Source of the DNA: Melioribacteraceae bacterium
GTDB taxonomy: Bacteria; Bacteroidota; Ignavibacteria; Ignavibacteriales; Melioribacteraceae
NCBI GenBank assembly: GCA_016927595.1
Contig: JAFGMI010000018.1
Span: forward strand, 124,001-188,000
DNA: 64,000 bases
Direction of reading: 5' to 3'
This document shows positions 1-64,000 of this stretch, piece by piece. Numbering within the stretch: position 1 is the first letter of the stretch; each line of letters starts with the position of its first letter. Made by a program: the position numbers and the translations under genes. The notes below the pieces were generated by a model, which made no database searches, was not told the origin of the DNA, and worked only from the letters and a program-made list of their open reading frames with translations.

Positions 1-1152
1 GCCCATCATCTCCGCACCATGTCTGAACCTTCTTCCTTCATGATGCCAGGAGTGGTACATCTCAACTTCCGGGTTTTCATCCCAGCCGTTTAATACCGGA
101 TCGGAATAGAACTTCCCGTCAAGTTCAAGCCTGTCAATTATTCCTGCGGTGGTTAATTTTTTAGTCCAGTAAACAAATTCGCGTCTCATTTCATTGTATT
201 GCAAGTTCACCAGGTCTGCTGTTAAGAAATATACATCCACGAAATCAGGTGAATGGCAGCTTTTACAAACGGACTCCATTCTGCCGCGTTTCATTTTCCA
301 ATCGCCCAGTTTTTCCTCAAACCATACTGTTCTGAAACTCCAGGGAGCCTGTGATTCCCAGGCTAGACGTGCGCTGACATTATGAGTCGTTGGCTGTTTA
401 CCATCAGAATCCATATGACATGTTGTACAAACCGGTACATCGATCGGTATTTGGTCTTCGTCATCTGCGTTAAATGCTAAATCCATATTCTTTTCTGTTG
501 CTCTGAAAATGTTACCGTGCTTTGATTCCAGATAAATTTCTATATGAGGATGATCGGGACCTACATGACACTCCCCACAGGTTTCGGGTTGACGTGCAAC
601 TGCTTTACTGAATGTATGTTTCGCGTGACAAGCATCGCACTCACCCACGCTGCCGTCGGGCCAGGTAACGCCGATATTATGACATTGTTCGCAACCGTTT
701 CTTGTAGCTATAGGAAATTCAAAGACTGCTCTGTCGCCGTTTGACAAAAGCCAGAACTGATGAGCATGTTTACTCTCGGCAAACTCAGCTACTTCCTGCT
801 CGTGACATTCCGCGCAGTCTTTGGGTGTTGGATGCTTTGCAACACGTATATCGCTTTCAGGGCAGAAGAAAGCATCGAAGTCATTTTCTTCAGCGGAGTG
901 GCAATCGATACAGGAGATGTTCTGCTCTGCATGCATACTCTGCTTCCAATGATCAATTGCTTTTACAGCAACACCTTTGCTTGTATGACAATCGACGCAT
1001 CTTTCATTAAGTCCACTCACTTCAATAATCGGCTGGGGCTCTACCGAATGCTTCATTTCTACTCCCGCGATGATAATTAATATCACCACAAGCAGAATGC
1101 TGAATATCCCCACTAACATTTTTTGCGTTTTTAAAGAATCGTGTTCAGCCAT
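1..1152 (-). CDS. Octahaem HAO-family cytochrome c, C-terminus cut by window edge
   Basis: Translation from the ATG at 1152 gives 384 codons and then runs off base 1. A membrane anchor or uncleaved signal lies at residues about 11-31. Eight CXXCH haem sites follow, near residues 52, 81, 113, 154, 172, 192, 242 and 296 (CVDCH, CIDCH, CAECH, CEQCH, CDACH, CGECH, CTTCH, CKSCH). The tail motif RHGAEMMG and the haem order match the second octahaem protein at 6791-8113, so the two are paralogues of the hydroxylamine-oxidoreductase-like octahaem family. It lies 32 bp after the cytochrome b gene in the same direction and probably replaces cytochrome c1 as electron acceptor of the Rieske/b complex. 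The substrate, if it is an enzyme at all, cannot be told. It carries an anchor, which suggests it stays on the periplasmic face. Confidence 0.85.
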   Translation of the reverse strand, partial: MAEHDSLKTQKMLVGIFSILLVVILIIIAGVEMKHSVEPQPIIEVSGLNERCVDCHTSKGVAVKAIDHWKQSMHAEQNISCIDCHSAEENDFDAFFCPESDIRVAKHPTPKDCAECHEQEVAEFAESKHAHQFWLLSNGDRAVFEFPIATRNGCEQCHNIGVTWPDGSVGECDACHAKHTFSKAVARQPETCGECHVGPDHPHIEIYLESKHGNIFRATEKNMDLAFNADDEDQIPIDVPVCTTCHMDSDGKQPTTHNVSARLAWESQAPWSFRTVWFEEKLGDWKMKRGRMESVCKSCHSPDFVDVYFLTADLVNLQYNEMRREFVYWTKKLTTAGIIDRLELDGKFYSDPVLNGWDENPEVEMYHSWHHEGRRFRHGAEMMG

Positions 1153-1184
1153 ATAAAAGCTCCGTAATTACTTTTTTTTTATAA

Positions 1185-2231
1185 TTAAACAAACATTTCA
1201 TACACAGTGAAAAACAGAAATAAAACTGCACATATGCTTCCGAAGAAGTAATGCGTTTTTACTGAAGGATATTTTACTCTGACGTACTCGTCGATGAACG
1301 GCCAGAATGTACCTACTATTATAAATACTATTATGAGGTAAATACCCAGTTTAAGAGGCAATAAATTCAATAGTGCATAAATACCGTAAAAATACCATTC
1401 CGGTTTAATGTGGTTCGGAGTTACGTGGGGGTCTGCCGGTTCTCCCAATCCGGGAGGAAGAATAATCGTTAATGCACTCAGTACGGTTAATAGAAATAAT
1501 CCAATTAACAAAGTATGATAAAAATGCTCCGGGTAAAACGGATACGATTTTTCCTCATGCTCATATCCTTCAAGCTTGGCAACTCCATGAAGCCGCACAA
1601 AAATCAGATGGACTATTAATAAAATGAATAGTATTGCCGGCATAAAAATTACGTGCAAATTAAAGAAGCGGGTTAATGTATTAGCAGTAACTTCGGAACC
1701 GCCTCTAATCGCTTCCAGTACTGCTGATCCGATTAACGGTATTTCTTTAATCATATTTGTACCAACTGTTGCCGCCCAATATGATAATTGATTGTAAACT
1801 AATGAATAACCGGTAAAGCAAAGTGTTAGGGTAGACAGGAAAATTAATACTCCCAAGACCCAGTTTATCTCACGCGGTTTACGATACGCTCTTGTAAAGA
1901 ACACCCTCACCATGTGAAGAAAGATTGCTATAACCATAAGGTTAGATCCCCACCGGTGAACTCCGCGAATGTAAAAGCCCATTTTAACTTCTTCTGTTAC
2001 GTAACGTACGCTTTCATAAGCCATTTCGGGTGAAGGTATATAATAGAAAGTTAAAAGTATTCCGGTAACAACCTGAATAATAAACAAAATCAGGGTCGTA
2101 GCACCAAGCGCATAGTACCAGTGCTTCATATGAGCAGGTATTGGTTCTTTTAACAGTACTTGCAGGGCTTGTGTAGTTTTATCCTTGTCAACTGGTACCC
2201 GTTCCGAAAACCAATTTTTGATTTTTCCCAT
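1185..2231 (-). CDS. Cytochrome b of a bc/b6f-type complex
   Basis: A 348-residue integral membrane protein combining a cytochrome-b6-like N-terminal half with a C-terminal part like subunit IV. Haem-ligand histidines are visible in two helices: HRWGSNLMVIAIFLH (13 residues between) and HVIFMPAILFILLIVH (14 residues between, the b6-type spacing rather than the 13 of mitochondrial cytochrome b). The quinol-oxidation PEWY motif is present in the C-terminal half. It should oxidise quinol and pass one electron to the Rieske cluster. Its start ATG overlaps the Rieske stop (position 2231), showing translational coupling. The protein is a little shorter than a full cytochrome b (about 380-430), so some C-terminal helices are missing. 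The likely electron acceptor gene is the octahaem cytochrome immediately downstream. Confidence 0.93.
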   Translation of the reverse strand: MGKIKNWFSERVPVDKDKTTQALQVLLKEPIPAHMKHWYYALGATTLILFIIQVVTGILLTFYYIPSPEMAYESVRYVTEEVKMGFYIRGVHRWGSNLMVIAIFLHMVRVFFTRAYRKPREINWVLGVLIFLSTLTLCFTGYSLVYNQLSYWAATVGTNMIKEIPLIGSAVLEAIRGGSEVTANTLTRFFNLHVIFMPAILFILLIVHLIFVRLHGVAKLEGYEHEEKSYPFYPEHFYHTLLIGLFLLTVLSALTIILPPGLGEPADPHVTPNHIKPEWYFYGIYALLNLLPLKLGIYLIIVFIIVGTFWPFIDEYVRVKYPSVKTHYFFGSICAVLFLFFTVYEMFV

Positions 2232-2689
2232 TATGATAACCCTCTATTACTTTCATTCATCCACATATAAACCAGATTACCTTCAATTTCGACTTCGAAT
2301 TCGTCCAACGGACGCGGAGGAGGTCCGCTTATTACTTCTCCGTTTGCGCTGAATATTCCTTTGTGACATGCACAATAGAATCTGTTCCGGTAACTTTCCC
2401 ATTTTATTTTACATCCAAGGTGCGTGCAAATTGCAGAGAACACTTTGAAGCCTTCATCCGTTCTAACCAGAAATAGATCATTCTCACCATAAGTAACTTC
2501 CTTGGCTTCGCCGACTTTAATATCATCAACTTTCCCCACCAATAATTTTCGTTTTTTGGCTTCAGCATCACCGGGAAATATGAAATCGAAACCATGTTTA
2601 ATTAATAGAACTGCACTTGCAAACAAGCCGCCTCCCATTAATCCCTTTGCTAGAAACTGACGCCTGTTTTCTTTTTTCTCTTCGTCCAA
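2231..2689 (-). CDS. Rieske [2Fe-2S] subunit of the bc-type complex
   Basis: 152 residues. The N-terminus has NRRQFL followed by a hydrophobic stretch (about residues 15-35), a twin-arginine-type anchor expected for a Rieske protein folded before export. Cluster ligands lie in CTHLGC and CACHKG. The second box is usually CPCHGS, so this one is slightly divergent but keeps both Cys and His. A downstream GPPPRPL proline loop is also typical. It takes an electron from quinol at cytochrome b and hands it to the c-type partner. It is the first gene of the operon Rieske, cytochrome b, octahaem cytochrome. The 285-bp upstream region is shared with a divergent haem-containing chemoreceptor and contains an FNR-like palindrome. 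Confidence 0.93.
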   Translation of the reverse strand: MDEEKKENRRQFLAKGLMGGGLFASAVLLIKHGFDFIFPGDAEAKKRKLLVGKVDDIKVGEAKEVTYGENDLFLVRTDEGFKVFSAICTHLGCKIKWESYRNRFYCACHKGIFSANGEVISGPPPRPLDEFEVEIEGNLVYMWMNESNRGLS

Positions 2690-2828
2690 TTTTGTACCTC
2701 CGGCATATTAAACCTTCATCAAAAGATGGGTTTATCCCAATATTTATGCCACTGCAGATGGGTTTTATTTAACGCACAAACAAAGATTTTTTCGATGGAT
2801 TTACGGAATTATAAATTATTTGGATTGA

Positions 2829-2842
2829 TTGATTTTCGTCAA
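2829..2842. promoter_or_regulatory. FNR/NnrR-type palindrome in divergent promoter region
   Basis: The 14-mer TTGATTTTCGTCAA has the form TTGAT-N4-GTCAA, close to the Crp/Fnr-superfamily consensus TTGAT/C-N4-A/GTCAA. It sits almost midway between the Rieske start (2689) and the chemoreceptor start (2975), about 140-145 bp from each. It could control both transcripts in response to oxygen or nitric oxide. No Fnr-family gene is in the window, so this rests on sequence match and position only. The rest of 2690-2974 is AT-rich and I see no gene in it. Confidence 0.45.
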
Positions 2843-2974
2843 TTAACGGATTTACGTCTATTTTTTAAAAATACATTCATAATTATAAACATTATTATTT
2901 TCCTTACGATAATCCTGCAATAACTTCGAAAACCACGCTCGTTATTTAAGTCTTTGTAATTATCCGGAGCTAGA

Positions 2975-5104
2975 ATGAAATTTAACAACACAAATTACTT
3001 ATCGGTTATCAAATCTTCTCTGCTGACTGGTATTATCTGGATGTTCTTAATCGGTTCCTCATTGATAATGAATATTAAACAGACCGAGAATCACTTTTCG
3101 AATTTGGTTGAAGACCAAGCCAGAGTAATGTTTGAGCATATAGAAATCACCAGAACGTGGAATTCACAGCACGGCGGGGTTTATGTTTATGTAAATGACC
3201 AAACCCAACCGAATGAATATCTGGAAGATCCTGCAAGAGACATTATTACTACCGACGGAAAGTTATTGACAAAAATCAATCCGGCTTTCATGACAAGAAA
3301 CATTTCAAAAGTTGCACGTGATCAAGGCGCAACAGGTTTTCATATTACCAGTTTAAATCCCATAAGACCTGCTAATAAAGCAGACGATTGGGAAACAAGG
3401 GCTTTACAGTCATTTGAAGAAGGTAATCAGGAAAGTTTTGAGCTTATTGAAAACGAAAAGGACTCAGTATTCAGATATATGAAACCTCTTTTTGTTAAAC
3501 AGGGATGTATGAGCTGTCATGAGAAGCAGGGTTACAAAGTTGGTGAAATAAGAGGCGGAATATCCGTAACAATTCCTGCTGCAAGTTTCTTTGCAGCTGC
3601 CAACGATCAGAAATACTCCATTGTGTTTTTACATATAGGAATTTTTCTTTTTGGTCTGATGGGAATTTTTGTTTATCAGCTAAGACTTCACAAAACAACA
3701 TTTGCATTAGATAATCTTCTGCTTCGTGGAATAAATTCTATTGCCGATCACGACTTAAATGACTTGAAAAATGCACTTCAGAGATTATCAGACGGAGATT
3801 TAACGGTTGATTTTGACGTAACCACCGAAGAGTCGAATCTTAACTTAAAGGGTAATGAGAGCAAAATTGAAACCGCTTATAATAAAATGGTTTCTCAGCT
3901 TCAGGATTCCAGCAAATCATTCAAAAAAACAATGGGCAACCTCCGCAAACTAGTTGAAAAGACCAGAAGCAGTGTTCACGAAGTTAATGAGGGAGCTGGT
4001 CATTTAAAAACCATATCAGAACAAACTAAATCAGCCCTGGACAATATTGCTGAAGCTATTAACAGATTATCCATAGGAATCGGCAAGCAGAACGAAGATA
4101 TCCTGCTGGTGAACAGTTCAATTGATCAGATGGCAAACGGAATTAATGGAATTGCAGACGGGGCAAGAGACCAGGCTAATTCGATTAACACCTCGAATAG
4201 ACTTGTCGGTGAAATGGAAAATATTGTTAAAGTGGTAAACAAAAATGTTCAGGAAGGGTACGAAAAATCCGATGATGGAAAAGCCGTTTCAATTAAAGGA
4301 GTTGCTACTATTAAAGAAACAATAGAGGGTATGAACAGTATAAAAACTAAAGTTGATCTTTCAACAGAAAAAGTTAAAAAGATGAACGAACATTCAAAAC
4401 AGATTGGATTAATAATTGAGACTATTGAAGAAATCGCTTCTCAAACAAATTTACTTGCTTTGAATGCTGCAATTGAAGCCGCACGTGCCGGTGAACATGG
4501 TCGCGGTTTTGCCGTTGTTGCCGATGAGGTTTTCAAATTAGCTGAAAAATCTTCCAAAGCGACAAAGGAAATCGGTGCTTTAATAAAAGGTATCCAAACC
4601 ACTATAGATGAAGCATTCACAGCGATGAATCAGGGAAATAAGGAGGTTGAAAGAGGCGTTATATTGGCTGAAGATGCAGGGGAAGCATTCTTCTCAATCA
4701 ACGATGTAATGCAAAATCTAAGTCAGAAAATGAAAATGATTCAGGAGGACTGTTTAATTCTTTCAGCATCTTCAAAAGAAGTGGTTGCAAATACCGAAAA
4801 TGTATCTGCAGTAGTTGAAGAATATTCTGCTTCCACCCAGGAATTAGTACAAAACTCAAATTCAATTGAGAATAATATTCAGAGTATAGCATATGTAAGT
4901 AAAGACAATAATACAAGCGTTTTGGAAGTAGCTTCTGCTACCGAAGAGATGAACAGTCAATTTGAAAGGATTGCCAACTTTATAGCTTCTCTGAATAATA
5001 TGTCCAGTAATCTCAACGAATTAATAGAGAATTTTAAGATTGAAAAAGAGGGTATTTCTGAATGGTCCCGAAGTGAAAAGAAAAGTACAGCGGTTAATTC
5101 CTGA
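2975..5104 (+). CDS. Methyl-accepting chemotaxis protein with c-type haem DUF3365-like sensor domain
   Basis: 709 residues. A TM segment lies at about 15-33. A periplasmic sensor domain (about 35-205) contains one haem site, CMSCH at residues 178-182, followed by [12 protein letters not shown]. This is the arrangement of DUF3365 (Tll0287-like) haem-binding domains. A second TM segment follows (about 213-235). Then come a linker and a long cytoplasmic coiled coil with the conserved chemoreceptor hairpin around [20 protein letters not shown] and [11 protein letters not shown]. The haem suggests sensing of redox state, oxygen or NO in the periplasm. No C-terminal methylesterase-tethering pentapeptide (NWETF-like) is visible. 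No che genes are in the window. It is transcribed divergently from the Rieske operon, and the nitrite-reduction operon lies just downstream in the opposite direction. Confidence 0.9.
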
Positions 5105-5138
5105 AAACTAAATTACTGAAAATTATGTCTGGTATGCC

Positions 5139-5159
5139 CCGGAATCAGAACGATTCCGG
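5139..5159. terminator. Hairpin between convergent chemoreceptor and cytochrome genes
   Basis: A perfect 8-bp stem, CCGGAATC / GATTCCGG, with a 5-base loop, lies between the stop of the chemoreceptor (5104) and the convergent end of the hexahaem cytochrome (5282). There is no clean T-run on either strand, so termination could be bidirectional but weak, or the hairpin may simply protect the mRNA 3' ends. Confidence 0.4.
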
Positions 5160-5281
5160 AGGTGCCAGCCGTTCCACTGCAAAATGTTTGGAACTCTGCT
5201 CTTCAATTATTTTCCTGAATAACTTTTAAAAAATTATCACTCTTTAAAAATCAAACCGAGATAATTAAATATTTCACGAGT

Positions 5282-6781
5282 TCAATTAAAGGATTTTATA
5301 AACTCCTCTATTAATGTTTCATGGATTAAGGAATCCTGTCCGCTTTCATGAGCAGGTTTTATATATTTAAATGCTTCGTCCGAACTGTACGAAAGAAATG
5401 AATGACACAACGTGCAATCATTATCAATTGATTTTCCGTTGGCGTCAATCATATTGTTGTTATGACATCTGAAACAGCCGGAATTTCTCTTGTGCCCGAT
5501 GAAGTTCGGATAAGAACCCCAAACAATTTTCATCCCAGGATGAATATTTCTATTATACGTTTCCTGGAGTACATTTATAGCTTGATCAATATATTCTTCC
5601 CGGGACATATAAATATTTCGGAAGTTATTTAAATAGAATCTTTCTATCCCGGTTCTGATAGCACGTTCAGCAATACCGTTTGTTGTATAAGTTGCCGACA
5701 GAAAATTTAAAGCCTCTCTTTTTATAAACGGAAGTGATCTATCAATCATACCCTTTCTTATCCGCTCATCGACTGCATCTTCAGGTAATTCATAGATATG
5801 TGTTGCTCTGTTATGGCAATCGACACAGTCCATAATTCTGAAATCATCTTCTGTTAATGCCATTTCGTCAATACCGGCTATGTACTTATTAGTGTACCGC
5901 TTATACGTTCCGTCCTGCTGCAATGATTCTACAAAAATCATCTGTTCCCTTTTATCATCAGAGGATATGTATCTCACCAGATTTTTTGAGGAGATGTGCC
6001 AGTGAATACCTGCTTTTTCCCGATCATACCTGGTATCAATTTTTAAATTAAGTGTGGTGTAGTAGGGAGTAGATAAACTATCCTGAGCATATTTCACTTT
6101 TGTTACAAGTTTGGAACCGTAAAATTTTGACGGCCAATGACACTTCTCACAGGTTTCTCTCGCCGGTCTTAATTGATGAACCGGCGTTGGGATGGGTCGT
6201 TCGTACAAATCGAATGTTGCCGAAACAACCTGCCATGCTCCGTTAAGCTTGGAGCTTACCAGAGCATCTATACCCTCACCTACATGACAATCCACACATA
6301 CAACTCTTGCGTGAGGTGAGGTCTGATAAGTAGTCCATTCCGGGTTCATAACCGAATGACATGCTGTTCCGCAGAACTCGGGTTTATCCATAAAAGTAAG
6401 CGTACGCATGCTGGCCAGAGTTAAAAATAAAATGTTTATAATTGTAAAAGCTGCAATAGTATTAAATAGCTTTGAGCCGACGCGGGAAGCTTCCAGGTCA
6501 TCATCAGTGAACTGCTGGTTTAATATTTCCTTAGTAGTTTTACCCGTTTGTTTTTTATATTTCTGCCAGGCAATCGGTATTAAAATTAAGCCTGCTACAA
6601 ATAGAGTTGGCAGCAGCATATAAGTTATCAACCCGATATATGCGTTAGTGAGAACCCCGCTAAGCCTAAGCAGTTCCAAAAATATAAAAGTAAGAAAGGA
6701 AGAAGTCGTTAAAATAACTCCAACCTTTCCGATTTTATTAACCGAAACGCCCCGAAGAAAATTTAAATATTTTTCTTTCAT
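5282..6781 (-). CDS. Membrane hexahaem cytochrome c, NapC/NirT-like N-terminus
   Basis: 499 residues. Three hydrophobic segments are seen near 22-40, 48-70 and 106-125. The haem sites then begin with CGTACH (residues 137-142), a CX3CH variant instead of CXXCH, in a NapC/NrfH-like context (CHSVM...SPHARV). Five standard sites follow: CVDCH (two), CEKCH, CFRCH and CTLCH, the last two near the C-terminus, giving six in all. The family relation to quinol-oxidising NapC/NrfH proteins is clear for the first 60 residues after the membrane. The rest is a lineage-specific extension. It starts 10 bp after the octahaem cytochrome stop, so the two are almost certainly co-translated. Likely role: membrane quinol dehydrogenase or anchor passing electrons to the octahaem partner. 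Confidence 0.85.
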   Translation of the reverse strand: MKEKYLNFLRGVSVNKIGKVGVILTTSSFLTFIFLELLRLSGVLTNAYIGLITYMLLPTLFVAGLILIPIAWQKYKKQTGKTTKEILNQQFTDDDLEASRVGSKLFNTIAAFTIINILFLTLASMRTLTFMDKPEFCGTACHSVMNPEWTTYQTSPHARVVCVDCHVGEGIDALVSSKLNGAWQVVSATFDLYERPIPTPVHQLRPARETCEKCHWPSKFYGSKLVTKVKYAQDSLSTPYYTTLNLKIDTRYDREKAGIHWHISSKNLVRYISSDDKREQMIFVESLQQDGTYKRYTNKYIAGIDEMALTEDDFRIMDCVDCHNRATHIYELPEDAVDERIRKGMIDRSLPFIKREALNFLSATYTTNGIAERAIRTGIERFYLNNFRNIYMSREEYIDQAINVLQETYNRNIHPGMKIVWGSYPNFIGHKRNSGCFRCHNNNMIDANGKSIDNDCTLCHSFLSYSSDEAFKYIKPAHESGQDSLIHETLIEEFIKSFN

Positions 6782-6790
6782 TTAAGCGCC

Positions 6791-8113
6791 TCAGTTCTTA
6801 GGAAAATATTCTTTATAAAGTTTTTGCAGCTCGTTTGATTTTATTGCCTCTTTTAAGTTTTCGTTTGATTCATTCACCCAGCTGTGAATCGGATCTTCGA
6901 GGAGTTTGTCGATGTATGCATTTACCTCTTTGTCATTATATTCTCTTGCCGCGGGCAAAAACTTCAGATAAAAGTGATGTGCAACTTCATAAATTCCATG
7001 CCACCAGGTGTAATCGGGACCCATCATTGCTGCGCCGTGTCTTGCTCTTCTCCCTTCATGATGCCACAATTCCCAGTAAATCCAGTCTATATCATTTGAA
7101 TAGTCGGCTTCTCTTTCGCGTAACCCTTTTTCACGAATCATATTAATGATATCCGTTGCAGGCTTGGCAAATTTTTCATCATAGAGATTTACAAGTCCGT
7201 CGAATTGATAAAAATGTCCGTTGACAAAAACATCACCATGACACGTACGGCAAACATCTTTCATATTGTTTCTTCTGGAAATGTGATTTTCTTTATACTT
7301 TGAGACAGGCGGTCTTAGAGTCCAATGCAATCTTCTGCCGACATCATGAGAAAGAGCTTGTTTATCTGTTGCTGAGATATGACAAGTTGCGCAAGTAGGA
7401 GCCGTATAATAGTCTCGTCCCACAACCCAGTTTTGAGATTCCAAATTCATCTCGTCTTTATGTGTGTAATAGGTGTTTCCATGTTTGCTTGCTTCGTAAA
7501 CTTCTTTCTGAGGGTGATCTGGACCGAGATGGCATTTGGAACATGATTCAGGCTGACGCGACTGTGCCACACTAAAGGAATGTCTTGTATGACAAGCATT
7601 GCAAGATCCTTTTGAACCATCAGGGTTAATTCTTCCGATTCCGCTATTTGGCCAGCTTTCCCTGGAAAGTTTATTCGGTGAATTCTTATCAATTTTAACC
7701 CGTGCACCATGACAATTTTCACACCCGGTTATTGCCACTTGATGCCCGCCGGCGACATTCGCCAGATAAGCGTCCTCCGACTCTAAAATTTCGGCAGCAG
7801 TTGCATGATAAGATTCACTTACTTGTATAGCTTCTTTTTCATGGCATGTTCCACAATCCTTTGGGGTAACAAGTGTTGCAATGTACGCTCCTTCGTGTAA
7901 AAATGCATCAGCTTCAGTTTGTTCTGCCCCATGACAATTGATGCATGTAACATTGTTCCTTGCATGTGCAGATTCATACCATTGATTATAAAGTCCATGA
8001 CTTTTTTCTTTATGACATACCATACACTTGCCTGCTACATCTGCTGAATATGTTTGCGCCATAAGTAAATTTGCAGAGAATAAGAATATCATAAATAATT
8101 TAAATAGTTTCAT
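6791..8113 (-). CDS. Octahaem HAO-family cytochrome c
   Basis: 440 residues with a cleavable signal peptide (about 1-20, ending LLMAQ). Eight CXXCH sites lie near residues 30, 57, 87, 131, 171, 191, 241 and 288. The C-terminal helical part contains HHEGRRARHGAAMMGPDY and TWWHG, motifs of the hydroxylamine-oxidoreductase-like octahaem family, including the reductive eHao-type proteins. Established family roles are hydroxylamine oxidation, or nitrite/hydroxylamine reduction. Which applies depends on a tyrosine cross-link to the active-site haem, which needs an alignment to decide. The context (nrfH-nrfA upstream, a membrane quinol-dehydrogenase-like cytochrome immediately downstream) favours a reductive, ammonifying role. 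It is soluble and periplasmic, unlike the anchored paralogue at 1-1152. Confidence 0.88.
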   Translation of the reverse strand: MKLFKLFMIFLFSANLLMAQTYSADVAGKCMVCHKEKSHGLYNQWYESAHARNNVTCINCHGAEQTEADAFLHEGAYIATLVTPKDCGTCHEKEAIQVSESYHATAAEILESEDAYLANVAGGHQVAITGCENCHGARVKIDKNSPNKLSRESWPNSGIGRINPDGSKGSCNACHTRHSFSVAQSRQPESCSKCHLGPDHPQKEVYEASKHGNTYYTHKDEMNLESQNWVVGRDYYTAPTCATCHISATDKQALSHDVGRRLHWTLRPPVSKYKENHISRRNNMKDVCRTCHGDVFVNGHFYQFDGLVNLYDEKFAKPATDIINMIREKGLREREADYSNDIDWIYWELWHHEGRRARHGAAMMGPDYTWWHGIYEVAHHFYLKFLPAAREYNDKEVNAYIDKLLEDPIHSWVNESNENLKEAIKSNELQKLYKEYFPKN

Positions 8114-8191
8114 TTAATCTCCTTCTTAGTTCTCAGATTTATCTGGTTTTTTCAACAAATTAATTTATATGATGAGACCTTATTCTCTTTT

Positions 8192-8212
8192 TAATATTTA
8201 TAATGAATATTA
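8192..8212. promoter_or_regulatory. AT-rich inverted repeat upstream of the octahaem gene
   Basis: TAATATT and AATATTA flank a 7-base spacer. They are nested inside an outer pair ATATGAT (8167-8173) / ATCATAT (8213-8219). The element sits 80-100 bp upstream of the octahaem start at 8113. It could be an operator or an mRNA structure. Base composition is so AT-rich that chance is a real alternative. Confidence 0.25.
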
Positions 8213-8264
8213 ATCATATAGTCAATAAAAAAGGTGGTCAGTTTTGTGCTTGAGAATGGAGGGA

Positions 8265-8290
8265 AGGCTGTATTATAATTAATACAGCCT
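8265..8290 (-). terminator. Strong 11-bp hairpin between nrfA and the octahaem gene
   Basis: AGGCTGTATTA / TAATACAGCCT form a perfect 11-bp stem with a 4-base loop, starting 12 bases after the nrfA stop. No T-run follows on the minus strand, so it is not a textbook intrinsic terminator. It may stabilise the nrfA mRNA end or partly separate expression of nrfHA from the downstream octahaem and hexahaem genes. Confidence 0.5.
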
Positions 8291-8301
8291 GTTTGCAGGA
8301 T

Positions 8302-9786
8302 TTAATATTCAATTAATGTACCTTGCCGTTTTAATGCTAAGCTATCCCATTTCGTGATTGTATTTTTTAGAAGCTTTTGTTTATCTGCTTTAAGTTTTTC
8401 CATATCAAGACCGATATACTCTTGTGCTTTTGCTTTCGTTGTAATATCCGGCAGATCAATGGGGTAACTAACGCCATGTTCAACCAGAACCAAAGCTATT
8501 TCTTTGCGGGCTTGCTCTGCTTTTTGAATTCCGGTTGCCAGTACACGCAGAGCCTCATCAGGGGAATGAAATCCCGCGGCATTTGCTGCAGCAACCCAAT
8601 CCCATCTCCACTGAGCATGTCTTATCAGTTCCTGAGCTTTATCCATTTCACTCTGAACTGCACCGTTATCCCAGGCTGTCTTGGCTTCAATATGCGCTGC
8701 GGCTAGTGCTTTTTCAAGCATTCCTCTTAATTCCATAATTCTATCCTGCCTGCTGTAAACCATCCTTATCAATTGTTCTGTTTCATCACGGTGACAGTTA
8801 AAGCAAGAGTTTTCAATATTATTCAAAGGCGACTGAACATGATGATCTGTAAACTTAACTCCCCCCTCAGTTTTGTAGGGCATATGACAGTCTGCACATG
8901 ACACACCCTGATCTGCGTGAGTTCCGGTCATAAATAATTCATAATCAGGATGCTGAGCCTTAAGCATTGGGGTTTTGCTTAATGCGTGAGTCCAATCAAT
9001 AAAATTCATGTTATCATAATACTCTTCCATTTCATCAGCGCTGAAGCCGTTATCCCAGGGGAAAGTAAGATAATCCCCGTCTTTTTTGAAATAATACTCA
9101 ACATGGCATTGTGCGCATACAAGTGATCTCATTTCGTTATGCGAAAAATCATCCATAGATTTTCCCTGTCTTTCAAATGCTTCTATTAATGCAGGGCGTG
9201 AAATTCGCAGATTCATTGTTTTCGGGTCGTGACAATCCTGACATCCGATCGGATTAACAATCTGATGTCCGCGGTCATACCAGTTTGCTTTATAAAATTC
9301 AGCCACACCCTCTTCAGCCATTACACGGGGAACATCTGTACTTTTGCAAGTCCAGCAGGTAGCCGGCATAGGTCGCTGTTCTTCACCGCCGGTTCTTAAT
9401 ATTTCACGGATATCTTCAATAGCATGTGCATGCCCTCTGCCCTGATTATACTCCTTCGAAAAGCTATAACCCGCCCACATTACTACTAATTCGGGGTACT
9501 GTTCTAAGTAATCGATAAAAGCTGAGCCGGCATATTTGCTTGCAAAGTTTGTATCAAGCGTTTTTAAATACGTTTCATATTCCCGCGGGTAATTTTCGCC
9601 CCAGACTTCGTTCCTCGGCTCCCATTCTGGTAAAGGTTTTACCGTTTGAAGTGTGAGTGCTTCGCTTCTTCTTTCGACTATAGAAGATGCGAACAAACCA
9701 ATAATAAAAACAACAACAACGGTTAGCAAAAACAGAACCCAGCCCAGCCAGGGTTTTTCTTTAATTCTTTCTTGGATCGATTTCAT
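8302..9786 (-). CDS. nrfA: Pentahaem ammonia-forming nitrite reductase NrfA
   Basis: 494 residues. It reduces nitrite to ammonium with six electrons in the periplasm. The catalytic haem site is CWTCK (residues 144-148), whose Lys is the proximal ligand that defines NrfA. Four CXXCH sites follow (CQDCH 182, CAQCH 224, CADCH 297, CFNCH 328). Expected active-site residues are visible: Arg in GRGHAHA (about 117), Tyr in CHVEYYF (about 231) and His in GTHADQGV (about 290). An N-terminal hydrophobic segment (15-34) acts as signal or anchor. Length is normal for the family. It follows nrfH by 20 bp. The start at 9786 is supported by an AAGGG about 8 bases upstream. Confidence 0.97.
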   Translation of the reverse strand: MKSIQERIKEKPWLGWVLFLLTVVVVFIIGLFASSIVERRSEALTLQTVKPLPEWEPRNEVWGENYPREYETYLKTLDTNFASKYAGSAFIDYLEQYPELVVMWAGYSFSKEYNQGRGHAHAIEDIREILRTGGEEQRPMPATCWTCKSTDVPRVMAEEGVAEFYKANWYDRGHQIVNPIGCQDCHDPKTMNLRISRPALIEAFERQGKSMDDFSHNEMRSLVCAQCHVEYYFKKDGDYLTFPWDNGFSADEMEEYYDNMNFIDWTHALSKTPMLKAQHPDYELFMTGTHADQGVSCADCHMPYKTEGGVKFTDHHVQSPLNNIENSCFNCHRDETEQLIRMVYSRQDRIMELRGMLEKALAAAHIEAKTAWDNGAVQSEMDKAQELIRHAQWRWDWVAAANAAGFHSPDEALRVLATGIQKAEQARKEIALVLVEHGVSYPIDLPDITTKAKAQEYIGLDMEKLKADKQKLLKNTITKWDSLALKRQGTLIEY

Positions 9787-9806
9787 AAAACAGCCCTTCG
9801 TTTTTT

Positions 9807-10424
9807 TTAATTCTTTTCATTAAAATATTTTTCAAGCCAGTCAGACATTATCGGCTTATAATCCGGTGTTTGCGCGTGTGGAACTGAAGACAAACTTCTT
9901 GCTCTTCCATGGGGAACTTCTCTGTGACAATCCCAGCAGACACCAGGTCTTTGGTCTTCAACATTTCTGTTGTTAATCGCTCTTAAAGCAATAGGATGAA
10001 TTTGATTTGAGTGACACCTTATACAATTTTCCTGAACGGCATTTCTTCCAGCGTCTTTAATTCGTATCACCTCCGGTTCCAGCCTGAATGTAAACATTGT
10101 TGCATGTCGCAAGCCGTCCATTGCTTTGAAGTAGTACGTTCTTACAAAATTATCCTGCGGAACATGACAATCATTACATGTTGCAACTTTAGCGTGGCTG
10201 CTTCTTTCCCAGGTTGCGTACTGCGGTGTCATTACGTGACAATTAATACATGCATCAGGATCATTCGATAAGTAAGAAACTGCATTCGATACATAAAAAA
10301 TGTGTGCCCCTATACCGGAAAAGATTCCGAGTAAAATAATAACCGGAAAGCGCCATGGCTGAGGCGGAGTAACAAATGAGATAATCTTTTTCAGAAAACT
10401 TTTACCTTCTTTCGCTTGGAGCAT
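9807..10424 (-). CDS. nrfH: Tetrahaem quinol dehydrogenase NrfH
   Basis: 205 residues. It has one TM helix (about 26-47) and four haem sites: CINCHVM (59), CNDCH (83), CIRCH (134) and CWDCH (163). The first site has the CXXCHXM form, whose Met ligates haem 1 in NrfH structures. It anchors NrfA to the membrane and feeds it electrons from menaquinol. Its start lies inside the end of the upstream NapH-like gene (overlap 10402-10424) and it is followed after 20 bp by nrfA, so the three are translationally coupled. Confidence 0.95.
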   Translation of the reverse strand: MLQAKEGKSFLKKIISFVTPPQPWRFPVIILLGIFSGIGAHIFYVSNAVSYLSNDPDACINCHVMTPQYATWERSSHAKVATCNDCHVPQDNFVRTYYFKAMDGLRHATMFTFRLEPEVIRIKDAGRNAVQENCIRCHSNQIHPIALRAINNRNVEDQRPGVCWDCHREVPHGRARSLSSVPHAQTPDYKPIMSDWLEKYFNEKN

Positions 10425-11508
10425 TAGTATTTCCCTTTTCTGACTGTCTGTTTAAGTTTTCAATATCTGTTGTGCTGCGAGGGTGACCCAAACTTTCAAT
10501 TTTTTTCTGATGTATTATATACTGCTCTTTCGTGATATTGGTCTGCCAATTCCCGGTAAGGATGCCGAGAGTAACAATTATAAGATAAACACCAACTACT
10601 CCAAGCGCAACATATTTTTTATTGATTTTCGATTTACCGAACAGTGGTCTGAGCTGAAGTGTGTCTTTAACCGGACAAGCATCCACACAGCTCATACAAG
10701 TAGAACACTCATCCGACCAAACTGTTTGTACTCTGTCTACTTTAATAAATGATGGACAAGCTTTGTTGCACAAGCCGCAATCGATACAGGAAACCGGGTC
10801 ACGTTTAATTTTATTTGGGCTTAATAAACTGAATATACCCAGTAAAGCTCCATAAGGACAAAGATACCTGCACCAAAAATTTCTGAATACAATCGAAAGA
10901 CCAAACAGTACAGCAATAACTATTAACGCAAAACGGGAAATATCGGCAAAGAATAAGTACATCTTTACATCTGCAACTAAGTTATAGGGACTGTCGAGAA
11001 AGTACTTAAGCGATGCGGCAGTCATTGCAAAAAATATTGAGTAAACAAAGAACGCTAAAAGCAGATACTTAAGGCTTCGCAGCGGGTAATCTAGAATCTT
11101 AGGCATCTTTATTCTTTTCTTGAATAATTTATTGGCAACCTTGTCGCCAAAATCGCCTATAAGTTCCGATAAAAATCCAATCGGGCACATCCAGCTGCAG
11201 AATGCCTTCCCGAATACAAACGAGACAGAAATTATGCCAGTTAAAATTACAAATCCAGCCGGGTGTGCCTGATGAATTTCCCCTGTTAAAAAGAAATAAT
11301 ACAAACTCATAAGAGCACTGATAGGTAAAAATCCCTCAACTCCCGGCGGACGATATCCGACAGTTGACGGGTTACCGTCTTGCAATGATTCAACAAATAA
11401 GTGGAATTCTACACCAATCCATATACAAAGCAGGACAAAACCAGCCTGTACCCACAATCTATACTTCTGTATTGGTTTCTCATTATTTCTATTTTGTACC
11501 TTTTTCAT
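10402..11508 (-). CDS. NapH-like membrane 4Fe-4S ferredoxin
   Basis: 368 residues. Several TM helices (about 18-38, 62-78, 82-100, 148-170, 190-210, 300-320) are combined with two membrane-edge CXXXCP motifs (CSWMCPIG, CRYLCPYG) and two 4Fe-4S clusters near residues 240-285 (CIDCGLCNKACP and CSTCMSCVDACP). This is the NapH/NosR/CcoG-type architecture. Known relatives pass electrons between quinol and periplasmic reductases. Here it is the first gene of the nrf operon, so it probably takes part in the electron supply to NrfHA. The precise subfamily is not certain, so no symbol is given. The SD sequence upstream of 11508 is poor. Confidence 0.85.
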   Translation of the reverse strand: MKKVQNRNNEKPIQKYRLWVQAGFVLLCIWIGVEFHLFVESLQDGNPSTVGYRPPGVEGFLPISALMSLYYFFLTGEIHQAHPAGFVILTGIISVSFVFGKAFCSWMCPIGFLSELIGDFGDKVANKLFKKRIKMPKILDYPLRSLKYLLLAFFVYSIFFAMTAASLKYFLDSPYNLVADVKMYLFFADISRFALIVIAVLFGLSIVFRNFWCRYLCPYGALLGIFSLLSPNKIKRDPVSCIDCGLCNKACPSFIKVDRVQTVWSDECSTCMSCVDACPVKDTLQLRPLFGKSKINKKYVALGVVGVYLIIVTLGILTGNWQTNITKEQYIIHQKKIESLGHPRSTTDIENLNRQSEKGNTNAPSERR

Positions 11509-11591
11509 GCTGCAAGCCCGAATAATATAAACAGATTATTTTTTCTGATTTAATTTAGTGCAAGTGTTTCTAATTTTCAAGTGCATTTCGG

Positions 11592-11608
11592 TTAACAATT
11601 ATTTAACA
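11592..11608. promoter_or_regulatory. Repeat TTAACA-N5-TTAACA between nrf operon and HEAT-repeat gene
   Basis: TTAACA occurs at 11592-11597 and 11603-11608 with an 11-bp period. Read differently, the same stretch is an inverted GTTAA-N7-TTAAC. It lies 82 bp before the plus-strand HEAT gene and 84 bp before the minus-strand nrf operon. Eleven-base-spaced repeats are typical of PhoB/OmpR-family sites, and a similar element precedes pstS. The function is inferred. Confidence 0.25.
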
Positions 11609-11689
11609 TTTTTCAGGGAACATAAGTGAATAGCCGGCGTCTGATTTACTGAAACAAAAAATATTCACACACAATAATCGGGGGATTAA

Positions 11690-12076
11690 ATGAAATCTTT
11701 ATTAACAACATTGATGGTTTTATTACTTACTGCGTCATTGTTTGCAGGTGATCTGACATCTGTAAAATTAAAAACCGATCTCACTAAAATCGAAGCAAAT
11801 CTAATTGCCGGAATCAACTCGGGCAACAGAGGTCTTATGATAAGCGCAACTCAATTACTGGGAGATATTAAATCCGACAAAGCAGTAATTCCTCTCTTAA
11901 AGATATTAAAAAGCAATAATGATGAAGCAGCACGTGCTGCCGCTGCACTTTCATTATATAAAATAGGCGATGCCAGAGGTTTGTTCGCAATAAAACAGGC
12001 AACAAGATTTGATGACAGCCAGAGAGTCAGAAATGTTTGTCTCAAAATTTACAGCGAAACATCAAGAACATCATAG
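11690..12076 (+). CDS. Small secreted HEAT-repeat protein
   Basis: 128 residues. It has an N-terminal signal peptide (about 1-19, ending SLFAG), then two to three HEAT/PBS-lyase-like helical repeats. The clearest covers residues about 60-90, with the pattern SDKAVIPLLKILKS followed by AARAAAALSLYKIGD. Such repeats form protein-binding scaffolds, and no catalytic residues are present. The gene stands alone between the nrf operon (divergent) and the next plus-strand gene and ends in a clear intrinsic terminator. The partner is unknown. A GGGG ribosome-binding site lies about 5 bases before the ATG. Confidence 0.8.
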   Translation: MKSLLTTLMVLLLTASLFAGDLTSVKLKTDLTKIEANLIAGINSGNRGLMISATQLLGDIKSDKAVIPLLKILKSNNDEAARAAAALSLYKIGDARGLFAIKQATRFDDSQRVRNVCLKIYSETSRTS

Positions 12077-12083
12077 AATTATG

Positions 12084-12123
12084 AGGCTGCAAATCAGCGG
12101 AGGGTTAAATTTGCAGCCTTTAT
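12084..12123 (+). terminator. Intrinsic terminator after the HEAT-repeat gene
   Basis: An 11-bp stem, AGGCTGCAAAT (12084-12094) / ATTTGCAGCCT (12109-12119), with a 14-base loop and a short TTTAT tail, starts 8 bases after the stop codon. Confidence 0.75.
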
Positions 12124-12207
12124 CCACTCTACTTATCGATGATCAATCTTTTTATTTTTAGTATATTGTGAACGTCATTTATAACATTGTGTAATGAGTG
12201 GCATTCA

Positions 12208-12822
12208 ATGGAAAAGGTAAAGCAGTTTTTTAAAACCACTTTCCTGGGTGGTTTTCTGGTCGTACTTCCAATCGTTATTCTCTTATTCGTATTAAGCTGG
12301 ATAATTGAATCGCTAACCGATTATGTACGACCAATGACAAATATTATCATTGAAACGGTCCGTTTGAACGAGTTCATTGCAACTTCAGTAGCAATTCTTG
12401 TGACAATACTCATATTTTTTCTTGTCGGTATTTTCATAAAAACGGAGTTGGGAAAAGTTAGTTTCCATGCACTCGAAAATAAATTCCTAAGAAAAATATT
12501 CGGTTATAAAATAATAAAAGAAACCGTGGTTCAGATTTTCGGTGAGGAGAAAACTATTTTTAAGGCTGTTGCACTCGTAAAACTGTTCGGGAATGAGACC
12601 AAAATGACAGCTTTTGTTACTGACGAGCATAAAAACGGATGCTATACTGTTTTTATACCATCAGGTCCCGCACCGACTGCAGGATTTGTTTATCATGTTA
12701 AGAAAGAACAGATTGAGATTATAGATGTATCTGTTGAGCAGGCTTTAAGAACTATTCTAAGCCTGGGTTCCGGATCGAGATCGCTTCTCGAAAAGTATTA
12801 CAAAGCAATTGAGAAGAAATAA
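12208..12822 (+). CDS. DUF502-family membrane protein
   Basis: 204 residues from the ATG at 12208. A TTG seven codons earlier is possible but less natural. Two TM helices occur near residues 11-31 and 54-76 (FLGGFLVVLPIVILLFVLSW is the first). A soluble domain follows with the GIF.KTELGK and PSGPAPTAGFV motifs typical of DUF502. Family members are widespread in bacteria and related to plant LCV-like proteins, and their biochemical role is not established. The gene is followed directly by a convergent small gene, so it is probably monocistronic. Confidence 0.85.
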   Translation: MEKVKQFFKTTFLGGFLVVLPIVILLFVLSWIIESLTDYVRPMTNIIIETVRLNEFIATSVAILVTILIFFLVGIFIKTELGKVSFHALENKFLRKIFGYKIIKETVVQIFGEEKTIFKAVALVKLFGNETKMTAFVTDEHKNGCYTVFIPSGPAPTAGFVYHVKKEQIEIIDVSVEQALRTILSLGSGSRSLLEKYYKAIEKK

Positions 12823-13005
12823 TTAGCCGGATTTTTTTCCATACTCTTGTTTTCTCGCTTCAACAAGTTTAAGTACCTGCAGCCTTTCAAAATCGCTCAT
12901 CATTCCCCATGATATTATTTCTTGCAGCGTACGGTAACATCCTTTACACAAATTCAGGCTGCTGTCTATTTCACAACGATTATTACAGGGAGAATTATTA
13001 TTCAT
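12823..13005 (-). CDS. DUF1289-like small Cys-rich protein
   Basis: About 60 residues from the ATG at 13005. Upstream ATGs at 13017 and 13044 would add 4 or 13 residues, and none has a good ribosome-binding site. The pattern SPC-x3-C, then LCKGCYRTLQEIISW and a C-terminal EARKQEYGKK, fits DUF1289 (SPCxxxCxxD...CxGCyRTlxEIxxW). The four cysteines probably bind a metal such as zinc or an Fe-S cluster. The function of the family is not settled. It is convergent with the DUF502 gene and shares its stop region without spacing. Confidence 0.75.
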   Translation of the reverse strand: MNNNSPCNNRCEIDSSLNLCKGCYRTLQEIISWGMMSDFERLQVLKLVEARKQEYGKKSG

Positions 13006-13173
13006 ACGATTACACATATTTTCTATCAAAAACAAAAGAAGCATTCTTTTGGTTGCATAATCTCAGTAACAAATAAAAAGCACAATTAATGTCTTTTCTT
13101 GAATTCGAGATCTTAATGATATAATTTTTAATCTGAAATTTTTAGCAGAACTTAATTCTACTCTGAGGTATAA

Positions 13174-15000
13174 ATGGAAAAACTTATTGAATGCGTCCCG
13201 AATTTTTCAGAAGGAAAAAATCCGGATATTATCAAACAGATAACCGACGAAATAGAAAAGGTTGAAGGAGCCAAATTGCTTGATGTTGATCCGGGAGCAG
13301 ATATGAACAGAACCGTGGTTACGTTCATCGGTTCTCCCGATGCAGTAAAGGAAGCAGCATTTATGGCGATTAAAAAAGCTCAGGAATTAATAGACATGTC
13401 GGTTCATCACGGTTCACACCCGCGCATGGGTGCGACTGATGTTTGCCCATTTGTACCTGTAAACGGAGTATCCATTGAAGAATGCGTGGAACTGTCGAAG
13501 GAAGTTGCCAGACGGGTCGGCGACGAGTTGAACATTCCTGTTTATCTTTACGAAAAATCTGCTCAGACACCAGACAGGATTAATCTAGCCGTTATACGTA
13601 AAGGTGAATATGAAGCACTGGAAGAGAAATTAAAAAAGCCAGAATGGAAGCCGGATTTTGGACCGTCACGCTTTAATTCACGAGCAGGTGCCACAGTTAT
13701 CGGGGTGCGTGAGTTTTTAATAGCCTACAACATTTCACTAAATACCCGTGAGTCCAGGTACGCTACAGATATTGCTTTCGAACTTAGAGAAAAAGGCCGA
13801 TCAGCCCGAAGGGGAAATACAGAACCTTTTTATTTTAAAGGTACGACTATATTAAAATATAGTGAAGGTAATTATCCCTGCGGTTCGTGCGAATTCGATG
13901 GTAGTACAATGAATGAAACTATTGAGCATTGCAGAAACGAGCATGATTACGATTTGAAAGACCTGCTAAAACTGAACGGGATTAATCCTGAGAAACCGGA
14001 GGGTGAATCTGTTAAGAGGCCTGGATTATTCAGTCACTGTAAGGCAATTGGTTGGATGGTGGATCAATACGATCGTGCACAGATTTCGATTAATCTTACG
14101 GATTATAATATTACATCAATGCATCATGTACTTGAAGCAACCCGAAAACTGGCTTCGGAAAGGGGACTGGTTGTAACCGGAAGCGAAATTGTCGGAATGG
14201 TTCCCTATTCCGCCCTTCTCGAAACTGGTAAATATTATCTTAAACTGCAGAGCAGATCGACAGGTATTCCGACTATAGATATATTGAATACCGCTGTGCA
14301 GTCATTAGGATTGAATGACGTTTCTGAATTCATTATAAGTGAACGTGTACTCGGATTACCGAAATTTTCTGCAGATGCATTGGTGGAAATGAAGTTAAAT
14401 GAATTTGTGGATGAAGTGAGCCGCGAATCCCCAGCTCCGGGTGGCGGCTCAATAGCAGCGCTTGCAGGCGCTATCGGTGCGTCGTTATCATCAATGGTAA
14501 GTAATCTATCCGCGAATAACCGTGGAAGTGAAAGTGTTGATAATATTTTAAATACAGCCGCTGTTAAATGTCAGGAAATAAAGAATCAATTGATAGGGGC
14601 TGTTGACGATGATACTAATGCATTCAATGAATATATGGATGCCAGAAGACTGCCTTCAAAGACTGATGAAGAAAGGGCAGTGCGTGAGGCGGCGATGCAA
14701 AACGGGCTTAAGAAAGCTGTATTGGTTCCTCTGAACACAGCAAGGCTTAGTTACGAAGTAGTAAAGATTGCAGATTCAGTTGCACGAAACGGGAATCCGG
14801 CATCGATTACGGATGTGGGAGTAGGTGCACAATCGGCTTATACAGGCGTGCTCGGCGGGATTTATAATGTGCTGATAAATTTAAAGGATATTAAAGACAA
14901 GAGATTCGTAGATCATATGAGAAACGAGTGCGATGAGTTGAAGAAGTCCGCACAGGAAGAACTTGCTAAAGTATTGGAATATGTTGAAAGTAGTTTATAA
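13174..15000 (+). CDS. ftcD: Formiminotransferase-cyclodeaminase fusion (FTCD)
   Basis: 608 residues. Residues about 1-180 are the formiminotransferase N-subdomain (CVPNFSEGKN at the start, VHHGSHPRMGATDVCPF). About 181-395 are its C-subdomain. About 400-608 are cyclodeaminase (SPAPGGGSIAALAGAIGASL near 415-435). It transfers the formimino group from formiminoglutamate to tetrahydrofolate and then releases ammonia, the last step of histidine degradation. The formiminotransferase part carries an insert of roughly 70 residues (about 225-300) with a CGSC-x14-HC-x3-H pattern, which I recall as typical of Bacteroidota-type FTCD. This makes it longer than the 541-residue animal enzyme. No other hut gene is nearby. 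Confidence 0.95.
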   Translation: MEKLIECVPNFSEGKNPDIIKQITDEIEKVEGAKLLDVDPGADMNRTVVTFIGSPDAVKEAAFMAIKKAQELIDMSVHHGSHPRMGATDVCPFVPVNGVSIEECVELSKEVARRVGDELNIPVYLYEKSAQTPDRINLAVIRKGEYEALEEKLKKPEWKPDFGPSRFNSRAGATVIGVREFLIAYNISLNTRESRYATDIAFELREKGRSARRGNTEPFYFKGTTILKYSEGNYPCGSCEFDGSTMNETIEHCRNEHDYDLKDLLKLNGINPEKPEGESVKRPGLFSHCKAIGWMVDQYDRAQISINLTDYNITSMHHVLEATRKLASERGLVVTGSEIVGMVPYSALLETGKYYLKLQSRSTGIPTIDILNTAVQSLGLNDVSEFIISERVLGLPKFSADALVEMKLNEFVDEVSRESPAPGGGSIAALAGAIGASLSSMVSNLSANNRGSESVDNILNTAAVKCQEIKNQLIGAVDDDTNAFNEYMDARRLPSKTDEERAVREAAMQNGLKKAVLVPLNTARLSYEVVKIADSVARNGNPASITDVGVGAQSAYTGVLGGIYNVLINLKDIKDKRFVDHMRNECDELKKSAQEELAKVLEYVESSL

Positions 15001-15010
15001 ATAATAACTA

Positions 15011-17992
15011 TTACCAGAATGTCCAGTAAGCTGAAAGCCCGCCCGAGAAATAACGGTAACTGGAATCTTCTCGGGATGTACTACCAAGCGAGACAGTTCC
15101 CCGCAGCTGGAAGTTATTGTAAAACTGGTAGAACGCATCAAACTTGGCTTCGATAATTACAAACGAACTGCTCGGTACGTAACCAAGTTTACCGCCTATA
15201 GAGATGTTAACTTTTTCTTTTTTATCGATTATAAAATCAGCCCATATACTGTGCGATTCAAATTCCCTTGGAGAATAATAAAACGGTGATGCCAGTTCAT
15301 TAAACTTGTAATTTGAAAAATAGTACTCATAACCGCCGCTCAATTCCTTGTCGAAATATTTGCCTACCCTTAGCATAAAATCGTTACCGGCATTGTCAAT
15401 TGTGGATCCCCGTAATTCCTTATCATTAACAGTAATGTACTGTAGCAAACCGGCGAAGACCCATTCATTGTCATGTATATATTTGCCCTCAACTTTATAC
15501 TGACTCGCAAACATTCTTCTCCCGTTTACCGTCAGGTCTGACAGATAAGGTGAATAAAGAACTATCGAAGCATCAGTGTTAAGATATATTGCGGATATTG
15601 TAAGTGTATCAGGGATATCGTAATTAAGAGTTAATTCGGTTTCAATATCCTGCTGAACGGCTTCAGCATTCAACACACCAGCTCCGATACTTCCCCTGAA
15701 CCTATCGCTAAATCTTAATGAAGCGTGTCCTTTAAACGATGTAAACACTCTTGAAAAATCATACTGCAGTCCGGATATAGAATCAATAGCTGCCACTGTT
15801 GCAGAATCGAGAGACGAACGGTTTCCGGCGGTTGTTGATCTGTAAAATGACACGCCAAGCGTCAACCAGTCTAAAAGTCCGAGATCAATCCTTCCGCCCA
15901 CTTTGGTGTAATTGAAAGAGATATTGTCATTATAAAAAGAAAGTGAAGGAGCAATTCCCAGTCCTGCGGGAAACCTTTTTACAACTCCCTTTAAACCGGT
16001 TGCGGGAATCCAATCAATTCGCTGCTCCACCATCTTAACCTGGTTTGAATCTATTTTCATAGTCAGAAGAGAGTCATAAATTGTATTTGCCGAATCATTT
16101 TCACCCATTAAGGCATACGTGTCCGCCAAATAAAGCATTGGTTCAAATTCCCTTTCTTTTGCGGAAAGTTCTTTGAAAGCATTAAGCGCATTAACAGTAT
16201 CACTTACTGTGTAAAATAACTTTGCACGTTGCAAAGCGGCATCGTAATTATACTCGAAATCAAGGACTTCATCATAAGTATTCAATGCACGGTTGTATTG
16301 TTTTGCGCAGAAGAGTACATCAGCAAATTCTTTCATTACCGTATAGTTCATTTCCGAATCAGCCAGGTACTGTTCATAATACGGAACCGCTTTTGCGCAC
16401 TCACCATCGAGAACGTACTTTCTACCCTCTTCAAGCACCATGTACTTCCTTTCTTCCTCAAATAGGTTGCGCTGAAAATCGAGATTTGACTGCAGTGTTA
16501 CGACTTCACGAGAGGCGACATTTATATTTCTTGCCCTATTAATAAATGACTGAGCATTATCGAATTCCTGTTTGCCAATATAATAAGAAGCCATTGCCAG
16601 CAGTGCATCGACGTTGCCCGGGCGCTTATCAATAACATTATCGAGGTATGGTTTAATCAAATCGAGATCGCCGTTGGTCCATATCTCAAGCTGAGCCCTG
16701 AACAGCTGATAATCTAGATTACGAGGATTATCATCGAGCAGTCTGTTAGTAGTTTCTTTGGCAAGGTCATACTTTCTGTTAGCAGAAGTAACCTTTGCGT
16801 ACTGAAAACGGATTGATTCATCACGTTCATCCGGAACTTCATAAAAATAGATCTCAAGAATCTGCTGGGCATTCTGATAATCTTCCAGATATTGATAATA
16901 CTCCGCAAGCTTGCTTGCTGCTATTCTGTCGCGGGGATCTGCTTTATTTTTCTCTTTAAACTCTTCTACTTTATTTCGATATGTTTCAGCTCTCAGATTT
17001 GTAACATAGTCCCATCTGTCTCTGAACCGGGAATCGTTTGAGTTTTCGATTTCAAGTATAAGCAGCTGCTGATATGCTTCTTCAATCCTGTTTGCCTTAA
17101 TTAACTCATCAACCAACGTAAACCGCGTGTTGTAATCGCGTGGGTTATTCCTGACTATGCGATAGTATCTGTCGATAGGAAATTCCTTTTCAAAAGCACG
17201 CGGATCCTGCTGAGTAACATAAGCCTGTTTCGTAGCCTGGTCAAGTCCGTCCAGTGCCTCCTGGAAAAAAGGTTTGAAGCCCAGAGCGGTCTTGAATGCA
17301 TTCTCGGCATTTTTATATTTACCGAGCCACATAGTAAAGTAACCGTATTTACTCCAAAGACGCCAGTCATCCGGATACTTATCCACCCATTCTTTAAGTA
17401 TTCGTTCCCCCTTCTGTATTTTCTTAACCTTTGCCAGTATTTCGGAGTACCTGATGATTTCATCGGGCGAAGCGTTTGGGTCGCGCTGAAGATATTTATC
17501 ATACCATTCGTCCGCCAGCGCCCATTCCTCAAGCCAGCGGTATGACTTGCCGATCTCCAGGTAATTGTAAGGATTATAAGGATCGATTGCTATTTCTCTT
17601 TCATGTCCTTTAATTTTCTTCCGAAGCTGTTCATACCAGACCGCCTGAGTACGCTGAAGATTATTCCTGGCTTCGGCATAATTCTGGCTAAGAGCAATAG
17701 CTCTGCGGTAATCGAGAACCGCGTATTGATACTGTCCTCTTTTTTCGTGACAGTATCCCCTCAAATTATATGCTTCCGGCTCTCTGGGATTAGATGTAAT
17801 ATATTTATTCAGAAAATCAATCGCCTCACCGTAACGACCAGCATTCATTTGTTGAATTGCCGATTCCTTAAGATCACTGGACTTAGTAGTATCCTGCTGT
17901 GCCGTTACAGAATTTGACAGGAAAAAATAAATAACTGCTGCAGCTAAATATCTTATTCCCAATTGCAGATTATATTTTCTATTCTTTTTCAT
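15011..17992 (-). CDS. TPR protein with C-terminal outer-membrane beta-barrel
   Basis: 993 residues with a signal peptide (about 10-31, ending SVTAQ). Residues about 35-650 are tandem tetratricopeptide repeats. The last roughly 330 residues are beta-strand-rich with alternating aromatic residues and end in ...SAYWTFW, a terminal aromatic signature of outer-membrane barrels. This TPR-plus-barrel layout is that of exopolysaccharide exporters such as BcsC or PelB, or YaiO-like barrels. It is the last gene of a minus-strand operon with an acyl-AMP ligase, acyl carrier protein and MBOAT acyltransferase (30 bp after the MBOAT stop). A likely role is outer-membrane export or display of the acylated polymer. 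It ends 10 bp from the convergent FTCD gene. Confidence 0.8.
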   Translation of the reverse strand: MKKNRKYNLQLGIRYLAAAVIYFFLSNSVTAQQDTTKSSDLKESAIQQMNAGRYGEAIDFLNKYITSNPREPEAYNLRGYCHEKRGQYQYAVLDYRRAIALSQNYAEARNNLQRTQAVWYEQLRKKIKGHEREIAIDPYNPYNYLEIGKSYRWLEEWALADEWYDKYLQRDPNASPDEIIRYSEILAKVKKIQKGERILKEWVDKYPDDWRLWSKYGYFTMWLGKYKNAENAFKTALGFKPFFQEALDGLDQATKQAYVTQQDPRAFEKEFPIDRYYRIVRNNPRDYNTRFTLVDELIKANRIEEAYQQLLILEIENSNDSRFRDRWDYVTNLRAETYRNKVEEFKEKNKADPRDRIAASKLAEYYQYLEDYQNAQQILEIYFYEVPDERDESIRFQYAKVTSANRKYDLAKETTNRLLDDNPRNLDYQLFRAQLEIWTNGDLDLIKPYLDNVIDKRPGNVDALLAMASYYIGKQEFDNAQSFINRARNINVASREVVTLQSNLDFQRNLFEEERKYMVLEEGRKYVLDGECAKAVPYYEQYLADSEMNYTVMKEFADVLFCAKQYNRALNTYDEVLDFEYNYDAALQRAKLFYTVSDTVNALNAFKELSAKEREFEPMLYLADTYALMGENDSANTIYDSLLTMKIDSNQVKMVEQRIDWIPATGLKGVVKRFPAGLGIAPSLSFYNDNISFNYTKVGGRIDLGLLDWLTLGVSFYRSTTAGNRSSLDSATVAAIDSISGLQYDFSRVFTSFKGHASLRFSDRFRGSIGAGVLNAEAVQQDIETELTLNYDIPDTLTISAIYLNTDASIVLYSPYLSDLTVNGRRMFASQYKVEGKYIHDNEWVFAGLLQYITVNDKELRGSTIDNAGNDFMLRVGKYFDKELSGGYEYYFSNYKFNELASPFYYSPREFESHSIWADFIIDKKEKVNISIGGKLGYVPSSSFVIIEAKFDAFYQFYNNFQLRGTVSLGSTSREDSSYRYFSGGLSAYWTFW

Positions 17993-18022
17993 ATATAAAT
18001 CACAAATCTATGGCAACAGATT

Positions 18023-19519
18023 CTAAAACTGAAAATATATAAACGGCTGAAGCTCTGCTGACTGAACCTGCGCACATAACCAAATGACTGCTGCCAGTAT
18101 TATCCCCTGTATTACAGGGTTCATTCTGCTTAATATAGATACAGTTTTATTTTCAAGGCTCTCCGGAAGAAAATGCAATACATACCCGAGAATAAGTATA
18201 ACGAAAGTGGGGGTATAACCGGCTATAAACTGTGGTAATACCGAAGGTTTGAAAAATGAAAAAATCTGATTGAATATATCGCCGATCGTACTTAATTCCT
18301 GCACCCGGAAAAATAACCAGGAAAATATAAGCAGATGAAAAGTAACAAAAACCTGACCAAATTTAAGCACCCTCGTGTTGGTTAGTTTTATTGCTTTATA
18401 CAATTTTTTCTTGGGCTTTTGAAGAAACAGTGATACCGACATAAACACGCCGTGTAAGAAACCCCAGAAGATAAACATCCAGCTTGCACCATGCCAGAAG
18501 CCGCATAGAATAAAAGTTACCATAAGTGCAATTACGTTGCCGTAAATTTTAAGATTTCTGAATTTCATCTGAACCGGGCGGAATAAATAATCGAGAAGCC
18601 ACGTCGAGAGGGATATATGCCACCTTCTCCAGAAATCTGCTATGCTTGTTGCCTGATAGGGAGAATTAAAATTATCCATTAGTTTAAAGCCCATTAGAAG
18701 TGCGATGCCTATTGCAATATCCGAATAACCGGAGAAATCACAGTAAATCTGCAGCCCGTAGCTGTACATCGCAAATAAATTTTCAATTCCCGAAAATCTC
18801 AGCGGTTCATCAAAAACCCTGTCTATAAAATTCAAACTGAGGTAATCTGCTATGACTATTTTTTTTATCAGTCCTGACATAATCAAGAGAAGTGCTTTGC
18901 CAATATCCTCGCGGCTTATAACCAGGTCGGATTCAACCTGCGGTAGAAATTGAGATGCTCTGTCAATAGGACCGGCAAGTATATTTGGGAAGAAGAAAAC
19001 GAATACGCAGAAATCGCGGAAGCTTTTTGTGGGTTCCATCGACTCAAGATATATATCAAGCACGTAATTCATCGACTTGAATGTATAAAACGAAATGCCT
19101 ATCGGCATAAGTAAATCCAGAGGATCAAGCTGACCAATCTGAAGATCATTAATCAGCTCTACGAAAAAATTCGTGTATTTAAAGTAGGCAAGCAGCCCGA
19201 GATTAATAAAAACATTAAAAATTAATATCATTCTTCTTCTACTGTCACCCTTTGTGTTGAACAGCCACTTCCCGAAAAAGAAATTAAAAACTGCAGAGAA
19301 TACCAGAACCAGCAGAAGCAAACCGCTGGCTTTATAATAGAAGTAAAGCGAAAAGAACAATATTAATAATATTCGTGTGTTTTTGGATTTCGCAAAGATT
19401 CTGTAAAACAACAGGAATCCGAAAAACAAGAACAGAAAGAGGGAGGATCCGAACAGCAAAGGATCGTATTGATCGTACAGAAGTAAATCGCCTATTTTAG
19501 AAAAATCAATATTGAACAT
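18023..19519 (-). CDS. MBOAT-family O-acyltransferase (AlgI/DltB type)
   Basis: 498 residues from the ATG at 19519, which has AGGGA five bases upstream. A start 13 codons earlier (19558) would overlap the carrier-protein gene more deeply. About ten TM helices are seen. MBOAT signatures are present: GISFYTFKSMNYVLDIY, FWRRWHISLSTWLLDYLF and the catalytic-His region GFWHGASWMFIFWGFLHG. AlgI/DltB proteins move acyl groups across the inner membrane to a periplasmic polymer. The immediate upstream carrier protein and acyl-AMP ligase suggest a DltA-DltC-DltB-like acyl relay rather than acetyl-CoA use. No SGNH-type periplasmic partner (AlgJ/DltD) is found in the window. Confidence 0.9.
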   Translation of the reverse strand: MFNIDFSKIGDLLLYDQYDPLLFGSSLFLFLFFGFLLFYRIFAKSKNTRILLILFFSLYFYYKASGLLLLVLVFSAVFNFFFGKWLFNTKGDSRRRMILIFNVFINLGLLAYFKYTNFFVELINDLQIGQLDPLDLLMPIGISFYTFKSMNYVLDIYLESMEPTKSFRDFCVFVFFFPNILAGPIDRASQFLPQVESDLVISREDIGKALLLIMSGLIKKIVIADYLSLNFIDRVFDEPLRFSGIENLFAMYSYGLQIYCDFSGYSDIAIGIALLMGFKLMDNFNSPYQATSIADFWRRWHISLSTWLLDYLFRPVQMKFRNLKIYGNVIALMVTFILCGFWHGASWMFIFWGFLHGVFMSVSLFLQKPKKKLYKAIKLTNTRVLKFGQVFVTFHLLIFSWLFFRVQELSTIGDIFNQIFSFFKPSVLPQFIAGYTPTFVILILGYVLHFLPESLENKTVSILSRMNPVIQGIILAAVIWLCAQVQSAELQPFIYFQF

Positions 19520-19535
19520 TACATCCCTGATATGC

Positions 19536-19772
19536 TTAGGATATTTTCGAGTTAACAAGATTCTGAAGATCGCCTACATTCTTGCATTTCAGCACTTCGA
19601 TACCTTTAAACTTAACGCCGAAATCCTGTTCAATAGCTGTAATCACGTTAACGTGATTTAAGGAATCCCAGCCCGGAACCTGGCTTGCTATAGTTTCATC
19701 ATCTATTTCAACATCACTGGTTTCAATTTCCAGTGCGTCACAGATAATTTTTTTCAGTCTTTCTGTTATCAT
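19536..19772 (-). CDS. Acyl carrier protein
   Basis: 78 residues from the ATG at 19772, which overlaps the ligase stop as TGATG and has GGAG six bases upstream. An ATG four codons earlier (19784) also exists. The phosphopantetheine attachment site is GWDSLNH, with Ser in the DSL motif near residue 36. The length and acidic helical pattern are typical of ACP/DltC-type carriers. It should receive the acyl group from the adjacent acyl-AMP ligase and present it to the MBOAT protein. Confidence 0.92.
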   Translation of the reverse strand: MITERLKKIICDALEIETSDVEIDDETIASQVPGWDSLNHVNVITAIEQDFGVKFKGIEVLKCKNVGDLQNLVNSKIS

Positions 19773-21490
19773 CAGCTGCTCCATGCATTATCAAATTCTT
19801 TGTTAAGTATTCTGTGTTTGTTAGCCTTCCTGCTTGGTTTGCCCGCTGAACTTTTTATAAGCCAGCGGGGAGGTACCAGATATACATTTTTAATATTTAC
19901 ATTTATTTCCATACCGGCTTTAATTACCGCCATTTTCACCTTCTGAAGATCCTTCCGTGCTTCTCTGGTTTCAGCTACAACGCTTACATGCTCAGTACCA
20001 AGTTCCGGATCTTCTTCTCCGAAAGCAATCACCCTGCCGGGAATAACCCCTTCAGCTTTATTTACAGCGTCCTCAACATCTTCCGGATAGATATTATTTC
20101 CTGCTTCAATAATTATATCTTTCTTCCTTCCGATAACGTAAAGCTCATCGTTGTGCATAAATCCGAAATCACCCGAATAGTACCAACCTTCATCGTCAAG
20201 CACAAGTGCGGTTTTTTCGGGATAATTCCTGTAGCCGTCAAACATAGATACCGATTGTATAGCTATTTCGCCTACTCTATCAATTCCTACATCTTTTCTG
20301 TTATCATCAACAATTTTAACTTTGCAGCCTTCAATTAACTTCCCCGAGGAAACGCATACACGTCTGTTTACGGCATTGTCGCTGCGGATCACTTTACCCT
20401 CGGAGAGCAGGTCCCTGTCGACTGTTATCTCTTCCGAGTTTGAGCCTGGAGCGGATTGAGAGACAGCGAAAGTCGTTTCTGCCATCGCATAGCATGAAGC
20501 AAGTTTGTTTTCTTTCAATCCGAAGCGGCTGAAGCGGTTATAAAATTTATGGTGGCTTTCCGCTCTTACAGGTTCGCTGCAGTTAATTATCATTCTGATA
20601 GATTCAAACGAGATACCTTCGAGTTCATCATCATCAATTCTATCCGCCATAAAGTTATAGGCAAAGTTCGGCAGCCATGTTAAAGTAGCTTTTTCCTGCG
20701 AAAGTGCCTCGCATATTAGTGACGGTGCAACAACCCACTCGAATGGATCAACTTGTATAACGGGTATACCATAAAGCAGCGGCATATGGAATGCAGCTAT
20801 CAAACCCATATCGTGATAAAGCGGCAACCAGCTCACAATTTTGTCCCCGTAAGAAAAATTTAACGAGTCACTGTAATTTTTAACATGGGTAATAACTGCT
20901 TTATGTGAAAGCACAACCGGTTTTTGCAGACCTGTTGTCCCCGAAGAATGCTGAAGAAGCATAGGCTCTTCAGGTTTTATTTCTGAACGTATCGCATCAA
21001 CCTCAGTATGCTCCTCATCTGAAAATGTTGAGTTTGTATCCCATTCCAAAGGAAACAACAATTCCTTTATGGTACTTTCCTTTCTGTCTGAAAACGGTCT
21101 TATAATGTCTTCCATATCTTTCTGGGTTAAAATCCAGTCAAGACCGGAGCGCTGCGACATTCCTTCCAGACCTTGTCTGAACTTATCAGGATGCAGCCTT
21201 GGATTAGGATAAGCAAGTACAGCCGGCAATGCACCTATTCCTACAATGCCCATGTATAACGGGTAAAACATTCGGTTATGTTTGATTATAATTGCACAGA
21301 CATCGTTTCTTTTTATACCCTTCGATTTCAGACAGAGAGAAAACTTTTTAGCAGTTTGCAATAATTCTTTTCTTTTCCATCTGAAAGGTTCTTCGCCGGC
21401 AATCCAATGAATAACTGCTTCTCTTTCCGGGTCACTCTCGGCAAGTGCAGTCCAAATTTCCCATGCGGTTGTGTTTTTATTTATTTCCAT
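19772..21490 (-). CDS. Acyl-AMP ligase (AMP-dependent synthetase, FAAL-like)
   Basis: 572 residues of the ANL superfamily. The ATP-binding loop HSSGTTGLQKPVVLSH lies near residue 178. YYSGDFGFMHNDELYVIGRKKDIIIEAGNNIYPEDVE, around residues 435-470, is core motif A7-A8 (quoted here as landmarks YYSGDFG and GRKKDIII). The C-terminal lysine region SSAGKPSRK is present. The length and the PYPNPRLHPD-like N-terminal region resemble fatty-acyl-AMP ligases, which load carrier proteins. Its stop overlaps the carrier-protein start, a strong hint of pairing. Substrate chain length cannot be read from the sequence. Confidence 0.88.
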   Translation of the reverse strand: MEINKNTTAWEIWTALAESDPEREAVIHWIAGEEPFRWKRKELLQTAKKFSLCLKSKGIKRNDVCAIIIKHNRMFYPLYMGIVGIGALPAVLAYPNPRLHPDKFRQGLEGMSQRSGLDWILTQKDMEDIIRPFSDRKESTIKELLFPLEWDTNSTFSDEEHTEVDAIRSEIKPEEPMLLQHSSGTTGLQKPVVLSHKAVITHVKNYSDSLNFSYGDKIVSWLPLYHDMGLIAAFHMPLLYGIPVIQVDPFEWVVAPSLICEALSQEKATLTWLPNFAYNFMADRIDDDELEGISFESIRMIINCSEPVRAESHHKFYNRFSRFGLKENKLASCYAMAETTFAVSQSAPGSNSEEITVDRDLLSEGKVIRSDNAVNRRVCVSSGKLIEGCKVKIVDDNRKDVGIDRVGEIAIQSVSMFDGYRNYPEKTALVLDDEGWYYSGDFGFMHNDELYVIGRKKDIIIEAGNNIYPEDVEDAVNKAEGVIPGRVIAFGEEDPELGTEHVSVVAETREARKDLQKVKMAVIKAGMEINVNIKNVYLVPPRWLIKSSAGKPSRKANKHRILNKEFDNAWSS

Positions 21491-21509
21491 CCCTGGTATT
21501 ATAATTAGT

Positions 21510-21773
21510 TTATATTTCTTCAGTTGTTAATGAATCCTCTTCTATAAAATCATCCTGGAGATCATCTTCATTATTATCAAATCTAAATTCTTCCTCTTCT
21601 CGTATATCAAGCAGCAAATCGACTTCTTTTATCTCAATTCCAGAACAAATTTCTCCAGGCGGAATCAGATATGATATCAGCAGAAAAATTATTGTGGTTA
21701 ATAAAATGATTACAGGATTATTTATTTTATTATCTTCTTTCAATTGAATCCCAGACAATAATGATTTGATCAA
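21510..21773 (-). CDS. Small single-pass membrane protein with acidic tail
   Basis: 87 residues, not recognised. There is one TM helix (about 20-39) and then an exported tail very rich in Asp and Glu, ending DSLTTEEI. It is the first gene of the acyl-ligase operon, 19 bp before the ligase. In dlt operons a small membrane protein (DltX) holds the same leading position, but this one lacks the DltX C-terminal motif as I know it. It could equally be the surviving N-terminus of a larger periplasmic protein, for instance an SGNH partner of the MBOAT. Translation appears intact and starts cleanly. Confidence 0.65.
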   Translation of the reverse strand: MIKSLLSGIQLKEDNKINNPVIILLTTIIFLLISYLIPPGEICSGIEIKEVDLLLDIREEEEFRFDNNEDDLQDDFIEEDSLTTEEI

Positions 21774-22066
21774 TTGCTTTAACTATTTCAGATAAGCTAA
21801 AACAATTTATTTATTTCTGAAATGAATTAAAGCAAGATAAACGCTTAACGGGATGAATTCAACAAAATTTGTTCCATTATACTTAATTCAAAAATATTGA
21901 ATTTAAGTTAAAAATTGGGTAAAAAAAAACATACAGCATCCTATTTGAGAACAACGTGTTTCGATTTGAGACCTTATCGTTTCCTAAATAATCCTTATTT
22001 ATCCTTTATAATTGCGTGTATATTTTTTAACTTCGTGCAATTACTAATTAAAACTATTCCTTCCTA

Positions 22067-22981
22067 ATGAAATACTACATCGGGTTAGACGGCGGAGGTA
22101 CTAAAACCAAGTGTGTCCTTTCTGATGCAGATTTTAATATTATAGCTGAATCTGCGGGAGGACCATCTACCTTCCTTTTGATTGGCGCTGACACAGTTGC
22201 TTCAACGATATTAAAGTTAATACTAAATGTAACTGAAAGTGCCGGAATAAATTTAACGGATATAGAAGCTATTGTTCTCGGTACAACAGGTGCGGGAAGG
22301 CGCCCGGATGCTGAATTGCTTGAAGAGGCATTTGCCGGATATATCAGCAAAAATAATTTTAGTCCGTTAAAATTCCATGTCGATAGTGATGCACGAATTG
22401 CACTTGAAGGAGCTTTTACGGGCAGACCCGGAAGTATTCTCATTGCAGGAACCGGCTCCATTATGTTCGGTAAAGATAAAAAAGGAATGATACACAGGGT
22501 CGGCGGTTTCGGAAGATTTATAGGCGATGAAGGAAGCGGATACATGCTGGGACGCAGAGGATTAATAGCCGTAGCAAAAAGTTTTGATGGGCGCGGTGAA
22601 TACACTGTTCTTTCTGAATTTTTGAAATCCGAATTTGGTATAGATGACCCGGCAAAGTTAATCACCGAGGTTTATAAAAATAAATTTGATATTGCTTCCG
22701 TTGCTCCTCTGGTAATCGAGTCGGCAAAAAAAAATGACACAATCTGCCGCACAATAATCGAATCGGAAATATCAGAACTTTTGCAGCATATCTCAGCTAT
22801 GAAAAGTCTGTTGAAAATGGATACTATGAATCTTTGCCTTATCGGCAGTACTCTTACTACAGAAAATTATTATTCGGAATTATTTAAGCAAAAAGTAACA
22901 GCAACATTTGATAGTATTAATATTATTGATGCTGAACTGCCCCCGCATCTCGGGGCTGTTGTAATGGCAAAAGCTTTATAA
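22067..22981 (+). CDS. BadF/BadG-type N-acetylglucosamine kinase-like ATPase
   Basis: 304 residues of the ASKHA fold. GLDGGGTKTKCVLSD (phosphate 1) lies at residues 5-19, ILIAGTGSIMFG (phosphate 2 / sugar contact) near 122-134, and a GGFGRFIGDEGSGY loop near 142-155. This set matches N-acetylglucosamine kinases of the BadF family (NagK, MurK). It would phosphorylate GlcNAc or MurNAc from wall turnover. It starts a plus-strand run with an AmpG-like permease 22 bp downstream and the NagZ-type fusion after that, which supports a wall-sugar substrate. The 292 bp before it are AT-rich and show no gene. Confidence 0.85.
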   Translation: MKYYIGLDGGGTKTKCVLSDADFNIIAESAGGPSTFLLIGADTVASTILKLILNVTESAGINLTDIEAIVLGTTGAGRRPDAELLEEAFAGYISKNNFSPLKFHVDSDARIALEGAFTGRPGSILIAGTGSIMFGKDKKGMIHRVGGFGRFIGDEGSGYMLGRRGLIAVAKSFDGRGEYTVLSEFLKSEFGIDDPAKLITEVYKNKFDIASVAPLVIESAKKNDTICRTIIESEISELLQHISAMKSLLKMDTMNLCLIGSTLTTENYYSELFKQKVTATFDSINIIDAELPPHLGAVVMAKAL

Positions 22982-23003
22982 AACAATTCGGGACTCATAA
23001 TCG

Positions 23004-24854
23004 ATGCAAAAGAAAAGAGCGGAAAGACGCAATCCATGGGCATGGGTGCCTTCTTTGTATTATGCCGAGGGTATTCCATATGTTATTGTGATGACAGTTG
23101 CAGTTGTGATGTACAAAAAACTTGGCATATCCAATACGGATATCGCTTTATACACAAGCTGGCTTTACCTGCCGTGGGTAATAAAACCTCTATGGAGTCC
23201 GATTGTAGATATTTTAAGAACAAAAAGATTCTGGATTGTTCTCATGCAGCTTATAGTAGGTGCGGGGCTTGCCGGCGTTGCATTAACAATACCGCTGCCG
23301 AATTATTTTCAATATACATTAGCGTTTCTGTGGCTTCTTGCATTCAGTTCTGCCACGCATGATATTGCAGCAGACGGCTTTTATATGCTTGGATTGTCGA
23401 AGCACGACCAGGCTTTCTTCGTTGGCATCAGAAGTACATTCTACAGACTTGCTATGATTACCGGTCAAGGATTGCTGGTTATACTGGCAGGTTATTTTGA
23501 AAGTACCACCGGGCTTCCACCTGTTGACATTTCGGTTTACTCGAAACCGTCTGATGAGAAAATTCAGTTTTTAAATCCTGACTCAATTGTAATTAACGGT
23601 GTTGAAGGTGAACTAAAGGTACTTGCAGAACCTGCTGAACTGCATATAAGTACCGCGCCTTTACTGAAATCCGAAGCAGATTCACTTCTAAAATTATATA
23701 GAGAGTGGAATGCCTCTCACGGCTTCTATACAATCGAAGAATCTGCCGGTAAAAGTACCACAGAAAAAGAAGGATTATCTGATTTTGAAATGTTTATTAA
23801 AGACACTTTCGGGCAGGAAGAAAAACCGGTTCCTTCAGGGAATTACACAGGTAACATCGGTGTAATATATTTTCATCTTTCGAATAGTCCGGAAGAAGAG
23901 GTGGTTGTTACTTTCGGACAGGAAAAAGGCGATAACAGTATTTCGCTGATTGAAGGAACAAGATTTACTTTTAACCAAATTAACTGGAATAAACCCGCCT
24001 TTGCGGTTATTAAACTAGATCCGAAACTGGAAACAGAATCTTCAGCCGTTTTTGCCGCCCGTGCAGGAAATATACCATTATCATGGATTATTACTTTTTC
24101 CATTCTGACAGCTCTGTTCCTTGTGTTTTTCATATATCATAAGTTTATTTTACCATACCCCAAGACCGATAAACCTGCAGTACGGGAAGAAGGCACAGGT
24201 ATTTTCAGCGAGTTCATCAGAACATTCGTGTTGTTTTTCAAGAAGAAAAAAATTGGTATAATAATTACTTTTCTGCTTTTGTACCGACTTGGTGAATCGC
24301 AGCTGGTTAAACTTGCGGGTCCTTTTCTGCTTGATACCAGGGAACTTGGCGGACTGGGATTAACAACCGGAGAATTCGGGCTTGTATACGGTACAATCGG
24401 AATATTAAGCCTTACACTCGGTGGAATACTGGGTGGTTTACTTGCTTCAAAGCATGGTCTTAAATACTGGCTTTGGTGGATGTTGATTGCAATAAATCTT
24501 CCCAACACGGTATATGTATATTTGTCAACCGTTCAACCTGAATCTTTTTTCATCGTTAACTTGTGCGTGGCAATCGAACAATTCGGATACGGTTTCGGGT
24601 TTACGGCATATATGTTATACATGATTTATGTTTCTGAGGGCGACCATAAAACAGCTCACTTTGCAATTACTACAGGTTTTATGGCTTTGGGTATGATGAT
24701 ACCCGGAATGATGAGCGGCTGGTTGCAGGAGTTAATCGGCTACCAGAATTTCTTTGTCTGGGTGGTTATAGCAACTATACCTGCATTTATAATAGCCAGG
24801 TTCATTGATCTGGATCCGGAATTCGGTAAGAAATCTGAAAATGAAAGCCAGTAA
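23004..24854 (+). CDS. AmpG-like MFS permease with large extra domain
   Basis: 616 residues. The N-terminal six helices carry AmpG-type features (YYAEGIPYVIV, LPWVIKPLWSPIVD, ATHDIAADGFY near residue 115). A non-membrane segment of about 190 residues (roughly 170-360) interrupts the transporter between the N- and C-terminal bundles. The second bundle then runs from about 352 to 605. E. coli AmpG is 491 residues and lacks such a domain. The insert is predicted to lie in the periplasm (or less likely the cytoplasm) and looks beta-rich. AmpG imports anhydro-muropeptides. The neighbouring kinase and NagZ-type hydrolase fit that job. Confidence 0.85.
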   Translation: MQKKRAERRNPWAWVPSLYYAEGIPYVIVMTVAVVMYKKLGISNTDIALYTSWLYLPWVIKPLWSPIVDILRTKRFWIVLMQLIVGAGLAGVALTIPLPNYFQYTLAFLWLLAFSSATHDIAADGFYMLGLSKHDQAFFVGIRSTFYRLAMITGQGLLVILAGYFESTTGLPPVDISVYSKPSDEKIQFLNPDSIVINGVEGELKVLAEPAELHISTAPLLKSEADSLLKLYREWNASHGFYTIEESAGKSTTEKEGLSDFEMFIKDTFGQEEKPVPSGNYTGNIGVIYFHLSNSPEEEVVVTFGQEKGDNSISLIEGTRFTFNQINWNKPAFAVIKLDPKLETESSAVFAARAGNIPLSWIITFSILTALFLVFFIYHKFILPYPKTDKPAVREEGTGIFSEFIRTFVLFFKKKKIGIIITFLLLYRLGESQLVKLAGPFLLDTRELGGLGLTTGEFGLVYGTIGILSLTLGGILGGLLASKHGLKYWLWWMLIAINLPNTVYVYLSTVQPESFFIVNLCVAIEQFGYGFGFTAYMLYMIYVSEGDHKTAHFAITTGFMALGMMIPGMMSGWLQELIGYQNFFVWVVIATIPAFIIARFIDLDPEFGKKSENESQ

Positions 24855-24857
24855 TAA

Positions 24858-27734
24858 ATGAATAAATTATTAAATCGGTTTTTCTTTTTATCGCTCATTA
24901 TACTGTTAAACTTCAGCGGAAGATTGTCGGACGATTTTTCCGGAAAAGCAGATTCCCCCTTTCCACTTTCGGAAGCCGGTCAGCAATGGGTTGAATCTAA
25001 GCTTGCTTCTATGTCACTCAAAGAAAAATGCGCTCAGATGATAATGTCTAACGCAAGCAGCAGAGATACGAGTGAAGATTCAGAGAATTATAAAAGACTG
25101 AAGAAACTTGTACGTGACTTTAAGGTCGGCGGTCTTATCTTCTTTCAGGGTAAAGTTGAGCAGCAGATATTATTAACCAACGAGCTGCAGGCACTTTCGG
25201 AGACCCCGCTTCTGATATCTGCAGATTACGAACGTGGACCCGGTATGCGGCTTGAAGATATAATTCAGTACCCTCACAACATGGCTGTCGGCGCCGTTAA
25301 CGATCCTCAATTAACATATTTAATGGGCAAGTATATTGCCGGATTAAGTAGAGCCATTGGTGTTCATATCAATTTCGCTCCTTTACTCGATGTAAATCAC
25401 GATTACCGTAATCCGGTTATCAACATACGGTCTTACTCGGAAGATCCCAACATAATAGCCTGGCAGGGCAATGCATTCATAAAAGGAATGCACGATGGCG
25501 GTATGATAACTACAGCCAAACACTTCCCGGGTCACGGGGCTACTGATCTTGACAGCCATGAATCCCTGCCTCTTATCAGCCAGTCGATAGAAGAATTTGA
25601 GAGGATCGATTTTGTCCCTTTTCGTGAGGCGGTAAATGCAGGTGTCAAATCGGTAATGATAGGGCATCTTGAAGTACCTGCAATGGAAACCAGAAAAAAT
25701 TTTCCGGCTTCTTTTTCGCACTCGGTTATAAACGATTATCTTAAATCCAGACTTCACTTCGGCGGACTAGTAATAACCGATGCACTTAATATGAAAGCAG
25801 TTGCTGACAGTTTTACATGTGAGGAAGCTGCAAAATTATCGGTTATAGCGGGTAACGACATATTGCTTTTCCCTCCCGATGATTCGCTCGCCATAGAAGG
25901 AATTTACAACTCCGTGATCGCAGGTGAAATATCGGAGAGCAGAATTAACGAATCTGTTCGTAAAATATTATCTGCGAAAAGATGGTTAAACCTTGACCAG
26001 CTGATTGAAACTGATATCGAAGGGGCTAAAAGAATACTAAATGAACCGTCATATAAAAGGCTGGCAAAGGAAATTGCTGAAAAGTCGATAACACTTATAA
26101 AGGATGATGATGAATTAATTCCTATTAATCCTGATAATTACTATCGCGCTACATGCATATCGTTGAGCGGATCAACCGATAGAAGTACGATTTCAGAAAG
26201 AAGAGAATTTGAAAAGCTGGTTGATGAGCATTTCGGCTATATTAAAACATATAGACTTAATATAAGAAGCAGAGAGCGGGAATTAAAAGAAGCTTTCAAA
26301 ACTGCGGAAAAATCCGATTTGATATTGCTCAACCTTTTTATTACAAGCGTGAATAACGAAGATAACAGGTTAATCGATGAGGCACAGAAGCAGCTTGTTC
26401 ATAATCTGATTGATCTCAACAAACCGATTCTTATATCAAACTTCGGCAATCCATACCTGCTGTCACAATTTTCAAATGCCCCGGCATATATATGCTCTTA
26501 CAGCTGGACTGATATATCGCAGCAGGCAATGTTTGATGCGATCACGGGGAGGAATGAAATAAAAGGCAGAATGCCAGTGAGCATTCCCGGAACAAGTTTT
26601 AAAATAGGTTTCGGTAAAAGCCGTCGTCAGAAAACTATTTTTAATCCTGGTGCGGTTTCAGACACAAACTTTAACTTCACGTTAATCGATTCAATAATGT
26701 TAAGGGGTGTGGAGGATTCCGTATTCCCGGGCGCCGTGCTGCTTGTCGGTAAGGATAAAAAGATAGTTTTTCACAAACCGTATGGTCATTTTACTTACGA
26801 TACTCTATCAAACCCTATGACGGTTGATGCAATCTTCGACCTTGCATCATTAACCAAGGTAATAGCAACAACCTCTGCTGCGATGCTGCTTTATGATCGA
26901 GGACAGATGAAGTTGAATCAGAAAGTCGCAACAGTGCTTCCGCAATTCAGGGGAAGCGGGAAAAAAGATATTACAATAAAACATTTACTTACGCACACTT
27001 CGGGTCTGCCCGCTTTCAAGAACTATTATAAAATGTATAACTCAAAAGAAAGTATAATTAATGACATCATGAGTACAAAGCTGATATTCAATCCCGGTGA
27101 AGATTATACATACAGCGACATCGGAATGATAGTACTTCAACTTGTCATTGAGAAAATTACCAACCAACCTATAGACAGTTTTCTGCAGAATAATATTTTT
27201 AATAAACTTGATATGCACAGAACCATGTATAATCCTCCGGCTAAATACTGGTTTTTCTGTCCTCCTACAGAGGTCGATAATTACTGGCGTTACACTACCG
27301 TTAAGGGAAAAGTGCACGACGAAAATGCTTCTATGCTTAGCGGTGTGGCTGGTCATGCTGGTTTGTTTGCAACCGCAGAAGATATTGCAAATCTATTGTT
27401 TACATACCTTAATGAAGGCTATTATAACGACACAGTAATATTTAAAAAAGAAACAATCGGTCTTTTCACGATTGTGCAGTCGAGATTCGGGGAAAGAGGA
27501 CTCGGTTGGGATATAAAATCGAACGATGAATATTCATCCGGAGGAACAAAACTATCCAAAGGATCATACGGGCATACAGGTTTTACAGGAACATCGGTAT
27601 GGACTGACAAAGAGAAGCGGTTATTTATTATACTTTTAACAAACCGTGTTTACCCCTCCCGAAATAACAGAAAGATAATCGGATTTCGTCCGCTTCTCCA
27701 TGATGCAGTAGTTGATGCTATAAGTTACAAATAG
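24858..27734 (+). CDS. NagZ-type GH3 hydrolase fused to a serine beta-lactamase-like domain
   Basis: 958 residues with a signal peptide or anchor at about 6-24. The N-terminal GH3 domain (about 35-400) has the NagZ signature KHFPGHG (221-227) with a D-x-H pair in TDLDSH, the catalytic acid/base dyad of beta-N-acetylglucosaminidases. A middle GH3 C-like domain spans about 400-600. The C-terminal domain (about 610-950) is beta-lactamase/DD-peptidase-like: SLTK at 664-667 (SXXK), YSD as the YXN-type motif, and HTG near residue 910. It is only 3 bp from the permease stop, so co-translated. The fusion could trim both glycan and peptide of wall fragments outside the cytoplasm. Confidence 0.92.
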   Translation: MNKLLNRFFFLSLIILLNFSGRLSDDFSGKADSPFPLSEAGQQWVESKLASMSLKEKCAQMIMSNASSRDTSEDSENYKRLKKLVRDFKVGGLIFFQGKVEQQILLTNELQALSETPLLISADYERGPGMRLEDIIQYPHNMAVGAVNDPQLTYLMGKYIAGLSRAIGVHINFAPLLDVNHDYRNPVINIRSYSEDPNIIAWQGNAFIKGMHDGGMITTAKHFPGHGATDLDSHESLPLISQSIEEFERIDFVPFREAVNAGVKSVMIGHLEVPAMETRKNFPASFSHSVINDYLKSRLHFGGLVITDALNMKAVADSFTCEEAAKLSVIAGNDILLFPPDDSLAIEGIYNSVIAGEISESRINESVRKILSAKRWLNLDQLIETDIEGAKRILNEPSYKRLAKEIAEKSITLIKDDDELIPINPDNYYRATCISLSGSTDRSTISERREFEKLVDEHFGYIKTYRLNIRSRERELKEAFKTAEKSDLILLNLFITSVNNEDNRLIDEAQKQLVHNLIDLNKPILISNFGNPYLLSQFSNAPAYICSYSWTDISQQAMFDAITGRNEIKGRMPVSIPGTSFKIGFGKSRRQKTIFNPGAVSDTNFNFTLIDSIMLRGVEDSVFPGAVLLVGKDKKIVFHKPYGHFTYDTLSNPMTVDAIFDLASLTKVIATTSAAMLLYDRGQMKLNQKVATVLPQFRGSGKKDITIKHLLTHTSGLPAFKNYYKMYNSKESIINDIMSTKLIFNPGEDYTYSDIGMIVLQLVIEKITNQPIDSFLQNNIFNKLDMHRTMYNPPAKYWFFCPPTEVDNYWRYTTVKGKVHDENASMLSGVAGHAGLFATAEDIANLLFTYLNEGYYNDTVIFKKETIGLFTIVQSRFGERGLGWDIKSNDEYSSGGTKLSKGSYGHTGFTGTSVWTDKEKRLFIILLTNRVYPSRNNRKIIGFRPLLHDAVVDAISYK

Positions 27735-27837
27735 CTTTAAATCAGGCACAGTGTTTAATAATTCTTTTACCTTTCGTTTGCTTGACATATCAATTATTCA
27801 TAATTTCAAATACTATAACAAGCATTAATAATTTACG

Positions 27838-29355
27838 ATGCTGAAATTATTTTCAAGGTATATATTATTTTTTGCTGTTTCCGTTTACAGTGCATGCTCG
27901 GACAAAGAGCCAATTCGTGACATTAAGGATGTTATTTTAAATGAACCCGGAAGTTACTATTATATTGATACAGCAGCGTATCCGATAGATAACTCTGATT
28001 TGCCGATTGGAATATTTGATTCTGGCACTGGCGGTTTGACGGTTCTCGATGCAATCATTAATTCGGATAATTTTAAGAATTACGATTATAGCTTCAGTGC
28101 AAACGGAGATGGGATCAGAGATTTTCAGCAGGAAAAATTTATATATCTCGGCGACCTGGCAAACATGCCTTACGGTCAGTATTCAACTTACGGTAAAACG
28201 GATCTTTTAAAAGAACATATTATTAAGGACGTACAGTTTTTACTTGGGAACAAATATTATAAAAGCGTGACCGATAAATATTATTTATCCGATAAATCTC
28301 CAGTAAAAGCCATCGTTATTGCATGCAATACTGCGACGGCTTACGGCAAGCAGGAAATTGAAAATTTTTTGCATGAAGCCAAACTAGATCTGAAAGTTAT
28401 CGGAGTAATTGGAGCGGGCACCAGAGGAGCGTTATCGAAAATTAAAAGCAATGAGGACGCAACGGTCGGTGTTTTTGCAACCCTGGGAACTGTTTCTTCT
28501 AACGGTTATTATGATGAGTTATTCAGAACACATTCTAAAATGAGGTACAGCGGTGTATTAAAAGTATATCAGCAAGCCGGTATCGGTCTTGCGGGCGCCA
28601 TAGACGGTGCGGTTGAGTATATAGATACAAAAAGTATCAAGCCCAGAACAAATTATATGGGTCCCTCAGAAAGCAACGGAACAGCACCCATTGATTTAAA
28701 TATAATTCAAAGATATTCATTCAACTGGTCAAACAATAACATGCTTTATGATGGCACAGCACAGAATCCACGCAATGTGCAGATAAATTCGGTTGAAAAT
28801 TATATCTCGTATCATATAGTATCGTTTCTTGAACAACTATTAAAGGCAGATTCTATCCCGCAACTGAAATCTATAATACTCGGTTGTACCCATTACCCTT
28901 TTTACATAAAACAATTTACCGATAAATTGAAACTTATGTACAACTACAAAGAAGGCGACAAATACATCTACCGCAAGGTGATGTCGAAAAATGTATTTCT
29001 TATAGACCCTGCTCATAATACTGCGATAGAACTCTTTGAACATTTGACCCGAAAAAAGTTTTTCAACAACTCAGACCTTTCGTTAAGTGAATTTTATATA
29101 AGCGTTCCGGACAGAAATAACAAAAACTGCATCATTGATTCATCGGGCAATTTTACTGTCGATTATAAATACGGGAGAAATGCCGGTTACATTCAGGAAT
29201 ATGTAAAATATGTACCGTTTTCTAAAATAACATTATCACAAGAGACCATACGGATGCTTTCATCTCAAATACCATTCACATTCGAATTAATCAAATCATT
29301 TAATGCAATAAATCCGAAATTAGATTTTCTATCTGAGCAGGTAAAAATTAATTAG
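27838..29355 (+). CDS. Exported lipoprotein of the glutamate/aspartate racemase family
   Basis: 505 residues. The N-terminus ends in a lipobox, VYSAC, with Cys20 as the lipidated residue. The core is MurI-like: GIFDSGTGGLTVLD (Asp61), ACNTATAYG (Cys163) and LGCTHYPFY (Cys350, His352), so the Asp/Cys/Cys-His catalytic set is complete. Ordinary MurI is 260-290 residues and cytoplasmic. Here the spacing between the two cysteines is about 187 residues instead of about 110, and there are further inserts, giving nearly double length. It lies 103 bp after the NagZ-type fusion and is likely part of wall-peptide processing outside the cytoplasm. D-Glu/L-Glu interconversion is inferred. Other acidic amino acids are possible. 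Confidence 0.85.
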   Translation: MLKLFSRYILFFAVSVYSACSDKEPIRDIKDVILNEPGSYYYIDTAAYPIDNSDLPIGIFDSGTGGLTVLDAIINSDNFKNYDYSFSANGDGIRDFQQEKFIYLGDLANMPYGQYSTYGKTDLLKEHIIKDVQFLLGNKYYKSVTDKYYLSDKSPVKAIVIACNTATAYGKQEIENFLHEAKLDLKVIGVIGAGTRGALSKIKSNEDATVGVFATLGTVSSNGYYDELFRTHSKMRYSGVLKVYQQAGIGLAGAIDGAVEYIDTKSIKPRTNYMGPSESNGTAPIDLNIIQRYSFNWSNNNMLYDGTAQNPRNVQINSVENYISYHIVSFLEQLLKADSIPQLKSIILGCTHYPFYIKQFTDKLKLMYNYKEGDKYIYRKVMSKNVFLIDPAHNTAIELFEHLTRKKFFNNSDLSLSEFYISVPDRNNKNCIIDSSGNFTVDYKYGRNAGYIQEYVKYVPFSKITLSQETIRMLSSQIPFTFELIKSFNAINPKLDFLSEQVKIN

Positions 29356-29363
29356 AGTGTTTT

Positions 29364-29747
29364 ATGAAAAGTATATCACCGAATTTAATGGTTTATAACG
29401 TTAACGATACCATTGAATATTATAAGCAATATTTCAACTTTGAACTCATTAAAACAGTTCCGGAAGATAAAAACTTTCAATGGGCTATGATGAGGAATGG
29501 CAATGTGACCATTATGTTCCAGTCCTGCGACAGTCTTAAAAATGAATTGCCGCATTTTGAGGACTTCGAACCCGGCGGGACTTTTACTTTATTTATAATC
29601 GGTGAAAATATCAAAAAACTGTATAATAATTTAAAAGATGACATTGAAATTGTAAGTGATCTGAAGGAAACATTTTACGATATGATTGAATTTACATTCA
29701 GGGATTTAAATGGATATCTTATTACACTGGCGGAACCGTTGAAATAG
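29364..29747 (+). CDS. Glyoxalase/bleomycin-resistance fold protein
   Basis: 127 residues of vicinal-oxygen-chelate type: SPNLMVYNVNDTIEYYKQYFNFE at the N-terminus is the usual first beta-alpha unit (landmarks: VNDTIEYY, YFNFEL). The C-terminal motif is EFTFRDLNGYLITLAEP, where the Asp-Leu-Asn-Gly-Tyr turn is typical. The function within this large superfamily cannot be told. It is 8 bp after the racemase-like lipoprotein and probably co-transcribed with it. Confidence 0.75.
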   Translation: MKSISPNLMVYNVNDTIEYYKQYFNFELIKTVPEDKNFQWAMMRNGNVTIMFQSCDSLKNELPHFEDFEPGGTFTLFIIGENIKKLYNNLKDDIEIVSDLKETFYDMIEFTFRDLNGYLITLAEPLK

Positions 29748-29818
29748 GTTTTTATTTTTATCAATTCATTCATGAACCTGATATAAAGCAATATGACCGG
29801 GTGTGCACAAAAATCGGG

Positions 29819-30415
29819 CTAAATATACTTCCCGAAACCGATTGAATATTCATATTCTTTAATTATTGAAAAGCCAACCTTCTCGTAAAATTTAATAGCT
29901 CCTTCGTTTTTTTTACCAACCTCAAGATGAAGGGCAGTTACTTCAAGCTCCTTCAGTTTGCAAGTAAAAATCTCAATCAGTTTTCTCCCCATACCCTGAC
30001 CTTGTGTTTCCGGCAGTAAGTCGATGTGCAGATGAGCGGGATAAGCCCTGTATTCTTCTCTCACAATATATCCTTCGTGAATTTTCCCTATAATTTTAGC
30101 ATCGAAAGAACTATCGCTGATCACGCCAATCGGATATTTATTCCGCAGCACAGGAAACCAGTTAATTTCACACCATTCTGAAAATTTTTCACTGTCACTA
30201 ACGCCGATAATATAACCGAACGGTTTATCGTTGCTTGCGACTACAAAACAGAGTTCCGGCTGATAATTTACATACGGAGCCATGTAATAATGACCCAGCA
30301 AATCAGGATCTTTAAATAATGCCGTTGCATCTTTGCCGCTGTTACCGGTCTGAAGACATATTTTATAAAGCATGTTTATATCAGTCGGATGAAAGTTTCT
30401 GATTTCCAGCTTCAT
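29819..30415 (-). CDS. GNAT-family N-acetyltransferase
   Basis: 198 residues from the ATG at 30415 (MKLEIRNFHPTD), which has an AAAGAAAG upstream. A longer reading to 30547 would add 44 hydrophobic residues unlike the family. The acetyl-CoA loop is visible as LLPETQGQGMGRKLIEIF, with the Q/RxxGxG/A pattern, followed by LHLEVGKKNEGAIKFYEKVGF, a typical GNAT C-terminal unit (landmarks QGQGMG, AIKFYEKVGF). Related proteins include O-GlcNAcase-like acetyltransferase domains. The substrate is unknown. Confidence 0.85.
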   Translation of the reverse strand: MKLEIRNFHPTDINMLYKICLQTGNSGKDATALFKDPDLLGHYYMAPYVNYQPELCFVVASNDKPFGYIIGVSDSEKFSEWCEINWFPVLRNKYPIGVISDSSFDAKIIGKIHEGYIVREEYRAYPAHLHIDLLPETQGQGMGRKLIEIFTCKLKELEVTALHLEVGKKNEGAIKFYEKVGFSIIKEYEYSIGFGKYI

Positions 30416-30595
30416 ACTTTCTTTTTTAAAAATGGTTTTGATACTTAAAATAGCAAAATAAATCTTGTTTTTAAGACTGATGTAATAAAAAACAGCCGGG
30501 GAAAAATTAATTATTAAAAAAATTAAACCTATCAAGCAACATTTCAAGGCTTAGTTACGTCATAAAAGTAATTAAAACTCAGATTGGGGGTTTGT

Positions 30596-30811
30596 ATGTC
30601 ACTAAGGGAAATACTAGAAAGCCTTGTCGCAAATAAGGCGAATGTTGTTTTATGTACCGGCGATAAGGAATATGAAGCTTCTACCCTCCTGGAAACTCTG
30701 CACCCTGTTAAGTTGAAAAGAAAAGCTCACATGCAGCAGGGTTTATACATTGCCGCGATAAATGAATACGGGTATCTTGGTGACGTAATGTATAAGATTA
30801 AAATGAAGTAG
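30596..30811 (+). CDS. Hypothetical 71-residue protein
   Basis: Not recognised. The ATG at 30596 follows GGGGG at a 5-6 base spacing, a good ribosome-binding site. The sequence is soluble and mixed alpha/beta (SLREILESLVANKANVV at the start, YLGDVMYKIKMK at the end). It has no signal peptide and no cysteine cluster. It is monocistronic between two GNAT genes on the other strand. The reading frame looks real because of its strong SD and balanced composition. Confidence 0.6.
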   Translation: MSLREILESLVANKANVVLCTGDKEYEASTLLETLHPVKLKRKAHMQQGLYIAAINEYGYLGDVMYKIKMK

Positions 30812-30874
30812 CGTTCAGATGATTTAAAATTGGATCTGTTTATCTTTCGCTTAAGAGTACCGGTCGGGAAAAAT

Positions 30875-31309
30875 TCACTTGGCGGAATAAACGTATTTCA
30901 TTCTTACAACAATATTGCCTGTTTCCCGGTGAACCAGTTCCCCGATTTTCTGAAATCCGTATTTATAATAAAAATTACATCCTGCGTCGTTTGCTTTAAA
31001 AACATCAACAACAAGTTTACGATCATATCTACCGATATGATCAATAAGTTCACCGCCAATTCCGCATCTCTGGAAAGAGGGATCAACGAATAATCCTCCT
31101 ATTTCATTGTCTATCATTGATATAAAGCCAGCTACTATCCCGTCTTTTTCATACACCCAGGTTTCTGCCTCTTCCAGGTAGAGATGACGCATAAGAATGC
31201 TTTCCTTTTCAAGAAAATCTTCGCTTAAGAAACTATGAGCAATTTTTGATGCATCGTACCAAAGCTCAATCAACCTGTCGGAATCATTTTTTGTAAATCT
31301 TCTTATCAA
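30875..31309 (-). CDS. GNAT-family N-acetyltransferase
   Basis: 144 residues. IRRFTKNDSDRLIELWY at the start is the first GNAT helix. The CoA-binding loop is FVDPSFQRCGIGGELIDHI (landmarks QRCGIG). The end has GCNFYYKYGFQKIGE, the usual FYxKxGF motif. It resembles small YjaB-like acetyltransferases. It lies 14 bp downstream of the radical SAM gene on the same strand, so the two may be co-transcribed. The substrate is unknown. Confidence 0.85.
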   Translation of the reverse strand: MIRRFTKNDSDRLIELWYDASKIAHSFLSEDFLEKESILMRHLYLEEAETWVYEKDGIVAGFISMIDNEIGGLFVDPSFQRCGIGGELIDHIGRYDRKLVVDVFKANDAGCNFYYKYGFQKIGELVHRETGNIVVRMKYVYSAK

Positions 31310-31323
31310 TGCGTTTATCCAGT

Positions 31324-32286
31324 TTATACTGATTTAAATAGCTTGCCCTGCCAGGAATTTTTTTCTTCCATTCTTTTCTGTACCAGCTTCGCAAAATCGT
31401 ATGTACGAACACCATTCCATCGCGGATGGAGAACATATTTAAGAGGCGACTCGCTTATGAACCTTTCAATTACTATATCCGGTCTCAGGTGCTCCAGGAA
31501 TTCAACAACAAGATCCACGTATTGATCTACAGTAAAAGAGCGAAACGATTCGGGGTGTTCGGCAAACTGCTTCGCCATTACTGTCTGCTTAATAATTTGA
31601 AGCTGATGAATTTTAATACTATTAACAGGAAGTTCGGCTATTCTGTCTGCGGTCTGTATTATCATCTCATCCGTCTCACCCGGTAATCCGAGAATTACAT
31701 GAGCTCCGACATGTAATCCGTATTCGGCTGTTTGGGAAATTGCAGAAATAGTATCGCTGTAAGTATGACACCGGTTCACATATTCCAGTGTTCTATCATG
31801 TGACGATTCTATTCCATATTCAATTGACACATATTTCCGCTTTGATAACTTCGAAAAATATTCGAGCAGATACTCGCTGATACAATCGGGTCTTGTACCT
31901 ATAATTATTCCGAGAACCCGGGGAAATTCCAACACCTCTGAATAAATTTTCTTCAGTTCTTCGGGTTCATCGTATGTATTGGTATAAGCCTGAAAATAGA
32001 CAAGGAATCCGGAAACGGAATATCTTTTAGAATAGAATTCAATTCCATTATTTAATTGTTCAACAACTGATTTTTTCTTGATGCCGTAAAAAGGATTGAA
32101 AGAAACATTGTTGCAGTAAGTACATCCTCCTGTTCCCTTACTCCCGTCACGGTTAGGGCAGGTAAATCCGGCATTTACCGGTATTTTACGTATTCCTGCA
32201 CCGAAAAGATTTTTAAGATAATCTGAATATTTATTGTATCGCTGCTTCAATATTTTCCCGGATAAAATTATAACAATATTAATCAC
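31324..32286 (-). CDS. TIGR01212/YhcC-like radical SAM protein
   Basis: 320 residues from a GTG at 32286. The TTG at 32250 with GGGA upstream matches the usual family start better and would give 308 residues. The cluster motif is CPNRDGSKGTGGCTYC, a spaced variant of CX3CX2C diagnostic of the YhcC/TIGR01212 group. IEYGIESSHDRTLEYVNRCH and GAHVILGLPGET follow (landmarks YGIESSH, VILGLPGE). It generates a 5'-deoxyadenosyl radical. The cellular substrate of the group is not well established. Confidence 0.88.
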   Translation of the reverse strand: MINIVIILSGKILKQRYNKYSDYLKNLFGAGIRKIPVNAGFTCPNRDGSKGTGGCTYCNNVSFNPFYGIKKKSVVEQLNNGIEFYSKRYSVSGFLVYFQAYTNTYDEPEELKKIYSEVLEFPRVLGIIIGTRPDCISEYLLEYFSKLSKRKYVSIEYGIESSHDRTLEYVNRCHTYSDTISAISQTAEYGLHVGAHVILGLPGETDEMIIQTADRIAELPVNSIKIHQLQIIKQTVMAKQFAEHPESFRSFTVDQYVDLVVEFLEHLRPDIVIERFISESPLKYVLHPRWNGVRTYDFAKLVQKRMEEKNSWQGKLFKSV

Positions 32287-32400
32287 AATTATAATTTAAT
32301 AATTTAATTCAGCAGTTATTATATTACTGCAACAATCATCAGAACATTTGCTGTTTCAATATAATAAAAGATCATTTTCATAAAACAGGCGGATACGGGT

Positions 32401-32898
32401 ATGGCGAAAAATTCATCTTTTGATATTGTGTCTGAAATTGACATGCAGGAAGTAGATAACGCGATTAACCAGGCTGTCAAGGAAATAAGACAAAGATACG
32501 ATCTAAAAGAGTCCAATACGGAAATGGATCTTAATAAAAAAGAAAAGTTGATAAACATCAACACTAAGGATAATTATTCCTTAAAACAGTCCGTCGATAT
32601 ACTGCAGACAAAATTTATTAAGCGAGGATTATCTATTAAAGCTCTTAAATTAAATGAAGCGGAACCAGCCTCTGGAGGAAGACTTAAACTGAGAATCGAT
32701 TTGCAAAGCGGCATATCCAAGGACAATGCTAAGAAAATTACAAAAATGATAAAGGATATGAAGATAAAAGTTAATGCTCAGATAATGGATGAAAAGATAC
32801 GCGTTCAGGGTTCAAAGAAAGATGATCTGCAGGAAGTTATAAAGATGGTGAAAGAAGCTGATCTGGACTTCCCCGTTCAGTTCGTAAATTATCAATAA
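32401..32898 (+). CDS. yajQ: YajQ-family nucleotide-binding protein
   Basis: 165 residues, normal length for the family. The start SSFDIVSEIDMQEVDNAI is the highly conserved N-terminus (landmarks FDIVSEID), and IRQRYDLK and FPVQFVNYQ at the end also match. YajQ proteins have a double ferredoxin-like fold and have been described as binding cyclic di-GMP and nucleotides. In other species they act as chaperone-like regulators. It is monocistronic, with a palindrome just after the stop. Confidence 0.93.
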   Translation: MAKNSSFDIVSEIDMQEVDNAINQAVKEIRQRYDLKESNTEMDLNKKEKLININTKDNYSLKQSVDILQTKFIKRGLSIKALKLNEAEPASGGRLKLRIDLQSGISKDNAKKITKMIKDMKIKVNAQIMDEKIRVQGSKKDDLQEVIKMVKEADLDFPVQFVNYQ

Positions 32899-32907
32899 TA
32901 GGAAACC

Positions 32908-32928
32908 GATCCCGCCGTCGGCGGGATC
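32908..32928. terminator. GC-rich hairpin between convergent yajQ and lipoprotein genes
   Basis: A perfect 9-bp stem, GATCCCGCC / GGCGGGATC, with loop GTC, stands out from the AT-rich surroundings and lies between two convergent stops (32898 and 32940). There is no proper T-run, though AT-rich sequence follows. It is probably a bidirectional terminator or a short repeat of REP type. Confidence 0.6.
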
Positions 32929-32939
32929 ATCTAATAATT

Positions 32940-33635
32940 TTAATTAATTATTTTCGCGTCCTCAATTATCAAATCGTATGCATAGCCCGCACCAAAATCT
33001 TTATTAAGCACCACCGTACCCTCACAGACTATAATGTCGCCTATATCGGCTTTATCGGTTGTGGTAATAGTTAAATCGTAATTTCCGTTCGATTGGGTTC
33101 CGTCCTGAATATGAATCCAGTTCCTGCCTAAAATATTCGAATTGTACTTTGTTACTTTGCCTTTAACTTTAACGGTCGATCCCCCATAATTTTCCTTGCC
33201 CGCATAAAGGTCGCCGATCGTTATACCACCTTCAACCGGATCAACAGACACTTCAGTTTTTTCGGATACTGGTTTTTCCATGTGTACCGAACCCTCGGCT
33301 TCATTCATTGCTTTGCCCAGTGGTTGTGAACTGATATTCTGAACAAAATAAATTATGTCGAATGTTCTCTGAAGATCCCTGCTTTCGAAATCCCTCATTT
33401 CCATACCCGAATCGTAGTAGTATGTTTCGCCTTCCTCAAAATCAGCTTTGTTGACCGCTATCCAATACTCTTCGTCTTTTTCCTTAACCCTTAAATATGT
33501 ATATGAAGTCGCCTGAATTACTTCAAGTGCTTCAACTTTATGATCTGTTATTTGAGTATTGTCTTCTGTTTTATCTGAACATGAGGAGATCATCACAATC
33601 ATACTCAACAAAAAAAGAAATTTTATTACTTTCAT
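32940..33635 (-). CDS. Lipoprotein with OB-fold-like domain
   Basis: 231 residues. The signal peptide ends in a lipobox, MISSC, with Cys19. An N-terminal half (about 30-110) of beta-strand-rich sequence follows (SYTYLRVKEKDEEYW). The C-terminal half (about 145-231) has the pattern GGSTVKVKGKVTKYN ... WIHIQDGT ... GDIIVCEGTVVLNKD, which resembles the OB-fold domains seen in many exported Bacteroidota proteins. No function is assignable. It stands alone, with a convergent yajQ gene on one side. Confidence 0.75.
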   Translation of the reverse strand: MKVIKFLFLLSMIVMISSCSDKTEDNTQITDHKVEALEVIQATSYTYLRVKEKDEEYWIAVNKADFEEGETYYYDSGMEMRDFESRDLQRTFDIIYFVQNISSQPLGKAMNEAEGSVHMEKPVSEKTEVSVDPVEGGITIGDLYAGKENYGGSTVKVKGKVTKYNSNILGRNWIHIQDGTQSNGNYDLTITTTDKADIGDIIVCEGTVVLNKDFGAGYAYDLIIEDAKIIN

Positions 33636-33747
33636 TTTTACTCCTTAATAATTTGATTAAATATTCTAGTGCGAAATATAGAAAAAGATAAACGGTAATA
33701 TTAAATCAAAAAAGTTATTTCATTATGCCCGATTGAATATGTTAACT

Positions 33748-34041
33748 CTATTTGTTTTTTGAGGCAACCTTTTTGCCCGAAAACCAGACGTTGCTGAATG
33801 CGAACCCTGCACCAAGTAAAAAACCCAGATTGTACCACCAGCCTGTATTAATTGTTTCGTACATTTTAACACTTTGATCAAAGATTCCGATAATCAGAGT
33901 TACAACCGAAATGAATCCGTGCCAAAGCCCGTCCCAAAAATCAGCCGTTTCCTCTGCATACATTTCATTGCCTGGAGCACAGGAGAGCAGAGTTAAAATA
34001 ATCACAGCTGAAAGAATAAATTTCAATTTTGCATATTGCAT
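33748..34041 (-). CDS. Small lipoprotein with two hydrophobic segments
   Basis: 97 residues from the ATG at 34041, which has GGGAGGT five bases upstream. A start five codons earlier lacks one. The signal peptide ends in LLSCAPG (lipobox). Then DFWDGLWHGFISVVTLIIGIF and WWYNLGFLLGAGFAF form short hydrophobic stretches. Proteins of this shape, with an FWDGLWHGFI core, recur in Bacteroidota-related genomes without known function. Not recognised beyond that. Confidence 0.65.
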   Translation of the reverse strand: MQYAKLKFILSAVIILTLLSCAPGNEMYAEETADFWDGLWHGFISVVTLIIGIFDQSVKMYETINTGWWYNLGFLLGAGFAFSNVWFSGKKVASKNK

Positions 34042-34237
34042 ATAACCTCCCGTCATAATTCATTCTTGTTAAGAATCAATATTATTTTCAGAAGTTACCT
34101 TCGTATTTATGATGTTCATCAGACTGCGGGACGGATTCTATTCTTCATACCGGATGACCTTCCCATAAAATTAATATGCCGTAATAAACAACCGTTAAGT
34201 GTTTATCAATAAATCTGATACCTCAGAACTTTTAGTC

Positions 34238-34657
34238 TTATTTGCCTTCGAGGGAAAGGATATAGTCGGCAATTATGCCAAGTTTCTCCACATCAATGTT
34301 GCTGTAAGATGGCATAATGGATTTATATTGCGATTTATAGGAATCAAACCTTTCATCCCCATCGTATGCCGATGGATTTCTGAGATAGGCAATTAATCTT
34401 TGTCTGCCCCAGTATTCTTTTGCAGTGTACAAGCTTGGACCCAGACCAGTTCCTTTAAGATCAGCTCCATGACAAGAAACGCATCCAATAGTATTCATAA
34501 GCGAAAGCCCGTCCGGTTTTTCAGCATTTGAATCGGTCTCTTCGTAGTAATCGAAATTTTCATCAAATTCTTCTTCAGATTTTGTCAAACGTCCCAAAAT
34601 AAAAAGAACAATAAATAAACCTAAGAATAATGAGACCCATTTCTGAGCATTCGTCAT
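34238..34657 (-). CDS. Membrane-anchored monohaem cytochrome c
   Basis: 139 residues. One N-terminal TM helix (about 8-24) is followed by an acidic linker and a class-I cytochrome c domain. The haem site is GCVSCHGADLKGTGLGPSLY (landmark CVSCH near residues 58-62). The axial Met lies in SIMPSYSNI near residue 114. It is a small periplasmic electron carrier tethered to the inner membrane. It may serve the respiratory complexes, but no oxidase gene is adjacent. It lies 54 bp downstream of the amidase gene and could be on the same transcript. Confidence 0.88.
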   Translation of the reverse strand: MTNAQKWVSLFLGLFIVLFILGRLTKSEEEFDENFDYYEETDSNAEKPDGLSLMNTIGCVSCHGADLKGTGLGPSLYTAKEYWGRQRLIAYLRNPSAYDGDERFDSYKSQYKSIMPSYSNIDVEKLGIIADYILSLEGK

Positions 34658-34711
34658 AAGAAATTTCCTTTCTAAATAATTTAATGACTAATGTAAATAT
34701 ATGTAATTTTA

Positions 34712-36310
34712 TTATGATTCCGATTCTATTTGAGCATCATAATAGGCTTTGTATTCTTTAATTGTATGGAAAACAGACTCCGCGATGGACTGCTGCCCTT
34801 TACTACTGTTCAGATATGATTCATCCTCATAATTGGAAATAAAACCTGTTTCTATAAGAACTCCCGGCATCGATGCTCCTACCAGTACATAAAACCCGGC
34901 TTGTTTTATTCCCCTCGATGGTATTTCCTTTACTCTCTTCATCCAATTTCTATTCAATAATTCCGAAAATTTTTCTGAATATCTCATGTATGCAGAATGA
35001 GCCATGCTTACCAGAATAAAATTCTCATCTGTCAGCGCCTGATATCTGTCGGGATTATCTTCAAGAGAAATAACACTGTTTTCAAACTCTGCTATTTCTA
35101 TTGCCTGTTTGGTTTTGCCGGGACGCAGAAGGTAAGCTTCGAATCCTTTAGTTGATGAACCTTTCTTTGCAAGTGAATTGCAATGTATGGATATGAATAA
35201 TTTACCGTCGTTCTCATTCGCGATTTTTCCCCTTTGATACAGCTCTACAAATCTGTCGTCGTCTCTAGTAAAAACAACTTTTACATCAGGCATTTGTTTT
35301 TTCAAAATCGAACCGAGCTTCAGAGCAATTTTCAGATTGATATCCTTTTCTTTAACACCGGTTACACCTACAGCCCCGCCATCCTTACCTCCGTGTCCGG
35401 GATCAATAACAACCACATCTAAATTCCATGCTGCTTTTTCCTTACCCAAATCTTTTTCAAGATTTGAAAACACCTTACTATGAATTGTAATTATTATATC
35501 GTTGCTTTCGATATCCTTTATCGCCTCATGAATTGAGTAGCCCGGCTTCAGAGGAAATTCAAGCTGGATGTTATCTTTAACATTTTTGTATTCGGCATTT
35601 TTCACGAAACCAACGGATTTAAAATCTTTGACGATATCCGGATCTACTGTTGCATTCGAGATAAACAATCTCAGTTTCCCATCCTGTATTGATGAACTGA
35701 ACCTATTAACCTGTTTTTGGGATTTAAGACGCATAAGAGTCCCGTTGCTTTTCTCTTCAACTACCAGTTCGTAAATATCATAATCCGAGTCGATTTTCAC
35801 TTTCTGTGTTTCCTTTTTTTCATCTGCAACAGGAATGTTAAGGTCATCCGACAGAACGGGAACGTAAGGTTTTCCAGTAATGGCAATGTGCTTTTCTTTT
35901 TCGTTGAATAAAATCTCTCTGCCTGAAGCGAGCTTTATGTACTTCAACGTATATTCCAGAGGTATCAGCACATCTGAACTGACTAACAATGTTGATATCG
36001 GGATCTGAAATACCGATTGACTTTTGTAATCTCTTGCAGCCACTATAACAAACTGATTCCTTCCCGTAACTTTAAGAACATGATTTTCGAACTTAAGCTC
36101 TATTTTACCCGTTTGTTTACTATAATAATATGAACCGTCAAGCAGCTCTGCCCATTCTCTTGTAGAAGTATATGTGATACCGTTTCGATTGATGTATGAT
36201 AAATATTTTGTTTCGCCTTTTGATTCAACGGACAACTTGAGCATGCGCTGCCCCTGAATTGTGCCCGCTAATATTAAAACAGCCAGAAACGTTCTTGTAA
36301 TTAATTTCAT
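34712..36310 (-). CDS. N-acetylmuramoyl-L-alanine amidase (Amidase_3)
   Basis: 532 residues. It has a signal peptide (about 1-20) and an N-terminal copper-amine-oxidase-like/stalk domain (about 25-145). A beta-rich AMIN-like middle follows (about 170-275). The C-terminal zinc amidase (about 295-525) has VVIDPGHGGKDGGAVG (first zinc His), RDDDRFVELYQRGKIAN, SIHCNS (second zinc His) and GVLIETGFISNYEDE (catalytic Glu). It cleaves the amide between MurNAc and the peptide during cell separation or wall turnover. It is followed 54 bp later by the cytochrome gene and preceded by the ICMT-like gene only 12 bp upstream. Confidence 0.92.
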   Translation of the reverse strand: MKLITRTFLAVLILAGTIQGQRMLKLSVESKGETKYLSYINRNGITYTSTREWAELLDGSYYYSKQTGKIELKFENHVLKVTGRNQFVIVAARDYKSQSVFQIPISTLLVSSDVLIPLEYTLKYIKLASGREILFNEKEKHIAITGKPYVPVLSDDLNIPVADEKKETQKVKIDSDYDIYELVVEEKSNGTLMRLKSQKQVNRFSSSIQDGKLRLFISNATVDPDIVKDFKSVGFVKNAEYKNVKDNIQLEFPLKPGYSIHEAIKDIESNDIIITIHSKVFSNLEKDLGKEKAAWNLDVVVIDPGHGGKDGGAVGVTGVKEKDINLKIALKLGSILKKQMPDVKVVFTRDDDRFVELYQRGKIANENDGKLFISIHCNSLAKKGSSTKGFEAYLLRPGKTKQAIEIAEFENSVISLEDNPDRYQALTDENFILVSMAHSAYMRYSEKFSELLNRNWMKRVKEIPSRGIKQAGFYVLVGASMPGVLIETGFISNYEDESYLNSSKGQQSIAESVFHTIKEYKAYYDAQIESES

Positions 36311-36322
36311 ATAATTTTTACT

Positions 36323-36910
36323 TTAACCGATAAATGGCAGAAAAAATCCACTCTTCTGCTTATACTCTTCATAGTCATCCTTGAAGTAATTTTGAAGGAG
36401 CTTCTCTTCCCTTTTTGCTCTCATATAGAATAATGGGATCTCTGCTAAAATTACCAGAGGTACAACCAGATAGCTCAACAATGCCAAACCCGCCCCAAGG
36501 TCACTTAAAACCTGGCTAACGTACTGCGGGTGTCTTATAAATTTATATAATCCCGTACGAATTAACTTGTGATTATTTTTTACAACAATATCCTGCGAAT
36601 AATTTTCTCCCAGGCTTTTGTAAGCCCGTACCTGAATCCATGAAAATATCAAAAATAAAATTAATCCTACCGTACGAATTGCAATATGTTCCTCGATATT
36701 AGCTATAGCAATCGCGCCAATCCCGAACACTCCTAAAATCTGCAATACCAGAATTAATGCGGAAACGTTGGGGGGAACGCTCTGTAACCAGGTTTTAGGT
36801 CTATTCTCAGTTTTTGTTATTGCTCCCTTCACGCCTCCTTTTGCAGCCGAAAAATTTGCTGCCGCCGATGCAATTAGATTTACAGCAACTAAGATATTAA
36901 TGGGGTCCAT
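36323..36910 (-). CDS. ICMT/PEMT-like membrane methyltransferase
   Basis: 195 residues with about four TM helices. The signature RTGLYKFIRHPQYVSQ lies near residue 127, followed by KREEKLLQNYFKDDYEEYKQK, the usual C-terminal tail of bacterial isoprenylcysteine carboxyl methyltransferase-like proteins (landmarks IRHPQY, EEYKQ). In bacteria these proteins methylate unknown lipids or small molecules. The substrate here is unknown. It is 12 bp upstream of the amidase gene, hence probably co-transcribed. Confidence 0.85.
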   Translation of the reverse strand: MDPINILVAVNLIASAAANFSAAKGGVKGAITKTENRPKTWLQSVPPNVSALILVLQILGVFGIGAIAIANIEEHIAIRTVGLILFLIFSWIQVRAYKSLGENYSQDIVVKNNHKLIRTGLYKFIRHPQYVSQVLSDLGAGLALLSYLVVPLVILAEIPLFYMRAKREEKLLQNYFKDDYEEYKQKSGFFLPFIG

Positions 36911-37023
36911 GTAACCTGATCCGTTTAAATTTTTGTGCTAAAATATTAACTATGTCAGTAAAATTCCCGTTAAATGTTATGATAAAAAGTATTGTGATGA
37001 TCAACCTCCGATATATCATTTTG

Positions 37024-39105
37024 CTATTTATCATTTTTAATTCTGATTCTCATATCAACAACTTTGTAATTATTGTTTTCATCTATTGCCAGAGGATTTA
37101 AATCAAATTCGGTTAAATCAGGAATCTCAATCATCATTTTGCAGCAGCTCACCAGCAGATCTACCAAACCATTACTATCGGCCGGTTCTTCGCCCCGTAT
37201 TCCTGCCAGTATTTTTCCTATTTTCGTTTCAGTAATCATCTCAATCAAATCATCTCTCGATGAATAGGCTGACCTGATTGATGTATCATCAAAAATCTCA
37301 ACATATTTTCCGCCGGATCCGAACACTATTAACGGACCGAATGATGAATCCCTCGTGCCTCCTATAAGAAGCTCATGTTTAATCTTAACAAAATCCTGAA
37401 TTATAAAATTTTCCAAAGAAATATTTCTCTTTTCCAGATTCATTCTGATTGATTGAGCTGCAATCTTTAATTCTTCGTATGATCCAATATTCAGTTTGAC
37501 TGCACCAAGATCTGATTTATGAATCAATTTTTCCCCAACCGCTTTCAGTACAACGGGATAAGTTAACCCGGTTAAATTAGAAATTGCTTCCGATCCAACA
37601 ACAAATTCTTTTACAACCGGAATATTGTATATCTCGGCAATCTTCGATAAATCCGGCTGGTCCAGATAACCCGATCGGAATTGCTCGGAACTTAAATTAC
37701 TATTAAGCAGATTCAGATAAACACTACTGTGCAGCGCGATTTTTTCTTTAGTTTTTTTATGCCTGAGCATGTTTGAAATAATGGCTGGGGGTTCTTCAGG
37801 ATTTCTAAACAACGGTTTTGAATATTGCGACTGCTGCCTGTAGCACGACCAAAATTCAGGACGAGGCATTATCACCTGCAGCAAAGGTTTTTCGGAATTA
37901 ATACTATTAACCGCCTCTGCAACTTCCATCGGATCAACCATTACAGGTTCAACAAATATTGATATTACAGAATCTACACCAGGATCTCCTAACAGAATTT
38001 CGGATACATTCCTGTAAGTTTCTGCATCGCCGCCGGGCAGAAGATCCACCGGATTGTTTATACTTCCTTCAGGATGAACAATCAATTTTAATTTCTCTTT
38101 GGTAGATTCACTCAATTCTGCAATTACCAACCCTGTTTCCTCAATCTTGTCTACCGCAAGAATTGCAGGTCCTCCTGCATTAGTTACTACCGCAATCCTG
38201 TTCCCAGAAGGTATTGCAAAGTTTTCAAATCCTTTAGCCGTATTAAACATGTCATTTAAATTTCCCGCACGGATTATACCAAACTGATTTAATAGGGCAT
38301 CAACAACTTTGTCCTCGCTGCTCAGAGCTCCGGTATGTGAGGAAGCAGCTTTCATCCCGGTTTTGGTTTTACCTGCTTTCAGGACTAATATAGGTTTACT
38401 GATTTCTCCTGACATGATTTTTTTTAATAATCCTAATCCGTTTTCGAAACTTTCAAGGTAAAGTGTAATTATGTTAATGTTATTATCGGATTCCCAGAAC
38501 TCTATCAAGTCGTTCTCGTTTAAGTCAGCTTTATTTCCTACACTAATAAAATGCGCAAATTTAATATCGGTTTCTCTTAAGGAATTAAGTACAGCCGCAC
38601 CCAGAGCGCCGCTTTGAGAGAGGAAAGCCGTAGTTCCTTTCTGCGGCTCTTCGGCAACAAATGTGGCGTTAAGCTTTACTGAATCAATTGTATTTATAAC
38701 CCCCATGCAATTTGGACCTATCATTCTGACTTCATTACCACCCAGCAACGACAATATTTTTTTTTCAAGAATTTCACCCTCTGCTCCAATTTCTTTAAAT
38801 CCTGCCGTAATCAAAATTATTGACTGTACTTTTTTATTAATTATGTCTTCAACGGCTTGCATCACAAATTTTTTAGGAACGACAATGATTGCAAGATCTA
38901 TTTCCTGGTTAATGTCGGCTACACTTTTATAACATTTATATCCAAGTATGCTTTCTGCTTTCGGATTTACCGGGAAAACAGTTCCTCTGTAACCGTAATT
39001 TTTAATACTGTTCAAGAGTTCAAAACCTATACTCTTTTCCTTTGCCGAAGCTCCTACAATACAGATTGACTCAGCATAAAAAAAATTACCAATCGATTTG
39101 TTCAT
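37024..39105 (-). CDS. ADP-forming acyl-CoA synthetase, fused alpha-beta subunits
   Basis: 693 residues. A CoA-binding Rossmann domain covers about 1-130 (SICIVGASAKEKSIG). A succinyl-CoA-ligase-like domain covers about 140-290, with the phospho-His loop ASSHTGALS (His about 257). A linker domain follows, then an ATP-grasp domain at about 470-690 (PVVLKAVGEKLIHKSDLGAV, with DFNPLAI-like EFDLNPLAI at the end). Such enzymes convert acetyl- or other acyl-CoA plus ADP and phosphate to the acid, CoA and ATP, giving substrate-level ATP during fermentation. Some members are acetyltransferase regulators instead, but no GNAT domain is present here. Confidence 0.9.
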   Translation of the reverse strand: MNKSIGNFFYAESICIVGASAKEKSIGFELLNSIKNYGYRGTVFPVNPKAESILGYKCYKSVADINQEIDLAIIVVPKKFVMQAVEDIINKKVQSIILITAGFKEIGAEGEILEKKILSLLGGNEVRMIGPNCMGVINTIDSVKLNATFVAEEPQKGTTAFLSQSGALGAAVLNSLRETDIKFAHFISVGNKADLNENDLIEFWESDNNINIITLYLESFENGLGLLKKIMSGEISKPILVLKAGKTKTGMKAASSHTGALSSEDKVVDALLNQFGIIRAGNLNDMFNTAKGFENFAIPSGNRIAVVTNAGGPAILAVDKIEETGLVIAELSESTKEKLKLIVHPEGSINNPVDLLPGGDAETYRNVSEILLGDPGVDSVISIFVEPVMVDPMEVAEAVNSINSEKPLLQVIMPRPEFWSCYRQQSQYSKPLFRNPEEPPAIISNMLRHKKTKEKIALHSSVYLNLLNSNLSSEQFRSGYLDQPDLSKIAEIYNIPVVKEFVVGSEAISNLTGLTYPVVLKAVGEKLIHKSDLGAVKLNIGSYEELKIAAQSIRMNLEKRNISLENFIIQDFVKIKHELLIGGTRDSSFGPLIVFGSGGKYVEIFDDTSIRSAYSSRDDLIEMITETKIGKILAGIRGEEPADSNGLVDLLVSCCKMMIEIPDLTEFDLNPLAIDENNNYKVVDMRIRIKNDK

Positions 39106-39171
39106 TGCATGTTTCCAGATGAAAATTTCTAAATAATTAGAAGGATGTTTATAAACTTATTGAATAATATC

Positions 39172-40503
39172 TCAATTTTCAGACGAAGCGTATATTTTCA
39201 TCGCTTTTTTATATGGGAATACGAGGTACCAATTTGCTGCTAGTCTTCCGGTTATAAATGCGGAAGTAGCCGCAACTGCTCCAACAGAATTAAAAAATTT
39301 AATGGCTATTATGAGCACAGCTACTATGGAAACAACTTCAACAATTGTCGCAAAGGTTAACGGCCTGGTGTTTTTAGAATAAACGAGTATCGCTCTCTGA
39401 AATGAAATTAAAAAAGTTAGTCCGGGCATTATTCCCATTATCATCAGCGGCGAGCGGGCAAATTCCGTAAGACTCCCGGATAGACCTGAAATAGTTGAAA
39501 ACCATACAACTGACAGAGGTGTGAACGCAATTAACAGAAGAAGAAAAGCTGATCCCGAACCAACCGCGATAGCAAAATTTCTTAACTTAAAGTAAGACTG
39601 AAACTGCCTGCCCATTAAAGCTATTGCGACTTCATGAAATGAAAGTCCCAGACTTCTGAATATGAAAACCAGTGAATTGATCACGGGGAGAACTGCAAGC
39701 GATTCAATCGGCATCCGGCTTTGTCCCATGAAAAATGTGATTATCGGGTGAACACCCAGGGACAGAAGCGAAGTTAAAGCAAGCGGATAGTAAAATTGAA
39801 TTATCTCCTTGTAGTTAATTCTTTTTGAATAGTTATTCTCAGCTGATGAATTAATCTCTTTAATAATTTTCATCGACATAAATCTGCTGGCAACTGCTTC
39901 TGAAACCACACCTGCGGAGAGTGCCGAGGCACCGACAACTGCACCGTGCAAATTTGAGAAACTATACAGAATAAACGCTGTAATACTCATGGCTATAAGT
40001 CTTATTACAGTTCCGTACGCTACTCTTTTTGTAAATTTATATTTTATCATCACCCCTTGATAAAACCTTCTGTACCCGATTGCAGCTGGCCAGGGAATTA
40101 AAATAAACAATGCCTCGTGTGTAATCTGAGCAACTTGTGCCGGTAATTGTATCATATCGACGGCTATAATGTTGAAAACCGGCGGTATTAAAATTAACAG
40201 GAATAAGAGTGTCAAAAAAACATTAAGCATATAGGTAAAATTCCTAAGCTTCAGAAATGTTTGTTTATTTTCTACCAAAGCAGTAGCGGCGCTCATCATC
40301 ATAATTATTGGTGCTTCAACTATAAGAGCAAATGAAAACGCTACACCATACGCTGCTAAATTGAATTTCGGTTCCGCCATTCTTGCAATAACAGCCGATA
40401 AAAATGGGCCTTCAACGGACATCATAAGCCAGGTTCCGGCGAGGGGAAGCCAGAAAAGAAATATCTTCCTGTAGTTAATATTATTACTTACAGATTCTTT
40501 CAT
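39172..40503 (-). CDS. MATE-like multidrug/flippase family transporter
   Basis: 443 residues with about twelve TM helices and no large soluble domain. The repeated two-bundle pattern, with FLFWLPLAGTWLMMSVEGPFL at the start and IIQFYYPLALTSLLSLGVHP starting the second half (landmarks FWLPLA, FYYPLALTSL), resembles the MATE/MOP superfamily. Substrate unknown. It is 66 bp upstream of the acyl-CoA synthetase in the same direction. Alternatively it could be a lipid-linked sugar flippase of the same superfamily. Confidence 0.75.
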   Translation of the reverse strand: MKESVSNNINYRKIFLFWLPLAGTWLMMSVEGPFLSAVIARMAEPKFNLAAYGVAFSFALIVEAPIIMMMSAATALVENKQTFLKLRNFTYMLNVFLTLLFLLILIPPVFNIIAVDMIQLPAQVAQITHEALFILIPWPAAIGYRRFYQGVMIKYKFTKRVAYGTVIRLIAMSITAFILYSFSNLHGAVVGASALSAGVVSEAVASRFMSMKIIKEINSSAENNYSKRINYKEIIQFYYPLALTSLLSLGVHPIITFFMGQSRMPIESLAVLPVINSLVFIFRSLGLSFHEVAIALMGRQFQSYFKLRNFAIAVGSGSAFLLLLIAFTPLSVVWFSTISGLSGSLTEFARSPLMIMGIMPGLTFLISFQRAILVYSKNTRPLTFATIVEVVSIVAVLIIAIKFFNSVGAVAATSAFITGRLAANWYLVFPYKKAMKIYASSEN

Positions 40504-40685
40504 TTATTAACTAAACGATTTAAATATTCTTTCGAATATACTTATAGAAATATATTATTATTTATTATAAATCATTAAATAGTTCTTAAAGCGGCTAATG
40601 ACGGCTGTTTGAATATTGAAAATCCGGGTTATCTAAAAATCAACTTTATTTCTTATATTTTATTAGTATCTTTCTTAAAATTATT

Positions 40686-41057
40686 ATGATTGAACTAAAA
40701 ATAACAAATAGTGCCGCATTGTTGCTCCTGACCGAGAGAATGAAAGTAGAATTCGAGAAGAGAAAAGCATCCAATTTTTATGATAAATTCGTAGACCTTG
40801 AAACTCTTCAATATAAAGATCTGCTCGATATCGCAGAAGCTTCGGCAGTTGATTTAATCTGCCTTCTTCCCGCTGATATACTTCTCGAGCGAAACAATCT
40901 CGATGAGATTATTGCCCGTGCAATCAGGAGTCTTTCCGGTATTTATAATAAAGAGGAGTTTAATATTTACTCTCTTGAGCAGGCACGTTCAATCGTAAGA
41001 AAACTGGAAGTCGTTTTCGATAAATTCATCAAAGACGCACATTACAATTACAACTAA
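40686..41057 (+). CDS. Hypothetical 123-residue protein
   Basis: Not recognised. A soluble, mostly helical protein rich in Leu, Glu and Lys (MIELKITNSAALLLLTERM at the start, IVRKLEVVFDKFIKDAHYN at the end), with no signal peptide or TM. Codon use and length look genuine. It precedes the propeller histidine kinase by 77 bp on the same strand, but the A/T-rich gap and the kinase's own signal peptide suggest separate functions. Confidence 0.6.
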   Translation: MIELKITNSAALLLLTERMKVEFEKRKASNFYDKFVDLETLQYKDLLDIAEASAVDLICLLPADILLERNNLDEIIARAIRSLSGIYNKEEFNIYSLEQARSIVRKLEVVFDKFIKDAHYNYN

Positions 41058-41134
41058 TAATTTAGCTCCCTCGTCCGAATATATACACTGATTATTTCTC
41101 AATTCATTGCTATATTTAACACATGCAATGATCT

Positions 41135-44100
41135 TTGCTTAAATATGCAGTGAAAAATTTCATAAAAATAATTCCGTGTCTCGTACTGTTTCTGTCCGGC
41201 GTTAATGCTCAGACGAGTACATATACTTTTAAACACCTTTCGGTAGAGGACGGTCTATCGCAAAGCACCGTCTTTTGTATACTGCAGGATGTACGCGGAT
41301 ACATGTGGTTTGGGACCACCGACGGTCTTAATAAATATGACGGCTATAAATTTACGGTGTATAACAACGAGCCTTCGGATTCCACCTCCATTTCGGGAAA
41401 CGGTATAACCGCTATCTACCAGGATAGCGATGGAACACTTTGGATAGGCACAAGTGAAGGGATACTAAACAGATACGACAGAAAAACTGATACTTTCAAT
41501 CATTTTGTTTTGGAAAGCTCAGCCAAAAGACTTGCGGTTTTCGATAACAGTTTTTATTCCTACCCCCTGGTATATTCAAGAAATGTTAACAAGACAATTA
41601 CAGCACTGGTAGAGGATTCCCGAAAAAATTTATGGATAGGGACATGGGGCGATGGAATTTATTATTTTGAAAAAAATTCAGGCAAACTAATACATTACTT
41701 TAATATTGATGACGATACAACATCAATATCATCTAACCGGATAACCGGCATAGTAAAAGATAAAGACGATGAAATCTGGATAGGTACATTCGGCGGCGGT
41801 TTGAACAGACTCACTTATTCCATCGATTCAACCGGTAATTCGGTTAAATTTATCCGTTACAAACATTCTGATAATAACGATAAAACCATAAGCGATGACG
41901 AAATCATGTCGGTCTATGTTGACCAGCAAAATGTTTTATGGATCGGAACTTTCCGTGGCGGACTGAATAAACTCGATGCATCTCAGAAAATGGTGTCCCC
42001 ATCAGATATTTATTTTATGAAGTACAATTTTGATCCGGATAATCCCGGCAGTCTGAGTGCCAATATTGTTACTTCAATTGTAGAAGATAAACAGGGCATT
42101 CTATGGGTAGGTACTTTCGGAAGAGGTCTGAACCGTTTTATTCCCGAGACCGATTCATTTATTTCGTATCGCAATGATCCCTTTGATGATAAATCCATTT
42201 CCGATAACGATATTTTGTCGCTATTTGTTGACAGATCAGGAATTCTCTGGATTGGAACTCATCTTGGAAGAGGAATAAGCAAACTTGAAAAACATTCAAT
42301 TAAATTCGGTCTGATAAATAAACAGCATAATGATCGGAATAGTATTAATGACGATGTAATCTGGTCAATCTATGAGGATGCAGACAGCATACTGTGGATA
42401 GGAACGTATCGGGGCGGATTAAACAGATACGATAAAACGCTGAATAAATTCAATGCCTTTAAGAACAATCCGGACGATCCAAATTCAATAAGCAGTAATC
42501 ACGTCAGAGCAATAAAAGAAGATAAATACGGAAATCTCTGGATTGGTACTTTTGACGGGGGACTGAACCGCTTTAACAAAACCACGGAAAAATTTACATC
42601 TTTCATACACGACCCTTTGAATCCCCGTTCAATCGGCGCAAATCAAATACAGCATATATACATAGATGATGATAACAAATGCTGGATCGGAGCTTTCGGC
42701 GGAGGATTAAATTATTTCGATCTCGAAAAATATCACGACAGTGATACAATTATATTCAGAAAATTCACGGAAGATATTAATAACACAAGCTCGATAAGTG
42801 ATAACAGAGTATACGTAATTATTCCTGAGGATAGAGATAACCTTTGGATCGGTACATACGGAGGTGGAATTAATAAATTTAACAAGAGAACCGGGAAATT
42901 TATTTCTTATGAATTTGACCGGTCTGATCCTTCGTTTTTTACAGATAATAGAATTCTGACACTTTTTAAAGATTCTGAGAAGAATTTCTGGATAGGGACA
43001 AACGGCGGAGGGCTGATAAAGTTTGATGAGAAAAACCAATTGTTTGTACACTACGGAACTTCAAAAGGTTTTAACTCTCAGGTTGTTTACGGCATACTTG
43101 AAGACAGTAACAAAAACCTTTGGATTAGTTCCGATAATGGAATTTTAAAATACAGTCTTCTGACAAATAATATTACTTCCTACGATTTAAAGGATGGTCT
43201 GCAAAGCATGGAATTCAGCGGCGGTGCTTATTTTAAAAATGTTTCAGGAGAAATGTATTTCGGAGGCATAAGCGGTTTGAATTATTTCTATCCGGATAGT
43301 GTAAGAAGTAACATTACTGTACCGCCTATAGTAATAAGTGAATTTAAAATATTCAATGAGAGCATAAAAGGTGAAATAGATAAAATTAAAGTTTCATATG
43401 ATCAGAATTTTTTTACTATCGGGTATGCCGCTCTCGATTATACCGATCCAATGAATAATCAGTATGCACATTACCTTGAGGGATTTGAGAACGACTGGAA
43501 TTATTCTTCCGCGCAAATAAGAAGGGCTTATTACACAAATATTGAACCGGGAACTTATACATTCAGGGTAAAAGCATCCAACAGCGACGGGATATGGAAC
43601 AGTGATGGTATTTCTGTTATTGTGCAGATACTTCCCCCGTTCTGGAAAACCTGGTGGTTCATTCTTATATCAATATTTCTGATAGGAGGTATAGTTTCGT
43701 TCTTAATCTCTATGAAGGTTAAGCACCTGCTTGCAATGGAGAAACTCAAAGTCCGTCTTGCGGCTGATTTGCACGATAATGTGGGTGCAGGTTTGACCGA
43801 AATATCAATATTGAGTGAATTGAGTGCGAAAGAAATCGGAAGTGTTTCACCGGGTGTGGTGCGTAAATTAGACACCGTAAGCGATATTGCGCGTCAACTT
43901 GTTGACAGTATGAGCGACATTGTATGGTTCGTTAATCCTAAACGTGATTCACTCCATGATCTTATTATCCGCCTGAAAGATTCATATTCTGATTTACTTT
44001 CTGAGCTGGGCGTTTCATTTAAAACCAACAACATAGAAAACATCAGAGACATCAAACTTCCGATGGATGTCCGTCAGAATTTGTACTTAATTTTTAAAGA

Positions 44101-44374
44101 AGGTATCAACAATAGCATCAAACATAGTAAGTGCCGGAAATTAAATTTGGAATCCAGGATCAGGGGTAATATTCTCGAATTAGTGCTTCAGGACGATGGC
44201 ATAGGCATTGAACCGGGGAATGGCAGTCATGGAAACGGTTTAAGAAATATGAAGGAGAGAGCCAGATCATTAGGTGGCGAATTAAAAATTGAATCTGAAT
44301 TAAACCGGGGTACAAAAATTTCTTATTTTGGTAAAATTGATAGCAGAAGTATGTTTAAGTTCATTTGGTCATAA
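41135..44374 (+). CDS. Beta-propeller (Reg_prop) sensor histidine kinase, Y_Y_Y type
   Basis: 1079 residues from a TTG start. A GTG at 41150 would also leave a full signal peptide (cleavage near VNAQ). Residues about 30-735 hold some 14 repeats with LWIGT and GGLNR signatures, a two-component-regulator propeller exposed to the periplasm. A Y_Y_Y domain follows (about 745-825), then one TM helix (about 838-858). The HisKA_3 dimerisation domain has LAADLHDNVGAG with phospho-acceptor His880. A HATPase_c domain runs from about 960 to 1068. No receiver or HTH is attached, unlike hybrid HTCS proteins. The NarL-type regulator 26 bp downstream is its evident partner. The ligand is unknown. Confidence 0.93.
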   Translation: MLKYAVKNFIKIIPCLVLFLSGVNAQTSTYTFKHLSVEDGLSQSTVFCILQDVRGYMWFGTTDGLNKYDGYKFTVYNNEPSDSTSISGNGITAIYQDSDGTLWIGTSEGILNRYDRKTDTFNHFVLESSAKRLAVFDNSFYSYPLVYSRNVNKTITALVEDSRKNLWIGTWGDGIYYFEKNSGKLIHYFNIDDDTTSISSNRITGIVKDKDDEIWIGTFGGGLNRLTYSIDSTGNSVKFIRYKHSDNNDKTISDDEIMSVYVDQQNVLWIGTFRGGLNKLDASQKMVSPSDIYFMKYNFDPDNPGSLSANIVTSIVEDKQGILWVGTFGRGLNRFIPETDSFISYRNDPFDDKSISDNDILSLFVDRSGILWIGTHLGRGISKLEKHSIKFGLINKQHNDRNSINDDVIWSIYEDADSILWIGTYRGGLNRYDKTLNKFNAFKNNPDDPNSISSNHVRAIKEDKYGNLWIGTFDGGLNRFNKTTEKFTSFIHDPLNPRSIGANQIQHIYIDDDNKCWIGAFGGGLNYFDLEKYHDSDTIIFRKFTEDINNTSSISDNRVYVIIPEDRDNLWIGTYGGGINKFNKRTGKFISYEFDRSDPSFFTDNRILTLFKDSEKNFWIGTNGGGLIKFDEKNQLFVHYGTSKGFNSQVVYGILEDSNKNLWISSDNGILKYSLLTNNITSYDLKDGLQSMEFSGGAYFKNVSGEMYFGGISGLNYFYPDSVRSNITVPPIVISEFKIFNESIKGEIDKIKVSYDQNFFTIGYAALDYTDPMNNQYAHYLEGFENDWNYSSAQIRRAYYTNIEPGTYTFRVKASNSDGIWNSDGISVIVQILPPFWKTWWFILISIFLIGGIVSFLISMKVKHLLAMEKLKVRLAADLHDNVGAGLTEISILSELSAKEIGSVSPGVVRKLDTVSDIARQLVDSMSDIVWFVNPKRDSLHDLIIRLKDSYSDLLSELGVSFKTNNIENIRDIKLPMDVRQNLYLIFKEGINNSIKHSKCRKLNLESRIRGNILELVLQDDGIGIEPGNGSHGNGLRNMKERARSLGGELKIESELNRGTKISYFGKIDSRSMFKFIWS

Positions 44375-44400
44375 GATATTAAAAAGTTAGATTTGACATT

Positions 44401-45039
44401 ATGATAAGAGTTTCAATTGTAGAAGACAACAACACCATCAGGGAAGGACTGGCTGCTCTGATCAGAGGGACACAGGATTATATGTGTGTTGGTGTTTACG
44501 TTGATTGTGAATCATTTTTAAGTGAACTAACGACAAAAAAGACCGATGTTGTTCTTATGGATATAAGATTACCTGGAATGAACGGAATTGAGGGAGTAAA
44601 AAAGGCAAAGCTGATAGATCCCGACATCAACATTTTAATGCTTACCATCTACGAAGAGAGTAATGTTGTATTTGAAGCCCTCTGTGCCGGTGCATGCGGT
44701 TACCTTGTTAAAAAAACTCCACCCTCCCGATTGCTGGAAGCCATTAAAGATGCGTATGACGGCGGTTCGCCTATGAGTTCCCACATTGCCAGACAGGTTA
44801 TCACATTGTTTCAAAAGAATGTTAGCATTAATGTAAAAAACGAGGAATACGACTTATCAGAGCGGGAGAAGGAAGTATTAAATTTACTTGCCGAGGGTAA
44901 TAATTATCAGGAAATCGCTGATTCACTTTTCATCAGTGTTGATACAGTCCGTCACCACATCAGGAATATTTATAAGAAACTGCATGTTCATTCACAATCA
45001 GAAGCTGTAGCGAAAGCAATCAGGAAAGGATTAATTTAG
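44401..45039 (+). CDS. NarL/FixJ-family response regulator
   Basis: 212 residues. The receiver domain (about 1-120) has acidic residues EDN near 8-10, phospho-acceptor Asp54 in [12 protein letters not shown], and Lys in YLVKKTPP. The LuxR-type HTH (about 148-212) has [15 protein letters not shown] and [15 protein letters not shown]. It is activated by phosphotransfer from the kinase 26 bp upstream and then binds DNA as a dimer. Targets are unknown. It is the last gene of the operon. The following 850 bp contain no intact gene. Confidence 0.95.
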
Positions 45040-45216
45040 AATATCAAAACAGCATGATTGTGCGGTTGATTTCCGGACTTTAATCCATTTAATTCAGAGT
45101 GAATTAATAATTTGTCATTACACTGGTTTGATAAACGCACCGGTGATATGTTGAACCTAGTAATTATAAAAATTTGATTCATTAGTTGATTACAGCATTT
45201 ACAGAATCAGTTAAAT

Positions 45217-45324
45217 TTTGGTGCACTCGATAACTTATGATACATTAACCGGGGGGTAAGATGTATCTGGCAAGGACGTAGAATCGGTAATGTTCTTAAA
45301 CCTTGAATACCGGGGTGCACCAAA
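45217..45324. other. Inverted-repeat element, possible structured RNA
   Basis: TTTGGTGCAC (45217-45226) and GTGCACCAAA (45315-45324) are perfect complements enclosing 88 bases. Inside are a second stem, GATACAT/ATGTATC (45239-45245 / 45261-45267), and a third region pairable as AAGGAC/GTTCTT or CGGTA/TACCG. This gives a three-way-junction shape. It lies in the gene-poor stretch after the NarL regulator, and an intrinsic terminator follows 77 bases later on the plus strand. I do not recognise an RNA family. A small mobile element (MITE-like) remnant is the main alternative. Confidence 0.4.
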
Positions 45325-45400
45325 TTCTATAAGATTTACACCTGTCTTTTCAAGAATTATCCGGCATATTCATGCACCTCGGTTTAAGATAAATAAATAT

Positions 45401-45428
45401 AAAGTCCGGCGTAACCGGACTTTTTATT
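45401..45428 (+). terminator. Intrinsic terminator, possibly bidirectional
   Basis: A perfect 9-bp stem, AAAGTCCGG / CCGGACTTT, with loop CGTAA runs straight into TTTTTATT on the plus strand. The minus strand also has a T-rich exit. It could end a plus-strand transcript covering the inverted-repeat element, and on the other strand it may have served the decayed nitroreductase gene. Confidence 0.75.
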
Positions 45429-45530
45429 GTGGAGGTTCACTGAATCCTAATTATAAGTGGATAAACCAAAATAAATAAATTTCATCAATGCAAAAGTCAA
45501 AAAACACTGAACACCGGTAAATATGCCTAA

Positions 45531-45863
45531 CCACTTATCATAGTATATTCTAAGCGGCTTGAATCTCTCATGTGCTGGTTTTTGTTCTGCCGGATGTCCG
45601 ATTGTTACAAGTGAAACCGGTAATATTGTTTCGGGCTATTTAAGATTTTCCCTGCGCTCCTCGCGAATATAGTATTGACTCCATATCATACTGCAATAAT
45701 TCCGAGATAATGAGTTTAAAGAAGCCGGTTCTGTGTTGCAGCAGCGAGTTAATTGAAATATATTCATCTTTCTGTTCAATACTTTATTCTTTGCAGATCA
45801 GAATTGCCATTCTATAAATTTCTTTATAATTTTTCGAATATTTATTGCGTCCAGTAATTCCAT
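45531..45863 (-). pseudogene. Decayed nitroreductase-family gene
   Basis: On the minus strand the ATG at 45863 reads MELLDAINIRKIIKKF, the nitroreductase N-terminus, and then stops. Further along, one frame gives AAATQNRLL, a stop (45716-45718), then THYLGIIAV, a TGA where Trp is expected (45686-45688), then YGVNTIFAR...KILNSP. After a frameshift near 45636 another frame gives PETILPVSLVTIGHPAEQKP (split here as PETILPV and SLVTIGHPAE) and RIYYDKW at 45531-45539. These are successive conserved segments of FMN nitroreductases. The intact gene would need about 510 bp; 333 bp remain, so the middle is deleted. It followed the EamA gene on the same strand. Confidence 0.8.
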
Positions 45864-45891
45864 TCAAGTTTGTAAGATTGTTTTATATTTA

Positions 45892-46734
45892 TTAAATGCT
45901 TAATAAAGCGATCGATATTCCGCCGGTGATTAAAGCTACGATTCCGGCACGATTCATTTTTTCATTCCATATTAAAAACGCGCTGAGCGAAGTAAGTATT
46001 ATAATACCGATATTTGTAACAGGGTAAACTATAACAGCCGGTATCTGAAACAGTGCGCTAATCAAAAAATAGCTGCTGAACAAATTCGGTATTCCAAGTA
46101 AGTTTCCCAGTAAGAACGTCCTCCTTTCGAAACCTCTTTTTCGAATTACATGCAGTATAATGGCAGCAGTAAACGCTGTCCCGAATATTACGAATAGAAA
46201 AAACGACTTGTTATCGAGGGGAAGGTTTTGCTCGAACACTTTCATACCAAAATCAGACACTCCCACCCCGACCAGTACTGCAATCAGGTAAATATATTCC
46301 ATCGGTTTGACATTGCCTGTTTTGATTTTTTTTAGCGACAAGTAAAAGAAATATATAGTAAGGAGTGCCAATGAAAATCCCGTCAACTGAATAAGATCAG
46401 GTTTTTCAGAAAATATTATTACCGACAACAGAAAAGGAATTATAACAGACACTCTCGAACTCACGGTCGCAAGGGCTGTACCCGCAATATTTACTGCTTT
46501 GGAAAAAGCAAAAAATGAAAAAAGGAATAGAAACCCCAGAATTACTCCAGAAACAATAGACCCGGAAGATACCGAAGAGTGTTCCTCTGAAAAGAATAAA
46601 AATAAACTTATAAGTGAAGCAGTGAAATAGTTGCCGGCAAGTAAAAGTAACGCATCGCCTCTTTTTGTATCATTATGCTTTAGTATAAGTGCAATACTTG
46701 TAGAGCAGAATATTGTCAGAAAAATATTGTGCAT
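45892..46734 (-). CDS. EamA/DMT-family transporter
   Basis: 280 residues with ten predicted TM helices in two EamA repeats, for example AVNIAGTALATVSSRVSVIIPFLLSVI (landmarks AVNIAGTA, RVSVIIP) in the first half and PAVIVYPVTNIGIIILTSLSAFLIWNEK near the end (landmarks VYPVTNIG, WNEKM). Drug/metabolite transporters export amino acids, nucleosides or other small molecules. The substrate is unknown. The decayed nitroreductase gene lies directly downstream on the same strand. Confidence 0.85.
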   Translation of the reverse strand: MHNIFLTIFCSTSIALILKHNDTKRGDALLLLAGNYFTASLISLFLFFSEEHSSVSSGSIVSGVILGFLFLFSFFAFSKAVNIAGTALATVSSRVSVIIPFLLSVIIFSEKPDLIQLTGFSLALLTIYFFYLSLKKIKTGNVKPMEYIYLIAVLVGVGVSDFGMKVFEQNLPLDNKSFFLFVIFGTAFTAAIILHVIRKRGFERRTFLLGNLLGIPNLFSSYFLISALFQIPAVIVYPVTNIGIIILTSLSAFLIWNEKMNRAGIVALITGGISIALLSI

Positions 46735-46824
46735 TTCTAAGGCTTTAAATTATTTTCAGTTATTATAAATATAGAATGTTTGAACAAGAAAAAATATATT
46801 TCAATCACTATATTATACACCGGA

Positions 46825-47493
46825 ATGAATCGTGAAGAATTATACAGACTTAGATCTTGTTTTCCTGAAACACCGGGCATACTGGGTAAGGATGAATTTT
46901 TTAATTCAGCTGTGCTTATCCCTCTGATAGAACTGGATAATCATTTCCATCTTCTCTTCGAAAAGAGAGCCGCTAATATACGGCAGGGAGGTGAAATTTG
47001 TTTCCCCGGTGGAGAGTTCGACCGGGCAATTGATACATCGTTTGAAGACACTGCCCTCAGGGAAACCGAAGAAGAGATAGGTATTAAACGAGATTCAATT
47101 GAAGTAATCGGCTGCATGGATACACTTATCGGACCGAGAGGTATAACTGTTGATTCATGCGTCGGTATATTAAATATTCATTCACTGAATGAAATAAACA
47201 TAGATAAAAAAGAGGTTGAAAAAATATTTTCGGTTCCTGTTTCTTATTTCAGGAATAATAAGCCGGAAAATTACAAAATTGTTTCTGAGAACAGTCTTCG
47301 CTTTTTCAACTCAAATGGTATTGAAGAAAATCTGATCCCCATAAAGTCAAATGGTCCTGATGATAAAAGGGATACAACTTATACATTTACTACAAGAAAC
47401 GTATTAGTATATAAAATTAATGGTGAGGTAATCTGGGGAATCACCGCACGTCTTGTATATGAACTGGTTAAAAAAATAAATTCGCTAAGCTAG
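46825..47493 (+). CDS. Nudix hydrolase, CoA-pyrophosphatase-like
   Basis: 222 residues from the ATG at 46825 (MNREELYRL). A TTG at 46780 would add 15 residues unlike the family. The Nudix box reads GGEFDRAID...ALRETEEEIGI, with all catalytic Glu residues, preceded by RQGGEICFPGG, a motif of the NudL/CoA-pyrophosphatase group (UPF0035-type landmark before the box). It would cleave a nucleoside-diphosphate derivative, possibly coenzyme A, in the cytoplasm. It is monocistronic. Confidence 0.88.
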   Translation: MNREELYRLRSCFPETPGILGKDEFFNSAVLIPLIELDNHFHLLFEKRAANIRQGGEICFPGGEFDRAIDTSFEDTALRETEEEIGIKRDSIEVIGCMDTLIGPRGITVDSCVGILNIHSLNEINIDKKEVEKIFSVPVSYFRNNKPENYKIVSENSLRFFNSNGIEENLIPIKSNGPDDKRDTTYTFTTRNVLVYKINGEVIWGITARLVYELVKKINSLS

Positions 47494-47511
47494 TATTCAC
47501 AATGCATACTA

Positions 47512-47533
47512 TGAAAAAGCCCCTCCCGGGGCT
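47512..47533 (-). terminator. Intrinsic terminator of the outer-membrane protein gene
   Basis: On the minus strand AGCCCC, loop GGGA, GGGGCT is followed by TTTTTCAT, a short strong stem with T-run just after the stop at 47540. It also lies 25 bp past the convergent Nudix stop and may serve both genes. Confidence 0.8.
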
Positions 47534-47539
47534 GAAACA

Positions 47540-48238
47540 TTAAAAGAATAAAGACACACCAAGATGGAACGTCAATAAATCCGTCATTGCTTTTGTAGGT
47601 GTAAAGTAGATTTTACCTTCGTCAAAATCAACTTCGGTGTTTTCGACGGTTACAAACTCAGCTTCACCACCTCTGGTATAACGTACTTTCAGATCGAGGT
47701 AAAGATCGGATGTGGGAAGCGGTGTTAAGCTTATTAAAAAACCTGCTCCTGCTCCATAACTATATGTAAAATCACTGAAACTGTCATCTTTCTGAAATTT
47801 ATCTTCATCAAAATCATAGTCGTCGGTATCGACCATTTTAACAGTTGCATCTGTCCAAAGCAAATTACCACCGCCAAGAATTTCTACATATGGTTTAAAC
47901 GGACCGGTGAAAGGAGCAAGCTGCAGAAAAACATGAAACTGAGCCATATTGCTACTCAACTCCGATGATTGCTTAACATCGAAAAAACCATATTTCACTT
48001 TCTTTTCCTTTTCGCTTGTGGAGAAGACAAGAAAATTTCCACTTAATCCTATTACAATCGGGCTTGTTACCCCCGGTGAAGGAAAAGTGCCCTGTAATTG
48101 TAAACCAAATCCGATATTATCATTCTGGGTTTTAAATTCTTTCTGAGGCGCACCCACGATAAAACTTCCGCCGAATGTTTGTGAGAACAAGCCGATAGGC
48201 AGGAAAAATAAAAATGAAGCCAGCAAGATTTTTTTCAT
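47540..48238 (-). CDS. Outer-membrane beta-barrel protein
   Basis: 232 residues. It has a signal peptide (about 1-19, ending GLFSQ), then alternating hydrophobic/aromatic beta-strands with Gly-rich turns, such as YSYGAGAGFLISL and LYLDLKVRYTRGG, ending ...FHLGVSLFF with the terminal Phe expected of a barrel. The length fits an 8-stranded OmpA/OmpW-like barrel. An acidic loop near residues 130-155 (DTDDYDFDEDKF) may bind cations. Function unknown. It has its own terminator. Confidence 0.8.
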   Translation of the reverse strand: MKKILLASFLFFLPIGLFSQTFGGSFIVGAPQKEFKTQNDNIGFGLQLQGTFPSPGVTSPIVIGLSGNFLVFSTSEKEKKVKYGFFDVKQSSELSSNMAQFHVFLQLAPFTGPFKPYVEILGGGNLLWTDATVKMVDTDDYDFDEDKFQKDDSFSDFTYSYGAGAGFLISLTPLPTSDLYLDLKVRYTRGGEAEFVTVENTEVDFDEGKIYFTPTKAMTDLLTFHLGVSLFF

Positions 48239-48335
48239 TTCTTCCCCGATAAGTTATTAATCGAATAAAAACGCGAACCTAATATTGCTAAAAAAGTGTT
48301 TTGATTCAAAGACCCGGTGGGAGAATTTTTAAAAA

Positions 48336-48363
48336 AATCGGGGGAGTGATTTTTGGCTCCCCC
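48336..48363 (-). terminator. Intrinsic terminator of the SlyD-like gene
   Basis: On the minus strand GGGGGAG, a 10-base loop and CTCCCCC form a 7-bp GC-rich stem followed by GATTTTTTT, a classic terminator 12 bases after the stop codon at 48376. Confidence 0.9.
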
Positions 48364-48375
48364 ATACAGACTAAT

Positions 48376-48810
48376 TTATTCTATCTCAATTAATTCCATC
48401 TCAAAGATAAGGGTTTCGCCTGCAAGACTGTGATTGGCATCGAGAGTAACAGTTTCGCCCTTCACATCAGTAACAGTTACAGTTACCACACCGCCGTCCT
48501 GTCTGGTTAAATTATACTGATCCCCCTGTTTCGGATCAACATCGCTGCCGAATTTTTCTTTGGGCACATCAAGAACGAGTTCGTTCATTCTGGGTCCGTA
48601 AGCTTCTTCCGGAGGTATTTCAACCGTTTTTTTCTCTCCAACTGACATATTCAGCACGGCATTGTCGAAACCTGAAATTACCTCGCCTGACCCGACCCGG
48701 AATTTTAACGGTTCTCTTTCAATCGAAGTGTCAAAGACAGTACCGTTTTTTAATCTGCCTGTATAATGTACCTTGACTGTATTTCCGTTTTGAACATTGC
48801 TCATACTCAT
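48376..48810 (-). CDS. SlyD-like FKBP-type peptidyl-prolyl isomerase
   Basis: 144 residues. The N-terminal FKBP part has VKVHYTGRLKNGTVFDTS and ends EMELIEI. The insert-in-flap domain (about 70-125) is visible from AYGPRMNELVLDVPKEKF to TLDANHSLAGETLIF (landmarks AYGPR, DANHSLAG), the pattern of SlyD. The His-rich C-terminal metal tail of E. coli SlyD is absent, so this is a short SlpA/SlyD-type enzyme. It speeds up Xaa-Pro isomerisation and acts as a folding helper in the cytoplasm. An AGGAG lies a few bases upstream of the ATG. Confidence 0.93.
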   Translation of the reverse strand: MSMSNVQNGNTVKVHYTGRLKNGTVFDTSIEREPLKFRVGSGEVISGFDNAVLNMSVGEKKTVEIPPEEAYGPRMNELVLDVPKEKFGSDVDPKQGDQYNLTRQDGGVVTVTVTDVKGETVTLDANHSLAGETLIFEMELIEIE

Positions 48811-48984
48811 CTCCTTTTATTAAAAAATACAAAACTTAAAAACCATGTATAATAGTTTTAATAATCAAAAATAAACCTGAGGATTTTCGAACGATGCAGT
48901 GTTGGATTATGAAACGAAGATCAAAGGTTAAGTGATTGATTTACACTTTACAAGATACCAAATCTTTAAAAATTATGCCAATAA

Positions 48985-49020
48985 ATGAAAAAATATGACG
49001 ACTCCGCAAAAAGTGCGGGT
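48985..49020 (-). terminator. Intrinsic terminator downstream of the micropeptide frame
   Basis: On the minus strand GACCCGCA, a 5-base loop and TGCGGAGTC (one bulged base) form an 8-bp stem followed by GTCATATTTTTTC. It lies 26 bases after the stop of the 28-codon frame at 49047-49133, with no other minus-strand gene it could serve. Confidence 0.6.
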
Positions 49021-49046
49021 CAATTGAATAACTATTTGATACTAAC

Positions 49047-49133
49047 TTAATTCGCAGCCAATGCAATAAGACTGCCGAATGTTAATATCAACAGTGAGAA
49101 ATAGAATAATATGTTCTTGAAAATTGCGTTCAT
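49047..49133 (-). CDS. Candidate 28-residue single-TM micropeptide
   Basis: The frame MNAIFKNILFYFSLLILTFG continues with SLIALAAN and a TAA stop. Residues about 6-26 form one uninterrupted hydrophobic helix, preceded by a Lys at position 6. This is the usual shape of small bacterial membrane peptides (regulatory or toxin-like). A terminator lies 26 bases after the stop. There is no convincing SD sequence, so translation is uncertain. The surrounding 48811-49524 region (714 bp) contains no other gene that I can support. Confidence 0.45.
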   Translation of the reverse strand: MNAIFKNILFYFSLLILTFGSLIALAAN

Positions 49134-49244
49134 AGCCGGGTATATATTTAAAATTAACACTCTATAATCGAAAATAATTTCCTGCTTTTTAGCAAAAAAA
49201 GTTTTTTCTTCTGAATCTTTTTGACGTTTTTTTAATCAAACTTG

Positions 49245-49273
49245 TTTTAACATTAATACTATTTTAACATTAA
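49245..49273. repeat. Direct repeat TTTTAACATTAA, two copies
   Basis: Identical 12-mers lie at 49245-49256 and 49262-49273 (17-bp period) in the spacer between the micropeptide frame and the rhodanese gene, 250 bp before the latter. They contain the same TTAACA core as the elements near 11592 and 54285. They may be a transcription-factor site, but AT-rich chance repetition is possible. Confidence 0.35.
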
Positions 49274-49524
49274 ATCTTACGGGAAAGTATAGCTTATACT
49301 TATTTATGAATATAAATGCAACAAAATTTGATTTCTGATAAATGTATTCCCAACATGGAAGATGTATGCTGTCCATCGTACGGTTTTCAAGACAACGGGA
49401 AACTAATATCAACATTAAGTTAATCGACGGGTAGTCCGCAGTTGTACTGACAGAAACCGCGGAATACTAGTTTAAGCATGAAGCTATTTATCCGGTTCAT
49501 ACGGATTGAATTGAGGGTAAAGTA

Positions 49525-49923
49525 ATGAGATTAAGAAACCTATTATTAATTATTTTAATTACTGCTATACATGCAGTAAGCTGCGCTCAGAATTCAGAAT
49601 CAGAATCTATCACCGTGGACAGTTTAAAACAGCGTATGAACAATGATTCTACACTGGTCATCCTGGATGTAAGAACCAAAGCCGAACTGAGCGGCCCGCT
49701 TGGTCATCTAGACGGAGTAATTCACATCCCTGTGCATGAATTGCACAACAGAATTACCGAGCTGAATAAATTTAAGGAGAAAGAAATAGCCGTTATTTGC
49801 AGAACAGGAAACAGATCGGGGGCAGCCACTGCATTATTAAACAACAAAGGTTATAAAGCGTTGAATGTTCTCGGAGGTATGGTAGAGTGGAGGAATAAGT
49901 TCGGGTACGAGGAAAAAAAATAA
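49525..49923 (+). CDS. Exported rhodanese-domain lipoprotein
   Basis: 132 residues. The signal peptide ends in AVSCAQ, a lipobox with Cys20. A single rhodanese domain (about 35-128) has VILDVRTKAEL near the start and the active-site loop CRTGNRSG with Cys about 92. It likely transfers sulfur from a sulfane donor in the periplasm, or binds persulfide. The 5' region has a small hairpin ATCCG/CGGAT at 49489-49505 just before the GAGGG ribosome-binding site. It converges on phoU, with 16 bp between the stops. Confidence 0.9.
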   Translation: MRLRNLLLIILITAIHAVSCAQNSESESITVDSLKQRMNNDSTLVILDVRTKAELSGPLGHLDGVIHIPVHELHNRITELNKFKEKEIAVICRTGNRSGAATALLNNKGYKALNVLGGMVEWRNKFGYEEKK

Positions 49924-49939
49924 ACAAATTTAATAGTTG

Positions 49940-50623
49940 TTAAATGTCATCCAGAGAGTTGATGTCATCGCTATCCAGATGTTTCAGACTTTTTGAGCTA
50001 ACAATAAAATAAACCTCTTTACCTATATTAGTTGCATGATCTCCAATACGCTCAAGTTCCTCGAGAATTGAATTAATTTTCATCGCCTCATCAATTATTG
50101 CAGGATCTTCCTTCATAATTTCAACCAATTTGTTCTGGCTGAAATCAACCAATCGGTCAAGATTCTCTTCATGAACAAACAGATTTTTTGCCAGGTCGGT
50201 ATCGTTATTTATAAACGAATCGAATGCAAGTTTGAGCATATGTTTAATTTCACCGGCAATCTTTTCAAATTTAATATTAGATAGTATTTTGTCCTGCAGT
50301 TTCAGTTCATCGGCAGTTCTTGATATATTAACAGCCAGGTCTCCGATTCTTTCCAGATTAATATTTATTTTCATCGCCGATAGCAGCAGTCTTAAATCAA
50401 CAGCAACCGGTTGATTAAGAGCGATAATTCTGTGTATTATTCTGTCAATTTTTAAATCAAATTTATCTACTCTCCGGTCTGCAATTTCTATTTCATTAAC
50501 AACGGTATTTTTTCCCGAAACAATTTCTTCAATTGCCTTATCGACCTGATCGTCAACCAGACTGCACATTTTTATCAGCCTTGTTTTCAATTTTTCGATA
50601 TGAATATCAATCGGTCTTTCCAT
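49940..50623 (-). CDS. phoU: Phosphate signalling protein PhoU
   Basis: 227 residues, all helical, with two PhoU repeats: RRVDKFDLKIDRIIHRIIALNQPVA in the first and LEELERIGDHATNIGKEV in the second (landmarks ALNQPVA, ERIGDHATNIG), plus LERIGDLAVNI in the first repeat. These are the metal-binding E-x-D/D-x2-N motifs. PhoU restrains phosphate uptake and connects PstB to the PhoR sensor kinase. It is the last gene of the pst operon, 7 bp after pstB. No phoR or phoB is in the window. Confidence 0.95.
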   Translation of the reverse strand: MERPIDIHIEKLKTRLIKMCSLVDDQVDKAIEEIVSGKNTVVNEIEIADRRVDKFDLKIDRIIHRIIALNQPVAVDLRLLLSAMKININLERIGDLAVNISRTADELKLQDKILSNIKFEKIAGEIKHMLKLAFDSFINNDTDLAKNLFVHEENLDRLVDFSQNKLVEIMKEDPAIIDEAMKINSILEELERIGDHATNIGKEVYFIVSSKSLKHLDSDDINSLDDI

Positions 50624-50630
50624 ATTCTTT

Positions 50631-51389
50631 TTACCCGAATCTTCCTGTAATATAATCTTCCGTTTGTTTATTGATCGGATTAGTGAACATTTTAGGTGTC
50701 CTTCCGAATTCTATCAGCTGTCCCATATATAAAAAAGCCGTGTAATCGCTTACCCTTGCTGCCTGCTGCATGTTATGAGTAACAAGTAATATGGTATATT
50801 CGTTCTTCAACTCTAAGATCAGCTCTTCAATTTTTGCGGTTGAAATCGGATCAAGCGCACTAGCCGGTTCGTCCATTAACAGTATACTCGGCTCTGCTGC
50901 TAAAGTACGGGCGATACAAAGTCTCTGCTGCTGACCAGCAGACAAGTTAAGGGCGTTAGAGTTTAATTTGTCTTTTATTTCCTTCCAGATTGCAGCCTGA
51001 GTGCATACTCTTTCAACAATTTCATCTAGAATACCTTTTTCATTAATACCCTGAAGCGTAGGGGCAAATACGATATTTTCGTAAATCGATTTCGGGAACA
51101 GATTCGAGTTTTGAAATACCATACCAACTAGTTTGCGCAGTTTAACCAGATCGATATTCTTATCATAAATATTGATACCGTCAATAAGCACTTCCCCTTT
51201 ATGTAAAAATCCTTTTATCAGTTCATTCATTCTGTTTATAGTACGCAAAAGACTCGTTTTGCCGCAACCAGAAGGACCTATAATCGAAGTAACCTTGTTT
51301 GATTGAATTTCAAGGTTAATTTTATTTAATGCCTGAACGTAATTGAAGAAAACGCTTAAATTTTTTATTTCAATCTTGGTATCCTTCAT
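50631..51389 (-). CDS. pstB: Phosphate ABC transporter ATPase PstB
   Basis: 252 residues. Walker A is GPSGCGKTS (near 38-46). The signature motif is LSAGQQQR, Walker B is [12 protein letters not shown], and the switch His lies in [10 protein letters not shown]. The C-terminus, [14 protein letters not shown] and [10 protein letters not shown], is diagnostic of PstB. It energises phosphate import through PstCA. It follows pstA by 5 bp. Confidence 0.97.
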
Positions 51390-51394
51390 TTTGA

Positions 51395-52381
51395 TTAATA
51401 TCCTCTAAGTCCTTCCAGATTTTTCCTGAATTTAATTCTGTAGATTATCGCTGTCATATTAAGTAAGAGCGTAAGAAACACCAAAACTGTTGCTGTACCA
51501 TATTGCAGTGGTTTAGTTAAAGTCGGGTTGGTTGATTGGGTTGTTAAAACAAAAATATGATACGAAAGGTACATAAATTGTTCGGCAGGATTAATCATTG
51601 GAATTGCAAACAGACCCAGATCGAGATAAGTAACAGGCAGGTCGGGTAAAAAGAATGCACAACCCAAAAACAGTAGTGGGGCAGTCTCCCCGGCTGCTCT
51701 GCTAATCGAGAGTATTATTCCAGTAAGAATACCGGATCTTGCCTGTGGAAGCACGATTGTTTTTATCATTTCCCACCTAGTACTGCCCAGACTTATCGCA
51801 GCATATCTCTGGATATCCGGAACAGATTTAAGAGCTTCTACGGTTGTAACAATAATTAGTGGCAGGACAAGAACTCCCAGTGTTGCCGAAGCCCACAGCA
51901 TTGCAGGTTTACCCAGCAGCATCCCGGTGTTAAAAACTTCGTCGAGGTTTTTACCAACAAACAAAACGAAAAATCCGAGTCCGAACAGTCCTATCACAAT
52001 TGAAGGAACACCTGCAAGTGTATTTATGCTTATGGTTATTATTCTAGCCAGCCAACGGTCTTTTATATATTCATTAATATAAACTGCTGCAAATATCCCA
52101 AGAGGAACGGTTATTACTATCATCAGAAAAATCACCGCAAGCGTACCAAAAACTGCCGGTCCAATACCGCCTTCAGTCATATTATTCCTGGGAGCAGACA
52201 GGAGGAATTCCCAGTTAATTACCTTAATACCATTAGCGAATATATACATGAGAACTGAAGCAAGCAGCAGTACAACTGTATACGAAATTATTCTTATTCC
52301 AAGTATTGGAATGTTGCCGGTGAAATTCTTTTTAAACTCTCCGGTATGGTTGGGTTTCAATATTTCAGCTGCATTTTTCAA
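51395..52381 (-). CDS. pstA: Phosphate ABC transporter permease PstA
   Basis: 328 residues. Six TM helices are preceded by a 25-residue cytoplasmic tail. The permease signature [23 protein letters not shown] (landmarks [15 protein letters not shown]) is the EAA-type coupling loop to PstB, and [18 protein letters not shown] is typical of PstA. Its start overlaps the pstC stop by 4 bp, indicating translational coupling. Confidence 0.96.
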
Positions 52382-53328
52382 TATAAATGAAATCGCTTTT
52401 TCATCTTGTTAAGAAATAATTCTGCCAGAAGATTCATTAATAAAGTCACAGCAAACAGGATAAGTCCAATAAAAAACAGACTGAAATAGTGAGCCGAATT
52501 AACTGAAACTTCACCCATCTCTGCAGCGATTGTTGCGCTGATTGTGCGAACACTGCTGAATATATCCACGGTAATAATAGCTGCATTTCCCGAAGCCATA
52601 AGAACAATCATTGTCTCTCCAATAGCCCTGCCGAATCCCAGAATAACCGATGCAGATACACCGCTTAATGCAGTAGGGAAAATAACTTTACTGATTGTCT
52701 GCCATTTACTGGCGCCGAGAGAGTACGCAGCCATTCTAATATCGTTCGGAATCGACTTTAATGCCTCATCAGTCAGAGATGCGATAATCGGAATAACAAT
52801 GATGGATAATCCAAGCGATGCAAGGAATGCATTCAACCTGCTGGGCGGATTGATAGTATCTTGTATAAGTGTCGCAGCAACCACCAGCATGAAAAACCCC
52901 ACAACTACCGTGGGGATGCCTGCAAATACCTCTATTATCGGTTTGAGAAATTCCCTTACACCCGTTGATGCGATTTCCGACAAGTATACTCCGAGTACGA
53001 CGCCGAAGAATGTAGAAATGATAGTGGCGGGTACCGCAGTTAAAAAACTTCCTATCAATAAAGGAACTATTGAATACCTTGCCGGATCAGATGTCGGGTA
53101 CCATTCATAAACTGCTTCGGATTTCAGATTTATACTTATAAATTCGAAGGGATTTATGAGCATAAAAACATTAAGAGCTTCTCTAATCAAAAAGAAGAAT
53201 ATAAGAAGTATTAAAATGGCGGCGAACAATCCGTTCAGACGAAAGAAAATTTCAATAAATTTTTCTTTTATCCGATTTAATTCTGCCTTATTTGAAGTAT
53301 GAATTAATGGTTTATCATTCATTATCAT
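52378..53328 (-). CDS. pstC: Phosphate ABC transporter permease PstC
   Basis: 316 residues with six TM helices. The coupling loop EALKSIPNDIRMAAYSLGASKWQ (landmarks ALKSIPN, AAYSLGAS) and GFGRAIGETMIVLMASGN identify PstC. The start at 53328 overlaps pstS by 14 bp. A second ATG two codons later (53322) is equally possible. It forms the inner-membrane channel with PstA. Confidence 0.96.
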   Translation of the reverse strand: MIMNDKPLIHTSNKAELNRIKEKFIEIFFRLNGLFAAILILLIFFFLIREALNVFMLINPFEFISINLKSEAVYEWYPTSDPARYSIVPLLIGSFLTAVPATIISTFFGVVLGVYLSEIASTGVREFLKPIIEVFAGIPTVVVGFFMLVVAATLIQDTINPPSRLNAFLASLGLSIIVIPIIASLTDEALKSIPNDIRMAAYSLGASKWQTISKVIFPTALSGVSASVILGFGRAIGETMIVLMASGNAAIITVDIFSSVRTISATIAAEMGEVSVNSAHYFSLFFIGLILFAVTLLMNLLAELFLNKMKKRFHLY

Positions 53329-54217
53329 AATAAGATTGTTCGAGAGGAATGTATTCCATTTCTTTTACAATTTTCTGCCCAACTTCCGATTGTATGAATT
53401 TAATAAATTTCTCTACTTTTCCTGAAGGTGTACCGTTAGTGTAAATGTATAAATATCTTGATAGCGGGTATGTCCTTTCTCTAACGATTTCATAATCGGG
53501 TTGATGTTTCAGTACAGGATTAAACGCTTTATGCTGTGGATCGACTTTGACCGACACTATTTTAACATCATCACGTAGAGCAAAATAACCAATTCCTCCA
53601 AAACCAATTCCCCTCCTGTCTCTTGAAACTGCTTCAGCTAGTGCGGCGGTCCCCTGAAGAACCTGCATACCGGTAGAAAACTCTTTTACACTGCCAGAAC
53701 TATCAGTATTCAGAACATTCTGCTTAAAAAATTCGTAAGTGCCACTGCTGTTTTCTCTGCCGTACAAAACAATTTTACCGGGTTCACCACCGAGTTCATT
53801 CCAATTCTGTATTTCACCGGAAAAAATATTTTTTAACTGTATGAGGGAAAGAGAATCTACGCTATTTTCAGGATTAACAATAATAGCTATACCGTCCAGA
53901 GCTACTTTATGCTGAACAGGATTCACCCCGAATTCAGCTGCTCTCTTGATTTCAACATCCTTCAATTCTCTGCTTATGTTGGCAATATGTGCGGTATTGT
54001 TCAACAAAGCAGCAATACCGTTTCCGGAACCTCCACCGGTAACTTGAATTGATACTTCGGGATTAATCTTCATATAACTTTCTGCCCAACGCAATGTTAG
54101 GTTAACCATTGTATCCGAACCCTTAATAGTAATTATATCCCTGGGGGACAAATTCTCAACTTTGCAGCTGTAGAACATCAAAAACAGAAGAAATAATATT
54201 CTATTGTAATAGGTCAT
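53315..54217 (-). CDS. pstS: Phosphate-binding lipoprotein PstS
   Basis: 300 residues. A short signal peptide ends in FYSC (lipobox, Cys18). Phosphate-site motifs are visible: IKGSDTMVNLTLRWAE near the N-terminus (GSDT), VTGGGSGNGIAAL, and GRENSSGTYEFFKQ. It captures phosphate in the periplasm and delivers it to PstCA. It is the first gene of pstSCAB-phoU. The upstream spacer contains an 11-bp-periodic TTAACA-like element. Confidence 0.95.
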   Translation of the reverse strand: MTYYNRILFLLFLMFYSCKVENLSPRDIITIKGSDTMVNLTLRWAESYMKINPEVSIQVTGGGSGNGIAALLNNTAHIANISRELKDVEIKRAAEFGVNPVQHKVALDGIAIIVNPENSVDSLSLIQLKNIFSGEIQNWNELGGEPGKIVLYGRENSSGTYEFFKQNVLNTDSSGSVKEFSTGMQVLQGTAALAEAVSRDRRGIGFGGIGYFALRDDVKIVSVKVDPQHKAFNPVLKHQPDYEIVRERTYPLSRYLYIYTNGTPSGKVEKFIKFIQSEVGQKIVKEMEYIPLEQSYYDNE

Positions 54218-54284
54218 TTCAAAACTTTAAAAAGATGGAAATTAAAAAATAATAATAAAAAATCCCTTTTTGAGCCATTCCATA

Positions 54285-54311
54285 TTAACATTTGGTTAAA
54301 TTTTGTTCAAA
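54285..54311. promoter_or_regulatory. Pho-box-like repeat upstream of pstS
   Basis: TTAACA (54285), TTAAAT (54296) and TTCAAA (54306) recur at 11- and 10-bp spacing, 70-95 bp upstream of the pstS start on the other strand. PhoB/PhoP-type regulators bind direct repeats of about this period. The motif also reads as an inverted TTAAC-N5-GTTAA, so the match is suggestive only. It could also act on the divergent gene at 54414. Confidence 0.4.
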
Positions 54312-54413
54312 CAGCAATTCATTTAATATAAAAAACCAAATTTATTTGCAACTGTAACCTGCCTTCTTTAATTTTGATGCGTTTATGATCATATAACTGG
54401 AACGGTATACAAT

Positions 54414-54626
54414 ATGCCATCTTTTTTCGATTCATGGTTGCCATTTTTTTATTTGTATGGAATAGGCGGATTATTTTTTGTGCTGGGCTTAGTAATTATA
54501 AGAAGAAGCGGTGCAATTGATATGAAAAAAAGAAAGCACAGGTTCTGGTTCAGAGTATTAATCGGCGGATTTATTTATTTCGCATTAATTCATGCCTTGG
54601 GAATAATAGCAGCATTATACTGGTAA
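54414..54626 (+). CDS. Small two-TM protein preceding the symporter
   Basis: 70 residues with two hydrophobic helices (about 10-30 and 47-68) separated by a basic loop (RRSGAIDMKKRKHRFWFR). Not assigned to a family. It ends 3 bp before the start of the sodium:solute symporter, so the pair is co-translated. Small membrane subunits of this type accompany several SSS-family permeases, which suggests an accessory or stabilising role. Confidence 0.7.
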   Translation: MPSFFDSWLPFFYLYGIGGLFFVLGLVIIRRSGAIDMKKRKHRFWFRVLIGGFIYFALIHALGIIAALYW

Positions 54627-54629
54627 AAC

Positions 54630-56744
54630 ATGGAACAAATTAATAGCAATCTTGAAAGTTTTCACAATATAGGTACGACCACAGATTGGGTCGTGATGGT
54701 AGCATATTTTATAGCAGTAATGCTATTCGGAAGTTACTTCGGCAGATATAACAGAAGTACTAAGGATTTCTTCTTCGGTGGTCGCAGATTTGCATGGTGG
54801 CTGATAGCATTCTCTATAGTCGCAACAGGTGTAGGAAGTCATAGCTTCGTAAAATACTCGGCGATGGGATTTAAGAACGGATTCTCATCGACCATGACTT
54901 ATATAAACGACTGGTTTTTTGTACCCTTCTTTCTATTCGGATGGCTACCGATTATCGTTTATACAAAAATTCGTTCAATACCCGAATACTTTGAGCGGAG
55001 ATTTAGTCCTTCAGCAAGATTTCTTGCAACGATTTTACTTTTGTTTTACATGATTGGTTACATCAGTATAGGTTTTCTGACTTTAGGAAAAGCAGCCCTG
55101 CCTCTGCTCCCGGAAAGTTTTTCATTGTTTGGCATGGAGTTTCAGGTTACACTCATGGGTGTTATCATATTCATTGCTGTAATTACAGGAATTTACATAA
55201 CGTTTGGCGGTCAGACTGCTGTAATATTTACTGATCTGCTGCAGGGAGCAATTCTCTTATTTGCAGGATTTTTATTATTCTTCCTTGGTGTAGCTCATTT
55301 GGGAGGGTTTGATATTTTCTGGGACATCCTGCCTACAGAGTGGAAGCTTCCACTTGCGAACTTTAATGAACCATCAAGTTTTAATTTTGTGGGAATTTTC
55401 TGGCAGGATGGAGTTGCCGGTTCGGTAGGGTTCCTCTTTATGAACATGGGACTTATTATGCGGTTCATGGCTACGAAAAGTGTAGACGAGGGCAGAAAGG
55501 CTGCTACATTTAATATTTTATTTATGCTTCCATTGTCTGCAATAGTAGTCGGTAATGCAGGCTGGATAGGAAAAGCCCTATCCATTTCAAATCCTGCAGA
55601 GGTTCCACCAAACACAGTCCCGGACGAGATATTTGTCGTTGTGGCTAATATCGTATCATCCCCTGGTGTATTTGGTTTTATAATGGCTGCATTAACAGCT
55701 GCACTGATGTCCACTGTTGATACACTGATTAATGCCACAGCTGCAGTATATATTAACGATGTTCACAGACCAATTGAAGCATTTCTTAAAGTTGATCAAA
55801 GTGATTTAAAGAAAACCGACAGATCAGAACTTGTTGCGGCGAGATATTCATCCATAGTAATAACCACACTGGGTGTGCTGGGTGTACTTATATTCCGTGA
55901 TTTTCCGACCGTTTATGAAGCACACGGTTACTTTCACTCGACACTCACACCGCCGTTAGTTGTTGCTATATTTTTGGGATTATTCTGGAAGAAATTCACA
56001 CCCGCGGCAGTTATCACAACATTTGTCGGAGGAGTGGCATTAATGATAGCCGCTTTACATTATCCGAATCTTATCTCCCCTTTCGATCACGGAATAGAGA
56101 TGAATCCTGAGCGTCCGTATTCTTATATAAGGGCTTTATACAATCTTTTCGTGTGCGTCGCAGTAGGCGTTACCGTAGCTCTCTCGAGCAGATATCTGAA
56201 AGATGCTGCCGGCAGAATCAGAAATTCTGAATATTCCAGAATAATAATTTATTCAATCGTTTCACTTTCTGTTCTGCTGTTTACACTTATATTATTCAAC
56301 CTTGGTAACGAGCCTCTTCTACTTTTTCAGGCATTGCTGCTGATAGTTACTGTTGCGGTTTCTTCTGAATATTTAGTCAAGTACGATGAGATCGCACAAA
56401 CTGAAGGTCTTACAGTATGGTCTGTAAAAAAAGCAAAAGAGTTTTTCAAAGGCGGTAAAATAAATGACCGCGAGGGAGAAGTTATACATGTCCATTGGAA
56501 ACTGAAAGAGTTTGATGAAGATGTCCTTTACTTCTCGAAAAATGATATGGCGAAAATGCAGGCTGAGGTCGGTGACCTTGTGTATATATGCGATAAAAGA
56601 AAGTATCTCGGCGGCTTGAAGTCGGTTCACTCTGTATTCGGTGAACCACACGAAGAAGACGGAATCGTATATATGAATGAAGAAAACAGGCTGAACGGTC
56701 AGTTTATTCCGGGTAGAGTTTTAACCGCTGAAAAAGAGATGTAA
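54630..56744 (+). CDS. Sodium:solute symporter family protein
   Basis: 704 residues with some fourteen TM helices. SSS motifs are present: DFFFGGRRFAWWLIAFSIVATG near residue 48 (landmarks FFFGGR, WWLIAFS), RSIPEYFERRFSPSARF near residue 118, and GFIMAALTAALMSTVDTLINA near residue 350. It resembles the sugar/solute branch rather than PutP. The last roughly 130 residues form a soluble C-terminal extension (about 595-704), longer than typical. It imports a solute using the sodium gradient. The substrate is unknown. Confidence 0.88.
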   Translation: MEQINSNLESFHNIGTTTDWVVMVAYFIAVMLFGSYFGRYNRSTKDFFFGGRRFAWWLIAFSIVATGVGSHSFVKYSAMGFKNGFSSTMTYINDWFFVPFFLFGWLPIIVYTKIRSIPEYFERRFSPSARFLATILLLFYMIGYISIGFLTLGKAALPLLPESFSLFGMEFQVTLMGVIIFIAVITGIYITFGGQTAVIFTDLLQGAILLFAGFLLFFLGVAHLGGFDIFWDILPTEWKLPLANFNEPSSFNFVGIFWQDGVAGSVGFLFMNMGLIMRFMATKSVDEGRKAATFNILFMLPLSAIVVGNAGWIGKALSISNPAEVPPNTVPDEIFVVVANIVSSPGVFGFIMAALTAALMSTVDTLINATAAVYINDVHRPIEAFLKVDQSDLKKTDRSELVAARYSSIVITTLGVLGVLIFRDFPTVYEAHGYFHSTLTPPLVVAIFLGLFWKKFTPAAVITTFVGGVALMIAALHYPNLISPFDHGIEMNPERPYSYIRALYNLFVCVAVGVTVALSSRYLKDAAGRIRNSEYSRIIIYSIVSLSVLLFTLILFNLGNEPLLLFQALLLIVTVAVSSEYLVKYDEIAQTEGLTVWSVKKAKEFFKGGKINDREGEVIHVHWKLKEFDEDVLYFSKNDMAKMQAEVGDLVYICDKRKYLGGLKSVHSVFGEPHEEDGIVYMNEENRLNGQFIPGRVLTAEKEM

Positions 56745-56746
56745 TT

Positions 56747-56770
56747 CCGTTCAGGCAACGGTATTATTTT
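56747..56770 (+). terminator. Possible weak terminator after the symporter
   Basis: CCGTT / AACGG with a 5-base loop, followed by TATTATTTT, begins a few bases past the symporter stop and before the convergent coaD gene. The stem is only 5 bp. Confidence 0.4.
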
Positions 56771-56788
56771 CAATCCTGCGATAAGTTA

Positions 56789-57316
56789 TCAGAAATCTTC
56801 CCGGACTTCCTGCTTTCTGCTAAGACCGTTTTTATCTATGTATAAATTCTTCTCAATAAGTTTTTTTATTACAATCGGCGGTACGAAATCACTTACATCG
56901 CTCTCAAACTGAGCCAGGTTTCGGACAATGGTTGAATTAAGATAAGTATATTTCTCGTGCGGCATTAGAAAGATTGTTCGCAAATCTTCATCAAGCTTAC
57001 GGTTCATTAATGCCATCTGGAACTCATATTCAAAATCACTTACAGCTCTCAAACCTCTTATAATGCCTACCGCACCTACTTCTTTTGCATGATCAACGAT
57101 CAAACCGCTGAACGAATCGATAATAACACGCTCGTAATCTTTAAGACATTCACGCAGCATTTCAAGTCTTTCAGCCACGGTAAAAAGCGGTGTCTTGGAT
57201 GGATTTCGTGCAACAGTAACAACAACTTCATCGAACAGTCCTGTTGCTCTTTGAATAACATCAATATGACCGTATGTAACGGGATCGAATGTACCCGGAT
57301 ATATTACTCTTTTCAT
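56789..57316 (-). CDS. coaD: Phosphopantetheine adenylyltransferase CoaD
   Basis: 175 residues, normal length. The nucleotidyltransferase motif is YPGTFDPVTYGHIDVI (TxGH), and the core is GIIRGLRAVSDFEYEFQMALMN (landmarks RGLRAVSDFEYE). YLNSTIVRNLAQF carries the second nucleotide-binding motif. It converts 4'-phosphopantetheine and ATP to dephospho-CoA, the fourth step of CoA synthesis. It lies about 105 bp after rsmD on the same strand, a common pairing in bacteria. Confidence 0.97.
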   Translation of the reverse strand: MKRVIYPGTFDPVTYGHIDVIQRATGLFDEVVVTVARNPSKTPLFTVAERLEMLRECLKDYERVIIDSFSGLIVDHAKEVGAVGIIRGLRAVSDFEYEFQMALMNRKLDEDLRTIFLMPHEKYTYLNSTIVRNLAQFESDVSDFVPPIVIKKLIEKNLYIDKNGLSRKQEVREDF

Positions 57317-57421
57317 AACAATTAATTTTAATTACTGTTTCGGATGAAATATACCATATTATCGATTAACATAAAAACCGATTTTTATTTAAGCTTTTAA
57401 ACGGTGATTCAGCAATCGTTC

Positions 57422-57970
57422 TTATTCAATCCTTAAAATGTAAATAACGCTGTCGCCGAGCCGGCGTTCAGGTTCCATTGCAAAGATTTCAACATCTTTT
57501 TCACGCGTTTGAATTGATCTTTCGATCAGAAATATTCCGCCTTCATTAAGAAAATTATTGTTGAGAATATTTTTATATACCAGATGAATATCGTTCTTGA
57601 AGAATGGTGGATCCGCGAGAATCAAGTCATAATTCACAGTTGACAAGGATGCGGTAAATTTTACTGCGTCTGATATAATTACCTTACATTCTTTCTGTGC
57701 TTTTACTTTATCAATATTCTCTTTTAATACAGCAGACACCTTAAAATTTTGCTCGACAAAACAGACTTCAGCCGCACCCCTGCTTAATGCTTCCAGACCA
57801 AGAGAGCCAGATCCGGCATATATATCCAATACTCTTATGCCTTCAAAATCTATTCTATTGTTCAAAATATTGAAAATTGATTCCTTGTTTCTGTCGGTCG
57901 TAGGTCTTACAAGATCCGATTTAGGGAATTTGACAGGTATGCCCCGATATTTGCCGGCAATAATTCTCAT
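57422..57970 (-). CDS. rsmD: 16S rRNA (guanine966-N2)-methyltransferase RsmD
   Basis: 182 residues from the ATG at 57970; a TTG two codons earlier is possible. MRIIAGKYRGIPVKFP and RPTTDRNKESIFNIL are the family N-terminus. The SAM site is VLDIYAGSGSLGLEALSRGA and the catalytic motif is DLILADPPF (D/NPPF). It methylates G966 of 16S rRNA in the 30S subunit. It is followed downstream by coaD. Confidence 0.95.
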   Translation of the reverse strand: MRIIAGKYRGIPVKFPKSDLVRPTTDRNKESIFNILNNRIDFEGIRVLDIYAGSGSLGLEALSRGAAEVCFVEQNFKVSAVLKENIDKVKAQKECKVIISDAVKFTASLSTVNYDLILADPPFFKNDIHLVYKNILNNNFLNEGGIFLIERSIQTREKDVEIFAMEPERRLGDSVIYILRIE

Positions 57971-58112
57971 GGTCAAATATACATCAATTGTTTTTCAGTA
58001 AATAAAAAAAATAAATTTTTTGTTTCATCTTTTTCATCGAATACTTAACTTGACATTCAAGTTAAATCAACCAAAAATATACTGCAACACTTATCTTAGC
58101 TTGGGGAATTAT

Positions 58113-58352
58113 ATGAGCTACAGAATTACATTAAACAAGCCGTTTCCTTTTAATCAAACCGAGAAAAAACTAAGTACATTAAGCGTAAAACTTTTTGATT
58201 ATGGTACTGCCAAGTTTTTTTCATACAAAGACAAGTTTTATGAATTAGAAGAAGACTCTCACCGAAATATTGTGGGTTTAACCGTTCATGGCAACTCGGC
58301 TGCTGACTTCAGAAGTCTGATGAATATTAAAGATAAAATTTTTGCGGAGTAA
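58113..58352 (+). CDS. Hypothetical 79-residue protein
   Basis: Not recognised. Start chosen at the ATG at 58113, with GGGGA seven bases upstream; a longer frame from 58020 has no ribosome-binding site. The sequence is soluble, with LNKPFPFNQTEKKL at the start and a C-terminal stretch SAADFRSLMNIKDKIF. It contains no cysteine and no TM. It is monocistronic between rsmD and the PilM-like gene. Confidence 0.55.
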   Translation: MSYRITLNKPFPFNQTEKKLSTLSVKLFDYGTAKFFSYKDKFYELEEDSHRNIVGLTVHGNSAADFRSLMNIKDKIFAE

Positions 58353-58374
58353 CTTTTATCCCTGCTTGAAACAG

Positions 58375-59298
58375 TTACACCAATCGGTAAGCAACCCCTG
58401 CAGCCGAATTGAATTTGTTTGCATTAACAAGAAAATCGCTTTTTCCTGAGAGACTTTCACCGTATTTCATTTTAATAAACGGATCAGCTGTATTCAATCC
58501 TATTCCCAGCGACGTTTGAATTTTTTCGATCAGTGATTCGGATTGAGTATCTATAAATACGAATGACATATCGATATCAATTACCTTGCCGAACCTGCGT
58601 GAACTTTTCTCGAATAAATTGTTCAGCGAAGAAACAATTTCTTCGTTATTGTTACACTCGAACCATTCATAAAGCACGGGATGTTTATTCTCCAATACTA
58701 TTGCCGAGAGAAAATTATCTCTAATCAAAATTGTTAAATAATTATTCTCGTATGTTATCAGGTTCTGAAAGAATAAAACATTGTTAGCTGCAAAATGTTC
58801 GTGGTCGACATATCTCAATACAAGATTGTTCCTGATACAAAACTTATTAAGGATATGAATCAATTTTTTCGGAAGAACAATCAGGATCAAGCTCGCTTTA
58901 TCTCTAAGACTACTGTCCGTCACAGTTACAGTTTGTACTGCCAGATCCGTGATGTTATGCCCGGGCATCAGGACAGACAATTCCCAGTTAATATGTTCCT
59001 GTAAATCGCTTTTGGTCAGCGCCGGATCGTAGGGTATGTCAAAAACATTAAAAACATGAGACGGCAGGGTAAATGATACATTGTTGGTTAACAAAGGGCT
59101 TCGTACGGAAATTTCGCTGAATGCATTCTGGAGAATGGTGATGAATCGTGTTTCCTTATCTTCAAAATTTAAAAAATCGGAAAAGTATTCTTCTTCAACA
59201 TTCTCCAGAACAAAATTATTAAACTTCTTATTAACTTCGACAATCTGAAGTTTATTATTACTTAATTGAATTCCTGCATGATTATGATTAACCGACAT
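58375..59298 (-). CDS. PilM-like actin-fold protein
   Basis: 307 residues. The N-terminus HAGIQLSNNKLQIVEV (first strand pair) and the pattern VSFTLPSHVFNVFDIPYD, LTKSDLQEHINWELSVLMPG (landmarks DIPYD, QEHINWELSVL) resemble type-IV-pilus assembly proteins PilM/GspL-like, with the motif EEIxxEI replaced by QEHINWE. Such proteins bind ATP in an FtsA-like fold and connect to an inner-membrane partner. Here the next gene upstream codes for a single-pass membrane protein that could be that partner. No pilin or ATPase gene is in view, so a pilus role is only inferred. Confidence 0.65.
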   Translation of the reverse strand: MSVNHNHAGIQLSNNKLQIVEVNKKFNNFVLENVEEEYFSDFLNFEDKETRFITILQNAFSEISVRSPLLTNNVSFTLPSHVFNVFDIPYDPALTKSDLQEHINWELSVLMPGHNITDLAVQTVTVTDSSLRDKASLILIVLPKKLIHILNKFCIRNNLVLRYVDHEHFAANNVLFFQNLITYENNYLTILIRDNFLSAIVLENKHPVLYEWFECNNNEEIVSSLNNLFEKSSRRFGKVIDIDMSFVFIDTQSESLIEKIQTSLGIGLNTADPFIKMKYGESLSGKSDFLVNANKFNSAAGVAYRLV

Positions 59299-59309
59299 TG
59301 GAATTTAAC

Positions 59310-59873
59310 TTATTCCCAGGAAGCTGTATTTTTAAGAGCGTCTGAGAATAAATCCCCAATTCTATCTTTATTATTTGTATCAGGGGTTTCAATTAAGTAC
59401 CTTGAACCAATTGTAACTAATGTATCAATATTAACGATTCTTCCTCTTCTATTAATAATCGTATCCATAATTATACTTGTATCGACTTTCATAATATATC
59501 GTAATCCATTGCCTGGATAATAGTAAAGCGAATCTGGTATAAACTCACCATTTAAAAGCGGATCGAAAGGATTAGTCGATCTCATTCTCACCGAATCAAA
59601 TCCGGCGATTAAATTTGCAACGGTAGTGTCGGTTTTTATAAAGTTTATCAGACTGTCCAAGTTATCCGTAAACTTACCATAGTTTCTTTCCCACAGGATC
59701 TGCGCCTCTTTAAGATTTGACATCCTCAACCGGCTTTCATTCTTTATATATGTTCTTCTCTCTATAACGTTTGTCGGTTCAACAATAGCAACATGAATCA
59801 ACACATAAACCAAAGCAATAATTATAACGTACAGAATCGCATGCACATACCAGGGTTCTGACTTTGAACTCAT
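59310..59873 (-). CDS. Single-pass membrane protein, PilN/O-like candidate
   Basis: 187 residues with one TM helix (about 12-31, YVHAILYVIIIALVYVLIHV). A coiled segment rich in Lys, Glu and Arg follows, then a periplasmic beta-rich domain with a tandem DTSIIMDTII/NIDTLV pattern. Not recognised by family. The topology (short cytoplasmic tail, one helix, periplasmic domain) and position, just upstream of a PilM-like gene (12 bp), are those of PilN/PilO-type partners. Sequence evidence alone is weak. Confidence 0.6.
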   Translation of the reverse strand: MSSKSEPWYVHAILYVIIIALVYVLIHVAIVEPTNVIERRTYIKNESRLRMSNLKEAQILWERNYGKFTDNLDSLINFIKTDTTVANLIAGFDSVRMRSTNPFDPLLNGEFIPDSLYYYPGNGLRYIMKVDTSIIMDTIINRRGRIVNIDTLVTIGSRYLIETPDTNNKDRIGDLFSDALKNTASWE

Positions 59874-59893
59874 TTTACCTCCAGGTGATATAT

Positions 59894-60301
59894 TTATTCA
59901 ATAATTAAAAATTTTTTTAACTTATCTAATTTCGCCTTCCCAATTCCTCTAACTTCCAGCAACTCATCGAGACTTTTAAAGCCGTTCTTACGTTTTCGCA
60001 ATTCAATTATTTTTTCTGCCGTCTTTTCACCGATACCGGGAAGAGTTAATAATAAATTAAAATCTGCGGTATTAATATTAACTAATTTATTATCCGTTTC
60101 TAAAGATTCAGATAATATTTCTTTTTCGCTAAAATCTAAAAGTTCCTCTTCATAATCAACTTTTTTGTCCTTCAAATTATCACCCTTAACTGTATCGCCG
60201 GCACTTCTGAATACACTGTCAACTTTTGAATAATCGTATTCATTATAGTCATACTCAGCAGCTCTGTCTTTCAGATGCACCAGTAAACCGCCGATAATCA
60301 A
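59894..60301 (-). CDS. ComEA-like helix-hairpin-helix protein (start uncertain)
   Basis: The reading frame from the TTG at 60301 gives 135 residues, ending with a tandem HhH domain: VNINTADFNLLLTLPGIGEKTAEKII and LLEVRGIGKAKLDKLKKFL (landmarks LPGIGEKTA, VRGIGKAKL). That is a DNA-binding fold found in ComEA. In the same frame a clear TM segment and the stretch KQWGFTETETKVVLFLAVSL lie upstream of 60301 (to about 60365), which suggests the true start is further up, although only ATT/ATC codons are available there. ComEA binds incoming DNA outside the cell or at the membrane. The gene is 108 bp after dnaJ's end. Confidence 0.75.
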   Translation of the reverse strand: MIIGGLLVHLKDRAAEYDYNEYDYSKVDSVFRSAGDTVKGDNLKDKKVDYEEELLDFSEKEILSESLETDNKLVNINTADFNLLLTLPGIGEKTAEKIIELRKRKNGFKSLDELLEVRGIGKAKLDKLKKFLIIE

Positions 60302-60409
60302 TGAAACCGCAAGAAATAAGACGACCTTTGTCTCGGTTTCGGTAAATCCCCATTGTTTTGTAATATCTTTAAGGCTGATGATCTATCCGGTTAAAAATTA
60401 AAATCATCT

Positions 60410-61537
60410 TTACTGTGGAACCTTAATGTTCGGCATCTGCTGCAATTCTTTTAGTAAATCCTTTTCTTTAGCCGATACTTTTGACGGAACATAAATATTT
60501 ATCTTAACAAGCTGATCACCTGCACCATGTCTGTTAAGATGCTGTATTCCTTTTTCGCGCATCTTTAAAAATTTACCCGGTTGTATTCCTGGTTCAACTT
60601 TCAGTTTTGCCCTGCCGTTAAGAGTGGGTATTTCAACTTCACTGCCGAGAACTGCTTCGGGGTAACTGATAAAAAGCTCGTAAATTATATCATCACCGTC
60701 TCTAACGAAATATTCATGGGGCAATTCTTTGAATACCACAATAATATCTCCCGCCGGACCTCCGTTTTTTCCCGCATTTCCTTCACCCCTAAGTGTCATA
60801 TAACTGTTATCAACAACACCTGCGGGAACGTTAATCTTAATTGTGGTTTCAGTGTATACTCTTCCTTCTCCCTTACAAGTTAAACACGGAGCGGAAATAA
60901 TTTTACCTGTACCGGAACAATTACTGCAGGGCTGAATATTTACAAACTGACCGAACAACGATCTTGATACCTGTCTCACTTCCCCTGTACCCTGACAAAC
61001 ACTGCAGGTACTATATGAGTTACTGTCTTTTGCTCCGGTGCCTTTACATGATTCGCATTGTTTGTGTTTTTTTAATTTGATCTTCTTTGTCGTGCCAGAT
61101 GCAATTTCTTCAAGTGTTAATTTAAGTGTAACTTTCAGATCCGAACCCGGAGTTCCGGCTGTCCTCTGTCTTCCGCTGCGGGATCTGCCGGCAGAACCCC
61201 CGAAAAAATCATCAAATATAGATCCGCCGCCGCCAAAAGCTCCGCCGAATATATCGGAAAAATGACTGAAGATATCATTCACATCTGAGAAGCCATGAAA
61301 ATCCTGCCCGCCTTTTAATCCGCTGTGTCCAAACCTGTCGTATTTCGCACGCTTATCCGAATTGCTTAAAACTTCATAAGCCTCGGCTGCCTCTTTAAAT
61401 TTTTCTTCTGCCTGTTTATCGTCCGGGTTTCTATCCGGATGATATTTCATAGCCAGTTTCCTGTAAGCTTTTTTTATATCATCTACCGAAGCATTTTTTT
61501 CAACGCCTAATACTTCGTAATAATCTCTTTTTGCCAT
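60410..61537 (-). CDS. dnaJ: Chaperone DnaJ
   Basis: 375 residues, normal length. The J domain (1-70) has YHPDRNP, a Gly/Phe-rich linker follows (about 75-125), and four CXXCXGXG zinc motifs lie near residues 155-215 ([36 protein letters not shown]). The C-terminal substrate-binding domains follow. It delivers unfolded proteins to DnaK and stimulates its ATPase. It is the third gene of hrcA-grpE-dnaJ; grpE ends 9 bp upstream. dnaK itself is not in the window. Confidence 0.98.
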
Positions 61538-61546
61538 TTACTTTTC

Positions 61547-62155
61547 CTATTTGGTTGCATCATCTACTTTATTCGAGTCATCACTATCCGATGCCTCTGG
61601 AATATCCTGACTGACAATTACTTTTGAATGCTTGATTACCCTGTCTTTGTAAATATAACCGGGTTCTACCTCGTGAATAATTGTATGAGGCGGGTATTTA
61701 TCCGAAGGCTGCTGCATAAGAGCTTCATGCAAATTAAAATCGAACTCCTGTCCCTCACAGTCTATTTTTTGCACGCCCTGTTCCTGAAGAATTTTTGTGA
61801 ATTTATCGAATACCAGTTTAATTCCTTCCTGCAGTGACTGCGAATTATTTTCACTTGCATGATCAAGCGATCTTTTAAGATCGTCGTACACGTGAAGAAC
61901 TTTAATAATGAACGGCTCGGCAGCATATTTCAGCAAATTCAACTGATCCTGTTCCGTCCGGCGTTTATAATTCTCAAATTCCGCGATTCTTCTGAGCAGT
62001 CTGTCATTCAATTCTGCATTTGTTGATTCAAGTTCTGTAATTCTATTTATCAAATCTTCGGAATTATTGTCCTCAGCTTCCAAAGATTTATCTGACTCTG
62101 TTTTAGGTTCTTCTTCGTTAATATTCTTTTTAATTTCTTTTTCTTTTTTTGACAT
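61547..62155 (-). CDS. grpE: Nucleotide exchange factor GrpE
   Basis: 202 residues. An acidic, Ser/Glu-rich N-terminal tail precedes a long coiled coil (about 35-95, LRRIAEFENYKRRTEQDQ). A C-terminal beta domain follows, with the signature HEALMQQPSDKYPPHTIIHEVEPGYIYKDRVIKHSKVIVS (landmarks HEALMQ, PGYIYKDRVI). It releases ADP from DnaK. It is 36 bp downstream of hrcA. Confidence 0.96.
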   Translation of the reverse strand: MSKKEKEIKKNINEEEPKTESDKSLEAEDNNSEDLINRITELESTNAELNDRLLRRIAEFENYKRRTEQDQLNLLKYAAEPFIIKVLHVYDDLKRSLDHASENNSQSLQEGIKLVFDKFTKILQEQGVQKIDCEGQEFDFNLHEALMQQPSDKYPPHTIIHEVEPGYIYKDRVIKHSKVIVSQDIPEASDSDDSNKVDDATK

Positions 62156-62191
62156 AATATCTCCTGCAATTACTCTTATTCCAATACTATT

Positions 62192-63247
62192 TTATATATT
62201 CTTTTTTTTCAATTCCTTTGAAAGTGACTCTGCAACAAAAACAACAGCGGCAACAATTTTTGAATACTGCATTCTCTTTGGTCCTATTACACCAACAGTA
62301 CCGGAAACTTCGCCTAAATTATAATCCTTCGTAATTAAACTGAAATCCGACAATTGTTCATCTTCGTTTTCCGTTCCGATCATAATATTAACAAGCCTCC
62401 CGTCTTCCCGTCTTTCATCTTTCTCCATCAAATGTACTATAACATCTTTGTTTTCGATTAATTCAATGATGCCCTTTAAATTTTCATGATCTGTAAATTC
62501 GGGCTGCTTTAAGACGTTAGTAGTACCGCTCAGAATTGCCCTGCTTTTTGCAGGTATGTTGCTGAATATTTTATCGACCGAATCCAGGAACACGCGGATA
62601 ATGGGCTTTAATTCATCCCGGCTATATTCTTTAAGTCTCTCTGAGAACGATTTCCTTATTTCAGAAAACTGCAATCCCGAAAGCCGTTCGTTTAATATCC
62701 TCTGTATATTCTTGAGGCTATCTTCTTTAATCTCCTTAGTAATTTCAAGGGTAATAGTTTTTATCAGACCGGATTTAACAGTTATTATTACAAGTATCCT
62801 GTTGGACGATAAACTTACCAGCTGAATCTTTTCCAGTTCGGCATTATCGAATTTCGGATAGGTTATACAGGCAAGCTGATTCGTAAGTTCACTTAATATA
62901 TACGAAGTAAGCTCAATTAGATCATTAGTCTCAGAGACATTCGAAATAAGTGTATTCTCAATTTTTGTAATTTCATCTATAGCCAGTTCAGGCGGATCCA
63001 TCAAAGAGTCAACATAAAACCTGTATCCCCGATCGGTAGGTACTCGTCCTGCTGATGTATGAGGATGATCCAGAAAACCGGTCTCTTCAAGATCCGACAT
63101 GATGTTCCTTATGGTTGCCGGCGATAATCCAATATTGTATCGCTTTGAAATATTACGGGAACCAACCGGATTAGCCGTCAGTATGAACTGCTGTACTACA
63201 TACCGGAGTATTACTTTCTCTCTATCAGTTAACTCGAATATATCCAT
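62192..63247 (-). CDS. hrcA: Heat-shock repressor HrcA
   Basis: 351 residues. The N-terminal winged helix (about 1-75) has LTDREKVILRYVVQQFILTANPVGSR, SPATIRNIMSDLEETGFLDHPHTSAGRVPTDRGYRFYVD (landmarks SPATIRNIM, PHTSAGRVPTDRGYR), the strongly conserved HrcA signature. The rest is the GAF-like and insert dimerisation domains. HrcA represses heat-shock operons by binding CIRCE (TTAGCACTC-N9-GAGTGCTAA) and is helped by GroEL. No CIRCE copy is visible in the 248 bp before this gene, so its own operon may be controlled from elsewhere or through a degenerate site. Confidence 0.97.
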   Translation of the reverse strand: MDIFELTDREKVILRYVVQQFILTANPVGSRNISKRYNIGLSPATIRNIMSDLEETGFLDHPHTSAGRVPTDRGYRFYVDSLMDPPELAIDEITKIENTLISNVSETNDLIELTSYILSELTNQLACITYPKFDNAELEKIQLVSLSSNRILVIITVKSGLIKTITLEITKEIKEDSLKNIQRILNERLSGLQFSEIRKSFSERLKEYSRDELKPIIRVFLDSVDKIFSNIPAKSRAILSGTTNVLKQPEFTDHENLKGIIELIENKDVIVHLMEKDERREDGRLVNIMIGTENEDEQLSDFSLITKDYNLGEVSGTVGVIGPKRMQYSKIVAAVVFVAESLSKELKKKNI

Positions 63248-63495
63248 GATAATCTGAAAAAATTATAAAACGAACTATTAAAATACTCAAAATCAACAAA
63301 TTTTTCAGTGAAACAATATTTTTGAATTCGCTTAAAATTAGATGTTTTCAATATTGTACAGTCGCAAAATAAAGAATAACCTAAAGATTCGATCATTAAT
63401 ACAAAATTTTTATTCCATTGTTTCTTAAATATTACCATATAATTCAAAGGCATTTAATATCTTTTAGCCTGGAATTTTAATTCTTTGGAGACAAA

Positions 63496-64000
63496 GTGAG
63501 CGAATCTTATAAATCTGCCGGCGTGGATATTGAAGCGGGCGAAGAAACTGTCGACAGAATCAAAAACCATGTTAAATCTACATTTAATAAAAATGTACTC
63601 GCTGATATCGGACATTTCGGAGCATTTTTTGAAATCGATAAAGGTAAATATGACAACCCTGTGCTTGTTTCCAGTGTCGACGGTGTTGGTACTAAGTTGA
63701 AAATTGGATTCATGATGAATAAGCATGATACCGTTGGGCGGGATTTGGTTAATCATTGCGTGAACGATATAGCGGTATGCGGTGCAAACCCTCTTTATTT
63801 TATGGATTATCTTGCATTCGGCAGACTGGTACCCGAGAAAGCCGAACAGATTATTAAAGGATTCGCAATAGCATGCAGAGAAAATGATGTGGCGCTAATA
63901 GGCGGAGAAACTGCGGAAATGCCGGGATTATACGATGATAACGAATACGATATGTCGGGTACAATAGTAGGTATTGTCGAAAAGAAAAATATACTGGATG
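63496..64000 (+). CDS. purM: Phosphoribosylformylglycinamidine cyclo-ligase PurM, partial
   Basis: Starts at the GTG at 63496, with GGAG six bases upstream, and runs off the right edge after 168 codons. The start SESYKSAGVDIEAGEETVDRIK and the loop VLVSSVDGVGTKLKIG, then NHCVNDIAVCGANPLYFMDYLA and GGETAEMPGLY (landmarks DGVGTKL, NDIAVCGA, GETAEMPG) identify PurM. It closes the imidazole ring to give aminoimidazole ribonucleotide, the fifth step of purine synthesis. It diverges from hrcA, with 248 bp between them. Confidence 0.95.
   Translation, partial: MSESYKSAGVDIEAGEETVDRIKNHVKSTFNKNVLADIGHFGAFFEIDKGKYDNPVLVSSVDGVGTKLKIGFMMNKHDTVGRDLVNHCVNDIAVCGANPLYFMDYLAFGRLVPEKAEQIIKGFAIACRENDVALIGGETAEMPGLYDDNEYDMSGTIVGIVEKKNILD

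Follow-up and report, generated by a model that had tools for sequence, protein, structure and literature searches.

A predicted exported, lipid-anchored glutamate racemase relative in a Melioribacteraceae genome and its gene neighbourhoods

The racemase-like gene and its surroundings

The window, a stretch of 64,000 nucleotides from a Melioribacteraceae genome, carries on its forward strand a gene for a predicted exported lipoprotein resembling glutamate racemase (MurI), together with genes resembling those of muropeptide recycling. The genes and the features of the encoded protein are as follows:

22067–22981, + strand: BadF-type N-acetylglucosamine kinase-like (NagK-like) gene
23004–24854, + strand: AmpG-like muropeptide transporter gene, with relatives upstream of the racemase in loci L054 and L066
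24858–27734, + strand: fusion of GH3 (NagZ-like) and serine beta-lactamase-like parts, with an N-terminal hydrophobic signal-like stretch
27838–29355, + strand: predicted exported glutamate-racemase-like lipoprotein, 505 aa, ATG start
27838–27897, + strand: signal peptide with lipobox YSA-C, Cys20 being the predicted lipidated residue (hydrophobic stretch and motif)
28018–28023, + strand: Asp61-Ser62 of the MurI DSG motif (Asp61 codon 28018–28020), identical in all 52 exported and all 34 canonical proteins
28066–28122, + strand: insert, residues 77–95 (19 residues), absent from canonical MurI in the joint alignment
28168–28176, + strand: Pro111-Tyr112-Gly113, substrate-contact motif (alignment)
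28246–28293, + strand: insert, residues 137–152 (16 residues), immediately ahead of the first catalytic cysteine (joint alignment)
28324–28332, + strand: Cys163-Asn164-Thr165, first catalytic cysteine (Cys163 codon 28324–28326; alignment)
28603–28605, + strand: Asp256, an invariant Glu in canonical MurI (52/52 Asp versus 34/34 Glu)
28609–28773, + strand: largest insert, residues 258–312 (55 residues), containing sites 304 and 311 (alignment)
28885–28893, + strand: Cys350-Thr351-His352, second catalytic cysteine and its histidine (alignment)
Residues 363–380, + strand: insert of 18 residues (joint alignment)
29364–29747, + strand: small glyoxalase/VOC-family gene, 8 bp downstream of the racemase

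The gaps between the NagK-like, AmpG-like, fusion and racemase genes measure 22, 3 and 103 bp, the last of which leaves operon membership of the racemase in the window unproven; a promoter scan returned promoter-like sites at no more than the shuffled level. The position of the VOC gene is conserved in two same-genus relatives, a Melioribacteraceae MAG (L034, whose contig is apparently that of the same-genus match L005) and HGW-Ignavibacteriae-2 (L035), which are the nearest named relatives and assign the window to Ignavibacteriota. The AmpG-like transporter has 616 aa, about 200 residues over the 417–419 residue AmpG models, with unmatched sequence at approximately residues 170–345 between its two halves, and the beta-lactamase-like part of the fusion is also PBP4B-like. 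Elsewhere in the genome, unlinked to the racemase, lie one dicarboxylate/Glu-type symporter gene and two gamma-glutamyltransferase (GGT) genes.

Family assignment, active site and predicted export

MurI is regarded as a cytoplasmic enzyme of wall synthesis and as a drug target. The best solved-structure matches of the 505-aa protein are glutamate racemases (2gzm at 5e-14, phmmer), and its match to the MurI NCBIfam model is strong (E 3.5e-24). All curated glutamate racemase cut-offs are nevertheless missed (TIGR00067, 82.8 versus 146.65 bits; NF002035, 85.8 versus 328), as is that of PF01177 (26.1 versus 31 bits), the only Pfam family matched. AlphaFold2, run on a 52-row alignment of the window and locus proteins, gave a predicted model with pLDDT 94.2 and pTM 0.90, on which the glutamate racemase 2dwu aligned over 259 of 266 residues (Z 28.6, rmsd 2.4; VIA-align). 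According to this model the fold is that of MurI. Identity as an aspartate, hydantoin or allantoin racemase was rejected on structural Z values of 17.5 (aspartate racemases) and below against 28.6 for MurI, and an alanine racemase fold with its PLP lysine was absent, given the single Pfam family and the MurI fold.

The sequence-only reading had recognised a complete MurI catalytic set (Asp61, Cys163 and Cys350-Thr-His352) in a protein of nearly double length with inserts around the first cysteine, and the alignments bear this out. Across 52 exported and 34 canonical proteins, Asp61, Ser62, Pro111, Gly113, Cys163, Asn164, Thr215, Thr218, Cys350 and His352 are invariant, while Tyr112, Thr165 and Thr351 never vary among the 52 exported proteins and show few substitutions in the 34 canonical ones. 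In MurI both cysteines act as bases that deprotonate D- and L-Glu (PMC8142540). The protein thus shares with MurI/RacE (TIGR00067; PDB 2dwu, 1zuw, 2gzm) the whole fold, both catalytic cysteines, the Asp and His, and the DSG, PYG, CNT and CTH motifs. It differs in its signal peptide, its lipobox and its length (505 aa versus about 265–300 aa), and in four main inserts, flanking Cys163 on both sides, which together with N- and C-terminal extensions set it apart from the 34 canonical MurIs. A single fixed difference stands out, residue 256 being Asp in all exported and Glu in all canonical proteins. It further belongs to a separate clade, scores below the model cut-offs and is additional to the canonical MurI of its genome. 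We regard the predicted exported racemase as a variant of the known MurI enzyme.

A lipobox had also been proposed, and it is present: Tyr-Ser-Ala-Cys20 follows a hydrophobic stretch, with Cys20 invariant in 8/8 of the closest orthologues and a lipobox cysteine in 44/52 of the wider aligned set. We fetched relatives as the best 80 of 455 candidate stretches, with heuristic ORF calls and signal peptides called by simple hydrophobicity and motif rules, and on this basis an export signal is predicted in each of the 77 whose N-terminus is intact. A cysteine stands behind the hydrophobic stretch in 69 of these 77 and not in the other 8; since one of the 69 (L111) resembles a plain signal peptide more, roughly 68 have a lipobox and roughly 9 a plain signal peptide. 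That signal peptides persist where the lipobox has gone suggests selection for export and not for lipidation alone. Residues 304 and 311 are both cysteine in 24/52 rows and never cysteine singly; the pair belongs to a Flavobacteriia-type subgroup, and the two positions lie on neighbouring strands of a hairpin in the AlphaFold2 model, as would suit a disulfide formed in an oxidising compartment. The signal peptides and the co-varying cysteine pair make the sequence evidence strong for the export of this MurI-like racemase that the earlier reading had proposed. An oxidising compartment could inactivate the catalytic thiols, which is a point against the proposed exported enzyme and raises the chemical question of how a two-thiol active site stays reduced outside the cytoplasm.

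Surface lipoproteins of Bacteroidetes are marked by acidic export signals (PMC5080379). After the lipid cysteine we found net positive charge in the racemase, deacylase and M14 carboxypeptidase proteins of the loci and acidic residues in the SusD proteins of the same loci (mean net charge +0.58 for racemases versus −1.72 for SusD), and the surface lipoprotein export signal (LES), sought as K-(D/E)2 or Q-A-(D/E)2, occurred in just 1 of 69 racemases. Under the LES rule, which was established for Bacteroidetes and may not hold for the host, as a test of the signal in Ignavibacteriota was not found, this suggests that the racemase, deacylase and M14 proteins face the periplasm and that SusD is surface-exposed. 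Surface exposure of the racemase is therefore not favoured.

Clade, distribution and gene neighbourhoods

In a tree of 86 proteins the exported form is one branch (support 100/100), present in all bootstrap trees. Its stem is long (4.41 changes per column), so that substrate specificity may have shifted, a possibility to which Asp256 and the inserts also point. The clade spans Bacteroidota, Ignavibacteriota, Calditrichota, KSB1, Fidelibacterota and Planctomycetota (at least 80 relatives among 455 candidate stretches). A sample of 395 genomes from the phylum yielded 7 with the exported racemase, the window genome counted; in the Flagellimonas class sample of 295 genomes it occurred in the centre genome (G423) alone, which indicates a patchy trait. 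A PLSDB search with a flavobacterial relative found no place covering 80%, and hence no sign of plasmid carriage.

The sequence-only reading had called for a search for a second, cytoplasmic murI, and a canonical copy was found in the window genome (G000:C47). Canonical MurI is a separate gene there, in 7 carrier relatives and in 12/12 Bacteroidota genomes; because it is present in every carrier genome checked, the exported racemase was rejected as a housekeeping replacement. The window genome also encodes a third Asp/Glu-racemase-like protein of 308 aa on a very long tree branch (L002 1435–2358, G000:C31). One Salegentibacter genome (CP051246.1) holds two exported racemase copies in different neighbourhoods (L068 and L074), near-identical in sequence just ahead of the DSG motif.

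Neighbouring genes are the best clue to the function of the exported racemase, and a linkage is established. In the Ignavibacteriota loci, the window included, muropeptide recycling genes are linked to it. An AmpG-like gene abuts the racemase gene in L054 and lies 208 bp upstream in L066. Among the 80 loci we counted a D-aminoacylase-like deacylase gene in 31 (directly upstream of the racemase in 28), an M14 carboxypeptidase in 22, GGT in 9 and a Glu symporter in 12, numbers that arise partly by construction, the queries having been taken from those loci, and that come from related loci which are not independent. The surroundings of canonical murI (approximately 10 kb in 19 genomes) contained 0 of the 14 neighbour families, with the murI query positive in 19/19. 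Most neighbouring deacylase, M14 and GGT proteins have signal peptides, and the deacylase of Flavobacteriia-type loci mostly has a lipobox, its closest solved relatives including D-aminoacylase and N-acyl-D-glutamate deacylase. The racemase–deacylase order is reversed, with the deacylase downstream, in L068 and L076, and deacylases stand on both sides in L094, so that the linkage does not amount to a single fixed operon.

Neighbourhoods vary by lineage, and several loci lack a Glu-related neighbour. Flavobacteriia-type neighbours include SusC/SusD, M14 with faint MpaA similarity, GGT, a GltP-like symporter and DgcA/AE-epimerase-like enzymes, and other loci carry C26 peptidase (gamma-glutamyl-hydrolase-like), amidase, penicillin-acylase-like and glutaminase A genes. 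At L036, from a KSB1 genome, a PgsB-like poly-gamma-glutamate synthase fragment (6565–7311) at the contig end adjoins the exported racemase.

Proposed function and alternatives

We favour, with reasonable but far from full confidence, a reading in which the protein is an exported, cofactor-independent, lipid-anchored glutamate racemase, likely facing the periplasm, that takes released D-Glu to L-Glu for uptake. Its activity and substrate, the direction, the origin of the D-Glu and the exact membrane face are what we infer. D-Glu would be set free outside the cytoplasm, most likely from peptidoglycan stem peptides and related gamma-glutamyl or N-acyl-D-Glu compounds. Proton transfer by two cysteines (Cys163 and Cys350, aided by Asp61 and His352) would equilibrate it with L-Glu, and uptake and use of L-Glu would draw the reaction from D to L, a direction of the reversible racemisation suggested by the neighbouring hydrolases and uptake genes. 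The earlier idea that D-Glu is recovered from wall fragments gains support from the AmpG-, NagZ- and NagK-like genes of the window and from the D-aminoacylase, GGT, M14 and glutamate symporter genes of relatives; the window genome has the symporter and GGT parts of the proposed route, though unlinked. Poly-gamma-glutamate or N-acyl-D-Glu may be another source. Some genomes, mostly of Bacteroidota and their kin, carry a second racemase, predicted to be exported and usually membrane-anchored, beside genes for the breakdown of D-Glu-containing material, and it probably salvages D-Glu as usable L-Glu. More tentatively, and perhaps a little short of an even chance, a periplasmic D-Glu salvage system around this MurI-fold racemase could have spread through Bacteroidota and neighbouring phyla with front ends that differ by lineage: muropeptide recycling for Ignavibacteriota, and for Flavobacteriia SusC/SusD plus D-aminoacylase, M14 and GGT.

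The long stem branch, the large inserts and the fixed Glu-to-Asp change at residue 256 would also suit an enzyme that keeps the MurI fold and chemistry and acts on a Glu derivative, for instance N-acyl-Glu, a gamma-glutamyl dipeptide or Glu at a peptide end, through an active-site entrance remodelled by the inserts. The deacylase, GGT and amidase neighbours act on N-acyl or gamma-Glu compounds, and the fungal enzyme OpaE, which belongs to the same superfamily, epimerises a substrate derived from a peptide (PMC12661438). We consider such a substrate unlikely, since the MurI residues that hold free Glu are unchanged and a dedicated adjacent deacylase would yield the free amino acid. Poly-gamma-glutamate contains both D- and L-Glu, and its specialised use, in place of that of peptidoglycan, is suggested as the main role by the GGT, M14 and C26 gamma-glutamyl-hydrolase-like genes that several lineages carry, Flavobacteriia having SusC/SusD as well. 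The Ignavibacteriota linkage is, however, to muropeptide recycling genes, and the neighbours tested included no known poly-gamma-glutamate hydrolase family, which makes this role distinctly unlikely. A search for a poly-gamma-glutamate SusC locus returned nothing relevant.

The chemistry is reversible, and an L-to-D reaction could supply D-Glu outside the cell, whether for signalling, for wall editing or for D-amino-acid release, which periplasmic PLP racemases can also do. A periplasmic racemase of Pseudomonas putida is accompanied by D-Lys release into the medium (PMC6034422), and the L036 relative adjoins a gene fragment for poly-gamma-glutamate synthesis. The neighbours, on the other hand, are hydrolases and uptake systems, and the P. 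putida enzyme itself serves catabolism (PMC6034422). In addition, the window genome holds no PgsB above the cut-off, for which reason poly-gamma-glutamate synthesis by the host was rejected; we judge the L-to-D direction very unlikely. Hardly any credence attaches to a catalytically dead or cytoplasmic paralogue with a merely lipoprotein-like N-terminus, given catalytic residues invariant in 52 relatives, export signals in 77/77 (lipobox-free signal peptides among them) and the co-varying cysteines.

The favoured D-to-L salvage can be compared with known systems. Periplasmic PLP-dependent racemases have a different fold from MurI and use the PLP cofactor, and the DgcN-DgcA pathway is cytoplasmic, proceeding via an N-acylated intermediate and an enolase-fold racemase. 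The former resemble our candidate in racemising amino acids outside the cytoplasm in a catabolic role, although Alr of P. putida acts mainly on Lys and Arg (PMC6034422). The latter (N-acetyl-D-Glu racemase, NF042940) resembles it in net conversion of D-Glu to L-Glu for catabolism; marine bacteria catabolise D-Glu through DgcN (PMC12363236), and DgcA/AE-epimerase-like enzymes lie near some relatives of the exported racemase. Flavobacteriales RacX and E. coli YgeA are likewise cofactor-independent Asp/Glu-type racemases, but have broad substrates, with Ala79 at the first catalytic Cys position in RacX, and the text describing them mentions no signal peptide (PMC12838360).

Phrase searches of one open-access library turned up no paper describing a glutamate racemase as secreted, periplasmic or exported, which is weak evidence of novelty; if our reading is true, this would be, as far as that library goes, the first MurI-type racemase working outside the cytoplasm. 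D-Glu is a component of cell-wall debris, and the clade would then provide a route from debris D-Glu to L-Glu ahead of uptake and would explain possible D-Glu use by some Bacteroidota and Ignavibacteriota without the N-acylation route. It also gives an annotation to genes scoring under the current glutamate racemase cut-offs.

One further neighbour recurs in ten Flavobacteriia-type loci (L090 11524–12825 and nine others), usually directly 3' of the racemase: an exported protein, often with FN3, whose Pfam matches comprise FN3 and no other family. Cys, His and Asp residues are conserved in it, and it may be an unrecognised hydrolase.
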